A stretch of 42,469 nt of DNA from Pararcticibacter amylolyticus (GTDB lineage Bacteria > Bacteroidota > Bacteroidia > Sphingobacteriales > Sphingobacteriaceae). The notes below the pieces were generated by a model that worked only from the letters and a program-made list of their open reading frames with translations, was not told the origin of the DNA and searched no databases. The position numbers and the translations under genes are program-made. The stretch covers positions 67,420 to 109,888 of the forward strand of contig NZ_QEAS01000015.1 of the NCBI RefSeq assembly GCF_003130405.1. Direction: 5' to 3'. This document shows, piece after piece, positions 1-42,469 of this stretch. How positions within the stretch are numbered: the first letter of the stretch is position 1; each line of letters starts with the position of its first letter.

Positions 1-421
1 TCAAAAGCTGTTGTGCATATGCCAGGTTGTAGCGGGTTTGATCATCTTTGGGATTATTAAGAAGAGCTTTTTTATACGCCTCAATGCTCTCCTGGATTTT
101 CTTTGAGGAAAGAAGGGTGTTTCCGAGGTTATGATAGGCCTGGGCGGCGACGTTCTTATCTTTGGAGGCCGCGGCTATCTTTTCGAACTGTCCGCCTGCT
201 TCGGTGAATTTTTTCTGCTTGTAAAAGGCATCCCCGAGGTTGAAATTCCCTTCTACAGAATGGCCTTTTGCCAGGACTGATTGCCGGTAGCTGGCTTCTG
301 CTTCTTTATATTTTTGCTGTTTGTATAGTTCGTTCCCCTTTACGACATATTTTTTTTCTTTCTGTGCGAAAAGAAAGGAAGCCTGCAATACCAGGTAGGA
401 AACTAAGATCAATTTCTTCAT
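1..421 (-). CDS. batC: BatC-like tetratricopeptide protein, 3' end cut by window edge
   Basis: The reading frame opens with ATG at 421 and stays open to base 1, giving 140 codons of an incomplete protein. The first 19 or so residues (MKKLILVSYLVLQASFLFAQ) form a signal peptide. At least two or three TPR units follow, recognisable by the alternation NELYKQQKYKEAEASYRQS, FNLGDAFYKQKKFTEAGGQF and YHNLGNTLLSSKKIQESIEA. The start codon overlaps the batB stop by ATGA, which implies translational coupling. In Bacteroidota the gene after batB is normally batC, a periplasmic TPR protein thought to act with the VWA proteins BatA and BatB in an envelope stress or aerotolerance complex. The function is inferred from order and TPR content; the C-terminus lies outside the window. 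Confidence 0.82.
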   Translation of the reverse strand, partial: MKKLILVSYLVLQASFLFAQKEKKYVVKGNELYKQQKYKEAEASYRQSVLAKGHSVEGNFNLGDAFYKQKKFTEAGGQFEKIAAASKDKNVAAQAYHNLGNTLLSSKKIQESIEAYKKALLNNPKDDQTRYNLAYAQQLL

Positions 422-1458
422 GGCTTTTTTACTTCAAATAGTTTTAACCTGCTGATTCTTCTGTTTTTACGGTGATGAATGAGGAAGTCGACAACCAGTA
501 AAAGGAACGCTAATGTGAGCATGATCTGAAAGCGGTCTTCGAAGTCCTTAAACGATTTTGTACCGTATTCCCGGCGCTGGATCTTAGAGGTTTCGTCCAT
601 GATGATGTTCATTCCGCTGTTGCTGTTGGTGGCCCTGACATAGGCGCCGCCTCCCGCGGAGGCTATCTGACGGCACATATCCTCATTGAGCTTACTGATA
701 ACAGTGTGGCCGGTGCTGTCGGTATGAAAGCCGGCTACCTTTCCATTTTTGTAAAGCGGCACTGGTGCCCCTTCTGCAGAGCCAAGACCAATGACATGGA
801 CGGTTACATCCTTTTCTTTTGCTGAAGCTGCTGCGGAAACTGCATCATCTTCATGATTCTCTCCGTCGGTCATGATGATCATGGCTTTGCCCATTCCGTC
901 TTTGAAATCGAATGATTTCATTCCCATCCCGATGGCTGCGCCGATTGCGGTTCCCTGAGTAGGCACCATACTGGTGTTGATGGTATTGAGAAACAGCTTG
1001 GCTGCCGAGTAGTCGGTCGTGACCGGGAGCTGTACGTAGGCCTGTCCGGCAAATACGATGATGCCTATACGATCGTCGTGGAGGTTGTCTATCAGCTGTG
1101 AAATGGCTCTTTTGGCATTTTCAAGCCGGTTGGGGGCCAGATCCTGTGCCAGCATGCTGTTGGATACATCGAGCAGGATCATCAGGTCGGCGCCTTTGCG
1201 TTTTACTTCTTCCATTTTGGTCCCGATCTGTGGATTGGCGAGGCCGGTTACCAGCAGGATATACGCGCAGATGAACAGTATAAATTTGATCCTTGGTTTG
1301 GATGATGAGACTTCCGGCATTACCTGCCTGAGCACTTTGCGTTCGCCAAAGGCTGCCAGCGCCTTTTTTTTCCACCGGCTGGCCCTGAAAAACAGGAAAA
1401 TGAAAAGAGGCACCAGCATGAGTGCCCAGAGAAATTCTATATGTTCGAATCGTAACAT
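418..1458 (-). CDS. batB: BatB, membrane-anchored von Willebrand factor A protein
   Basis: A 346-residue protein with N-terminal membrane segments (about residues 9-25 and 57-75), a VWA domain from about residue 92, and a C-terminal membrane helix at about 310-328. The metal-ion-dependent adhesion site is intact: DVSNS at 97-101, T170 in GTAIG and D198 in MTDGEN. The VWA domain should therefore face the periplasm between the helices. The start codon shares one base with the batA stop (TAATG), and the stop overlaps the batC start. Family knowledge: Bat proteins were described in Bacteroides fragilis as aerotolerance factors, but their molecular role is still unclear. The assignment rests on VWA architecture plus operon position; BatA and BatB are similar, and I separate them by order. 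Confidence 0.88.
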   Translation of the reverse strand: MLRFEHIEFLWALMLVPLFIFLFFRASRWKKKALAAFGERKVLRQVMPEVSSSKPRIKFILFICAYILLVTGLANPQIGTKMEEVKRKGADLMILLDVSNSMLAQDLAPNRLENAKRAISQLIDNLHDDRIGIIVFAGQAYVQLPVTTDYSAAKLFLNTINTSMVPTQGTAIGAAIGMGMKSFDFKDGMGKAMIIMTDGENHEDDAVSAAASAKEKDVTVHVIGLGSAEGAPVPLYKNGKVAGFHTDSTGHTVISKLNEDMCRQIASAGGGAYVRATNSNSGMNIIMDETSKIQRREYGTKSFKDFEDRFQIMLTLAFLLLVVDFLIHHRKNRRISRLKLFEVKKP

Positions 1459-2465
1459 TATGTCAAAGCTCCTTTAAATACAGTATTTCTTAAAATGAAT
1501 TCGAGCAGAAGGAGAACAGCTGTGATCAGGGCGAAAGGCCAGAACACCTCCGTCTTTTTACGGTACTGAGTGACGTCGATCTTCGCTTTCTCCAACCGGT
1601 CGATCTGTTCGTAGATTGCTTTCAGTTTTTCGTTGTTAGTTGCCCTGAAATATTTGCCGCCAGTGACCGAGGCAATCTTGCTGAGTGTTGCTTCATCGAT
1701 CTGCACCTGCATCTTCTGGTAGGTGACACCACCGTAGGGCGAGGGGACAGGGTAAGGGGCATATCCGTTTGTGCCTACGCCAACGGTATATACCCGGACA
1801 TTGAAATGTTTGGCAATTTCGGCTGCTGTTAAAGGCGGTATGGAGCCCGCATTGTTGGAACCGTCGGTTAAAAGGATGACTACTTTACTTTTTGCTTCGC
1901 TGTCTTTCAGGCGGTTTACCGCAGTTGCCAAACCCATTCCTATAGCTGTTCCGTCTTCTATCATTCCGAACTTTATTCCGCTGAACATATTGATGAGAAC
2001 ATCGTGATCAATGGTGAGAGGACACTGGGTAAAACTTTCTCCACTGAATACGACCAGCCCGATACGGTCGCCTGGTCGGTCTTTTATAAAATCTATGGCG
2101 ATGTTTTTTCCCGCTTCCAGGCGATTAGGCTTAAAATCTTCGGCCAGCATGCTTCCGGAAATGTCGGAGGCTATAATTATATCTATTCCTTCCGTGGTAG
2201 TATTCTGCCAGCTTAAAGACGTTTGAGGCCTTGCCAGTGCTATTATGAGAGCTGCCAGTGCCAGCAGCCTTAAAACAACCAGGCTATGCCTTAACCCGGG
2301 CTTTAGCTTCTTTACGGGCGAAGAGAAGCTTTTCAGAGCAGGTACGCGGAGGCTGCCCTGGAACTCCTTTTCTTTCCAGATATACCAGGCTGCCAGCAAG
2401 GGGATACTGAGCAGGAGCCAGAAGAATCCGGGGGTGGCAAATTCGATATTCTTAAGAAAGTCCAT
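1458..2465 (-). CDS. batA: BatA, membrane-anchored von Willebrand factor A protein
   Basis: A 335-residue paralogue of the next gene. It has two N-terminal membrane segments (about 11-30 and 60-78), a VWA domain starting near residue 93 and a C-terminal hydrophobic helix near 310-328. The MIDAS residues are present: DISGS at 101-105, T173 in EDGTAIG and D201 in LLTDGSNN. The start overlaps the end of the upstream BatD-like gene by 14 bases, and the stop shares a base with the batB start, so the genes are probably translated together. The likely role is as a periplasmic metal-dependent adhesion module in the MoxR/Bat complex. What the complex acts on is not known from sequence. Confidence 0.88.
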   Translation of the reverse strand: MDFLKNIEFATPGFFWLLLSIPLLAAWYIWKEKEFQGSLRVPALKSFSSPVKKLKPGLRHSLVVLRLLALAALIIALARPQTSLSWQNTTTEGIDIIIASDISGSMLAEDFKPNRLEAGKNIAIDFIKDRPGDRIGLVVFSGESFTQCPLTIDHDVLINMFSGIKFGMIEDGTAIGMGLATAVNRLKDSEAKSKVVILLTDGSNNAGSIPPLTAAEIAKHFNVRVYTVGVGTNGYAPYPVPSPYGGVTYQKMQVQIDEATLSKIASVTGGKYFRATNNEKLKAIYEQIDRLEKAKIDVTQYRKKTEVFWPFALITAVLLLLEFILRNTVFKGALT

Positions 2466-3435
2466 TCTTTCTGTCTCCTTCTTTATTTTCGGGCTCAGAG
2501 GCCTTCTTTTGAGTGCTGGTTACAAACATGATGGCAGTGTCCATGCTGCTTTCATTCTCCGCCGGAAGAGGTTTTTCCTTAGCGAACTTCACAAGGTCGG
2601 CCAGGGTCAGGATCTGACGGAGCTTGTCACGGTCGGTATCCTCCAGTCCGGAATGCCGGAGGCTCCTGAATATTTCTTCGCTGGTTTGTTCCATTGCTTT
2701 TATCCGAAACCTCTTTTCGAGATATTCTCTTACTATATCGGTTAATTCGCTATGGTATAGTTTTACCTGGTCCTGCTGCCATAGTTTCTTATTTCTCAGG
2801 TCTTCAAGTTTGTTTAATGCAAGTTCATGTTCAGGAAGTACAGGAACTTTTACTTCCTCCTGTTGTACCTGTTTCCGTGGCCGGTTTTTGAAATACCGGT
2901 AGAGGAAAAAGATGAGAATGATGAGAAAGAGAGGCAGCGCCACCCAATACCAGTTATCGCGAAGCCAGTCCAGGAACGTGTACTTCAAAGATAGCGGCTG
3001 CTTGATATCATAAAATGCTTTCGAGGTATCTACCTGTACAGGCAGCACCTGAAGTGTAAGTTCTTTCGTGTTGAATTCGCCTGCTTTGGTATGGAAGGTG
3101 AATGCAGGAATGGTATAGGTGCCGGGTTCAAAAGATGTTACGGTGATATGCTGAGCGATCGTCTCTGTGCTGATGTCGTCTTTGGCAAAAGACGTATCAG
3201 CCTTCATACTGACGATCTGGACTTTCCCGATGGAATCTTTCAGGACAGGAAGCCTGACACTGTCTTTAGCCGGGAACGTGATGCTGAGATGAAGAGTGGT
3301 TTGATCGCCGAGCGGCATGGACACCTGATCAAGGCGTGCATTTACCCGCGTACTGGTTTGCGCATCAGCGGAAAAGCTTCCGATGGTGAAAAGCAGGATT
3401 AAATACAGTTTGCTGTAAAAAAGGTATTTTACCAT
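2452..3435 (-). CDS. BatD-like/DUF4381-like membrane protein of the bat operon
   Basis: A 327-residue protein with a signal peptide ending near ADAQ (residue 26), a periplasmic beta-rich region to about residue 150 and one transmembrane helix at roughly 160-180. A charged cytoplasmic tail follows, containing a helical YHSELTDIVREYLEKRF segment. That arrangement resembles the DUF4381 and BatD-like proteins that sit between DUF58 and batA genes. The start shares one base with the DUF58 stop, and its end overlaps batA by 14 bases. The role is unknown; it may scaffold the VWA proteins in the membrane and connect them to the cytoplasmic MoxR ATPase. I recognise the family by topology and position, not by a catalytic motif. 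Confidence 0.7.
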   Translation of the reverse strand: MVKYLFYSKLYLILLFTIGSFSADAQTSTRVNARLDQVSMPLGDQTTLHLSITFPAKDSVRLPVLKDSIGKVQIVSMKADTSFAKDDISTETIAQHITVTSFEPGTYTIPAFTFHTKAGEFNTKELTLQVLPVQVDTSKAFYDIKQPLSLKYTFLDWLRDNWYWVALPLFLIILIFFLYRYFKNRPRKQVQQEEVKVPVLPEHELALNKLEDLRNKKLWQQDQVKLYHSELTDIVREYLEKRFRIKAMEQTSEEIFRSLRHSGLEDTDRDKLRQILTLADLVKFAKEKPLPAENESSMDTAIMFVTSTQKKASEPENKEGDRKNGLS

Positions 3436-4316
3436 TATCTGCGAGCCCCCCTTTGTTTAAAAAGTGTTACCAGTGGTTTGATATATTGTTCGTGTGTGCC
3501 GATACTGGTGAAATCGACACCTGAGCGACGGAACTGGTTCCTGAGCTCCTCATTTCTTCGGAGTGCCTCTGCCCTGAAAGTGCTCTGGACTTCTTTGTCA
3601 CTGGTATTGATCCACTGGATCTGGCCTGTTTCGGCGTCCTGTACGGGGATCAGCCCGAGATCAGGGAATTCTTCCTCGTGTTTATCGTAGAGTCTCAGTG
3701 CAACTATATCATGTTTCTTATTAGCAATCCTGAGTTCTTGTTCGAAGGAAGGACTCAGAAAGTCGGAGATAACAAATGCCGTACATCTTTTGCGGATGAC
3801 GCTTGTAAAGTACTTCAGCGCCTGAGCGACATTTGTTCCCTGATTTTCAGGTTGGAATGCCAGTAGCTCACGAATGATCATCAGGATATGGCTTCGTCCC
3901 TTCTTCGGAGGAATAAATTTCTCGATCTTGTCGCTGAAAAATATCACGCCTACCTTGTCATTGTTTTGAATGGCAGAAAAGGCGAGCACAGCACATAGCT
4001 CGGTGGCGAGATTTTGCTTGAGCTGATTGATGGTCCCGAAGTTGCCCGAGCCGCTCACATCCATCAGCAGCATGACGGAGAGTTCCCGTTCTTCGTTGAA
4101 TACCTTTACGAAGGGGTGGTTAAAACGGGCCGTGACATTCCAGTCGATCGTCCTGATCTCATCTCCAACCTGGTATTCCCTGACTTCACTGAATGCCATC
4201 CCCCTGCCCTTAAAAGCAGACTGGTATTCGCCGGACAACAGATTGGTACTCAGTCCGCGGGTTTTGATCTCTATTTTTCTGACCTTACTGAGGAGGTCTT
4301 TGGTGTCTTGAGGCAT
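3435..4316 (-). CDS. DUF58 domain protein with degenerate VWA fold
   Basis: A 293-residue soluble protein. I start it at the ATG at 4316; a longer frame opening at 4325 would need a TTG codon and adds only three residues. The DUF58 signature is clear at residues 45-63, with REY, GD, R and IDW in the usual spacing followed by TAR, and a VWA-like DVSGS lies at 86-90. DUF58 proteins are nearly always encoded beside MoxR ATPases and are considered their partner or substrate adaptor. The gene lies 108 bases downstream of moxR, and a dispersed repeat sits in that gap. Its stop overlaps the next start by one base. Confidence 0.9.
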   Translation of the reverse strand: MPQDTKDLLSKVRKIEIKTRGLSTNLLSGEYQSAFKGRGMAFSEVREYQVGDEIRTIDWNVTARFNHPFVKVFNEERELSVMLLMDVSGSGNFGTINQLKQNLATELCAVLAFSAIQNNDKVGVIFFSDKIEKFIPPKKGRSHILMIIRELLAFQPENQGTNVAQALKYFTSVIRKRCTAFVISDFLSPSFEQELRIANKKHDIVALRLYDKHEEEFPDLGLIPVQDAETGQIQWINTSDKEVQSTFRAEALRRNEELRNQFRRSGVDFTSIGTHEQYIKPLVTLFKQRGARR

Positions 4317-4342
4317 AGTTAGCAATTAGCAAATTGGCTTCC

Positions 4343-4373
4343 GGCTGTCAGCAACCGGCTATCAGCTCCTGCA
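4343..4373. repeat. Dispersed intergenic repeat, copy 1
   Basis: A 31-base stretch in the moxR-DUF58 gap containing GGCTGTCAGCAACCGGCT followed by ATCAGCTCCTG. It aligns without gaps to 42395-42425 with six differences, all transitions. Looser related sequence (TTAGCAATTAGC) extends upstream to about 4318. It interrupts the otherwise compact bat operon. Confidence 0.6.
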
Positions 4374-4424
4374 TTTAAAACTTAACAGGAACCTTCACCT
4401 TTAAACTTTATCCTTTGAACTTTT

Positions 4425-5447
4425 TCAGGGTACTTCCACCGCATTGAGGATCCCGGTGATGATATCTTCGGTGGTGACGTTTTCTGCTTCTGCTTCGTAG
4501 CTAAGGCCAATCCGGTGTCTGAGTACATCGTGACAGATTGCACGCACGTCTTCGGGAATGACATAGCCTCTGCGTTTTATGAAGGCAAAAGCCTTGGCGG
4601 CGAGTGCAAGACTTATGCTGGCACGCGGAGAAGCACCATAGGTGATCAGATTTTTGTAATCTGCCAGTTTATACTGATCGGGGAAGCGGGTGGCGAAGAC
4701 GATGTCGATGATATATTGTTCGATCTTCTCGTCCATGTAGACTTCTTTTACAACTTTGCGTGCTTTTATAATGTCATCGGGCCGGATGATGGGATTGGGC
4801 TTTAACATCCCCTGCGGTGCAATATTTGCCCTGACGATCCTTTTTTCTTCTTCTTTGTTTGGGTAGCCGATGACGATCTTTAGCATAAAGCGGTCGGTTT
4901 GCGCTTCCGGAAGCGGATAAGTTCCTTCCTGCTCGATGGGGTTCTGTGTGGCTAACACCAGAAACGGAGAGGGAAGAGCAAACGTGTTGTCGCCTATGGT
5001 CACCTGCCTTTCCTGCATGGCTTCGAGGAGGGCACTCTGTACTTTCGCAGGTGCGCGGTTGATCTCATCGGCCAGGATGAAGTTGGAAAACACAGGCCCC
5101 TTCCGGACTACAAACTCATCTTTTTTCTGGTTATAGATCATGGTTCCTACAAGGTCGGCAGGAAGCAGGTCGGGAGTAAATTGTATCCGGCTGAAATCGG
5201 CCTGAACCGCTTTTGCCAGGGTGTTAATCGCAAGCGTTTTAGCGAGGCCGGGCACTCCCTCAAGCAGCACATGCCCGTCGGCGAGGAGACCGATCATCAG
5301 CCTTTCTACCATGTATTTCTGACCAACGATCACTTTATCCATCTCCATCATCAGGAGATCAATAAATGCGCTCTCTCTCTGGATCATTTCGTTGAGAGCA
5401 CGGATATCTGTTGTGTACGACGAATGGGTGTTGGTTACTTCTTCCAT
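4425..5447 (-). CDS. moxR: MoxR-family AAA+ ATPase
   Basis: A 340-residue AAA+ protein with Walker A GVPGLAKT at residues 64-71, Walker B ILADEIN at 124-130 and the following RAPAKVQSALLEAMQE helix typical of MoxR. The arginine and sensor regions continue through the conserved ATQNPIEQEGTYPLPEAQ segment. It is the first gene of the bat operon and is followed by DUF58, the standard MoxR partner. Such ATPases work as chaperone-like remodelling enzymes, for example in metal insertion or complex assembly. Here the likely clients are the membrane VWA proteins encoded downstream. A -7 element lies 22 bases before the start. Confidence 0.93.
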   Translation of the reverse strand: MEEVTNTHSSYTTDIRALNEMIQRESAFIDLLMMEMDKVIVGQKYMVERLMIGLLADGHVLLEGVPGLAKTLAINTLAKAVQADFSRIQFTPDLLPADLVGTMIYNQKKDEFVVRKGPVFSNFILADEINRAPAKVQSALLEAMQERQVTIGDNTFALPSPFLVLATQNPIEQEGTYPLPEAQTDRFMLKIVIGYPNKEEEKRIVRANIAPQGMLKPNPIIRPDDIIKARKVVKEVYMDEKIEQYIIDIVFATRFPDQYKLADYKNLITYGASPRASISLALAAKAFAFIKRRGYVIPEDVRAICHDVLRHRIGLSYEAEAENVTTEDIITGILNAVEVP

Positions 5448-5469
5448 AAAGCTTTATATTTCGCAAAGG

Positions 5470-5477
5470 CAAACTTA
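5470..5477 (-). promoter_or_regulatory. Candidate -7 element of the moxR/bat operon
   Basis: The minus strand reads TAAGTTTG, an exact match to the Bacteroidota TAnnTTTG element, 22 bases before the moxR ATG. I see no clear TTTG at the -33 position. Confidence 0.45.
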
Positions 5478-5734
5478 AAAAGAGGACGGGGTTTTAGCCA
5501 GACATGAGAAGCTTTTTTATGTTAAAAAGTGTTAAAAGATTTGGAAGGCACATTTGATGAGGCCAGACAGAGACCGGAAGGGGGAAACTTCCGTGGTGTG
5601 AGGTGCCTGGAATTGATGTGATTGTGTATCAGGTTTTAACAGCCGAAGCATGTTGGTTTGTGTTTGAAAAATATTTTTAATATACCCGGAATTTGTGTTA
5701 TAATTGATACCGTGTTTACAGTTAAAAATATCCA

Positions 5735-6748
5735 ATGAAATTTTCCCTGGGCCTTATAGTGTTTGTTGCGGTCAGCTTGTTTTCGTATGGCCAGGGCAGG
5801 CCCCGAACATCGCAGTATATCTTTAATAATTATCTTCTTAATCCGGCAATCTCGGGGATCGATAATTATACAGACGTAAAGATGGGATACCGCAATCAGT
5901 GGCAGGGTATGAAAGATGCTCCAAGAACGTATTACGTATCGCTGCATGCCCCTATAGGGGAGGCTTTTATCCGGAGTTCTGTTAACTCGTTTCCTGCAGT
6001 GGGAGAAAACCCACTGAGCAGGCAATATGTAAATAGCTTTATGTCGGCTGAACCGCATCATGGAGTAGGCTTTTATGCACTGACGGATAAAGCAGGGATG
6101 ATCCGGCAATCTATCGTAAACGCAACCTATGCCTATCACCTTGGACTTAGTGAAATATTAAATATGTCTGTAGGTGTATCTGCGGGGTTCTCTTCCATCA
6201 ATATTGATATCAGTAACGTAATAGCCGATAATATACCGGGAGATGCACTGTTATCTGCCGACTATAATAACAGGATACGCCCGGATGTAGGATTCGGTAT
6301 ATGGATGTATACGCCCCGGGTTTTCCTAGGGTTGTCAGCTAAACAACTGATCGGCCGGCATGAACGTATTACCGACGGACAGGCCACCGTAGGGCAATAC
6401 CAGCAGCCATCATTTTATGGAACTGTGGGTTATAAATTCTTTCTTGGTGAGGATCTGGCAATTGTTCCTTCCGGCTTGCTCAGCTATGCTTTGAATTCTC
6501 CGGCAGCGATAGATGCTAATTTGAAACTGGCTTACAAAGATAAGTTATGGGCAGGTAGCGGGTACAGGAATAATGATTCCTATTCTTTAATGGCGGGGTT
6601 TAACGTTGGTTACCTGCTAAACCTCAGTTATTCTTATGATTTCAGTACATCGCCTCTCAGGAAGGTGAACACCGGTTCGCATGAAATCGTTATCGGGCTT
6701 CTGTTAAATAACCGGTATAAGGTAAACTGTTCACAGAGACAATTTTAG
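5735..6748 (+). CDS. PorP/SprF-family type IX secretion-associated outer membrane protein
   Basis: A 337-residue protein with a signal peptide (residues 1-19, ending SYGQ). The family opening follows: QYIFNNYLLNPAISG, then a YRNQWQGMKDAPRTYYVS segment. The rest is strand-rich with an aromatic ending, as expected for an outer membrane beta-barrel. In Flavobacterium johnsoniae sprF lies beside the adhesin gene sprB and is needed for its delivery, and PorP-like proteins are often encoded next to secreted proteins with type B C-terminal domains. The convergent neighbour here is such a protein, which supports a cargo-specific partnership. That pairing is an inference, because the genes are convergent and cannot share a transcript. 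Confidence 0.88.
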   Translation: MKFSLGLIVFVAVSLFSYGQGRPRTSQYIFNNYLLNPAISGIDNYTDVKMGYRNQWQGMKDAPRTYYVSLHAPIGEAFIRSSVNSFPAVGENPLSRQYVNSFMSAEPHHGVGFYALTDKAGMIRQSIVNATYAYHLGLSEILNMSVGVSAGFSSINIDISNVIADNIPGDALLSADYNNRIRPDVGFGIWMYTPRVFLGLSAKQLIGRHERITDGQATVGQYQQPSFYGTVGYKFFLGEDLAIVPSGLLSYALNSPAAIDANLKLAYKDKLWAGSGYRNNDSYSLMAGFNVGYLLNLSYSYDFSTSPLRKVNTGSHEIVIGLLLNNRYKVNCSQRQF

Positions 6749-6760
6749 GCATAAAAGCCG

Positions 6761-6845
6761 CCTGCCAGTAATTAGCTGCCGGCTATTTGCAATCAGCTAT
6801 CAGGAAAATACCTGCCGGATATCAGTAATTGGCTTAGCTGCCGCC
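6761..6845. repeat. Dispersed intergenic repeat region, copies 2a/2b
   Basis: The gap between the two convergent genes contains AGCTGCCGGCTATTTGCAAT, CAGCTATCAGG and ATCAGTAATTGGCTTAGCTG. These resemble the AGCTRTCAGCAAYYGGCT motif of the 4343 and 42395 copies but are more diverged. No gene is seen here. Confidence 0.45.
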
Positions 6846-6865
6846 TCTGATTCTTTATGTTGCGA

Positions 6866-9800
6866 TCATCTAAGCAGTGTGAGACTTCCGCTGAGGGGTT
6901 TACAGTCTCCGCGTAAATCAATACGATAATAGTATGCGCCTGCAGGTAGCTCTGCCCCGCGAAAATGGCCTGTGAATGGTTTGATATACGGACCGATACA
7001 CTCATATACCAGCTGTCCTTCGCGGCTGTAGAGCTGTATACGAATATCCGGGTAATCAGGGAGCCCCTTTAGCGACCAGATGTCGTTTATATTGTCTCCG
7101 TTGGGAGTCATGATGTTCGCTATTACAAGATTGTCGTTCGTAACTTCCACATGGAACTTTGCAAAGCTGCTGGAGCAGGCGCCGAGACGGCGAACGATAT
7201 AGTAGTCTGCTGTTTTGGCAACTTTGAAGATGAAAGTTCCCTTGGTGCTTTCGAGGATAGGAGTGGGATCTGACAGGTCCTGATATAGCTGGTAGTTGCC
7301 CTCTTCAACGTTTTCCACCTGAATCAGGATTTCCGTTGTGTAGCAAACGCGCGTATCGCCGACTTTTGGATCGGCCATTTCTCTTGTTTCGTTCTCTATG
7401 ATGTACTCTCTGCTGACAGCCAGTCCGCATGTGGTATTATCGGTCAGCGTAAGTTTATAAGTGCCTGCACCTACGTTTACCATGTCTTTTCCTGCTCCCA
7501 CCTGGTCTCCATCTGAGTTTTGCCAGACATACGTGTATCCGGGAAGCCCGCCCACCGGTTCTATACCGGTAATTGACCCTCTGTTTAATTCACAGTAGTC
7601 ATTCGATCTTTTAACTTTTGACTCATTGATCTGCAGTAAGGGGATTCGGGATATTGCAAATGTGAATAGCTGCGGACATTCATTTACATCGTAAGCAATG
7701 TACTGGTAATTACCTTCATTCAGATTTTCCAATTTATCGCTCGCGCCATTTAAAAGATGACCGCTTTCATCCATCCATTCAAATCTTAAAGGGCGGGGAG
7801 AGTTTCGGCTGAACGTCAGAGTGATAGAGCCATTAACCTGTCCGCACTTTGCAGGATCTTCATTATGAGTGAATGAGTAGACCGGTTGCGGTGCATCAGA
7901 GATGTTGAAAGGGGCAGGGGAACTTGTACACCCTGTTGTACTGTTTTTTGCGGTGAGGCTATAATTGCCGACAGCCAGGCCTTCAATCGGAAAAGCTGTA
8001 CCTGAATAAACTCCCTGCCTGACAAGAGCTCCGCTATTATTGTTGTATAAAGCCCATGAGTCGCCCTCCTTGATCGTTATGCCCTGGATGGAACCGTTGG
8101 GCTTTCCACAGGTTGCCGGCATGGCGTTGCCGCTTGTGATCTCGACCGAATTGTATATGCTGATGTACATTTCCTGGCTGAGAACAGGAGAGCACGAGCC
8201 CTGGTCGGTCACTTCGAGAGCGTACCAGCCTCCGCTGACGTCGATCAGGTCTTTTGTATTTCCAACTAAAACGTCTTTTTTTCTTGTCGTAATGTCGAAT
8301 GTATACCATGCATATTGCGCAGTCCCGGTAATATCTGTTACTTCAACATCTGTAATGGCGCCGTTAGCATGACCGCAGGCTGCGGCTTTGGTGTGCCTGT
8401 TGCTGATATTAAACTTCGGAGTGGGACGGCGGTTAATCTGGCTGGTTGGAGTAGATGAAATGGGCGCACATCCTGCATCGTCCGTTACTTCAACTGTGTA
8501 TTTTCCTTCAGGCAGATAAATATTCTCACCAAAGCCAACTGTCTGGCCGTTTGCATTTTTCCACCTGTAAACGATTGTGCCCTTGCCGCGCTTGGTGGTT
8601 GCCCGGAACAGAAACGTCGTTTCGCCGCATTGTGGTATCGGTTCAGTGATCACCGGGGTGGTAAGGATTTGGTCGGTGATGTAGAAGGTGTGAGAAACGG
8701 TGGTGCATCCGTCATTTATCTGCACTTCATAGGTACCGACGTCGAGGTTGCGTACGGACTGTGAATTCCCTATGAAAACAGAAGTGTTGTTTGACTCGAG
8801 CCGGAACCATTTGAAATCAATGCCTTCCCGCGGTTCTGAGATCGTAATGCTCCCCGCTCCCTTACAGGTTACCGGTTCCACGGCAGCTTCATTATTGCGC
8901 AGTCCAGCTGTTGAAAACATCGAGGTAACGTAAGTCGGCATACTGGCCGTGGCAACGACATGCCCGGTGAGATTACCGGTGTATTCCCAGTTGCCGTTAT
9001 TATCTGCACTTGTGGTGAAGAAGTACGTTTTTCCCTGGCAGCTTCCGGGGCAGTTATCTGAATAAAACAACTCGACTTCCGCATTGGGCGTTGCTTTCCC
9101 TGAAATGTAATTTGCCCGCTTTTTTAAAACCTGTATGTACGTTTGCGGTGCGTTGGTAGCCTTGCCAATTCCAAATTGTTTGTTGCAAAAAATGCTGTTG
9201 CGCGAAATGACGACAGGTTTGTCCGACAGGACGTCTATGCCATATCTGTTATAGCCGATAAAGTTCTTGTCTCCGGTTGCGGAACGGCCTATATTTCCCT
9301 GAGCTCCGCTTTCAATCCGGATGCCGGTGGTATTGCCAAGGTCTGCCGTGCCGTTCTTGTCTGTACCAATGTAATTCCCTGTTATCAAAAAACTGGCATT
9401 TGCAACAGATATACCACATGAGAGATGCCCCGAAATTACATTTTTAAGAATGTTAAGATCAGTCATGGCGGCATTCGCCCTGATCCCATACATGTCTATA
9501 TTGGCGGTTTGTGAAAATATAGGGAGGGTTTTAAAGTCTTTTGTTCCGGAATAATCCGTTCCGATTTTATTGTTTATAATATTGACGGGAACCCTTGTGG
9601 CGGAATAGTAATACGAACTTCGGTCAATGAGTATGTCGGTTCCGTTAGCAGCGATGACATTTTCTTCGTTACTGTTGTCTCCGCCAATATTTACTGTCCG
9701 GTCATAAACCTGAATATTGATACCCGTCTGGTTGGTGTTGCCTGTCGTGCCGTTATCGAGGAGCCCTATCAGGTTTGACTGGATGGTGATAGTCCCGGAT

Positions 9801-10396
9801 GAAATAATATTGGAAGTACCATTCCAGTAGCTTGAGCTGTTAACCTGTATGCCATTTACATTTCCGCAAATGACATTTCCTTTGCCGGGAGCTCCTATTT
9901 TTACATTTTTAGCGTTATAATCTACGATAATGCCGGAACCCTGTGAGGTGTTGACATTAGAAAGGGAGGTGATATCCGCAAAGTTCCGGATGTAAAGCCC
10001 ATATATCTCGATATCGTTAACGGCTTCATTGTATGTTTTTGCACCAATGACCAGGCCGTGATAGTAGACATTGGTGTATTCCCGTTCGATGATGACTTTT
10101 GCACCTGAAACACCGAAAGTGCTTGATGGCTGGCTGCTTCCATCGATGATGAGCCTGGAGCTTACGTTAGGCAGCTGACTCCTTAGCCGTATCGTTCTGT
10201 CGTTAATTGTACTCCCTGGTAAATTGAAGATGATCTTATCGGATACAGCGCTTCCGTTGGCTTCGGCGTCAAGCAGAGCCTGGCGAAAAGTACCGGGACC
10301 CGAATCTCCATTGCTGGTTACTGTAAATGTATCTGAAAAAGCAAAATTTGCTGTTACAACTAAAAAGAAAATGATAAGGAAACTTACCCGAAACAT
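6866..10396 (-). CDS. Large type IX-secreted protein with beta-helix, SprB-like repeats and gliding-motility C-terminal domain
   Basis: A 1176-residue surface or secreted protein. Residues 1-21 form a signal peptide. The next 480 or so residues begin TFTVTSNGDSGPGTFRQALL and repeat NxIG/GI motifs typical of a right-handed parallel beta-helix. From about 510 to 1080 there are Ig- or SprB-like modules. Four cysteine-glycine repeats stand out, ACGHANGAI, TCGKPNGSI, KCGQVNGSI and YCELNRGSI, near residues 672, 761, 850 and 933. The last 88 residues (from about 1089) start ANIMTPNGDNINDIW and match the gliding motility-associated C-terminal domain, a type IX sorting signal. The protein is therefore probably exported by type IX secretion and attached or released outside the cell. 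Its target (adhesion or polysaccharide) cannot be read from sequence. Confidence 0.88.
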   Translation of the reverse strand: MFRVSFLIIFFLVVTANFAFSDTFTVTSNGDSGPGTFRQALLDAEANGSAVSDKIIFNLPGSTINDRTIRLRSQLPNVSSRLIIDGSSQPSSTFGVSGAKVIIEREYTNVYYHGLVIGAKTYNEAVNDIEIYGLYIRNFADITSLSNVNTSQGSGIIVDYNAKNVKIGAPGKGNVICGNVNGIQVNSSSYWNGTSNIISSGTITIQSNLIGLLDNGTTGNTNQTGINIQVYDRTVNIGGDNSNEENVIAANGTDILIDRSSYYYSATRVPVNIINNKIGTDYSGTKDFKTLPIFSQTANIDMYGIRANAAMTDLNILKNVISGHLSCGISVANASFLITGNYIGTDKNGTADLGNTTGIRIESGAQGNIGRSATGDKNFIGYNRYGIDVLSDKPVVISRNSIFCNKQFGIGKATNAPQTYIQVLKKRANYISGKATPNAEVELFYSDNCPGSCQGKTYFFTTSADNNGNWEYTGNLTGHVVATASMPTYVTSMFSTAGLRNNEAAVEPVTCKGAGSITISEPREGIDFKWFRLESNNTSVFIGNSQSVRNLDVGTYEVQINDGCTTVSHTFYITDQILTTPVITEPIPQCGETTFLFRATTKRGKGTIVYRWKNANGQTVGFGENIYLPEGKYTVEVTDDAGCAPISSTPTSQINRRPTPKFNISNRHTKAAACGHANGAITDVEVTDITGTAQYAWYTFDITTRKKDVLVGNTKDLIDVSGGWYALEVTDQGSCSPVLSQEMYISIYNSVEITSGNAMPATCGKPNGSIQGITIKEGDSWALYNNNSGALVRQGVYSGTAFPIEGLAVGNYSLTAKNSTTGCTSSPAPFNISDAPQPVYSFTHNEDPAKCGQVNGSITLTFSRNSPRPLRFEWMDESGHLLNGASDKLENLNEGNYQYIAYDVNECPQLFTFAISRIPLLQINESKVKRSNDYCELNRGSITGIEPVGGLPGYTYVWQNSDGDQVGAGKDMVNVGAGTYKLTLTDNTTCGLAVSREYIIENETREMADPKVGDTRVCYTTEILIQVENVEEGNYQLYQDLSDPTPILESTKGTFIFKVAKTADYYIVRRLGACSSSFAKFHVEVTNDNLVIANIMTPNGDNINDIWSLKGLPDYPDIRIQLYSREGQLVYECIGPYIKPFTGHFRGAELPAGAYYYRIDLRGDCKPLSGSLTLLR

Positions 10397-10413
10397 GCTT
10401 AATTATAAGCAGC

Positions 10414-10442
10414 CAAAGTACAATAATATTTTGATTTGACAA
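10414..10442 (-). promoter_or_regulatory. Candidate promoter of the type IX cargo gene
   Basis: On the minus strand a TTG and a TACTTTG lie 19 bases apart, the spacing of Bacteroidota promoters. The -7 element is one base short of TAnnTTTG. It ends 17 bases before the ATG at 10396. Confidence 0.4.
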
Positions 10443-10614
10443 CTCATGAATAAAAGAAAATCTGCATGTTATGAGTTTTTCTGAGCTGTTAGCACAGAAT
10501 AATGCCCGGAACTGAGGGACGGTGATTTTGCTGATGGATAAGGGGCATCTATTTGCTGATTGTAATAAAATATTTTAGACAAGCCCGGGTTGGCCGCCCG
10601 TGGATTATTTTCAA

Positions 10615-10622
10615 TAAGTTTG
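10615..10622 (+). promoter_or_regulatory. Candidate -7 element of the HMA-AraC gene
   Basis: TAAGTTTG matches TAnnTTTG exactly and ends 5 bases before the ATG at 10628, which would leave almost no 5' leader. A TTG at 10590-10592 is the nearest -33 candidate, with a longer than usual 22-base spacer. Confidence 0.4.
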
Positions 10623-10627
10623 CATTC

Positions 10628-11206
10628 ATGGCAGATCTTTTTATCAAAAATATGGTGTGTGCCCGCTGTATCCTTGTTGTAGAGAACGAGTTGACAAAAC
10701 TGGGGCTCCATCCGGTTAAAGTGGAACTGGGACACGCGGGACTGGAGGAGGAGATCCTGGATGGGGGAATGCGTGCGCTGGTGAGTGCGAGGCTCCATGA
10801 ACTGGGCTTCGACCTTCTGGACGATTCGAAAACGAAGATGATAGAGGCTGTAAAGGGAGTTGTTATCCAAAAGATACATCATTCTGAGAACCTCGATCTG
10901 AAAGTGAACTGGTCGGAAATTATCTCCGGTGAATTGCATCATGACTATGGCTACCTGAGCAAATTGTTTTCGTCTGTGGAAGGGATCACGCTGGAGCAGT
11001 ATATCATCCGTCAGAAAGTAGAAAAGGCTAAGGAGTTGTTATTTTATGATGAGCTTAATCTGAGTGAAATAGCGTACAGGCTTGGATACAGCAGTGTTCA
11101 GCACCTGTCATCTCAATTTAAAAGGGTAACGGGGCAAACCCCTTCGGAGTTTAAGACGTTAAGAAACGAGGGGACTTCAAGAAAACCCATTGACTCGCTT
11201 ATTTAA
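10628..11206 (+). CDS. AraC-type HTH regulator with N-terminal HMA-like CxxC domain
   Basis: A 192-residue protein. I choose the ATG at 10628; the frame extends upstream, but the extra 25 residues look non-conserved and would cover the candidate promoter. The N-terminus reads MADLFIKNMVCARCILVV, a heavy-metal-associated (HMA) fold signature with C11 and C14 and the spacing to a following LxxLG. Residues from about 95 form an AraC-type double helix-turn-helix, including YSSVQHLSSQFKRVTGQTPSEF, the second recognition helix. Coupling a metallochaperone-like CxxC to an AraC DNA-binding domain suggests a metal- or thiol-responsive regulator, but which ion or signal is not known. A LEA2-like lipoprotein gene follows 21 bases downstream and is probably co-transcribed. 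Confidence 0.85.
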   Translation: MADLFIKNMVCARCILVVENELTKLGLHPVKVELGHAGLEEEILDGGMRALVSARLHELGFDLLDDSKTKMIEAVKGVVIQKIHHSENLDLKVNWSEIISGELHHDYGYLSKLFSSVEGITLEQYIIRQKVEKAKELLFYDELNLSEIAYRLGYSSVQHLSSQFKRVTGQTPSEFKTLRNEGTSRKPIDSLI

Positions 11207-11227
11207 CTTAATCTGATCGCTGTTGCT

Positions 11228-11842
11228 ATGAGGAACATTATTGCCGGAATATTTCTGTTGTCAGCTCTTTTGATGTCTTGTGGTATAGGAAGCCAGGTAG
11301 ACCGGCTGAAAGCACTTGAGCAGTGTTCTTTCGGCTTTCAGTCGGCCGATAGTGTCTACCTTGCCGGGAACGATGTGCCGAAACTCATCAGCCGGGGAGA
11401 GGCAGGATTGCTTGCGAATCCTTCGCTGGTACTGGCGATGCTGCAAAGGAAGATCCCGTTTAAGGCCCGGATACTGATACAGGTGCTGAATCCCGGACAG
11501 GAAGAAGCTGGTATAAGTGCGTTTGAATATAAGATTATGATCAAAGACGTTCAGCTTGCCGAAGGATATTTCGATAAACCGCTTGTTGTAAAGCCTGAAG
11601 GAGGTACAACGTTGGTTCCTGTAAAAATAGATACAGATCTCTACCCGGTACTTTCCAACAGCCGGAACCAGAAGGCGATAGCTGATTTCCTTTCCCAGCA
11701 AACTGAACAAATTGCTGTGGTTACGCTGAAGATCAAGCCAGCTTTTGATCTGGGCGAAAAGAAGATAAATTACCCCGGATATATTGATATTAGCAGGGAG
11801 ATCAGCAATAGGCAATTAAAGTCTTTCCTGGCAGCCCGCTAG
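11228..11842 (+). CDS. LEA type 2-like lipoprotein
   Basis: A 204-residue protein with a lipobox LLMSC that places the lipidated cysteine at residue 18. The body is a single beta-sandwich, with IPFKARILIQVLNPGQEEAG and a later KPEGGTTLVPVKI, as in the water-stress/LEA2 family. In bacteria these are usually small outer-membrane or periplasmic lipoproteins of unknown role. It sits 21 bases after the HMA-AraC gene on the same strand, so it may be under that regulator's control. The stop codon TAG overlaps the mntH stop on the other strand at the palindromic CTAG of 11839-11842. Confidence 0.78.
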   Translation: MRNIIAGIFLLSALLMSCGIGSQVDRLKALEQCSFGFQSADSVYLAGNDVPKLISRGEAGLLANPSLVLAMLQRKIPFKARILIQVLNPGQEEAGISAFEYKIMIKDVQLAEGYFDKPLVVKPEGGTTLVPVKIDTDLYPVLSNSRNQKAIADFLSQQTEQIAVVTLKIKPAFDLGEKKINYPGYIDISREISNRQLKSFLAAR

Positions 11843-13698
11843 CGGACAATCAGTACCGGGATCTTCACCTTGTGCCTGACAGTATCGAGGGTGCTGCCAA
11901 AGATAATGTCTTTAATTCCTCTATGGCCGTGTGCTGCCATTACAAGCAGGTCCATATTGTTGGCCTTTGCCAGGCGCGCGATGGCACTGGCCCTGTTTCC
12001 GTAGTCGATCAAAACAGAAGCTTTATAGCCCAGGTCTTCCAGGTTTGACTGATACTTCTTTAAATTTTGAAAGTCACTCTGGGTCTCAAAATCCATCACT
12101 TTTTCACCATGATAGGTAGCTCCCGCGCTGTCCACTACATGGATGAGGTAATAATGGGCGTTCTTCCCTCCCTGGATCAGGGCATTCCTGATTGTGTTCC
12201 TGTCGCGGCCAGAGAAATCTACCGGGACACCAATATGGGAATAAATAACTCCTTCGGGTGCTGAAATATCCGTTGCCTGTCCATACAGTGCATTGTATTT
12301 TTCTGTTCTTACTTTGTTGATCACCGGGTGTAGCGAAACATAGATAAGGAGGAGCAGGATGCCCAGCACTACCGGCAGTATAAATACATAAATCCACCAA
12401 TGGCTTCCTGAGGTATTGAACCAGTTGAGCACCTCTTCGAAAACTAGTTTCATATTGAGGACAACAATAACCAGGGCACTCAGCCATGCCAGTATTTTTA
12501 CCCAGGGTTTGATGGCAAACTCGCCCATTTGATTCTTGTCTGATGTGAAATGGATGAGGGGAATGACCGCAAACCCGAGTTGCAGACTGAGGACAACCTG
12601 GCTCAGTACCAGCAATTCGCCAAGAGCTTCTTCCCCGAAATAGAGGATTGTAAAGAAAGCGGGTATGATGGCGAGAAGGCGTGTGAGCAGCCGGCGCAGC
12701 CAGGGCTGGATCTTAAGATTCAGATGCCCTTCCATAATGATCTGTCCGGCCAGGGTGCCGGTGACGGTTGAACTCTGCCCCGCTGCAATTAAGGCAATGG
12801 CGAAAAGGGCAGGGGCCAGTGAGCCAAATATATTGTCGAGTAGTTTGTGAGCATCCTGTATTTGGGCTACTTCGTGATAGCCGTTCTTAAAGAATGCTGT
12901 TGCTGCCAGGATGAGAATAGACGCATTGACCAGAAACGCGAGATTTAGCGCTACTGTGGTGTCGATCAGGTTGAATTTGAGGGATTCCCGTATTCCTTCC
13001 GGCGTGCGTTCTATCTTCCGTGTCTGTACCAGGGAGGAATGAAGGTAGAGGTTGTGCGGCATAACCGTTGCACCGATAATTCCTATAGCGATATAAAGTG
13101 CGTCTCCGCTGAGAACTGAAGGCTCAAACCCCTTTATTACTTCCGGCAGCGAAGGCTCGACAATAAACATCTCCGCCAGAAAAGACAGGCCGACAATAAA
13201 CACCATGGATACAATGAAACTTTCCATCGACCGCATTCCTTTGTTTAATAAGAATAACAGGAGAAATGTGTCGAGGATAGTGATGGAAATACCCCAGATA
13301 AGAGGAAGTCCAAAGAGTAGTTGTAATCCGATCGCCATCCCGATTATTTCTGCCAGGTCGCACGCGATAATTGCTATCTGAGCCAGAGCAAAAAGCGGAT
13401 AGTTTGCCCAGGAGGCGTAAGTATTCCTGGATGCCTGTGCTAGATCGAGCCCTTTGACGATTCCCAGCCGTGCTGATAAAGATTGCAGAAGGAGAGCGAT
13501 GAGGTTAGACATGAGAAGTACCCAGATAAGCTTGTATCCGAACTGACTGCCCCCGGCGATATCCGTGGCCCAGTTTCCGGGGTCCATGTATCCCACACTG
13601 ACAAGATAAGCAGGTCCGATAAAAGCTAATAATTTGCGCCATCCTTTTTTGCCGGATGTCGTGACAGTTGAATGGACTTCTCCTAAAGATTCTCCCAT
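11839..13698 (-). CDS. mntH: Nramp divalent metal transporter fused to UspA domain
   Basis: A 619-residue protein, far longer than the 400-450 residues of standard MntH. Residues from about 20 to 460 carry the Nramp core with the TM1 metal site DPGN (39-42) and the TM6 motif MPH (213-215). From about residue 483 a universal stress protein domain follows, with HYYLIHVVDS and a nucleotide-loop sequence AHGHRGIKDIIFGST at about 589-603. Nramp proteins import Mn2+ or Fe2+ with protons; the UspA domain may bind ATP/ADP and modulate transport, which is inference. Fusions of this kind occur in Bacteroidota. The gene has its own promoter with an overlapping palindrome (13720-13750), and its 3' end abuts the LEA2 gene. 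Confidence 0.92.
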   Translation of the reverse strand: MGESLGEVHSTVTTSGKKGWRKLLAFIGPAYLVSVGYMDPGNWATDIAGGSQFGYKLIWVLLMSNLIALLLQSLSARLGIVKGLDLAQASRNTYASWANYPLFALAQIAIIACDLAEIIGMAIGLQLLFGLPLIWGISITILDTFLLLFLLNKGMRSMESFIVSMVFIVGLSFLAEMFIVEPSLPEVIKGFEPSVLSGDALYIAIGIIGATVMPHNLYLHSSLVQTRKIERTPEGIRESLKFNLIDTTVALNLAFLVNASILILAATAFFKNGYHEVAQIQDAHKLLDNIFGSLAPALFAIALIAAGQSSTVTGTLAGQIIMEGHLNLKIQPWLRRLLTRLLAIIPAFFTILYFGEEALGELLVLSQVVLSLQLGFAVIPLIHFTSDKNQMGEFAIKPWVKILAWLSALVIVVLNMKLVFEEVLNWFNTSGSHWWIYVFILPVVLGILLLLIYVSLHPVINKVRTEKYNALYGQATDISAPEGVIYSHIGVPVDFSGRDRNTIRNALIQGGKNAHYYLIHVVDSAGATYHGEKVMDFETQSDFQNLKKYQSNLEDLGYKASVLIDYGNRASAIARLAKANNMDLLVMAAHGHRGIKDIIFGSTLDTVRHKVKIPVLIVR

Positions 13699-13719
13699 AA
13701 AGCTTTACTTCTTGTTTTG

Positions 13720-13727
13720 CAAATCTA
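13720..13727 (-). promoter_or_regulatory. Candidate -7 element of mntH
   Basis: The minus strand reads TAGATTTG, a match to TAnnTTTG, ending 21 bases before the mntH ATG. It overlaps the first half-site of the inverted repeat at 13722-13750. Confidence 0.45.
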
Positions 13728-13750
13728 ATATTAAAATTAGATTAATCTAA
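13722..13750. promoter_or_regulatory. Candidate metalloregulator operator upstream of mntH
   Basis: Contains a perfect 14-base palindrome TTAGATTAATCTAA (13737-13750) and a further half-site AATCTAAT (13722-13729) that pairs with ATTAGATT at 13736-13743. The half-site resembles DtxR/MntR boxes, which are TTAGGTTAG-like. The repeat covers the mntH -7 region, where a repressor would block transcription. An Lrp autoregulatory site is the main alternative, because the Lrp gene diverges 52 bases away. Confidence 0.5.
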
Positions 13751-13801
13751 AAATAAAATATTATTTCAAATTGTTTTAAATTGGCAGAATAATTCTAAAT
13801 T

Positions 13802-14272
13802 ATGCCATACCAACCAGACAAAATTGATCTTCAAATTCTCAAAACGCTGCAGCAGAATGGCCGTATTACAAATCTGCAGCTTTCAACAGAAATCGGCCTC
13901 TCCCCGGCTCCGACATTGGAACGGGTACGAAAGCTTGAAAATCTCGGGATTATCAAGAGTTATCATGCGAGGGTAGACGAAGAAGAATTGGGTCTGGGGA
14001 TTAAAACATTTATCCAGATTCAGCTTGATTTTCATCAGAACAACACGATTCAGACTTTTGTTGACGAAGTAAAGAAAATTCGTGAAATCATCGAATGTCA
14101 CCATGTTACCGGTGGCTGCGACTTCGTTCTTAAGATCTATGTAAAGGATATTAAGGCTTACGAAAAGCTGATTATGGATAAGATCAGCAGGATAAGGGTG
14201 GTGAAGACGTTTCAGACGATGATGATTCTGTCTACCAGCAAAAGGGAGCCGGTGTTGCCGCTGGACTACTAA
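13802..14272 (+). CDS. Lrp/AsnC family transcriptional regulator
   Basis: A 156-residue regulator with an N-terminal winged HTH (DKIDLQILKTLQQNGRITNLQLS... to about residue 60) and a C-terminal RAM/ligand domain. The RAM domain contains CHHVTGGCDFVLKIYVKDI near residues 100-118, the G-x-x-D loop where effector amino acids bind. Lrp-type proteins form octamers and respond to amino acids such as leucine or branched-chain acids. The gene is divergent from mntH with 103 bases between the starts. The ligand cannot be assigned. It ends four bases before the long inverted repeat at 14277. Confidence 0.93.
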   Translation: MPYQPDKIDLQILKTLQQNGRITNLQLSTEIGLSPAPTLERVRKLENLGIIKSYHARVDEEELGLGIKTFIQIQLDFHQNNTIQTFVDEVKKIREIIECHHVTGGCDFVLKIYVKDIKAYEKLIMDKISRIRVVKTFQTMMILSTSKREPVLPLDY

Positions 14273-14276
14273 AGAG

Positions 14277-14332
14277 AATTATGGGTGATGAGTTATGGGT
14301 GATGGGTTACCCATAACTCATCACCCATAATT
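14277..14332. repeat. Perfect 24-base inverted repeat between convergent genes
   Basis: Arms 14277-14300 and 14309-14332 are exactly complementary with an 8-base loop (GATGGGTT). The left arm and loop also contain a tandem 14-base unit, ATGGGTGATGAGTT then ATGGGTGATGGGTT. The repeat lies four bases after the Lrp stop and nine before the ung stop, so it could end transcription from both sides, although a U-tract is lacking. Confidence 0.75.
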
Positions 14333-14341
14333 CATAACTCT

Positions 14342-15019
14342 TTACACGATCTGCCAGTCTATCTCTTCCAGTCCCTGATCTTTCAGCAGTTTATTTGTTT
14401 TGGAAAAATGGCGGCACCCGAAGAACCCGTGGTCTGCCGAGTAAGGAGACGGGTGCGCGGCTTTGAGAACAAAATGCTTTGAGTCGTCGATGAGAGGGAT
14501 TTTTGCCTGGGCATTTTTTCCCCAGAGGAGAAAGACAAGACCTTTTCTTTTTTCGGAGAGCTGACGGATTGCTTCGTCGGTGAATCTTTCCCAACCCTTG
14601 TTGTGGTGCGAAGCGGGCTCTCCTTTGCGGACGGTGAGGGTGGCATTGAGCATGAGGACTCCTTCGTCAGCCCATTTGGTCAGTTCGCCATGTGAGGGGA
14701 TCGTAAAAGTTTCTATATCGTTTTTTAATTCTTTATAGATGCTCCTGAGAGAAGGAGGGATGGTCACTCCTTTCTGAACGGAAAATGACAGGCCGTGAGC
14801 CTGCCCTTGTCCGTGATAGGGATCCTGGCCCAGGATGACTACCTTAACTTTGCCGAAAGGTGTATGATTAAAGGCATTGAAGATCATGTTCCCGGGAGGG
14901 AAAACTACTTTCCCCTCCTGTTTTTCTTTCTGAAGAAAAGCCTTCAGGTTGTGCATATATTCTTTTTCGAATTCTCCTTCGAGAACTTCTTTCCAGGATT
15001 CTTCAATCTGAACAGACAT
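14342..15019 (-). CDS. ung: Uracil-DNA glycosylase
   Basis: A 225-residue family-1 uracil-DNA glycosylase that removes uracil from DNA by base excision. The catalytic motif GQDPYHG lies at 64-70, with the catalytic aspartate at 66, and the second motif HPSPYSADHGFF begins at 189 with H189. The start MSVQIEESW at 15019 gives the normal family length; an upstream in-frame start at 15070 would add 17 poorly conserved residues. The gene converges with Lrp and diverges from the TPR protein gene at 15098. It is probably constitutive; I see no clear LexA box. Confidence 0.96.
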   Translation of the reverse strand: MSVQIEESWKEVLEGEFEKEYMHNLKAFLQKEKQEGKVVFPPGNMIFNAFNHTPFGKVKVVILGQDPYHGQGQAHGLSFSVQKGVTIPPSLRSIYKELKNDIETFTIPSHGELTKWADEGVLMLNATLTVRKGEPASHHNKGWERFTDEAIRQLSEKRKGLVFLLWGKNAQAKIPLIDDSKHFVLKAAHPSPYSADHGFFGCRHFSKTNKLLKDQGLEEIDWQIV

Positions 15020-15031
15020 AGTTGTATATTT

Positions 15032-15063
15032 TTTGTTTAAGCGGTTAAATAAGCGGATATTTG
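15032..15063 (+). promoter_or_regulatory. Candidate promoter of the TPR membrane protein gene
   Basis: TTTG at 15032-15035 and GATATTTG at 15056-15063 are 20 bases apart, a good Bacteroidota arrangement with one mismatch in the -7 element. It lies 34 bases before the ATG at 15098. Confidence 0.45.
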
Positions 15064-15097
15064 CATCCACTTAACAAAACAACAAAGAAAAAAATAT

Positions 15098-15649
15098 ATG
15101 CCGAATTTTTTTAGGTTAATAATAGCTTTTGCTTTACTGGGATCTTCAATTGCGATGATGGTGTTTGGGCACTGGGGATGGGGTATCCTGGTGCTGCTTT
15201 TAGCTCTTGTTGTGTCTGTGACATTTTTCTTTAATGAAAGGATGCTCATTGCGCAGTATTACCTGCGTAAGGAGAATATGGAAAAGGCTGAGAGCTGGTT
15301 GAAAAGCATTAAGAATTATGAGCGCGAACTTTTAAAGGCTCAGCACGGCTATTACAACCTCCTGATCGGCCTTATCGAATCACGCCGGGCTCCTATGCAG
15401 TCTGAGAAATATTTCAAAAAGGCGCTTTCCCTCGGTATGACGATGGATCATAATATCGCTCTTGCAAAGTTAAGCCTTGCGGGTATTGCGATGGCAAAGC
15501 GTAATAAAAGAGAAGCCACCATGTATCTTCAGGAGGCTAAGAAGGCAGATAAAAATAAGTTGCTGGCCGAGCAGATCAAGATGATGCAGGGACAGATGAG
15601 TCAGCTGGATAAGACGGTTGTACAGACCAGAGGATTCAGGCCGAGGTAA
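15098..15649 (+). CDS. Membrane-anchored TPR-like protein
   Basis: A 183-residue protein with two hydrophobic helices near residues 5-24 and 27-45. A helical cytoplasmic or periplasmic part follows with TPR-like pairs (RMLIAQYYLRKENMEKAESW and NIALAKLSLAGIAMAKRNKR). I recognise no enzyme motif. TPR segments usually mediate protein contacts, so it may be a membrane assembly factor, but no partner is visible. It is transcribed away from ung and faces the small ORF at 15667, whose stop is 17 bases away. Confidence 0.75.
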   Translation: MPNFFRLIIAFALLGSSIAMMVFGHWGWGILVLLLALVVSVTFFFNERMLIAQYYLRKENMEKAESWLKSIKNYERELLKAQHGYYNLLIGLIESRRAPMQSEKYFKKALSLGMTMDHNIALAKLSLAGIAMAKRNKREATMYLQEAKKADKNKLLAEQIKMMQGQMSQLDKTVVQTRGFRPR

Positions 15650-15666
15650 ATGATTAACCTCAGTTC

Positions 15667-15882
15667 CTATTTATCATCAAGATGATCGAAATAGGAACTT
15701 CTTTCTGCTTTTGATACCTTGCTGATAATGTCTTCTTCTTCGGATGAGGCATGGTTCCGGGTGAAAAACTTCTCAGCCTGAATGCGTTTCAGCAACTGAT
15801 TAATAAATGAAAGATCGAAGTCTTCTTTACTGAGTTTGATCAGGTATTCGTTCTCTGTAATTTCAATACTGGACAAGTTCAT
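15667..15882 (-). CDS. Small conserved-looking hypothetical protein, 71 residues
   Basis: The ATG at 15882 gives MNLSSIEITENEYLIKLSKE and 71 residues. A longer frame opening at 15903 would need a TTG start and would run into the -7 element. The sequence is a small alpha/beta protein with a C-terminal charged helix (SSEEEDIISKVSKAERSSYF). The ENEYLIKLSKEDFDLSFINQLL pattern resembles the small antitoxin-like proteins common in Bacteroidota, but no toxin gene is adjacent. A TATGTTTG -7 element 18 bases upstream supports independent expression. The function is unknown. Confidence 0.6.
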   Translation of the reverse strand: MNLSSIEITENEYLIKLSKEDFDLSFINQLLKRIQAEKFFTRNHASSEEEDIISKVSKAERSSYFDHLDDK

Positions 15883-15900
15883 AAAAATTCCATTTTTCAA

Positions 15901-15908
15901 CAAACATA
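15901..15908 (-). promoter_or_regulatory. Candidate -7 element of the 71-residue ORF
   Basis: The minus strand reads TATGTTTG, an exact TAnnTTTG match, two bases downstream of the lysS terminator stem and 18 before the ATG at 15882. Confidence 0.4.
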
Positions 15909-15910
15909 AG

Positions 15911-15943
15911 AAAGGCCTGTAAACTCAGTGTTTACAGGCCTTT
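15911..15943 (-). terminator. Intrinsic terminator of lysS
   Basis: A perfect 14-base stem (15911-15924 with 15930-15943) and a 5-base loop, 20 bases after the lysS stop. The minus strand ends the stem with TTT and continues U-rich (CTTATGTTTG). Confidence 0.75.
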
Positions 15944-15963
15944 AAGCTTTTGTTAAACGTTTT

Positions 15964-17685
15964 TTATTCGAACCATTCCATTACCGCTTCTTTTGAAGGA
16001 ATGGAAATATCCAGCTTTAGTTTTTTGCGCATGCCACCCAGATCGTTAAATACTTTATTCGGATTGGCAGCTTTCAGTTCTTCAATCGTGTTGAAGCCCA
16101 TCTTTAGCAGTACTGGTACCCACTCTGTCGGAACTCCGATCGCCACAAAGTCATCTACAGACGCTACTTTCAGCTTTTTCTCGGGGCGCATTTGCGGGAA
16201 GAACAGGACTTCCTGGATGGTGCTCTGATTGGTCATAAGCATTACCAGGCGGTCGATCCCGATGCCGAGCCCAGAGGTAGGGGGCATCCCGTATTCCAGG
16301 GAACGAAGAAAATCTTCGTCCATTGCCATTGCCTCTTCATCTCCCCGGTTTGCGAGCAGAAGTTGATCTTCGAAACGGGCTCTTTGGTCGATCGGGTCAT
16401 TCAGCTCAGAATAGGCATTCCCGATTTCCTTTCCATTTACGAATATCTCGAACCGCTCTACTAATCCTTCTGCACTGCGGTGCTTTTTGGCAAGAGGAGT
16501 CATCTCGATAGGATAATCAGTAATGAACGTAGGTTGTATTAAATTGGCCTCCACCTTTGCGCCAAAGATCTCATCGATAAGTTTTCCTTTACCCATGGTC
16601 TTGTCTACTTCGATACTAAGGTCGCGGCATACCTGGCGCAGCATGGTTTCGTCCATCTGAGAGACATCGATACCCGTATATTTCTCGATAGACTGAAACA
16701 TAGTCAACTTTTCATAAGGTCCCGCGAAGTCTATCTGGTGCTGGCCAACGGGAACTACGGAAGTTCCGTGAATAGCCTTTGCGATCTCTTCCAGGCATTC
16801 CTCTACCATAGACATCATCCATATATAGTCCTTATAAGCTACATAGATCTCCATGGATGTAAACTCGGGGTTATGGGTTCTGTCCATCCCTTCGTTCCTG
16901 AACATTTTTCCGAACTCATACACTCCGTCGAACCCTGCCACGATAAGACGCTTTAAATAGAGCTCGTTAGCGATACGGAGGTAAAGCGGCATGTCGAGGG
17001 TATTGTGGTGTGTCTTGAATGGCCTTGCTGCCGCTCCGCCGTGAACCGCCTGAAGAATTGGTGTTTCTACCTCCATCCATCCCTGAGAGTCGAAATAACT
17101 TCTCATGGTTTTGATGACCTTGGAACGGTTGATGAAAATCTGCTTCAGACCGGGATTTACAGTAAGGTCGACATAACGCTGACGGTACCTTAACTCAGGA
17201 TCGGTAAACCCATCATAGATATTACCCTGTTCGTCTCTCTTTACTACCGGAAGCGGTTTGAGGGATTTCGCAAGTATGGTGAGTTCTGAAACATGGATGG
17301 ATATTTCGCCTGTCTGGGTAGTGAAGACAAAGCCTTTAACCCCAATAAAATCACCTATATCAAGTAATTTCTTAAAAACAGTGTTATATAATGTCTTGTC
17401 CTCATTGGGGCAGATATCGTCCCTTTTAAGGTAAAGTTGTATCCTGCCTGTGGAATCCTGGAGTTCTATAAAGGAAGCGCTTCCCATGATCCTGCGGCCC
17501 ATGATCCGGCCGGCGATGCTGATACTCTTATAGGAAGTTTTATCTCTTTCGTAGTTTTCGTGTATATCCCGGGCGGTGACGTTCACCTCGTATGATTCGG
17601 CCGGATAGGGGTCAATACCCAGCTGTCTCAGCTGCTGTAAAGCTTCCCGGCGCAATATTTCCTGTTCGGATAATCCTATACTCAT
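15964..17685 (-). CDS. lysS: Lysyl-tRNA synthetase, class II, with C-terminal extension
   Basis: A 573-residue class II aminoacyl-tRNA synthetase that charges tRNA-Lys. An OB-fold anticodon domain (about 55-150) precedes the catalytic core with motif 2 around FRNEGMDRTHNPEFTSME and motif 3 GLGIGIDRLVML near residue 480. After the class II core ends (FFPQMRPEKK) about 70 more residues follow. This tail contains a helix-hairpin-like segment (GVPTEWVPVLLKMGFNTIEE), which makes the protein longer than the roughly 500-residue E. coli enzyme. I believe such tails are common in Bacteroidota LysS. It lies downstream of the acyl-CoA ligase gene (47 bases) but has its own -7 element. Confidence 0.96.
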   Translation of the reverse strand: MSIGLSEQEILRREALQQLRQLGIDPYPAESYEVNVTARDIHENYERDKTSYKSISIAGRIMGRRIMGSASFIELQDSTGRIQLYLKRDDICPNEDKTLYNTVFKKLLDIGDFIGVKGFVFTTQTGEISIHVSELTILAKSLKPLPVVKRDEQGNIYDGFTDPELRYRQRYVDLTVNPGLKQIFINRSKVIKTMRSYFDSQGWMEVETPILQAVHGGAAARPFKTHHNTLDMPLYLRIANELYLKRLIVAGFDGVYEFGKMFRNEGMDRTHNPEFTSMEIYVAYKDYIWMMSMVEECLEEIAKAIHGTSVVPVGQHQIDFAGPYEKLTMFQSIEKYTGIDVSQMDETMLRQVCRDLSIEVDKTMGKGKLIDEIFGAKVEANLIQPTFITDYPIEMTPLAKKHRSAEGLVERFEIFVNGKEIGNAYSELNDPIDQRARFEDQLLLANRGDEEAMAMDEDFLRSLEYGMPPTSGLGIGIDRLVMLMTNQSTIQEVLFFPQMRPEKKLKVASVDDFVAIGVPTEWVPVLLKMGFNTIEELKAANPNKVFNDLGGMRKKLKLDISIPSKEAVMEWFE

Positions 17686-17706
17686 CGCGTGTTATGTAAA
17701 TTTTTG

Positions 17707-17714
17707 CAAATATA
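17707..17714 (-). promoter_or_regulatory. Candidate -7 element of lysS
   Basis: The minus strand reads TATATTTG, an exact match to TAnnTTTG, ending 21 bases before the lysS ATG. No convincing TTTG is seen at -33. Confidence 0.38.
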
Positions 17715-17732
17715 GAAATTGATACGGGAAGT

Positions 17733-19646
17733 CTAATCTCCCGCCACTTCTTCCTGGTAAAGCTTATTAATATCTTCTGCGTATTTTTTTTCAATCACTT
17801 TACGTTTTGCTTTAAGGGAGGGAGTGATCTCACCGGCTTCAATGGAGAAAGGGTTTCGTTTGATCTTGAAATTCTTTATCCGTTCAAATTTGGCAAGCTC
17901 GTTTGAAAGAGTGCGGACATCTTGTGCGATCCAGTTTACAATCTCTTCATCCTCAATAAACATATCCGGTCTTTGAAAAAACTCTTCGGTAAGCCCGAAC
18001 TGATGCTGCAGACTATCTTTGGAAGGGACTATAATCGCGGTGATATACTCCCGTTTATCACCTATCAGAAAGATCTGTTCGATCTTCTGACTCTTTAGGT
18101 AAGTATTTTCAACAGGGGTAGGATAAATATTCTTGCCGTAAGAATTCACCAGGATATTTTTGATACGATCAGTAATTTTAAGGTTTCCTTTATGGAACAG
18201 ACCGATATCGCCCGTGTGGAACCAACCCTCCTGGTCAATTACCATTGCTGTTTCTTCAGGTTTGTTCCAGTATCCCTTCATCACGCAGTGACCCCTGACG
18301 ATGATTTCCCCTTCAGGGGATTCAAATTCCGGGTGGAATGTATCGTGGGTTTGTATGGTATATATCTTTCGGGTATCCGGGTCCTGGATGCCTACTTCAA
18401 TTCGCGGAATAATCCTTCCTACTGTACCGTATACCTGGCGATCGTATTCTGTAACAGCCATAACCGGAGATGTTTCGGTAAGACCGAATCCTTCCAGTAC
18501 TTTGATACCCAGGTTGCCGAAAAATTCTCCTACATTTTGAGGGAGGGCTGCGCCGCCGGAGAGAAGGAATTTTAATCTGCCGCCGGTTTTTTCTTTTACT
18601 TTGCTGAACACCAGCTTGTCTGCTAGTTTGCGTTGCAGGGAGAGGAACAGTCCCGGATTTTTTCCTGCCTCTTTTATTTCCCGGTATTTTTTTCCCGTTG
18701 CTACTGCCCAGTTAAATACTCTGGCTTTAGCTCCCCCGGCTTGTGTTGCGCTTTTCACTGCCTTATCGTGAATCCGTTCGAGAAGGCGGGGAACGCAGCT
18801 CATCACAGTTGGTTTAATTTCTTCCATGTTCTTTGCCAGCAGTTCGAGGCTCTGGGAGAACGCAATCTTACACCCTTTTGCACAGCAAATATGGTAAGTT
18901 GCAGTGCGCTCGAAAACATGTGAAAGAGGAAGGAAGGATAAAAAAAGCTCCTCTGTGTTTACTATCGTGATCTGCTCCAGGGAGGCCCATACATTGTCGG
19001 TGAAATTGGCGTGAGTGAGCATCACGCCCTTGGGAATACCGGTAGTACCAGAAGTATAGATAAGAGCTGAGAGATCAGACGACAGTACGGCTTCTCTGCA
19101 GGCATTGATTTCATTCCTGTGAGAAGGAAGACTCTTTCTGCCTTCTTCTAAAAGAGCTGAAAATCCGATGATCCCGGCGTTGAGCGGCTGATTGTCAAGA
19201 TGCTTTTCGTAACCCTCGAAAGCCGGGATTATCCGTTCGAGTGATGGACAGTTGTTGGCGATTTTTAATATCTTCCTGAGAAGAAAAGGGGTGCCGACCA
19301 GGATGGTTCTTACTTCTGCATCATTTAAAATATATTCAATTTCGTGTTCTGCAAGTGTGGGGTAAACAGATACGTTCACTCCGCCTATTTGCTGAAGTCC
19401 CTGGTCGTAAAAAATATACTGGGGAGAATTTTCTATAATGAATCCCAGACGGTCTCCTTTCCTGATCCCCATATCAAGGAGATAACTTGAAATGGCATCA
19501 GCATTATCCAGGGTTTCTTTATAGCTGATCTCTTTCCATTCATTTCCCTGTTTATGTAACAGGAAGGTTTTTGTTTCCGGATGAATGTTCTTAACGACGT
19601 TACGTAGTAATTTAGGAACTGTGTTGAATTCGTTCTTCAAATTCAT
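17733..19646 (-). CDS. fadD: Long-chain fatty acid-CoA ligase, AMP-forming
   Basis: A 637-residue ANL-superfamily enzyme that activates long-chain fatty acids with ATP and CoA. The AMP-binding P-loop YTSGTTGIPKGVMLTH is near residue 200, the GFGLTETSP substrate loop is near 390 and the C-terminal hinge GWFHTGDIG is near 475. The length fits the long-chain (ACSL) group of bacteria. It is transcribed ahead of lysS, but the two have little functional link. A strong bidirectional hairpin at 19692-19719 lies just upstream and separates it from iscA. The gene symbol is by family only. Confidence 0.9.
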   Translation of the reverse strand: MNLKNEFNTVPKLLRNVVKNIHPETKTFLLHKQGNEWKEISYKETLDNADAISSYLLDMGIRKGDRLGFIIENSPQYIFYDQGLQQIGGVNVSVYPTLAEHEIEYILNDAEVRTILVGTPFLLRKILKIANNCPSLERIIPAFEGYEKHLDNQPLNAGIIGFSALLEEGRKSLPSHRNEINACREAVLSSDLSALIYTSGTTGIPKGVMLTHANFTDNVWASLEQITIVNTEELFLSFLPLSHVFERTATYHICCAKGCKIAFSQSLELLAKNMEEIKPTVMSCVPRLLERIHDKAVKSATQAGGAKARVFNWAVATGKKYREIKEAGKNPGLFLSLQRKLADKLVFSKVKEKTGGRLKFLLSGGAALPQNVGEFFGNLGIKVLEGFGLTETSPVMAVTEYDRQVYGTVGRIIPRIEVGIQDPDTRKIYTIQTHDTFHPEFESPEGEIIVRGHCVMKGYWNKPEETAMVIDQEGWFHTGDIGLFHKGNLKITDRIKNILVNSYGKNIYPTPVENTYLKSQKIEQIFLIGDKREYITAIIVPSKDSLQHQFGLTEEFFQRPDMFIEDEEIVNWIAQDVRTLSNELAKFERIKNFKIKRNPFSIEAGEITPSLKAKRKVIEKKYAEDINKLYQEEVAGD

Positions 19647-19691
19647 TTATCGGTTATTTGTTTGAACAACAATATACATAATCTATACCAC

Positions 19692-19719
19692 AAAAAAAGG
19701 GGCTACGGCCCCTTTTTTT
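19692..19719. terminator. Bidirectional intrinsic terminator between iscA and fadD
   Basis: A7-GGGGC, loop TACG and GCCCC-T7 form a 12-base stem. On the minus strand, the direction of both neighbours, it ends in T7 and would stop iscS-iscA transcripts before fadD. Confidence 0.85.
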
Positions 19720-19770
19720 GCAAAGATATCAATAAGAAGTGATATATGATAAATTAGAAATGAGATTGAA

Positions 19771-19788
19771 AGCCCCGAAAACGGGGCT
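19771..19788 (-). terminator. Second GC-rich hairpin downstream of iscA
   Basis: AGCCCCG-AAAA-CGGGGCT forms a 7-base stem with a 4-base loop. On the minus strand TTCAATCTC follows, so it is a weaker terminator than the one at 19692. Confidence 0.5.
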
Positions 19789-19803
19789 GCAATAGTTGCA
19801 TAG

Positions 19804-19849
19804 AGAAATTATTCAGCGGTCAGGATAAGCTGTTCTCTGAATAATTTCT
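19804..19849. other. AT-rich inverted repeat downstream of iscA
   Basis: AGAAATTATTCAG (19804-19816) and CTGAATAATTTCT (19837-19849) are perfect 13-base arms around a 20-base loop. The repeat lies 10 bases beyond the iscA stop and could be a 3' stabilising stem or part of a small RNA. Confidence 0.5.
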
Positions 19850-19859
19850 AATAGGCTGG

Positions 19860-20186
19860 TTATACCGAGAAGCTTTCACCACAGGCGCAGGTGCGGCTTG
19901 CATTGGGGTTATTAAAATTGAACCCCTTGCCGTTAATGCCATCTGTGAAGTCTAGTTCGGTACCGGCCAGGTATAAGAATGATTTTATGTCGAGGGCTAT
20001 GCGTATTCCTTTGTCTTCAAAAAACTGATCGCCTGGTTTTTCCTGATTATCAAAATCGAGTTTGTATGATAGCCCTGAGCATCCGCCGCTCTCTACTGAT
20101 ACCCGCAGAAAATAAGAGTTGTCGTAGCTGTTTTCGCTGATCAGGGTATTAATTTTATTTTGAGCCCTGTCTGTTATTGTTATCAT
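19860..20186 (-). CDS. iscA: HesB/IscA-family iron-sulfur cluster assembly protein
   Basis: A 108-residue A-type carrier. The three conserved cysteines are present: C36 in SGGCSGLSY and C100 and C102 in TCACGESF at the C-terminus. It binds an Fe-S cluster or iron and transfers it to target apoproteins in the cytoplasm. It lies 48 bases downstream of iscS on the same strand, which supports a shared transcript. No iscU, iscR or Suf genes lie beside it in this window. The choice between IscA, SufA and ErpA-type names is not decidable from sequence alone. Confidence 0.92.
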   Translation of the reverse strand: MITITDRAQNKINTLISENSYDNSYFLRVSVESGGCSGLSYKLDFDNQEKPGDQFFEDKGIRIALDIKSFLYLAGTELDFTDGINGKGFNFNNPNASRTCACGESFSV

Positions 20187-20234
20187 AGTGTTTACTTTTC
20201 AGAATAAAATAACGATTTCTTTTCTACTATATTT

Positions 20235-21419
20235 TTAAACTGCCGTTTTGGCCGAATTATGTTCAGCCGGGAATTGAGCACGAGCCTGATCTATTGCCAG
20301 TACAGCCTGCTCTGCAGCAAAATTAATTTCTTCTTCCGTTGTAAATCTGCCCAGGCTAAATCTTATCGAAGAGTGTGCCAGATAATCGGGAAGTCCCATG
20401 CTTTTTAATACGTGGGATGGTTCGGGAGATGCAGATGTACAGGCAGAGCCTGAAGATACCGCCAGGTTTTTCATCGCCATCAGGAGATGCTGTCCCTCTG
20501 CGTTCCGGAATGCGATGTTGCTGACGTGGGGCAGCCGGGATTTCGTGCTGCCATTAATATAAGCTCCCCCTGTACCTAGAATTGCGTTTTCCAGTTTATC
20601 TCTGAGGGCTGAAAGCCGCCCGGATTCCAGGTTCATATTCCTGATGCAAAGTTCGGAAGCTTTGCCCAATCCCACTATTCCGGGGATGTTGAGGGTGCCG
20701 GAGCGCATTTGTCTTTCATGCCCCCCGCCATCTATCTGTGCCGTGATCCTGACTCTTGGATTTTTTCTTCGTACATACAGGGCTCCGGCTCCCTTGGGTC
20801 CATACATCTTGTGAGCAGAAAGGGCGAGCAGATCAATTCCTTCACGCTGTACGTTTACCGGGATTTTGCCGGCGGCCTGGGTGGCATCAGTGAAAAATAT
20901 CGCTCCGGCTTCATGGGTGATGGCCGCAAGTTGCTTAACCGGCTGGATGACGCCAGTCTCGTTATTGGCGTACATGATGGCGACAAGTATGGTTTCCGGG
21001 GTGATGACGCTTTTTAGTTCCTGCGGATCAATGAGTCCATCCTGCATTACCGGCAGATAGCTGATCCGGGCCCCCTGACTTTCGAGGTGCTTGCATGTGT
21101 CGAGAACAGCCTTGTGTTCAGTCACGCATGTAATAATATGGTTCCCCTTTGTACGGTATGTTTCAAATACACCTTTTATTGCCAGGTTTATTGATTCCGT
21201 GGCCCCGGAAGTAAACACGATTTCGGTGGCTGTTGCACCGATCAGCTCTGCAACCTTTTCTCTTGCCATACCGGCTGCCTCCTCTGCAATCCAGCCATAC
21301 AAATGATTCTTGCTTGCAGCATTCCCGAATTTTTGTGTGAAATAAGGTAACATAGCCCCAAGCACTTCCGGATCAACCGGCGTTGTTGCATTGTTGTCTA
21401 AATAAACCGGGAGATTCAT
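20235..21419 (-). CDS. iscS: Cysteine desulfurase
   Basis: A 394-residue PLP enzyme that takes sulfur from cysteine for Fe-S clusters and tRNA modification. The PLP lysine is K204 in LSAHKMYGPKG, and the sulfur-carrying cysteine is C327 in SGSACTSASPEPS, the longer IscS/NifS-type loop. I place the start at the ATG at 21419 (MNLPVYLDNNATTPVD); the frame extends four codons to a GTG at 21431, which is less likely. iscA follows. The candidate -7 element at 21451 fits either start. Confidence 0.94.
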   Translation of the reverse strand: MNLPVYLDNNATTPVDPEVLGAMLPYFTQKFGNAASKNHLYGWIAEEAAGMAREKVAELIGATATEIVFTSGATESINLAIKGVFETYRTKGNHIITCVTEHKAVLDTCKHLESQGARISYLPVMQDGLIDPQELKSVITPETILVAIMYANNETGVIQPVKQLAAITHEAGAIFFTDATQAAGKIPVNVQREGIDLLALSAHKMYGPKGAGALYVRRKNPRVRITAQIDGGGHERQMRSGTLNIPGIVGLGKASELCIRNMNLESGRLSALRDKLENAILGTGGAYINGSTKSRLPHVSNIAFRNAEGQHLLMAMKNLAVSSGSACTSASPEPSHVLKSMGLPDYLAHSSIRFSLGRFTTEEEINFAAEQAVLAIDQARAQFPAEHNSAKTAV

Positions 21420-21450
21420 ATCTTTATTCACAAGAATCTTTGCTGCTGTA

Positions 21451-21458
21451 CAAAGATA
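21451..21458 (-). promoter_or_regulatory. Candidate -7 element of iscS-iscA
   Basis: The minus strand reads TATCTTTG, matching TAnnTTTG, 31 bases before the ATG at 21419. The -33 sequence is weak. No convincing IscR box is visible. Confidence 0.4.
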
Positions 21459-21620
21459 CGTAAAACTGTATGCAGCGCTTAGCCGGGCTTGAGCCCAGGA
21501 AAGGTTTTTCGGTAAATATGACTAAAATGTGATCCTGCTCATTTTTGCTTGCCCAACTCACAATGAAGGGGAATTGCGGTTATCTCTTGCAGCCAGTAAT
21601 ACGATAGTTTTTAAAATGAT

Positions 21621-21651
21621 TTTGAATTTTCAAAAATTACTCTCATATTTG
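21621..21651 (+). promoter_or_regulatory. Candidate promoter of rpmE2
   Basis: TTTG at 21621-21624 and CATATTTG at 21644-21651 are 19 bases apart, one mismatch from the Bacteroidota consensus. The element ends 22 bases before the rpmE2 ATG. Confidence 0.5.
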
Positions 21652-21673
21652 CGCCTTTGAAAAGTTTTAGATC

Positions 21674-21922
21674 ATGAAGGCTGATTTGCATCCAAAGAAT
21701 TATAGATTAGTTGTTTTTAAGGATATGTCTAACGACTATTCTTTCATTACCAAGTCTTGTATTGACACCAAAGAATCCATTAAATGGGAAGATGGTAATG
21801 AATACCCACTTGTAAAACTCGAAATTTCTCACACTTCACATCCGTTCTATACAGGCAAGATGAAGTTAGTTGACACTGCTGGACGTATAGATAAGTTCCG
21901 TAGCCGTTACGCTAAGAAGTAA
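21674..21922 (+). CDS. rpmE2: 50S ribosomal protein L31 type B
   Basis: An 82-residue L31 paralogue. The opening [20 protein letters not shown] and the end [20 protein letters not shown] are characteristic. It lacks the paired cysteines of the zinc-binding L31, so it is the zinc-independent type B form, used when zinc is scarce in some bacteria. No zinc-binding paralogue is seen in this window. It is single-gene: a promoter precedes it and a strong terminator follows at 21945. Confidence 0.96.
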
Positions 21923-21944
21923 TAAAAAATATATAAATATTGTG

Positions 21945-21980
21945 AAAGTCCCGGTGAACAGCCGGGACTTTTTTTATTTT
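21945..21980 (+). terminator. Intrinsic terminator of rpmE2
   Basis: AAAGTCCCGG (21945-21954) pairs with CCGGGACTTT (21962-21971) around a 7-base loop and runs into a T-rich tract (TTTTTATTTT). The T-tract overlaps the -7 candidate of the next operon. Confidence 0.88.
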
Positions 21981-21982
21981 TG
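21975..21982 (+). promoter_or_regulatory. Candidate -7 element of the GlmU-like/tpiA operon
   Basis: TATTTTTG matches TAnnTTTG and overlaps the rpmE2 terminator T-tract. It ends 6 bases before the ATG at 21989. No TTTG at the proper -33 distance is visible, because that region is the terminator stem, so support is moderate. Confidence 0.35.
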
Positions 21983-21988
21983 CCCCAA

Positions 21989-23176
21989 ATGACCATTATC
22001 CTGTTTGATGATTCAGCGCGTGACAGCTTGTTGCCTTTAACATTCACACGCCCTGTAGCTGCTCTGAGAATCGGAATTCTTACTATTGCCGAGAAGTGGG
22101 CAAAGTACCTGAAAAGTGATGTTGCTTATCTCACAGCACCGTACCTTCAGGAAAAATTCAGTTTTAGTACCAGTAACGATAATTTGTTTGTCAACGGGTC
22201 TGTGTGCCCTGACGACATTCTTCTTGAAGCAATAGATAAACTTGCTGAAGGAGAAGCCCTGTTCCTGGAAGATATTTTGATTGCAGCCCGTTTAAATAGT
22301 GCCGGCGCGAAGGAATTTAATTCTTCTTTAAGCCGTCTGAAAAGTATTCCGTACATGCCGGAAATAACGAGGATCGTTTATCCGGAGCATATTTTTCTTC
22401 TCAATGATATCGAAATAACGAGAGATTTTAAACTCCTCACTGCCGGACGTACTTCGGCCAGGTTGAGCTCTACCAACACGATATTGGGAGATAACATTTT
22501 TGCAGAAGAAGGAGCGTCAGCTGAATGCAGTGTTTTTAACACTTCTCAGGGGCCTGTTTATCTTGGAAAAAACAGTGAAGTATGGGAAGGGTGCCTGATC
22601 AGGGGGGCTTTTGCTCTTTGCGAAAATTCGCAGGTAAAAATGGGCGCTAAGATTTATCCTAAAGCGACAATAGGGCCTTATTGCAGGGTGGGAGGTGAGA
22701 TTAATAATTCTGTTATTATGGGATATTCCTCCAAAGGTCATGAAGGTTATCTGGGAAATTCAGTGATAGGGGAGTGGTGTAATATGGGGGCCGACAGTAA
22801 TAATTCTAATCTGAAAAATAATTACGCTGAGGTGAAGCTCTGGAACTATGATTCTGCTTCGATGAGAAATACAGGCCTGCAGTTTTGCGGGCTGATCATG
22901 GCCGATCATTCCAAGTGCGGAATCAATACGATGTTTAATACTGGCACGGTAGCAGGAGTTAGTGCGAATATTTTCGGATCGGGTTTTCCTGCTAACTTTA
23001 TACCGGATTTCTCATGGGGCGGGCAGCAAAAAATGGAAGAGTACAGGTTTGACAAGGCGATGGAGACCATTGAAAGGGTATATGCCAGGAGAAACAGAAT
23101 ATTTGATGAAGCTGAAAAACAAATTCTCAGGAAAGTTTTTGATCTAACTAAACAATATAGAAATTTTAACAATTAA
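21989..23176 (+). CDS. GlmU-like sugar nucleotidyltransferase with left-handed beta-helix
   Basis: A 395-residue protein starting at ATG 21989; a longer TTG start at 21980 would lie inside the promoter/terminator overlap. The N-terminus MTIILFDDSARDSLLPLTFTRPVAALRIG is the opening of the Bacteroidota putative GlmU-like/glucose-1-phosphate nucleotidyltransferase family. From about residue 190 a hexapeptide left-handed beta-helix runs (PVYLGKNSEVWEGCLIRGAF, NSVIMGYSSKGHEGYLGNSV). The N-terminal half lacks the classic GXGTRM P-loop, so whether it catalyses sugar-nucleotide formation is uncertain. It probably heads an operon with tpiA (3-base gap), prmA and mpl. Confidence 0.75.
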   Translation: MTIILFDDSARDSLLPLTFTRPVAALRIGILTIAEKWAKYLKSDVAYLTAPYLQEKFSFSTSNDNLFVNGSVCPDDILLEAIDKLAEGEALFLEDILIAARLNSAGAKEFNSSLSRLKSIPYMPEITRIVYPEHIFLLNDIEITRDFKLLTAGRTSARLSSTNTILGDNIFAEEGASAECSVFNTSQGPVYLGKNSEVWEGCLIRGAFALCENSQVKMGAKIYPKATIGPYCRVGGEINNSVIMGYSSKGHEGYLGNSVIGEWCNMGADSNNSNLKNNYAEVKLWNYDSASMRNTGLQFCGLIMADHSKCGINTMFNTGTVAGVSANIFGSGFPANFIPDFSWGGQQKMEEYRFDKAMETIERVYARRNRIFDEAEKQILRKVFDLTKQYRNFNN

Positions 23177-23179
23177 ACG

Positions 23180-23947
23180 ATGAGAAAAAAAATAGTAGCC
23201 GGTAACTGGAAAATGAATATGGACTATACCTCAGGGGTAAGTCTGTTTTCAGAGATCATTAATATGATAAAAGATGAAGTAAGAGGAGATCAGGAAGTAA
23301 TTGTATGTCCGCCCTTTGTTCATCTTCACAGTCTTGTCCAGCTTGCAAACCAACATCCTAAGATCAGCATCGGTGCGCAAAACTGTCATCAGGCAGATGC
23401 CGGTGCTTATACAGGCGAGATTTCGGCCGCGATGATTAAGTCCATCGGCAGCGAATATGTTATTCTTGGGCATTCAGAACGCCGCCAGTACTTTGCTGAA
23501 AGCAATGAATTGCTTGCAAAGAAAACGGATATGGTGCTTAAAAATGGTTTGAAGCCGATTTTTTGTATCGGTGAAACACTAGAGGAGCGTAACAGCAACA
23601 TTCATTTCGATGTGATAAAGACACAGCTTGCTGAAGGTGTATTTCATCTTACAGCAGAGGATTTTGCAAATGTGGTGTTAGCTTATGAACCTGTTTGGGC
23701 GATCGGAACAGGCGTTACTGCTTCACCAGAGCAGGCTCAGGAAGTTCATGCGTTTATTCGTAAGGAAATAGAAAGCCGTTACGGGGATGCCATTGCAGAT
23801 AATACCACTATCCTTTACGGAGGAAGCTGTAATCCGGGAAATGCTCCTGAACTTTTCTCTCAGAAGGATATTGACGGAGGCCTGATTGGAGGTGCATCTC
23901 TTAAATCCCGCGATTTTACAGAAATAGTAAAAGTATTTAATAAATAG
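23180..23947 (+). CDS. tpiA: Triose-phosphate isomerase
   Basis: A 255-residue glycolytic and gluconeogenic enzyme converting glyceraldehyde-3-phosphate and dihydroxyacetone phosphate. The catalytic residues are K11 in GNWKMN, H98 in GHSERR and E170 in AYEPVWAIGTG, and the phosphate loop YGGS follows near 214. The gene starts 3 bases after the GlmU-like gene and ends 2 bases before prmA, so it is in the middle of an operon. Confidence 0.98.
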   Translation: MRKKIVAGNWKMNMDYTSGVSLFSEIINMIKDEVRGDQEVIVCPPFVHLHSLVQLANQHPKISIGAQNCHQADAGAYTGEISAAMIKSIGSEYVILGHSERRQYFAESNELLAKKTDMVLKNGLKPIFCIGETLEERNSNIHFDVIKTQLAEGVFHLTAEDFANVVLAYEPVWAIGTGVTASPEQAQEVHAFIRKEIESRYGDAIADNTTILYGGSCNPGNAPELFSQKDIDGGLIGGASLKSRDFTEIVKVFNK

Positions 23948-23949
23948 AG

Positions 23950-24795
23950 TTGGATTATTTTGAATTTAGTTTCAGGGTAGACGCTCAGGAGGATTTTTAC
24001 AAGGACCTGCTTCTGAATGCTGTTTCAGAAGCAGGCTTTGATACCTTTGAAGATACTGCTGATGGCTTTAATGCTTATATTTCGTCGGAAAGCTATGACG
24101 AACTGACTCTTCGGCAGCATCTGAAGCCGTTTGAAGAGATGTTCGCTTTTAGTTATCATTTTACATTTATTCCCCAGAAAAACTGGAATGAGGTATGGGA
24201 GAGTAATTTTGAACCGATCGTCATCAGCGACCGGTGTTATATCCGTGCTACCTTTCACGCCCCCCATCCTGAATATCCTTATGAGATTGTCATTGACCCA
24301 AAGATGTCTTTCGGAACAGGACACCATCAGACAACTTCTATGATGATGGAATTTATGCTGGAAGAAAACCTGAGGGGCAAAACGGTTCTTGATATGGGCT
24401 GCGGAACAGGCATTCTTGCGATCCTGGCTGCAAAACTTGGTGCTTCAGGAGTAACAGCGATTGATTTTGATCCGGTGTGCTATGAAAGTACAAAAGAAAA
24501 TTCTGTGCTGAATCATACATCGGAAATACAGGTTTTCTGCGGATCAGCTGAAGCTATTCCGGATATAAGGACAGATATAATTTTTGCCAATATAAACCGG
24601 AACATCCTCCTGGAGCAGATTTACAGGTATGCTGAAATCCTGGATACAGGAGGCTCTTTATATTTAAGTGGTTTTTACGAGGTCGACTGTCCCCTGCTCC
24701 TGGAAGAAGCTGCGAAATATTCCCTGGAGTATACATCGCAAAAGAAACTTGATAACTGGGTTGCACTGAAACTTTTAAAGAAACAGGTTGTTTAA
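23950..24795 (+). CDS. prmA: Ribosomal protein L11 methyltransferase
   Basis: A 281-residue SAM-dependent methyltransferase acting on ribosomal protein L11. It begins at a TTG codon two bases after the tpiA stop; the opening MDYFEFSFRVDAQEDFYKDL matches the family start, and no ATG is available nearby. The SAM motif VLDMGCGTGILAILAAKLGA is near residue 145, and the motif IIFANINRNILLEQI, with the catalytic NIN loop, is near 215. The TTG start lowers expression relative to the operon neighbours and is probably real. The next gene, mpl, starts 36 bases downstream. Confidence 0.92.
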   Translation: MDYFEFSFRVDAQEDFYKDLLLNAVSEAGFDTFEDTADGFNAYISSESYDELTLRQHLKPFEEMFAFSYHFTFIPQKNWNEVWESNFEPIVISDRCYIRATFHAPHPEYPYEIVIDPKMSFGTGHHQTTSMMMEFMLEENLRGKTVLDMGCGTGILAILAAKLGASGVTAIDFDPVCYESTKENSVLNHTSEIQVFCGSAEAIPDIRTDIIFANINRNILLEQIYRYAEILDTGGSLYLSGFYEVDCPLLLEEAAKYSLEYTSQKKLDNWVALKLLKKQVV

Positions 24796-24831
24796 TAATT
24801 AGGAAAAAAATTCTTTTTGATTTAACCTCAA

Positions 24832-26196
24832 ATGCGGATACATTTTATTGCTATCGGTGGAAGTGCCATGCACAATTTGGCGATAGCCCTGAAGCAAAAA
24901 GGTCACGATGTCTCGGGATCAGATGATGCTATTTATGAGCCTTCCAGGTCCCGCCTGGCAAAATATGATATTCTGCCCGAAAAGATGGGCTGGTATCCTG
25001 AGAATATTACAGCGGATATAGAAGCTGTTATACTTGGTATGCATGCCAGAGATGACAATCCTGAGCTTTTAAGAGCCCGGGAGGCCGGACTGAAGATCTA
25101 CTCTTATCCTGAATATATATATGAGCAGTCGAAGGACAAAATCCGTGTAGTGGTAGGAGGGAGCCATGGCAAGACCACTATTACGTCGATGATTCTTCAT
25201 GTGCTGAAGGAAAGCGGTCAAGATTTTGACTATCTGGTGGGAGCGCAGCTTGAGGGATTTGAGACAATGGTGAAGCTGTCTGACGCAGGCGTCATTATTA
25301 TAGAAGGAGACGAGTATCTGACTTCTCCGATCGACCGAAGGCCGAAGTTTCATGTTTACCAGGCAAACATTGGTGTAATAAGCGGTATTGCATGGGACCA
25401 TATTAATGTCTTCCCGACATTTGACAACTACGTTGAGCAGTTTAAAATTTTTCTTCAGACGATTATTCCGGGAGGAACGATCATTTACAATCAGGAGGAC
25501 AGGATTGTGAACAAAATTGTACAGGAATCAGGTGCAAGTGTATCAAAAATAGGATACTCAGCTACCGAATATTCAGTTTCTGATGGCATTACCATTCTTC
25601 ACGTGGGAGAAAAGAATATTCCGATTCTTGTGTTTGGTAAGCATAATCTGTACAATATTGAGGCCGCTCATGGCGTTTGTTCTAAGTTGGGAATCAGCGA
25701 CGGGCAGTTCTATTCTGCTATTTCATCTTTTAAAGGAGCTTCAAAGCGCCTGGAGCTGTTAGGAAAAAATGCGGATACGGTGGTATATAAGGATTTTGCT
25801 CATTCTCCTTCCAAGCTTAAGGCAACGATTGAGGCTGTTAAAGAGCAATTTCCTGAAAGAGAGCTGGTTGCTGTGATAGAGCTTCATACTTTCAGCAGCT
25901 TAAACCGCGACTTTCTGAAGGAATATAAGGGAAGTATGGATCCTGCTGATGTGCCTGTGGTTTTTATCAGTAAGGAAACTTTTGAACAAAAAAAGATGAA
26001 TGCTTATGGCGAACATGAAGTTAAAGAAGCATTTGGTAACAGCCAGTTAAATTTTTTCAACAATAATGAAATATTGGTCAAATTTTTGAGTTCTATTAAT
26101 TATAAAGGGAAAAATTTGCTTCTCATGAGTTCGGGAAATTTCGGTGGGATGGACCTGACTGTGATGGCAGATACTGCCCTGGGTAAAGGAGGATAA
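24832..26196 (+). CDS. mpl: Mur ligase family, Mpl-like murein peptide ligase
   Basis: A 454-residue Mur ligase that adds recycled murein tripeptide to UDP-MurNAc. The N-terminal MRIHFIAIGGSAMHNLA Rossmann start, the P-loop GGSHGKTTITS at 109-119 and the later EGDEYLTSPIDRRPKF are clear. The domain is closest to Mpl, because MurC typically has GIGGxGMS and an H-T-H central motif. If the organism recycles peptidoglycan, it salvages tripeptides here. It is preceded by prmA and followed 7 bases later by an XRE gene. Confidence 0.87.
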   Translation: MRIHFIAIGGSAMHNLAIALKQKGHDVSGSDDAIYEPSRSRLAKYDILPEKMGWYPENITADIEAVILGMHARDDNPELLRAREAGLKIYSYPEYIYEQSKDKIRVVVGGSHGKTTITSMILHVLKESGQDFDYLVGAQLEGFETMVKLSDAGVIIIEGDEYLTSPIDRRPKFHVYQANIGVISGIAWDHINVFPTFDNYVEQFKIFLQTIIPGGTIIYNQEDRIVNKIVQESGASVSKIGYSATEYSVSDGITILHVGEKNIPILVFGKHNLYNIEAAHGVCSKLGISDGQFYSAISSFKGASKRLELLGKNADTVVYKDFAHSPSKLKATIEAVKEQFPERELVAVIELHTFSSLNRDFLKEYKGSMDPADVPVVFISKETFEQKKMNAYGEHEVKEAFGNSQLNFFNNNEILVKFLSSINYKGKNLLLMSSGNFGGMDLTVMADTALGKGG

Positions 26197-26203
26197 ACAA
26201 GGA

Positions 26204-26545
26204 ATGAAAACTTTAGGCAAAAAGATAAGGCTTTTGCGGCACCAAAAGGGTTGGAGCCAGGAGGATGTAGCAAAAAGGTTAGATATTTCTATCCCTGCAT
26301 TCTCAAAGATTGAAACCGGAATTACAGATATTAACCTTTCGCGTTTAGAACAGATCTCTAAGCTTTTTGATATGACAGTAGTACAATTACTAACTTATAA
26401 CGATACTGAGCAGCAAGAGAAGTATATCACCGAACTGGAGACTATATCCAAGCGATTGCAGGAAAGAGAATCGGAAGTGATTCAGTTGCAGAAAAAGATT
26501 ATAGATCTTTTCGAAGAAATCAGACGTTCGAAGCTGCTCGCTTAA
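26204..26545 (+). CDS. XRE-family HTH regulator with C-terminal coiled coil
   Basis: A 113-residue protein. Residues 5-60 form an HTH_XRE domain with WSQEDVAKRLDISIPAFSKI containing the recognition helix. Residues about 70-110 are a heptad-rich coiled coil (ELETISKRLQERESEVIQLQ), suggesting dimer formation. It starts 7 bases after mpl on the same strand. Its targets are unknown; autoregulation or control of cell-wall genes is a guess from position. The downstream gene is convergent. Confidence 0.88.
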   Translation: MKTLGKKIRLLRHQKGWSQEDVAKRLDISIPAFSKIETGITDINLSRLEQISKLFDMTVVQLLTYNDTEQQEKYITELETISKRLQERESEVIQLQKKIIDLFEEIRRSKLLA

Positions 26546-26577
26546 AGATGCCGCCGGGCCTTTTCCGGAGCATCTCT

Positions 26578-27702
26578 TTATTGGTTGAACATCTTCCTCA
26601 GAGTAACATGCTTTTTCCCGAATACGGCTCCGGTAGCTTCATGTATAGCCAGCATCTTATCATTAAAGTCGCCAACCCAGGAAAGTTCCAGTTCTTTGTA
26701 CTGATTTAAGGGAAGGACATATTCTTTGAGTTTGATGAACATTGCCGATTCAAGACCGTGTTTCTGATATGCCTTTTTTGTTCCCATTACAATTGCTCTC
26801 ATTCTGGAGACTCCTTTCCACCTGTAGTAAACGAATTTGAGCTTCTCTACCAAGCCAAGTTTTCCGTTAAATTTTTTGATGATCTGGTTGGCATCGGGAA
26901 GGATAATGACGAAAGACGCTGGTTCGCCGTTTACATACGAGAACCAGATTAAGTTTTCGTCCATTATTGCCTTCATCTTGTGGAAAGATTCCGTTATGGT
27001 TGTTTTATTTATGGGAGCGAAGTTTTCGAAGTTACTCCAGGCGTCATTATAGATTTCCATAAAGTCTGCGGCAAACTTATCAATCTCTTTTACGCGGAGG
27101 TGTTCGAACGTATAGCCCGGTTTCTTAATTACCCATTCTGCAATTTTAGTGAACCGCGCGGGAAAGGGCTTATTGACATCGAGGTGGTTCGTGATCTGTT
27201 CATACAAGGGAGCAAATCCGTAGTTTCCAAAGAGTAACTTGTAATAGGGAGGATGATAATTCATGCCATAAGAAGGATGGGTAAATCCTTCCACCAGGAG
27301 TCCCCAGAATGCATCATTTTCCCCAAAATTAATGGGACCATCCATACCGGTCATACCATGCGACTGCAGCCATACTTTTGCAGTATCAAAAAGGGCATTT
27401 GCGGTATCCTGATCGTTTATGCATTCAAAGAAACCAATTCCCCCCACAGGAGCCTGAGCAGATGTTGTTTTTTCATAGTTAACGAAGGCTGCAATGCGAC
27501 CGGTCAATTTTCCCGAAGAATCTTTTGAAACCCATCTGGTTATGATGCCATGATGATGAAAATTGTTCTTTTCCGGATCGAAGATAGCTTCTATATCACT
27601 ATCAAGCGGGCAAACCCATACTGTATCGTTTCTATATATTTCTCTCGCAACATCTAAAAACTCTTTAATAGATTTCTTGCCCCTTACTTCTGTAATCGCC
27701 AT
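26578..27702 (-). CDS. GNAT-like acetyltransferase-fold protein, uncharacterised
   Basis: A 374-residue soluble protein conserved in Bacteroidota. The N-terminal half includes DTVWVCPLDSDIEAIF and GRIAAFVNYEKT, and the C-terminal half includes RMRAIVMGTKKAYQKHGLES followed by YKELELSWVGDFNDKMLAIH. The last part has the look of a GNAT acetyl-CoA loop and neighbour-substrate region, but no canonical Q/RxxGxG/A is evident. Some databases have labelled relatives as GTP cyclohydrolase, for which I see no motif. The substrate is unknown. It is encoded convergently to the XRE gene. Confidence 0.6.
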   Translation of the reverse strand: MAITEVRGKKSIKEFLDVAREIYRNDTVWVCPLDSDIEAIFDPEKNNFHHHGIITRWVSKDSSGKLTGRIAAFVNYEKTTSAQAPVGGIGFFECINDQDTANALFDTAKVWLQSHGMTGMDGPINFGENDAFWGLLVEGFTHPSYGMNYHPPYYKLLFGNYGFAPLYEQITNHLDVNKPFPARFTKIAEWVIKKPGYTFEHLRVKEIDKFAADFMEIYNDAWSNFENFAPINKTTITESFHKMKAIMDENLIWFSYVNGEPASFVIILPDANQIIKKFNGKLGLVEKLKFVYYRWKGVSRMRAIVMGTKKAYQKHGLESAMFIKLKEYVLPLNQYKELELSWVGDFNDKMLAIHEATGAVFGKKHVTLRKMFNQ

Positions 27703-27784
27703 AAAATAACACTAAAGATGCACGTAATATATTAATTGACGGCATCCTGTATAATGTACTCCCCTCTGTATGATAATTGTAATA

Positions 27785-27811
27785 AAAAAGCATTCAGTTA
27801 ATTGAATGCTT
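27785..27811 (-). terminator. Intrinsic terminator of the 63-residue gene
   Basis: AAGCATTCA (27788-27796) pairs with TGAATGCTT (27803-27811) around a 6-base loop. On the minus strand it is followed by TTTTTT and an AT-rich stretch, 18 bases after the stop codon. Confidence 0.75.
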
Positions 27812-27829
27812 CAGGACTTATTTTAAGAT

Positions 27830-28021
27830 CTAATAATCGTCGTCTTCGTCATACTCATTAAAATCATTAAACCCCTGAAAATCTTCCAGCGGTTCATCAA
27901 AATCATCATCTTCTTCATTAAAGCGGCTTTTCGTTTTTGAATCCGCAGGCTTAATGTTTGAACTTTTAGCGCCGCTTACTGTGCTCTTACTCGTTCCAGA
28001 CTTCTTTTTTGGCGTTTTCAT
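27830..28021 (-). CDS. Small protein with basic N-terminus and acidic C-terminus
   Basis: A 63-residue protein. The first 32 residues are lysine- and serine-rich (MKTPKKKSGTSKSTVSGAKS) and the last 27 are strongly acidic and aromatic (NEEDDDFDEPLEDFQGF, ending DEDDDY). This bipartite charge makes it probably disordered, suited to binding nucleic acid or ribosomes at one end and a basic partner at the other. I cannot name the family. A perfect terminator follows it, so it is likely a single-gene transcript. Sphingobacteriaceae genomes often contain such small acidic proteins, from memory. Confidence 0.65.
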   Translation of the reverse strand: MKTPKKKSGTSKSTVSGAKSSNIKPADSKTKSRFNEEDDDFDEPLEDFQGFNDFNEYDEDDDY

Positions 28022-28145
28022 TGTTAAATAAAGTATTCGGTTAAGCGTTCTAAAAATAATAAGAAATTAATATTCAGTGTTATTTTATTTTTTGTTGTTT
28101 CAAAAATAAAAGAAAATAGATATGCCTGAAGCGACCTGTTGAAAA

Positions 28146-28706
28146 TTATTCCGTCTTTTCGCCAATTTCATTTTCGTCATTTGTAAAGTCTTTCAACTGA
28201 GGTAATTCTGAATTGTTCCTGATTCCGAAATAATCCATGAACAAGGAGCTGGTGCCATATAAGAGTGGCTTGCCGATGCCATCGGATTTACCGGTGATGG
28301 CAATCAACTCCTTTTCGAGTAATTTCTGAATAGTATAGTCGCAGCTTACGCCCCTTATCTGTTCGATTTCAAGCTTTGTTACCGGCTGTCTGTAGGCAAT
28401 AATAGCAAGTGTTTCAAGCGCCGCCTGGCTTAATTTTTTCTTCGAGCGCTGTATCTGCAACTGGTGTACTAACTGATAATAGTCAGCTCTGGTAAGGAAC
28501 TGATATCCTCCGTTAATCTCCAGCAGCCCTATCGCAAATCCGCCGTCTTCGTACTTGGCCTGAATGGCCGTTACATGTTCTTTAATTTCCTCTTCGCTGA
28601 ATTCCTCTCCCGATACAGCCATTATGACCGCCTGTATTTCCTTTACAGATACGCTTTGCTCTGATGCAAAAATGAGGGCTTCGATATTTAATCTGATATT
28701 TTCCAC
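28146..28706 (-). CDS. scpB: Segregation and condensation protein B
   Basis: A 186-residue ScpB that binds ScpA and Smc in chromosome condensation. It starts with GTG at 28706 (MENIRLNIEALIFASEQSV), since no ATG lies at the N-terminus of the conserved region. The two winged-helix domains include SQAALETLAIIAYRQPVTKLEIEQIRGVSC, a typical ScpB signature near residues 93-122. The last 20 residues are acidic and less conserved. scpA is not in this window. Confidence 0.94.
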   Translation of the reverse strand: MENIRLNIEALIFASEQSVSVKEIQAVIMAVSGEEFSEEEIKEHVTAIQAKYEDGGFAIGLLEINGGYQFLTRADYYQLVHQLQIQRSKKKLSQAALETLAIIAYRQPVTKLEIEQIRGVSCDYTIQKLLEKELIAITGKSDGIGKPLLYGTSSLFMDYFGIRNNSELPQLKDFTNDENEIGEKTE

Positions 28707-28715
28707 TTAGGGCGG

Positions 28716-28746
28716 CAAATCTAATGGAAAAATCATTGCCGGGAAA
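28716..28746 (-). promoter_or_regulatory. Candidate promoter of scpB
   Basis: On the minus strand TTTC (28743-28746) and TAGATTTG (28716-28723) are 19 bases apart. The -7 element is an exact TAnnTTTG match and ends 9 bases before the GTG. Confidence 0.45.
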
Positions 28747-28756
28747 GGCCTGTAAA

Positions 28757-28794
28757 CAAAAAAGCGGTGAAACTTTTGGGAAGCTCCAGCCGCT
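28757..28794 (-). terminator. Terminator of the regulator/kinase operon
   Basis: AGCGG and CCGCT close a hairpin of 32 bases with imperfect inner pairing; on the minus strand TTTTTTG follows. It lies 110 bases after the histidine kinase stop. Confidence 0.55.
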
Positions 28795-28903
28795 AAACAC
28801 ACACTTAGATAAAAATATTTTTGATCCTTAAAAATTCAGAATATATATGCAATATTAAGTTTATGTGGATTAATATAAGAAAGTTTTGAGTGTCCGGTTG
28901 GTC

Positions 28904-31840
28904 TCAGTTAGTAAACGGTTGAAGTGGGAGTGAAATACTCACTTCTGTCCCGCCGGAGAGTAATTGTTTTACCTCGATTTTAATCAAGCGCTTCTTAAAC
29001 TTGTTGATCAGTTCAACCCGTTGCATGGTAAGCTGCATGCCCCTGCTGATGTGGTCGCCCTTTTTAAACAGCCTGGAATTATCAATGCCAATGCCATCAT
29101 CTGTGATGATAACGCGCAGGTATTCGTTAGATTTTCGTATTTCAATAAGAATATTTCCGTCATCATCTTTCGGCATAATGCCATGCCAGATTGCATTTTC
29201 AACATAGGGTTGCAGGAGCATAGAGGGAAGATAAGTCGACTGGAGGTCTATTTCTTCATCCACACTGACGGTATATTTCATCTTATCTCCAAACCTTAAT
29301 TTCTCAAGCGAGAGATAGAGGTTGAGGTAATTTAGCTCTTCTTCAATACTGATATAGCTTTTGTTGCATATTTCAAGGTTTTTCCTGATTAATCTCGCAA
29401 AGCCGGTAAGAGCCTGATTCGCCATCGTGCGGTCTTTCGTGTTGATGAAATACTGAATGGAGTTCATTACATTAAAGATAAAATGAGGATTCATCATCGC
29501 TTGTAATGCCTGCTGTTCGAGCGATATGATTTTCGTTTTGGTAATTAGTCTTTTCTTTTCTTCGGCCTGTTTGGCCTTAAAATAATTCTTGATCACAAAG
29601 AATAAGCCAATCACGGATATTCCTATTGTGATTAAGATGAACCACCATGTTCTCCAGAACGGAGGTCTGATTGTGAAGTTCATTTTAATTGGTTCGCTCC
29701 AGGGAGTGTTTAAGCTTTTTCCTTTGATCTCCAGGTGATAGTCGCCGGGCTCAAGCGATCCGAATTCCAGAGTGCCCGATTGTGTTTCGTTCCAGCGGGA
29801 GCTATGGCGCAAACGGTATCTGTAATGTACAGCCGCCGGATGAGCATAGTCTAAAGCGACAAAGTTGACCGTTATATTGTTTTGCTTATGGGATAAAGAG
29901 AAATCTCCGGTATATCTGAAATGCTTTTTATTGATTTCAATAGCCTTCATGTATAGAGGAGGAGGTTCCCTTTGCTGGTAGCGAACAGGAGTGAATATGG
30001 ACAGTCCGTTGTTGGTGGCGATGTACGCCGTATCATTTTCAGCATAGATATCGTTGATTTCATTGGAGATGAGCCCATCCTCTGTGGTGTAATTAACCAC
30101 GTTTTTCTTACTGAAATCAATCAGGCTCAAACCTTTGCCGGTCACTATCCATGCTTTGTTCTTTTCAATGAAAATTTTCTTGCAGATATTGCTGGGAAGC
30201 CCGTTTGCTGTCGTGAATCTGGCTGTTAGTTTATCATTCTGAATGACAGCTACCCCGAATCCGTAGATACTGCAGACGATGGTTTTATCAGGGAGTTCTC
30301 CGATGTCTGTGACCCTCTGTTTAAGAACAGGAAACTTTTTATATAATTCAGTGATACGACCGTCCCTGTAGTATTGTAATCCAAGAATGTTGGAAAACCA
30401 TAGCCGGTTTTGCGAATCATAGTAAACCTCAAACGCCCGCCGCAGGAAGCATGGGCGCTTCAGAGATGAATCTGGCAGTACAGGCCCGTTTTTGCCCCTG
30501 ACATATACCCCCGAAGCATGGGCGACAGCAAGATCTCCGGTCCGGCTGAAGCTAAACGACTTAATTGCATAGGCTATATGTGTATCCAGTATGTTGATAT
30601 CGCCTAGTTTAGGGTGAAGCTCCAGTAGTCGGTTGTCTGAAGCGTACCATATTGAGTTCCTGTTTTTGTCGTAGTACAGGTGCTTTACAGGGTTGTAGGT
30701 ATTGGTTCCGTTGAAAGTTTTATGGGTGATACCATCCCGGCTAATGATATCAAGGTTTCCCGACCTGAGTCCCAGTACCAGCCGCTGGCCGGCCTTTATC
30801 ACTTTTGTTATTGCATTACTGCTGAGTCCGTCTCTATTCGTAAGATGATGAGTGTTGGCCGTATAGAATGGAAGCATGTATACTCCGCTGCCAATTGTTC
30901 CCACCCAGATATTTCCTTCTTTATCCTTTGTAAGATGTGTGATATTCTCGCCCTTCAGGTGTTGCTCCGGAGATTGATCCAGGCGTTTGTATATGGAAAT
31001 GCCTTCGCCCATCGTACCAATCCACAGTGACTGGCGATCTGTGAGCAGAATGCTGCCTGCAGAAGAAGGGCTAAGATCTTTTAGCCGTGACTTAAGCCGG
31101 AAACTGTTGTCCTGATACTCTACCAGTCCTTCCGGAGATAAAAAGAGCGTTGATTGCCTCTCCTTGTCAAAAAAGAATGATTTGGGGGAGACGGGCAGAT
31201 ACCGGGAGGTGAAGGGCGAGTAGGTTTTACCTTTAAAGAGAAAAGCGAAGAGCTTGTTAAGTACCAGTATATTCTGATTTCCCGAATGAAAAGCACGGCA
31301 ATTAGAAAATGAATATTTATCCGACGAATAGAAATTCACATTGTTGGATCTGTCTATTCTCAGCAGCCTGTTCTGATTAGTGCCAAACCATAAATTATGG
31401 TCGTTATCTTCGTAAAAAGAAATGAAACTGCCGGGAGAAACCGCTTTCTTCAGGAGACTGTTGTTGGATGGGTTGGAAAAGCGATTATTATGAAAGAAAC
31501 AGAGCCGCCCGTTAAGGGTTAGAAACCAGATCCTTCCCTGTGAATCTTCCTCTATCTGAAGGACTTCGTTATCTGAAAGCCCGTTGTCCATCGTGAACAG
31601 TTCAAATTTATGACCGTCGAACCTGTTAACCCCGCTTTCAGTTGCAAACCAGACGAACCCTTTTGAGTCCTGGAAGATGTAATAGACTGTCGAGTTGGCA
31701 AGTCCATCCTTTACAGTGTAGTTACGAAAATTAAGGGTTTCAGCACGTGCGGCAGCATAACCGGTTAGCATTGCGAAGAACAGAATAATACAGAGGTATT
31801 TCGGTGTTCGCTGTTTCCCTTGATTTTTAACGGGTGCCAT
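28904..31840 (-). CDS. LytS-like sensor histidine kinase with periplasmic propeller
   Basis: A 978-residue kinase. A signal peptide (to about 33) precedes about 580 residues of two-component-propeller repeats such as GLANSTVYYIFQDSKGFVWF and NITHLTKDKEGNIWVGTIGS. A Y_Y_Y domain lies near 640-720, with one membrane helix near 725-745. The cytoplasmic part is LytS-like: H786 in MMNPHFIFNV, the N-box residues ENA near 881 and the G-box DDGIGID near 913. Propeller sensors usually perceive extracellular ligands, in many Bacteroidetes polysaccharide fragments. It follows the LytTR regulator gene by 27 bases, so they probably form one system. The ligand is unknown, as no polysaccharide genes are adjacent. 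Confidence 0.92.
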   Translation of the reverse strand: MAPVKNQGKQRTPKYLCIILFFAMLTGYAAARAETLNFRNYTVKDGLANSTVYYIFQDSKGFVWFATESGVNRFDGHKFELFTMDNGLSDNEVLQIEEDSQGRIWFLTLNGRLCFFHNNRFSNPSNNSLLKKAVSPGSFISFYEDNDHNLWFGTNQNRLLRIDRSNNVNFYSSDKYSFSNCRAFHSGNQNILVLNKLFAFLFKGKTYSPFTSRYLPVSPKSFFFDKERQSTLFLSPEGLVEYQDNSFRLKSRLKDLSPSSAGSILLTDRQSLWIGTMGEGISIYKRLDQSPEQHLKGENITHLTKDKEGNIWVGTIGSGVYMLPFYTANTHHLTNRDGLSSNAITKVIKAGQRLVLGLRSGNLDIISRDGITHKTFNGTNTYNPVKHLYYDKNRNSIWYASDNRLLELHPKLGDINILDTHIAYAIKSFSFSRTGDLAVAHASGVYVRGKNGPVLPDSSLKRPCFLRRAFEVYYDSQNRLWFSNILGLQYYRDGRITELYKKFPVLKQRVTDIGELPDKTIVCSIYGFGVAVIQNDKLTARFTTANGLPSNICKKIFIEKNKAWIVTGKGLSLIDFSKKNVVNYTTEDGLISNEINDIYAENDTAYIATNNGLSIFTPVRYQQREPPPLYMKAIEINKKHFRYTGDFSLSHKQNNITVNFVALDYAHPAAVHYRYRLRHSSRWNETQSGTLEFGSLEPGDYHLEIKGKSLNTPWSEPIKMNFTIRPPFWRTWWFILITIGISVIGLFFVIKNYFKAKQAEEKKRLITKTKIISLEQQALQAMMNPHFIFNVMNSIQYFINTKDRTMANQALTGFARLIRKNLEICNKSYISIEEELNYLNLYLSLEKLRFGDKMKYTVSVDEEIDLQSTYLPSMLLQPYVENAIWHGIMPKDDDGNILIEIRKSNEYLRVIITDDGIGIDNSRLFKKGDHISRGMQLTMQRVELINKFKKRLIKIEVKQLLSGGTEVSISLPLQPFTN

Positions 31841-31867
31841 GCTGTATCCTTACTTTGTGTAGTTTGC

Positions 31868-32608
31868 CTAGCTCTTAAAATACGATTTTGCCCGTTCCTG
31901 AAATTCGTTAGACCTTCTTCTTGATACAGGAAGGGTTATATCGTTATTTAAAATAACCTGAAGTCCGTTTTTGTGTGAATATGCCTTTACATATCTGAAA
32001 TTTATGATCACCGACTTGTGTATCCTCAGGAAATTCCGGGCTGTAAGCATTTCTTCGAATTCTTTCAGGGGTTTGGATATGACGATATTCTCGTTGTTAC
32101 TCAGATGAAATATAGAATAATTGCTGTCTGCTTCAATATAAACAATGTCACTTGTATCCACAACATCAAAGCCATTTGTATGGGAAAGGGTAATTTTGCT
32201 CTCGTCTTCAAAGCCCGGTTCCGCCGGTTGGCTTTCCGATCTCAATTTTACCCAGTCATGAGCCTTTTTTACCGCTTGTTGCAGTTCTTCAATATCTGTA
32301 GGTTTGAGCAGATAATCGACAGCGCTTGCTTTTAAAGCTTTAAGTGCGTATTGGTCATACGCAGTGGTGAAAATCACCATTATACCTCTTTCCTGGAGAT
32401 CCGGAAGCAGTTCGAAACCGCTCTCCTTTGGCATTGCGATATCAAGAAAGGTGAGATCAAAATGAGTTTCTCTGATCAGCTCTCTCGCTTCAGCAACTGA
32501 TTTTGCAATCCCTTCAACCCTCACTTCAGGACAGTGTTCCTGAATCAGGTAATACAGGGATTTTCTGCTGTATTCTTCGTCGTCGACAATAAGGGCATTC
32601 AGGAGCAT
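31868..32608 (-). CDS. LytTR response regulator
   Basis: A 246-residue response regulator. The receiver holds the acidic pair D9-D10, phosphorylation site D56 in LTFLDIAMP, and the later T and K residues (FTTAYDQYALKAL; DYLLKP). A LytTR DNA-binding domain follows from about residue 143 (IVYIEADSNYSIFHLSNNEN) to the C-terminus. It is the probable partner of the LytS-like kinase immediately downstream. A dispersed repeat and no obvious promoter lie upstream. Its target promoters are not identifiable here. Confidence 0.95.
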   Translation of the reverse strand: MLLNALIVDDEEYSRKSLYYLIQEHCPEVRVEGIAKSVAEARELIRETHFDLTFLDIAMPKESGFELLPDLQERGIMVIFTTAYDQYALKALKASAVDYLLKPTDIEELQQAVKKAHDWVKLRSESQPAEPGFEDESKITLSHTNGFDVVDTSDIVYIEADSNYSIFHLSNNENIVISKPLKEFEEMLTARNFLRIHKSVIINFRYVKAYSHKNGLQVILNNDITLPVSRRRSNEFQERAKSYFKS

Positions 32609-32649
32609 ATGGTAATTTTGGTGAAAGTAATAAAATATCCGGAGATATT

Positions 32650-32700
32650 ATAGCTATCGGTTATTAGCTATAAGCTATTGGCAACCGGCATCCATCGCTG
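32650..32700. repeat. Dispersed intergenic repeat, copy 3
   Basis: The gap between mqnC and the LytTR gene contains TAGCTATCGGTTATTAGCTA and AAGCTATTGGCAACCGGC, related to the AGCTRTCAGCAAYYGGCT motif at 4343 and 42395. No gene is seen in this gap. Confidence 0.45.
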
Positions 32701-32755
32701 GAGGGGGTATTCCCTTTAGCTTTCTGTATTCACCTTATAACTTTCCCGCGGCAAC

Positions 32756-33880
32756 TTAATAAGTTATCTGTTGCTGCTCCAGCTGCGGCGGTAGTTCCCT
32801 GAATCCATATTGCTGGTTACGAAGCTGCGGTTGAAATCCTGCTTCACGGATAGCTTTCTGGATCCCAGCCGAGGTGAAGCGGTGGGGGGCGCCCGCAGCG
32901 CTGACAACATTTTCTTCGATCATAATCGAGCCGAAATCATTTGCACCAGCATGAAGGCATATCTGTGCGACGTTTTTACCAACGGTCAGCCAGGATGCCT
33001 GGATGTTTTTGATATTGGGAAGCATAATCCTGCTTAGGGCGATCATCCGGATATACTCATCTGCTGTGACCTGATTGCTGATGCCTCTTACACGCTTAAG
33101 GAGAGTGCCGTCGTCCTGGAAAGGCCAGGGGATGAACGCAATAAAGCCTTTGGCCCCTTCGGGCTTCTCCGATTGAACCTGCCTGATCCATGCAAGATGT
33201 TCGAACCGTTCCTCTATGGTTTCTACGTGCCCGAACATCATCGTAGCCGAAGTGGTAAGCCCAAGTTTGTGTGCGGCCCTCATAACATCAAGCCATTCCT
33301 GCCCTCCGCATTTGCCTTTTGAGATCAGTCGCCTCACACGGTCATTGAGTATTTCCGCGCCCGCACCGGGAAGAGAATCCAGGCCGGCCTCCATAAGCGC
33401 TTGCAGCACTTCTGTATGGCTCATACCCTCTAATTTGGCAACATGTGCAATTTCCGGAGGTCCGAGTGAATGAAGTTTGAGGGTGGGGTAGAGTTCTTTC
33501 AGTTGTTTGAACAGTGTCGTATAAAACGAAAGTCCCAGATCGGGGTGGTGGCCACCCTGTAAAAGCAACTGGTCTCCTCCGTATCTGAAGGTTTCTTCTA
33601 TTTTAACCTTATACGTTTCGATGTCCGTAATATAGCTGTCAGTATGACCCGGGCGTCTAAAGAAATTACAAAACTTACAATTCGCAATGCAGACGTTGGT
33701 TGTATTTAAATTCCTGTCTATCTGCCATGTCACTTTCCCATGCGGAACTTGGATCTTACGTAATTCATTCGCGATATAAATCAGCTCCGGAGTGGAAGCG
33801 TTTTTAAAGAGATATACACCTTCTTCAATCGACAGAAAATCAAAATTCAGAGCGCGCTGCAGCAAATCCCGTGTATTCAT
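32756..33880 (-). CDS. mqnC: Cyclic dehypoxanthinyl futalosine synthase
   Basis: A 374-residue radical-SAM enzyme of the futalosine pathway to menaquinone. The cluster motif CIANCKFC provides C64, C68 and C71. Conserved segments GGDQLLLQGGHHPDLGL and GPPEIAHVAKLEG support MqnC rather than the related MqnE or CofH. The ATG at 33880 (MNTRDLLQRAL) is chosen because a good promoter ends 5 bases upstream; a longer frame opening at 33916 would run across it. No other menaquinone gene is visible here, so the pathway genes are dispersed. Confidence 0.93.
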   Translation of the reverse strand: MNTRDLLQRALNFDFLSIEEGVYLFKNASTPELIYIANELRKIQVPHGKVTWQIDRNLNTTNVCIANCKFCNFFRRPGHTDSYITDIETYKVKIEETFRYGGDQLLLQGGHHPDLGLSFYTTLFKQLKELYPTLKLHSLGPPEIAHVAKLEGMSHTEVLQALMEAGLDSLPGAGAEILNDRVRRLISKGKCGGQEWLDVMRAAHKLGLTTSATMMFGHVETIEERFEHLAWIRQVQSEKPEGAKGFIAFIPWPFQDDGTLLKRVRGISNQVTADEYIRMIALSRIMLPNIKNIQASWLTVGKNVAQICLHAGANDFGSIMIEENVVSAAGAPHRFTSAGIQKAIREAGFQPQLRNQQYGFRELPPQLEQQQITY

Positions 33881-33885
33881 TGATG

Positions 33886-33917
33886 CAAAGATACGGAGCG
33901 AAAGGGAATCGGACAAA
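33886..33917 (-). promoter_or_regulatory. Promoter candidate of mqnC
   Basis: On the minus strand TTTG (33914-33917) and TATCTTTG (33886-33893) are exactly 20 bases apart. This is the best-formed promoter in the window. The -7 element ends 5 bases before the ATG, predicting a nearly leaderless mRNA. Confidence 0.6.
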
Positions 33918-33994
33918 TGACCGTTATGTGTTAGAAGTAGTGTCCCGGGCTTATGGTAATGATTATAGGTTTGAAACGCGGCTATTACAGCGTT

Positions 33995-34032
33995 CCGGCA
34001 GGTTCTCTGCTCTGAGAGCCGGTCTTTTTATT
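33995..34032 (+). other. Hairpin with T-tract in the mqnC-ypdA gap
   Basis: GGTTCTC (34001-34007) can pair with GAGAGCC (34014-34020), one G-U, and CCGG at 33995 with CCGG at 34019 as an alternative outer stem. A CTTTTTATT tract follows on the plus strand. No plus-strand gene precedes it, so it may end a short unrecognised transcript or be incidental. Confidence 0.3.
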
Positions 34033-34073
34033 CAGGAATATGACAATGAGCAAACCTGTAAAGCTGGAACATG

Positions 34074-35048
34074 CTATTGTTTAATGCTGTGATCTGCAAT
34101 GTGCCGGGCGATCCGTAAGGCATGTTCTCGTGAGTTTTCTATAAAGTAGGTGTGGGTATCCATCCCGCCGCACACAACCCCGGCCATATAAATACCGCGA
34201 ACATTTGTTTCCATGGTTAGCGGATCATGAGACGGCAATTTGCGGTCGTCTACGGAGCAATTAATGCCTATTTCTTTCAAAAAGCTGAAGTTAGGCCGGT
34301 AGCCTGTCATCGCCAGCACAAAGTCGTTTACGATGGTAATATTGCCATCGGGACTTTCAATATCAATCTCATTTTCCCTGATGTCAGTAACACTGGAGTT
34401 AAAATAAGCTTTAATACTTCCTTCTTTTATCCTGTTCACAATATCTGGCCGCACCCAATATTTTACCCGTGGATCGATTTCGGAACCTTTAATAATCATC
34501 GTCACCTCTGCTGATTTACGGTACGTTTCGAGCGCAGCATCAACTGCTGAGTTTCCGGCTCCGATAACAGCAACCTTTTGCATTGCGTAATAATGAGGGT
34601 CTTTGTAATAATGACTCACTTTTGTCAGGTCCTCTCCCGGAATGTTCAGTTTTACCGGTATATCGTAAAATCCGGTTGCTACAATTACGTTTGAAGCCCT
34701 GTATTCTGTTTTGCCTGTTATGACCGTAAAGTTACCGTGGGACCCTGCCACCTGTATTACCGGTTCGAAAAGCTTGATATTAAGCCGGTAATGTAATGCT
34801 GCCCTCCGGTAATATTCAAGTGCTTCAGCCCGCGTTGGTTTTACATTCACAGAAACAAATGGTATTCCGCCTATTTCAAGCTTGTCTGATGTAGAGAAGA
34901 ATGTCATGTTGGCCGGATAGTTATAAAGGGAGTTTACGAGGCACCCCTTGTCGATTATGACATAAGAAAGCCCGGCTTTGGCGGCCTCAATTCCACAGGT
35001 AAGCCCTATGGGCCCGGCGCCTATAATAAGGACGTCTATCATTTGCAT
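34074..35048 (-). CDS. ypdA: YpdA-family FAD/NAD(P) disulfide reductase-like protein
   Basis: A 324-residue flavoprotein with the FAD motif GAGPIG (10-15) and a second Rossmann motif VIGAGNSAVDAAL near 171-183, plus ATGF and the closing TGYRPNFSFL. It lacks the redox CxxC of thioredoxin reductases, consistent with the YpdA family, which reduces bacillithiol disulfide in Firmicutes and some Bacteroidota. Two starts are possible, the ATG at 35048 and one at 35042. No bacillithiol synthesis genes are in the window, so that role is unproved here. It lies 90 bases downstream of the transaldolase gene with a terminator between. Confidence 0.82.
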   Translation of the reverse strand: MQMIDVLIIGAGPIGLTCGIEAAKAGLSYVIIDKGCLVNSLYNYPANMTFFSTSDKLEIGGIPFVSVNVKPTRAEALEYYRRAALHYRLNIKLFEPVIQVAGSHGNFTVITGKTEYRASNVIVATGFYDIPVKLNIPGEDLTKVSHYYKDPHYYAMQKVAVIGAGNSAVDAALETYRKSAEVTMIIKGSEIDPRVKYWVRPDIVNRIKEGSIKAYFNSSVTDIRENEIDIESPDGNITIVNDFVLAMTGYRPNFSFLKEIGINCSVDDRKLPSHDPLTMETNVRGIYMAGVVCGGMDTHTYFIENSREHALRIARHIADHSIKQ

Positions 35049-35095
35049 GTTGAACAGATATAAGAAGCAGGTGGCAAAAGCAAAGAGATGTAGAG

Positions 35096-35134
35096 AAAAG
35101 AAGAGTTGCCGGCCCGCCGGGCAACTCTTCTTTT
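35096..35134 (-). terminator. Terminator of the transaldolase gene
   Basis: AAAAGAAGAGTTGCC (35096-35110) and GGCAACTCTTCTTTT (35120-35134) form a 15-base stem with a 9-base GC-rich loop. It starts 5 bases after the stop on the minus strand and carries an internal U-rich end. Confidence 0.82.
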
Positions 35135-35138
35135 TATA

Positions 35139-35798
35139 TTATTTGCCCGCAGCTTTTGCGTGGTCTGCAAGGAACTGGGCAAGGCCGTTGTCTGTTAGCG
35201 GGTGCTTCAGCAATGCAGCGATAGCCGAAAGAGGTGCTGTGATCACATCGGCACCTATTTTTGCACAATCTACAATATGCATAGGGTGACGGACGGACGC
35301 GGCAAGGATCTGTGTGGTATATCCGTAATTATCATAAATTGTCCGGATGTCTTCAATTAAGCCTAAGCCATCAGTTGAAACATCATCAAGACGGCCAATG
35401 AAAGGAGACACATAAGTGGCGCCAGCTTTGGCAGCGAGCAAAGCCTGTCCGGCAGAAAATACCAGGGTACAGTTAGTTTTGATCCCCTTTGATGTGAAGT
35501 ATTTGATCGCCTTTATACCATCTTTTATCATTGGGACCTTTACTACAATTCTTTCATGAAGTTTCGCAAGAGCTTCACCCTCTGCAATAATCTCCTCGTA
35601 AGTAGTAGCTATTACTTCTGCGCTTACATCGCCGTCAGTAATGCCACAGATTGTTTTATAATGGTTGATAACATTATCCTGGCCAGTTATTCCCTCCTTC
35701 GCCATCAGGCTTGGGTTGGTTGTTACACCATCAAGTACTCCCATTTCATGGGCTTCTTTAATCTGTGCAAGGTTAGCAGTGTCGATAAAAAATTTCAT
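35139..35798 (-). CDS. fsa: Transaldolase/fructose-6-phosphate aldolase family protein
   Basis: A 219-residue protein of the short transaldolase (TalC/FSA) subfamily. The start [20 protein letters not shown] and the segment [13 protein letters not shown] match the family, with the Schiff-base lysine K87 in [13 protein letters not shown]. It probably transfers or condenses three-carbon units in the pentose phosphate pathway. The two activities, transaldolase and F6P aldolase, cannot be told apart without key residues beyond my reading. The gene has a terminator directly after it. Upstream are AT-rich bases and the SRP RNA. Confidence 0.9.
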
Positions 35799-35990
35799 GT
35801 CAATTTTATTTATGTGTTGTTCAACGCCGGTTGAAAAATATGGTGCTAATATACTAAACTGTTACTGATAGTTTATTTAATATTTAGTGTAAAAGTAACA
35901 CGTAATAATAAATAGCACCGTTATGGCACTGGTCGTTCGGCTTAAGAAAAAGAATAAAATGGATTGGAAATGAAAAAGAAGAAAAAAAAT

Positions 35991-36087
35991 GGGCTAGCAC
36001 CTTCTATCGCACCGCTACGACTCTCTACCCTTGCTGCGTTCCCACCCTGGGGGAGTTCAAGAGGAGCTGGTCGTAGAAGACTAACCC
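35991..36087 (-). ncRNA. ffs: Signal recognition particle RNA (4.5S-like, bacterial small form)
   Basis: The minus strand contains the conserved SRP domain IV hairpin sequence CAGGGTGGGAACGCAGCAAG, with GGAA loop and AGCA symmetric-loop bases. The 97-nt limits come from 5' GGGTTAG pairing with 3' CTAGCCC. A TATCTTTG promoter element lies 4 bases upstream, and an eight-T tract follows the 3' end. It pairs with the Ffh protein to target membrane proteins. It does not overlap a coding gene. Confidence 0.92.
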
Positions 36088-36091
36088 GGGG

Positions 36092-36099
36092 CAAAGATA
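36092..36099 (-). promoter_or_regulatory. -7 element of the SRP RNA gene
   Basis: The minus strand reads TATCTTTG, exactly TAnnTTTG, and places the start at about 36087, matching the predicted SRP RNA 5' end. A TTTT at the -33 distance is a near-match. Confidence 0.5.
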
Positions 36100-36262
36100 G
36101 CAAAATAACATAAACGGTGAAAAGAATTTGAATTTTTATATTTATTAAGTACCTTGTTGATTGATTTCACTGCAAAGAATCTGCGAAATTGTTTTGGCGA
36201 AAGAGTGAATTAGTATTTTAATAAAATTTTAGATTTAGCTTTAGTAAATTGGTAAAATAAAT

Positions 36263-36270
36263 TATATTTG
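36263..36270 (+). promoter_or_regulatory. Candidate -7 element of gltB-gltD
   Basis: TATATTTG matches TAnnTTTG; a TTTAG about 18 bases upstream is a possible -33. It leaves an mRNA leader of about 88 bases. A near-match GTAATTTG at 36341 is an alternative. Confidence 0.38.
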
Positions 36271-36362
36271 CTATTGCAGAATTAAAGAATAAACAAAAAT
36301 TATTGAATTGTCCTAATTTTAAGGGTTAATCCTTAACTTAGTAATTTGCATTTATAAATCTG

Positions 36363-39300
36363 ATGAAACAAATCGAAAATGACCAGCAGGGATTGTATCG
36401 CCCTGAGTTCGAACATGACTCTTGTGGGGTAGGTTTTATTACCCATATCGAAGGCCACAAGTCGCACCAGATCGTCTCAGATGCTTTAACCATTCTGGAA
36501 AATATGGAGCACAGGGGCGCATGTGGGTGCGATCCGGAAACGGGCGATGGTGCAGGTATTTTATTGCAGATTCCTCATGAATTCTTTATTGAAGAGTGTA
36601 TTTCTCTTGATATTCACATTGGGGAACCAGGCCACTACGGTGTCGGTATGATCTTCTTTCCTAAAGAGATTGCTATTAAGGAATCCTGCCGGACTGTTAT
36701 TGTTAATTCTGCTGAAAAACTTGGTTTGTCTGTGCTGGGTTTCAGGAAACTTCCGGTAGACCCTTCGGTAGTGGGGGAGACAGCTCTCGCCGTTGAACCA
36801 TCAGTTGAGCAGGTGTTTATAGAAAGACCTTCCGGCATTACCAACACAGAAGAATTCGAACGCAAGTTATATGTACTGAGACGACTTATAAGCAAGGCTG
36901 TCTCTGAAACTGTTAACCAGGGAAGCGACTTTTATATAGCATCCCTTTCGTGTAAAGTTATTGTTTATAAAGGGCAATTAACTACCTACCAGCTGAGGAC
37001 TTACTATTCTGATCTGGCAGATGCGCGCCTCACCTCCGGGTTCGGGATGGTTCACAGCCGCTTCTCTACTAATACATTTCCTTCATGGAAGCTTGCGCAG
37101 CCTTTCAGATTTATGGCGCATAACGGTGAGATTAACACTCTTACCGGCAATCTCAACTGGTTTTATTCAGGTCTAAGGTCGTATGCTTCTTCTTTCTTCT
37201 CTAAAGAAGAAATGGATATTATCCTTCCGGTGATCGATGCCAATCAGTCAGATTCGGCATGCCTGGATAACGTGGTTGAAGTGCTTGTACATACTGGCCG
37301 TTCACTTCCCCACGTCATGATGATGCTGGTGCCTGAAGCATGGGACGGCAATGAACAAATGGATTCATTGAAAAAAGCTTTCTATGAATTTCATGCAACA
37401 TTAATGGAGCCATGGGACGGCCCTGCGGCGCTTACATTTACAGATGGCAGGCAGATCGGAGCTTTGCTCGACAGAAATGGCCTCCGTCCGTTAAGATTTG
37501 CGGTCACCAACGATCAGAGAGTGATTGTTGCCTCTGAAGCCGGTGCGTTGCCTGTTCCCGAAAAGATCATTGTAAAGAAAGGCCGTCTTCAGCCTGGTAA
37601 AATGTTCCTCGTTGATCTCGAAGAGGGTGAAATTATTACCGATCAGGAGATTAAACATAAAGTAGCTTCTGCACAACCTTACGGTGAGTGGCTGGAAAAC
37701 TATAAGATCCGGATGGAAGAGCTTCCTGAACCCAGGATAGCTTTTACCAATCTGTCAAAAGAATCTGTACTGAAATACCAGCAGGTGTTTGGCTATACAC
37801 GTGAAGATATCGAAACCATTATTAAGCCGATGGCTGTTGATGGAAAAGAGCCAATAGGATCAATGGGGACCGATGTGCCACTGGCTGTATTATCCGACCG
37901 CCCGCAGCATATTTCAAGCTACTTTAAGCAATTCTTTGCGCAGGTGACCAATCCGCCGATCGACCCGATCCGTGAGAGAATGGTGATGAGCCTGTCCACT
38001 TTCATCGGAAATAACGGGAATCTTTTTGATGAAGATAAGATGCATTGTCACTGTGTGGCTTTGCGTCATCCGATATTGAGTAATTACGAATTAGAGAAGT
38101 TAAGGAGTATCGATACCGGCTTGTTTCATGCCAAAACTCTTTATACATATTTTAAGGCCGACGGTCAGCCCGGCTCTCTTGAAAAAGGGATAGCAAGGCT
38201 TTGCCGCTATGCGGAAGATGCCGTAGAAGATGGATTTGAGGTGTTGATCCTGTCGGACAGGGCGGTAGATTCCGAGCATGCGCCGATCCCTTCACTGCTT
38301 GCAGTGTCGGCTGTTCACCACCATCTGATCAAGAAAGGTTTCCGTGGCCAGGTAGGTCTGGTAGTAGAAGCAGGAGACGTTTGGGAAGTGCATCACTTTG
38401 CATGTCTGTTGTCATTCGGGGCTACGGCTATTAACCCATATCTGGCATTAGGAACTATCCGTACCCTGAAGGAGGAAGGTAAGCTGGAAAGTTCTCTTGA
38501 CTTCAATTACCTGTCAAAAAATTATATAAAAGCTATATGCGACGGATTGCTGAAGATCTTCTCTAAAATGGGGATTTCGACGCTGCAATCTTATCATGGT
38601 GCCCAGATCTTCGAGATCCTCGGCATTAATAAAGAAGTCGTTGATAAATATTTTACAGGTGCAGTCACGCGTATCGGAGGGCTTGGGCTGAATGAAATAG
38701 CCCGGGAAAGCCTGTTCAAGCACAATCAGGGCTTTATCCATTCGAAATCAGAGTTCCAGCTATTACCGGAAGGAGGAATATACCAATGGAAGAGACGCGG
38801 CGAAGCTCACCTCTTTAATCCGCAGACTGTGCATCTGCTTCAGCATTCCACCCGTACCGGTGACTATTCGGTTTATAAACAATATGCGAAGCTGATCAAT
38901 GATCAGTCTGAGAAGATGTATACGCTCCGGGGGCTGTTTGACTTTGCTCATCACCGGGAGCCGGTACCACTGGAGGAAGTGGAGCCGATTGAGGCGATCA
39001 TGAAGCGTTTTGCTACCGGGGCTATGTCTTTTGGCTCTATTTCACATGAAGCGCACAGCACTCTTGCCATTGCGATGAACCGTATAGGTGGCAGAAGCAA
39101 TACAGGAGAAGGTGGGGAAGATGAAATGCGTTATACTCCGCTTCCGAACGGCGATTCTATGCGTTCCTCTATCAAGCAGGTTGCTTCAGGCCGTTTTGGT
39201 GTCACTTCTTACTACCTGACAAATGCCGACGAATTGCAGATTAAGATGGCGCAGGGAGCTAAACCAGGTGAAGGCGGACAGTTGCCTGGACATAAAGTAG

Positions 39301-40883
39301 ATGAATGGATTGCAAAGGTGCGTCACTCTACTCCGGGAGTTGGGCTTATATCTCCTCCTCCTCACCACGATATTTATTCGATTGAAGATCTGGCGCAGCT
39401 GATATTCGACCTGAAGAACGCCAACCGTCATGCGCGAATCAATGTGAAACTGGTGTCGAAAGCTGGTGTTGGAACTATTGCAGCAGGTGTTGCCAAGGCT
39501 CACGCCGATGTGATCCTGGTTGCCGGATACGATGGTGGAACTGGAGCGTCTCCTATCAGTTCAATAAAACACGCTGGTTTGCCATGGGAACTTGGCCTTG
39601 CTGAAGCGCACCAGACGCTGGTGAGAAATAAATTAAGAAGCCGTGTGGTCTTGCAGACAGACGGCCAGTTAAAGACAGGGCGTGACATTGCGATCGCAGC
39701 TTTGCTCGGTGCTGAAGAGTGGGGTGTTGCTACCGCTGCTCTCGTCGCCGGAGGTTGTATTATGATGCGTAAATGCCACTTGAATACCTGCCCTGTCGGC
39801 GTAGCTACGCAGGATCCCGACTTACGTAAGCTGTTCAGCGGAAAACCTGAACACATTGTAAATCTGTTCCGCTTTATTGCAGAAGAACTCCGTGAGATTA
39901 TGGCCGACCTCGGATTCCGGACCATAAACGAAATGGTAGGACGCTCACAATTCCTCAAGGTAAGAGAAGGTAACAAGCATTGGAAAGCAAGTACTCTTGA
40001 TCTTTCAGCTATTCTTCATCCTGTCACTAATTCTTCGAAACAGACACTGTACAACAGTGAAGCTCAGGATCATGGAATGGATAATATCCTCGATTGGAAA
40101 TTGCTGGAGCATGCTCAGCAGGCGCTGGAAAGTAAAACCCCTGTATTCGGAACGTTTACGGTGAGGAATACGGACAGGACCATCGGCACTGTTCTCTCTA
40201 ACGAGGTTTCGAAAAGGTACCAGGCTGCTGGACTGCCTGATAATACGATCAATTTTAAGTTCACCGGATCTGCCGGGCAGAGCTTTGGAGCATTCAGTGC
40301 CAAAGGGCTTTCTTTTGAACTGGAAGGCGAGGCTAATGACTATGTTGGTAAGGGACTTTCCGGGGCAAGGCTGGCAATTTACCCGTCTGCTGAGAGTACC
40401 CTGGTACCAGAAGAGAATATCATTATAGGAAACGTAGCCCTTTACGGAGCCACCTCAGGTGAGCTGTTTGTAAGAGGACAAGCGGGTGAACGTTTTGCTG
40501 TCCGCAACTCCGGCGCCACTGCTGTAGTAGAAGGGGTAGGAGATCACGGATGTGAGTATATGACAGGCGGAAGGGCTCTCATTCTGGGCCGTACAGGAAG
40601 AAATTTTGCAGCGGGAATGAGCGGCGGTATCGCCTGGGTATACGATGTGGACGGAAACTTTGCAGATAACTGCAATCCTGAAATGATCGACCTTGATCCG
40701 CTTACAGGTGAAGATGAGGAGCAGATCATTACGTTACTGAAGAAACATCTTCAGCTAACGCAAAGCCACCTTGCTTTGTATCTCTTGAGTAACTGGAGCG
40801 AAGAATGCCGCAGGTTTATCAAGGTATTCCCTAAAGAGTATAAAAAAGTATTACAACACGCACAATATCAACCAGCTAATTAG
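36363..40883 (+). CDS. gltB: Glutamate synthase large subunit
   Basis: A 1506-residue GOGAT alpha subunit that makes glutamate from glutamine and 2-oxoglutarate. The glutaminase nucleophile is C21 after a 20-residue propeptide (HDSCGVGFI). The FMN-binding synthase region follows, and the 3Fe-4S site is CIMMRKCHLNTCPVG with cysteines 1132, 1138 and 1143. The GXXGXXXG beta-helix C-terminal part completes the family length. gltD begins 3 bases after its stop, so the pair is an operon. It is probably regulated by nitrogen status, but I cannot identify an operator. Confidence 0.98.
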   Translation: MKQIENDQQGLYRPEFEHDSCGVGFITHIEGHKSHQIVSDALTILENMEHRGACGCDPETGDGAGILLQIPHEFFIEECISLDIHIGEPGHYGVGMIFFPKEIAIKESCRTVIVNSAEKLGLSVLGFRKLPVDPSVVGETALAVEPSVEQVFIERPSGITNTEEFERKLYVLRRLISKAVSETVNQGSDFYIASLSCKVIVYKGQLTTYQLRTYYSDLADARLTSGFGMVHSRFSTNTFPSWKLAQPFRFMAHNGEINTLTGNLNWFYSGLRSYASSFFSKEEMDIILPVIDANQSDSACLDNVVEVLVHTGRSLPHVMMMLVPEAWDGNEQMDSLKKAFYEFHATLMEPWDGPAALTFTDGRQIGALLDRNGLRPLRFAVTNDQRVIVASEAGALPVPEKIIVKKGRLQPGKMFLVDLEEGEIITDQEIKHKVASAQPYGEWLENYKIRMEELPEPRIAFTNLSKESVLKYQQVFGYTREDIETIIKPMAVDGKEPIGSMGTDVPLAVLSDRPQHISSYFKQFFAQVTNPPIDPIRERMVMSLSTFIGNNGNLFDEDKMHCHCVALRHPILSNYELEKLRSIDTGLFHAKTLYTYFKADGQPGSLEKGIARLCRYAEDAVEDGFEVLILSDRAVDSEHAPIPSLLAVSAVHHHLIKKGFRGQVGLVVEAGDVWEVHHFACLLSFGATAINPYLALGTIRTLKEEGKLESSLDFNYLSKNYIKAICDGLLKIFSKMGISTLQSYHGAQIFEILGINKEVVDKYFTGAVTRIGGLGLNEIARESLFKHNQGFIHSKSEFQLLPEGGIYQWKRRGEAHLFNPQTVHLLQHSTRTGDYSVYKQYAKLINDQSEKMYTLRGLFDFAHHREPVPLEEVEPIEAIMKRFATGAMSFGSISHEAHSTLAIAMNRIGGRSNTGEGGEDEMRYTPLPNGDSMRSSIKQVASGRFGVTSYYLTNADELQIKMAQGAKPGEGGQLPGHKVDEWIAKVRHSTPGVGLISPPPHHDIYSIEDLAQLIFDLKNANRHARINVKLVSKAGVGTIAAGVAKAHADVILVAGYDGGTGASPISSIKHAGLPWELGLAEAHQTLVRNKLRSRVVLQTDGQLKTGRDIAIAALLGAEEWGVATAALVAGGCIMMRKCHLNTCPVGVATQDPDLRKLFSGKPEHIVNLFRFIAEELREIMADLGFRTINEMVGRSQFLKVREGNKHWKASTLDLSAILHPVTNSSKQTLYNSEAQDHGMDNILDWKLLEHAQQALESKTPVFGTFTVRNTDRTIGTVLSNEVSKRYQAAGLPDNTINFKFTGSAGQSFGAFSAKGLSFELEGEANDYVGKGLSGARLAIYPSAESTLVPEENIIIGNVALYGATSGELFVRGQAGERFAVRNSGATAVVEGVGDHGCEYMTGGRALILGRTGRNFAAGMSGGIAWVYDVDGNFADNCNPEMIDLDPLTGEDEEQIITLLKKHLQLTQSHLALYLLSNWSEECRRFIKVFPKEYKKVLQHAQYQPAN

Positions 40884-40886
40884 AAA

Positions 40887-42359
40887 ATGGGAAAAGTGAC
40901 AGGCTTTAAAGAATACGGCCGGGAGTTACCTCCAAAAAGAGCTCCCCAGGAACGTATTAATGATTATAAAGAATTTACAGGATGTTTTACTGAAGACAAA
41001 CTGAATCACCAGGCAGCCCGCTGTATGAATTGCGGAATTCCGTTCTGCCATTCGGGCTGCCCGCTGGGAAATGTCATCCCTGAATTTAATGATGCGGTTT
41101 ATAAGGAGAACTGGGAAGAGGCTTACAGTATCCTGACCTCTACTAACAATTTTCCGGAGTTTACCGGACGCATTTGCCCGGCTCCATGTGAGGCGGCGTG
41201 TGTCCTGGGGATTAATAAACCCCCTGTAACTATTGAGGAAATCGAAAAGCATATTATTGAAATAGCCTTTTCAAAAGGACTGGTGAATGCCAAAGCTCCG
41301 CTGATCCGCTCCGGGAAAACGGTAGCAGTAATCGGCTCAGGACCTGCAGGTCTGGCAGCTGCGGCTCAGCTTAACAAAGCAGGCCACCTGGTAACAGTTT
41401 TTGAACGTGATGACAAACCCGGAGGCTTGCTGAGATTCGGTATCCCTGATTTCAAACTTGAAAAGTGGGTAATAGAACGCCGTGTAACATTGATGGAAGA
41501 AGAAGGTATTCAGTTCAAATGCAATACCGAAGTAGGCAAGGATATCCATGCTGATGAGATCCTCCGTAATTTTGATGCAGTGGTTTTAGCCGGAGGATCA
41601 ACAATTCCGAGAAATCTTCCTGCTCCCGGAAGAGAGCTGAAAGGTGTTTATTTTGCAATGGAGTTTCTGAAGCAGCAGAATAAGCGTGTAAGTAATATTG
41701 AATTTAAAGAAGAGCCAATCTGGGCCACAGATAAAGATGTGATTGTGATAGGTGGAGGTGATACAGGGTCAGACTGTGTAGGTACATCAAACCGTCACGG
41801 AGCAAAATCAGTAACACAGTTTGAGCTCATGCCAAAACCTCCCGCATCCAGGACCGAAAGTATGCCATGGCCTACTTACCCAATGCTGTTAAAAACCAGC
41901 ACTTCCCATGAAGAGGGTTGTGAAAGAAACTGGGGCATCAACACAAAAGAGTTTCTTGGTGACGCCGAAGGTAATCTCAGAGCGTTGAAAGTAGTGGACG
42001 TAGAGTGGGAAACAGATGTGTTTGGCCGTCCTGTAAAGTTCAAAGAAGTGGAAGGATCTGAACGCGAATTACCGGCACAGCTGGTTTTACTGGCGATGGG
42101 ATTTGTCCACCCTCAAAGAGAGGGTCTTCTTGAACAACTGGGGACAGAGTTTGATGCCCGAGGCAATGTTAAAGCTGCTGAAGGTGCATATCAAACCAAT
42201 GTACATAAGGTATTTGCTGCCGGCGATATGCGCCGTGGTCAGTCGCTCGTGGTATGGGCGATATCAGAAGGCCGCGAGGCTGCACGGCGTGTGGATCAAT
42301 TCCTGAACGGAAGCACTGCACTCGAAAGTAAGGATGCAGAGAGCATGTATGCATTTTAA
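40887..42359 (+). CDS. gltD: Glutamate synthase small subunit
   Basis: A 490-residue NADPH-dependent beta subunit that transfers electrons from NADPH through FAD and 4Fe-4S clusters to GltB. The N-terminal cysteines C46, C49, C54 and C58 (CMNCGIPFCHSGC) and a second set CPAPCEAAC near 97-105 hold the clusters. Two dinucleotide motifs, VIGSGPAGLAAA and VIGGGDTGSDCV, bind FAD and NADPH. It starts 3 bases after gltB and is followed by an intrinsic terminator. The length and motif spacing are normal. Confidence 0.98.
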   Translation: MGKVTGFKEYGRELPPKRAPQERINDYKEFTGCFTEDKLNHQAARCMNCGIPFCHSGCPLGNVIPEFNDAVYKENWEEAYSILTSTNNFPEFTGRICPAPCEAACVLGINKPPVTIEEIEKHIIEIAFSKGLVNAKAPLIRSGKTVAVIGSGPAGLAAAAQLNKAGHLVTVFERDDKPGGLLRFGIPDFKLEKWVIERRVTLMEEEGIQFKCNTEVGKDIHADEILRNFDAVVLAGGSTIPRNLPAPGRELKGVYFAMEFLKQQNKRVSNIEFKEEPIWATDKDVIVIGGGDTGSDCVGTSNRHGAKSVTQFELMPKPPASRTESMPWPTYPMLLKTSTSHEEGCERNWGINTKEFLGDAEGNLRALKVVDVEWETDVFGRPVKFKEVEGSERELPAQLVLLAMGFVHPQREGLLEQLGTEFDARGNVKAAEGAYQTNVHKVFAAGDMRRGQSLVVWAISEGREAARRVDQFLNGSTALESKDAESMYAF

Positions 42360-42360
42360 G

Positions 42361-42387
42361 AAAAACCTGCCTTCGGGCAGGTTTTTT
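42361..42387 (+). terminator. Intrinsic terminator of gltB-gltD
   Basis: AAAAACCTGCC pairs with GGCAGGTTTTT around the stable TTCG tetraloop, with a T-tract. It starts one base after the gltD stop. Confidence 0.9.
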
Positions 42388-42394
42388 AGCTTTC

Positions 42395-42425
42395 AGCTGT
42401 CAGCAATTGGCTGTCAGCCCCTGTA
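42395..42425. repeat. Dispersed intergenic repeat, copy 4
   Basis: AGCTGTCAGCAATTGGCTGT followed by CAGCCCCTGTA aligns to 4343-4373 over 31 bases with six transitions only. It follows the gltD terminator; the remaining bases to the window end show no gene. Confidence 0.6.
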
Positions 42426-42469
42426 TGATGTATATAAACTGGTGATTAGGAGTAAGGAGAACGGCAGAG

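Follow-up and report, generated by a model that had tools for sequence, protein, structure and literature searches.

The mntH–lrp intergenic region

The window (the whole stretch of 42,469 nt analysed here, from Pararcticibacter amylolyticus) carries a gene for an Nramp-type metal transporter, mntH, and, divergent from it, a gene for an Lrp/AsnC-family regulator, hereafter lrp (Table 1). The mntH product matches the Pfam Nramp and Usp domains at 439 and 79 bits, and it passes the NCBIfam MntH model with 574 bits against a cut-off of 430. The spacer between the two genes is 103 bp long and 83% AT. It contains the palindrome TTAGATTAATCTAA (14 bp; the window as a whole has one other perfect even palindrome of this length) and beside it an extra half-site, AATCTAA, at 13722–13728, which overlaps the sequence TAGATTTG on the mntH strand. 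A first-pass annotation of the window had described a perfect 14-base palindrome at the mntH promoter, lying between mntH and an Lrp/AsnC gene, with a third half-site overlapping the −7 element, and each of these particulars was borne out.

Table 1. Genes and sequence features at the mntH–lrp locus, in window coordinates
Feature	Position	Strand	Basis
mntH, Nramp Mn2+/Fe2+ transporter with C-terminal Usp domain; predicted target	11839–13698	-	Pfam, NCBIfam
Half-degenerate second box TTAGATTTGCAAAA, 22 bp from the first; intact half-site only 13722–13728	13715–13728	-	TTAG at +22, tandem boxes
Putative −7 element TAGATTTG of the mntH promoter, TAnnTTTG type	13720–13727	-	Sequence, published consensus
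Core operator box TTAGATTAATCTAA (predicted), form TTAG-N6-CTAA	13737–13750	.	Sequence, conservation at mntH, 11-genome alignment
Putative −33 slot, 19 bp upstream of the −7 element; its TTAG is the first half-site of the box	13747–13750	-	Geometry
AT-rich element TTTCAAATTGTTTTAAATTGG, partly conserved, nearer lrp	13764–13784	+	11-genome alignment columns
Lrp/AsnC-family regulator gene, divergent; unlikely binder of the box	13802–14272	+	Pfam

Taken alone, the palindrome is weak evidence of a binding site, because, among 20,000 Markov-shuffled versions of the spacer, 8.6% contained a perfect palindrome of 14 bp or longer. The genome scan proposed in the first-pass annotation was run on the 6.31 Mb genome: the exact sequence occurs once, at mntH, and there is no further copy within one mismatch. 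The scatter across the genome away from metal genes, which the first-pass annotation had named as grounds for refutation, was thus not seen for the exact palindrome. The core pattern TTAGRYNNRYCTAA likewise has one occurrence, whilst its reversed control has eight. Looser or weaker sites, which might have revealed a wider regulon in the source genome, were indistinguishable from background: TTAG-N6-CTAA was found 34 times and one-mismatch forms of TTAGRYNNRYCTAA 49 times, against 107 and 210 occurrences for the reversed patterns, which are a crude control as their letters may simply be commoner. The scan suggests that the regulon in the source genome comprises one strong site.

Two further features of the region deserve mention. 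The AT-rich element nearer lrp may represent the lrp promoter or a site for Lrp itself. Elsewhere in the window, an AraC-family regulator gene (10553–11206) encodes an N-terminal CxxC stretch (VCARC) that by eye resembles a heavy-metal-associated domain, and Pfam assigns AraC-type domains only. A tRNA search found none.

Conservation of the box upstream of mntH

At least 595 relatives of mntH were present in the genome contigs; the best 80 loci were retained and, with the window, made up a set of 81. Genes for DtxR and Lrp in these loci were found by phmmer, with the DtxR protein of the source genome (encoded on contig C117, see below) and the Lrp protein of the window as queries, and boxes were sought around the start of each transcription unit's first open frame, within 250 bp on its upstream side and 120 bp on its downstream side. 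Of the 81 loci, 66 had a TTAG-N6-CTAA box ahead of the transcription unit that contains mntH. Markov-shuffled upstream regions contained a box in a mean of 0.86 of 81 loci, with a maximum of four over 200 rounds, and only 25 such patterns occurred in the remaining 941,621 bp of the loci. The comparative evidence, together with the alignment described below, leads us to judge the palindrome real.

The frequency of the box varied with gene order. It was found in 46/50 dtxR–mntH operons, in all nine loci with the order mntH–dtxR, in one of the two with dtxR elsewhere in the locus, and in half of the 20 from which dtxR is absent, so that 10 of the 15 loci lacking the box belong to this last group. 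Two of the 15 (L029 and L072) have a shortened upstream stretch. A divergent lrp gene adjoins the transcription unit in 16 loci of this set, all of which carry the box, as do 50 of the 65 loci without a divergent lrp.

For seven of the 20 loci without dtxR, chosen by us and mostly box-bearing, the whole genome was searched for DtxR (the window, L023, L067, L071, L073, L083 and L087). Six of these genomes encode a DtxR protein elsewhere and carry the box at mntH; the seventh, L083, yielded no DtxR match and has no box. The genome of L023, Arcticibacter svalbardensis, is marked as belonging to the same genus as that of the window, which points to Sphingobacteriaceae as the family considered below. 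Another locus of the set, L055, lies on a contig titled as a Rhizobium sp. metagenome-assembled genome, and its mntH product is 59% identical to that of the window; it is probably a mislabelled or mixed bin.

At the family level, 74 of 81 genomes had an mntH match and 30 loci were fetched, a set that overlaps the previous one (L143 is the window, and L151 coincides with L023, with G039 and G004 sharing contig coordinates). The box was present in 26 of the 30, comprising 15/15 loci with dtxR upstream and 11/15 without; one of the four loci lacking it, L170, has a short upstream stretch. In an alignment of 11 genomes, 11 of the 14 box columns and eight of the nine columns of the third half-site were conserved in at least 10 rows, as were four of the eight columns between them. 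The corresponding figures for the flanks were 17/40 columns on the lrp side and 6/30 on the mntH side.

Two observations concern the rarity of the pattern. TTAG-N6-CTAA is approximately three times rarer than its backward form in the source genome, and for a looser pattern, TTAGRNNNNYCTAA, the reverse outnumbers the forward form in all 11 genomes scanned (the source genome and 10 relatives).

A probable second half-box interwoven with the putative mntH promoter

Amongst 91 unique boxes, a further TTAG was located exactly 22 bp downstream of the first base in 52. Other offsets averaged 0.31 occurrences, and the only offsets with four or more cases were 0 and +22. Of the 52 boxes with this extra TTAG, 22 had TAnnTTTG at +23 and the other 30 did not, and we therefore conclude that the +22 half-site is not merely the −7 element. 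The fourth half-site is degenerate: CTAA was retained in 1/52 boxes, and AA at +34/+35 was found in 44/52 (13.5% in a control stretch), an excess that may partly reflect A-rich letters before the ATG in some operons. No further TTAG at +22 was found in the eight unique boxes of Flavobacterium-type mntH–dtxR loci.

Full tandem boxes do occur. In two closely related genomes of the genus of the window (G074 and G039), two complete TTAG-N6-CTAA boxes lie 22 bp apart before a TonB receptor gene, and a third genome with that receptor (G060) has one box. The full tandem supports the view that the further half-site at mntH belongs to a second box, of which it is the half that remains intact.

The −33 element is of the TTG type, and geometry would place its slot at the first half-site of the box. 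The putative −7 element follows TAnnTTTG, given as the flavobacterial sigma-A −7 consensus, at −12 to −5 (PMC9723704).

The candidate regulator

That the cognate regulator would lie outside the window had been stated in the first-pass annotation, and this agrees with the position of our candidate on another contig. The genome encodes one DtxR-family protein (C117, 267021–267674), which was the single match both to PF02742, the metal-binding domain, and in a full-length search. Its domains over cut-off are Fe_dep_repress (46 bits; cut-off 26), Fe_dep_repr_C (106 bits; cut-off 27) and FeoA, the last in one copy. PF01325 gave three weaker matches besides the C117 protein, and the only one of them over cut-off, L003, looks from its sequence like an AsnC/Lrp protein. 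The C117 dtxR gene is positioned between cation/proton antiporter-like and smpB-like genes (named by resemblance), and no box was found at dtxR itself in the source genome or its five genus mates.

The C117 protein scored below the cut-off of each NCBIfam MntR/DtxR equivalog (NF047407, 158 against 350 bits; NF053665, 63 against 290; NF003025, 53 against 138; NF008273, 46 against 153). The best of these models is manganese MntR. Alignment to ScaR, in a mapping that assumes chain numbering one lower than published, places Glu103, Glu106 and His107 as in MntR, and Glu84, Asp127, His129 and Asp164 at the ScaR secondary-site positions Glu80, Cys123, His125 and Asp160. The paper from which the ScaR positions are taken lists the MntR metal ligands as Asp8, Glu99, Glu102 and His103 (PMC4805248). 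The C117 protein has Asn8 where Bacillus subtilis MntR has Asp8, and its assignment to manganese is accordingly tentative.

Apparent exchange of the regulator

Outside the clade of the window, 15 of 19 family loci have a different dtxR directly upstream of mntH, mostly with a divergent lrp in the locus, and the order dtxR–mntH is likewise seen in Pedobacter and Mucilaginibacter loci. Identity to the C117 protein is 42–48% for the DtxR proteins of the family that are linked to mntH. By comparison, a single DtxR match, of 72–85% identity, was obtained in each of ten other genomes: the five genus mates and, from two related genera (g7 and g12), five more. All ten have the bare layout lrp–box–mntH, with no dtxR directly upstream of mntH. 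A 60-row tree, built by a quick method with SH-aLRT values and no bootstrap, grouped 14 C117-type proteins, pre-labelled by at least 63% identity, behind a branch whose SH-aLRT support was 99%, separate from a clade of 17 mntH-linked family proteins.

All five g7 and g12 genomes carry the C117-type dtxR 2.3–2.7 kb downstream of mntH, and a box is present in its junction with a divergent gene encoding 741–759 residues. The one such product that was scanned is a TonB receptor, and a second reads alike. In the genus of the window, a related TonB receptor is found in three of six genomes, each time with one or two boxes in front; at E 1e-60, there is none in the source genome and two other genus genomes. 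Two Pedobacter genomes encode both DtxR types, each gene with a box, and the C117-type gene of a Saprospiraceae genome (G018) has no box.

It appears from the distribution of genes and boxes that the regulator was swapped while the operator stayed. In the simplest history, the linked dtxR beside mntH would have been lost in the lineage of the source genome, which spans three genera, and a distant relative, the C117 type, linked to a TonB receptor in two genera, would have taken over the same TTAG-N6-CTAA operator. Later, in the source genome, the receptor and autoregulation would have been lost, leaving one dedicated strong site, from whose two boxes, 22 bp apart, both the −33 slot and the −7 element may draw their letters. 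The direction of this sequence of loss, takeover and loss is drawn from layout counts rather than a reconciled tree. The joint reading, in which the operator outlived its regulator, a C117-type protein took over, the network shrank to one strong site, and operator and promoter became interwoven, is one that we favour with modest confidence.

Proposed mechanism and alternative explanations

Across Bacteroidota the box is conserved at mntH as well as at dtxR genes, and we therefore read the palindrome as the predicted operator of a metal-dependent repressor of the DtxR/MntR family (probability approximately 0.9), which sustains the metal-responsive repressor favoured in the first-pass annotation. 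We propose that, when Mn2+ (perhaps Fe2+) is plentiful, a metal-loaded dimer of the C117 DtxR protein would occupy the core box, and that a second dimer would probably occupy the half-degenerate box 22 bp downstream. Together, the two dimers would mask the promoter from the −33 slot through the spacer to the −7 element, exclude RNA polymerase and silence mntH; under metal starvation, the repressor would leave the DNA and uptake would resume. Here we infer binding, the identity of the metal, repression rather than activation, and the co-operation of two dimers.

Lrp, named in the first-pass annotation as a second candidate, might instead bind the palindrome, in autoregulation of lrp or in control of mntH. 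Lrp-type proteins bind imperfect palindromic AT-rich DNA, and every locus with a divergent lrp has the box (16/16 within the best 80 of at least 595 relatives plus the window). However, the box is kept in 50 of the 65 loci where no divergent lrp is present, and on this spread we reject Lrp as the binder. The box is also present at the dtxR/receptor junction, away from lrp, and before TonB receptors elsewhere in genomes of the genus, where the scan covered receptors and boxes, and a separate, partly conserved element lies nearer lrp. We consider an Lrp site very improbable. Still less credible is a chance palindrome in AT-rich DNA, or −33 and −7 promoter letters that happen to look palindromic. 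The spacer shuffles show how readily such a palindrome can arise, the half-sites do fall on the −33 slot and on the −7 element, and TAnnTTTG lies inside the box itself in 20 of the 91 boxes. The window alone would be insufficient to dismiss this reading. It is conservation that leads us to reject it, with boxes at 66/81 loci where 0.86 would be expected; moreover, several Flavobacterium loci keep the box although TAnnTTTG lies ~40 bp further downstream, and most boxes with a further TTAG (30/52) have no TAnnTTTG at +23.

Within the repressor reading itself, the operator could answer to Fe2+ and not Mn2+, or to both metals in opposite ways, as with MntR of Porphyromonas gingivalis, and this variant seems to us unlikely, but not negligibly so. 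In its favour, Nramp transporters carry both metals according to NCBIfam naming, the C117 protein has Asn8 in place of Asp8, and the P. gingivalis study reports that MntR binding is aided by Mn2+ and that its DNA complex is destabilized by Fe2+ (PMC4805248). Against it, the C117 sequence Glu103-x-x-Glu106-His107 is the MntR pattern, whereas the first of these positions is Cys in DtxR and in P. gingivalis MntR, and the closest NCBIfam model is a manganese one, albeit under its cut-off (158 against 350 bits).

Comparison with known metal-dependent repressors

The closest likeness is to the actinobacterial IdeR/DtxR proteins. IdeR dimers are described as binding the 19 bp TTAGGTTAGSCTAACCTAA in pairs, and a single dimer as able to bind a half site, for which the 14 bp consensus TTAGGNNNNCCTAA was proposed (PMC8464063). 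That consensus shares with the box described here the outer TTAG and CTAA with six bases between, and one dimer per site, as we predict. The boxes differ in that A predominates here at the fifth position, with G in some, and T or C at the tenth. The spacing differs too: a second box, where one is found, lies 22 bp on, whereas in the 19 bp double site the interval, as we read it from the consensus, is 5 bp. A double site of that kind, with a second TTAG at +5, does not occur in the window's box.

Within Bacteroidota, MntR of P. gingivalis shares an operon with its manganese transporter and binds the promoter of that operon, more tightly with Mn2+ (PMC4805248). It thus resembles our case as a DtxR-family regulator of this phylum acting at the promoter of its own manganese-transporter operon. 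The same source indicates that P. gingivalis MntR has two FeoA domains and Cys108, whereas the C117 protein has one FeoA domain and Glu103, and that the transporter is FB2 rather than Nramp. A word search of that text for 'motif', 'palindrom' and 'TTAG' gave no match.

MntR of B. subtilis differs from the C117 protein and its predicted operator in having another box sequence and in not being known to carry a FeoA domain. According to a preprint (PMC11275975), the block at the mntH promoter is the work of one dimer, and at mneP four dimers spread over 84 bp on adjacent 18 bp sites. The dimer at the mntH promoter and the alignment of dimers on adjacent sites are points of similarity to our proposal.

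The case is ordinary in kind, with a modest evolutionary twist; what is less usual is the tandem of two boxes 22 bp apart, its interweaving with the promoter, and the apparent swap of the regulator. We found no named Bacteroidota motif of this form in literature that consisted mostly of titles and the openings of abstracts and lay largely outside subscription journals. The box offers a concrete recognition motif for the MntR/DtxR proteins of Bacteroidota, from which manganese regulons become predictable from sequence. A swap with a retained operator, if true, would be a clean case of regulatory sites outlasting the genes that read them.

The analysis also points to a candidate metal-linked TonB receptor. 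The TonB-dependent receptor genes at L188 (3544–5766) and at L193–L195 have DtxR-type boxes in front, and in the related genera the receptor gene lies beside dtxR; the product is a candidate outer-membrane receptor for manganese (or iron).
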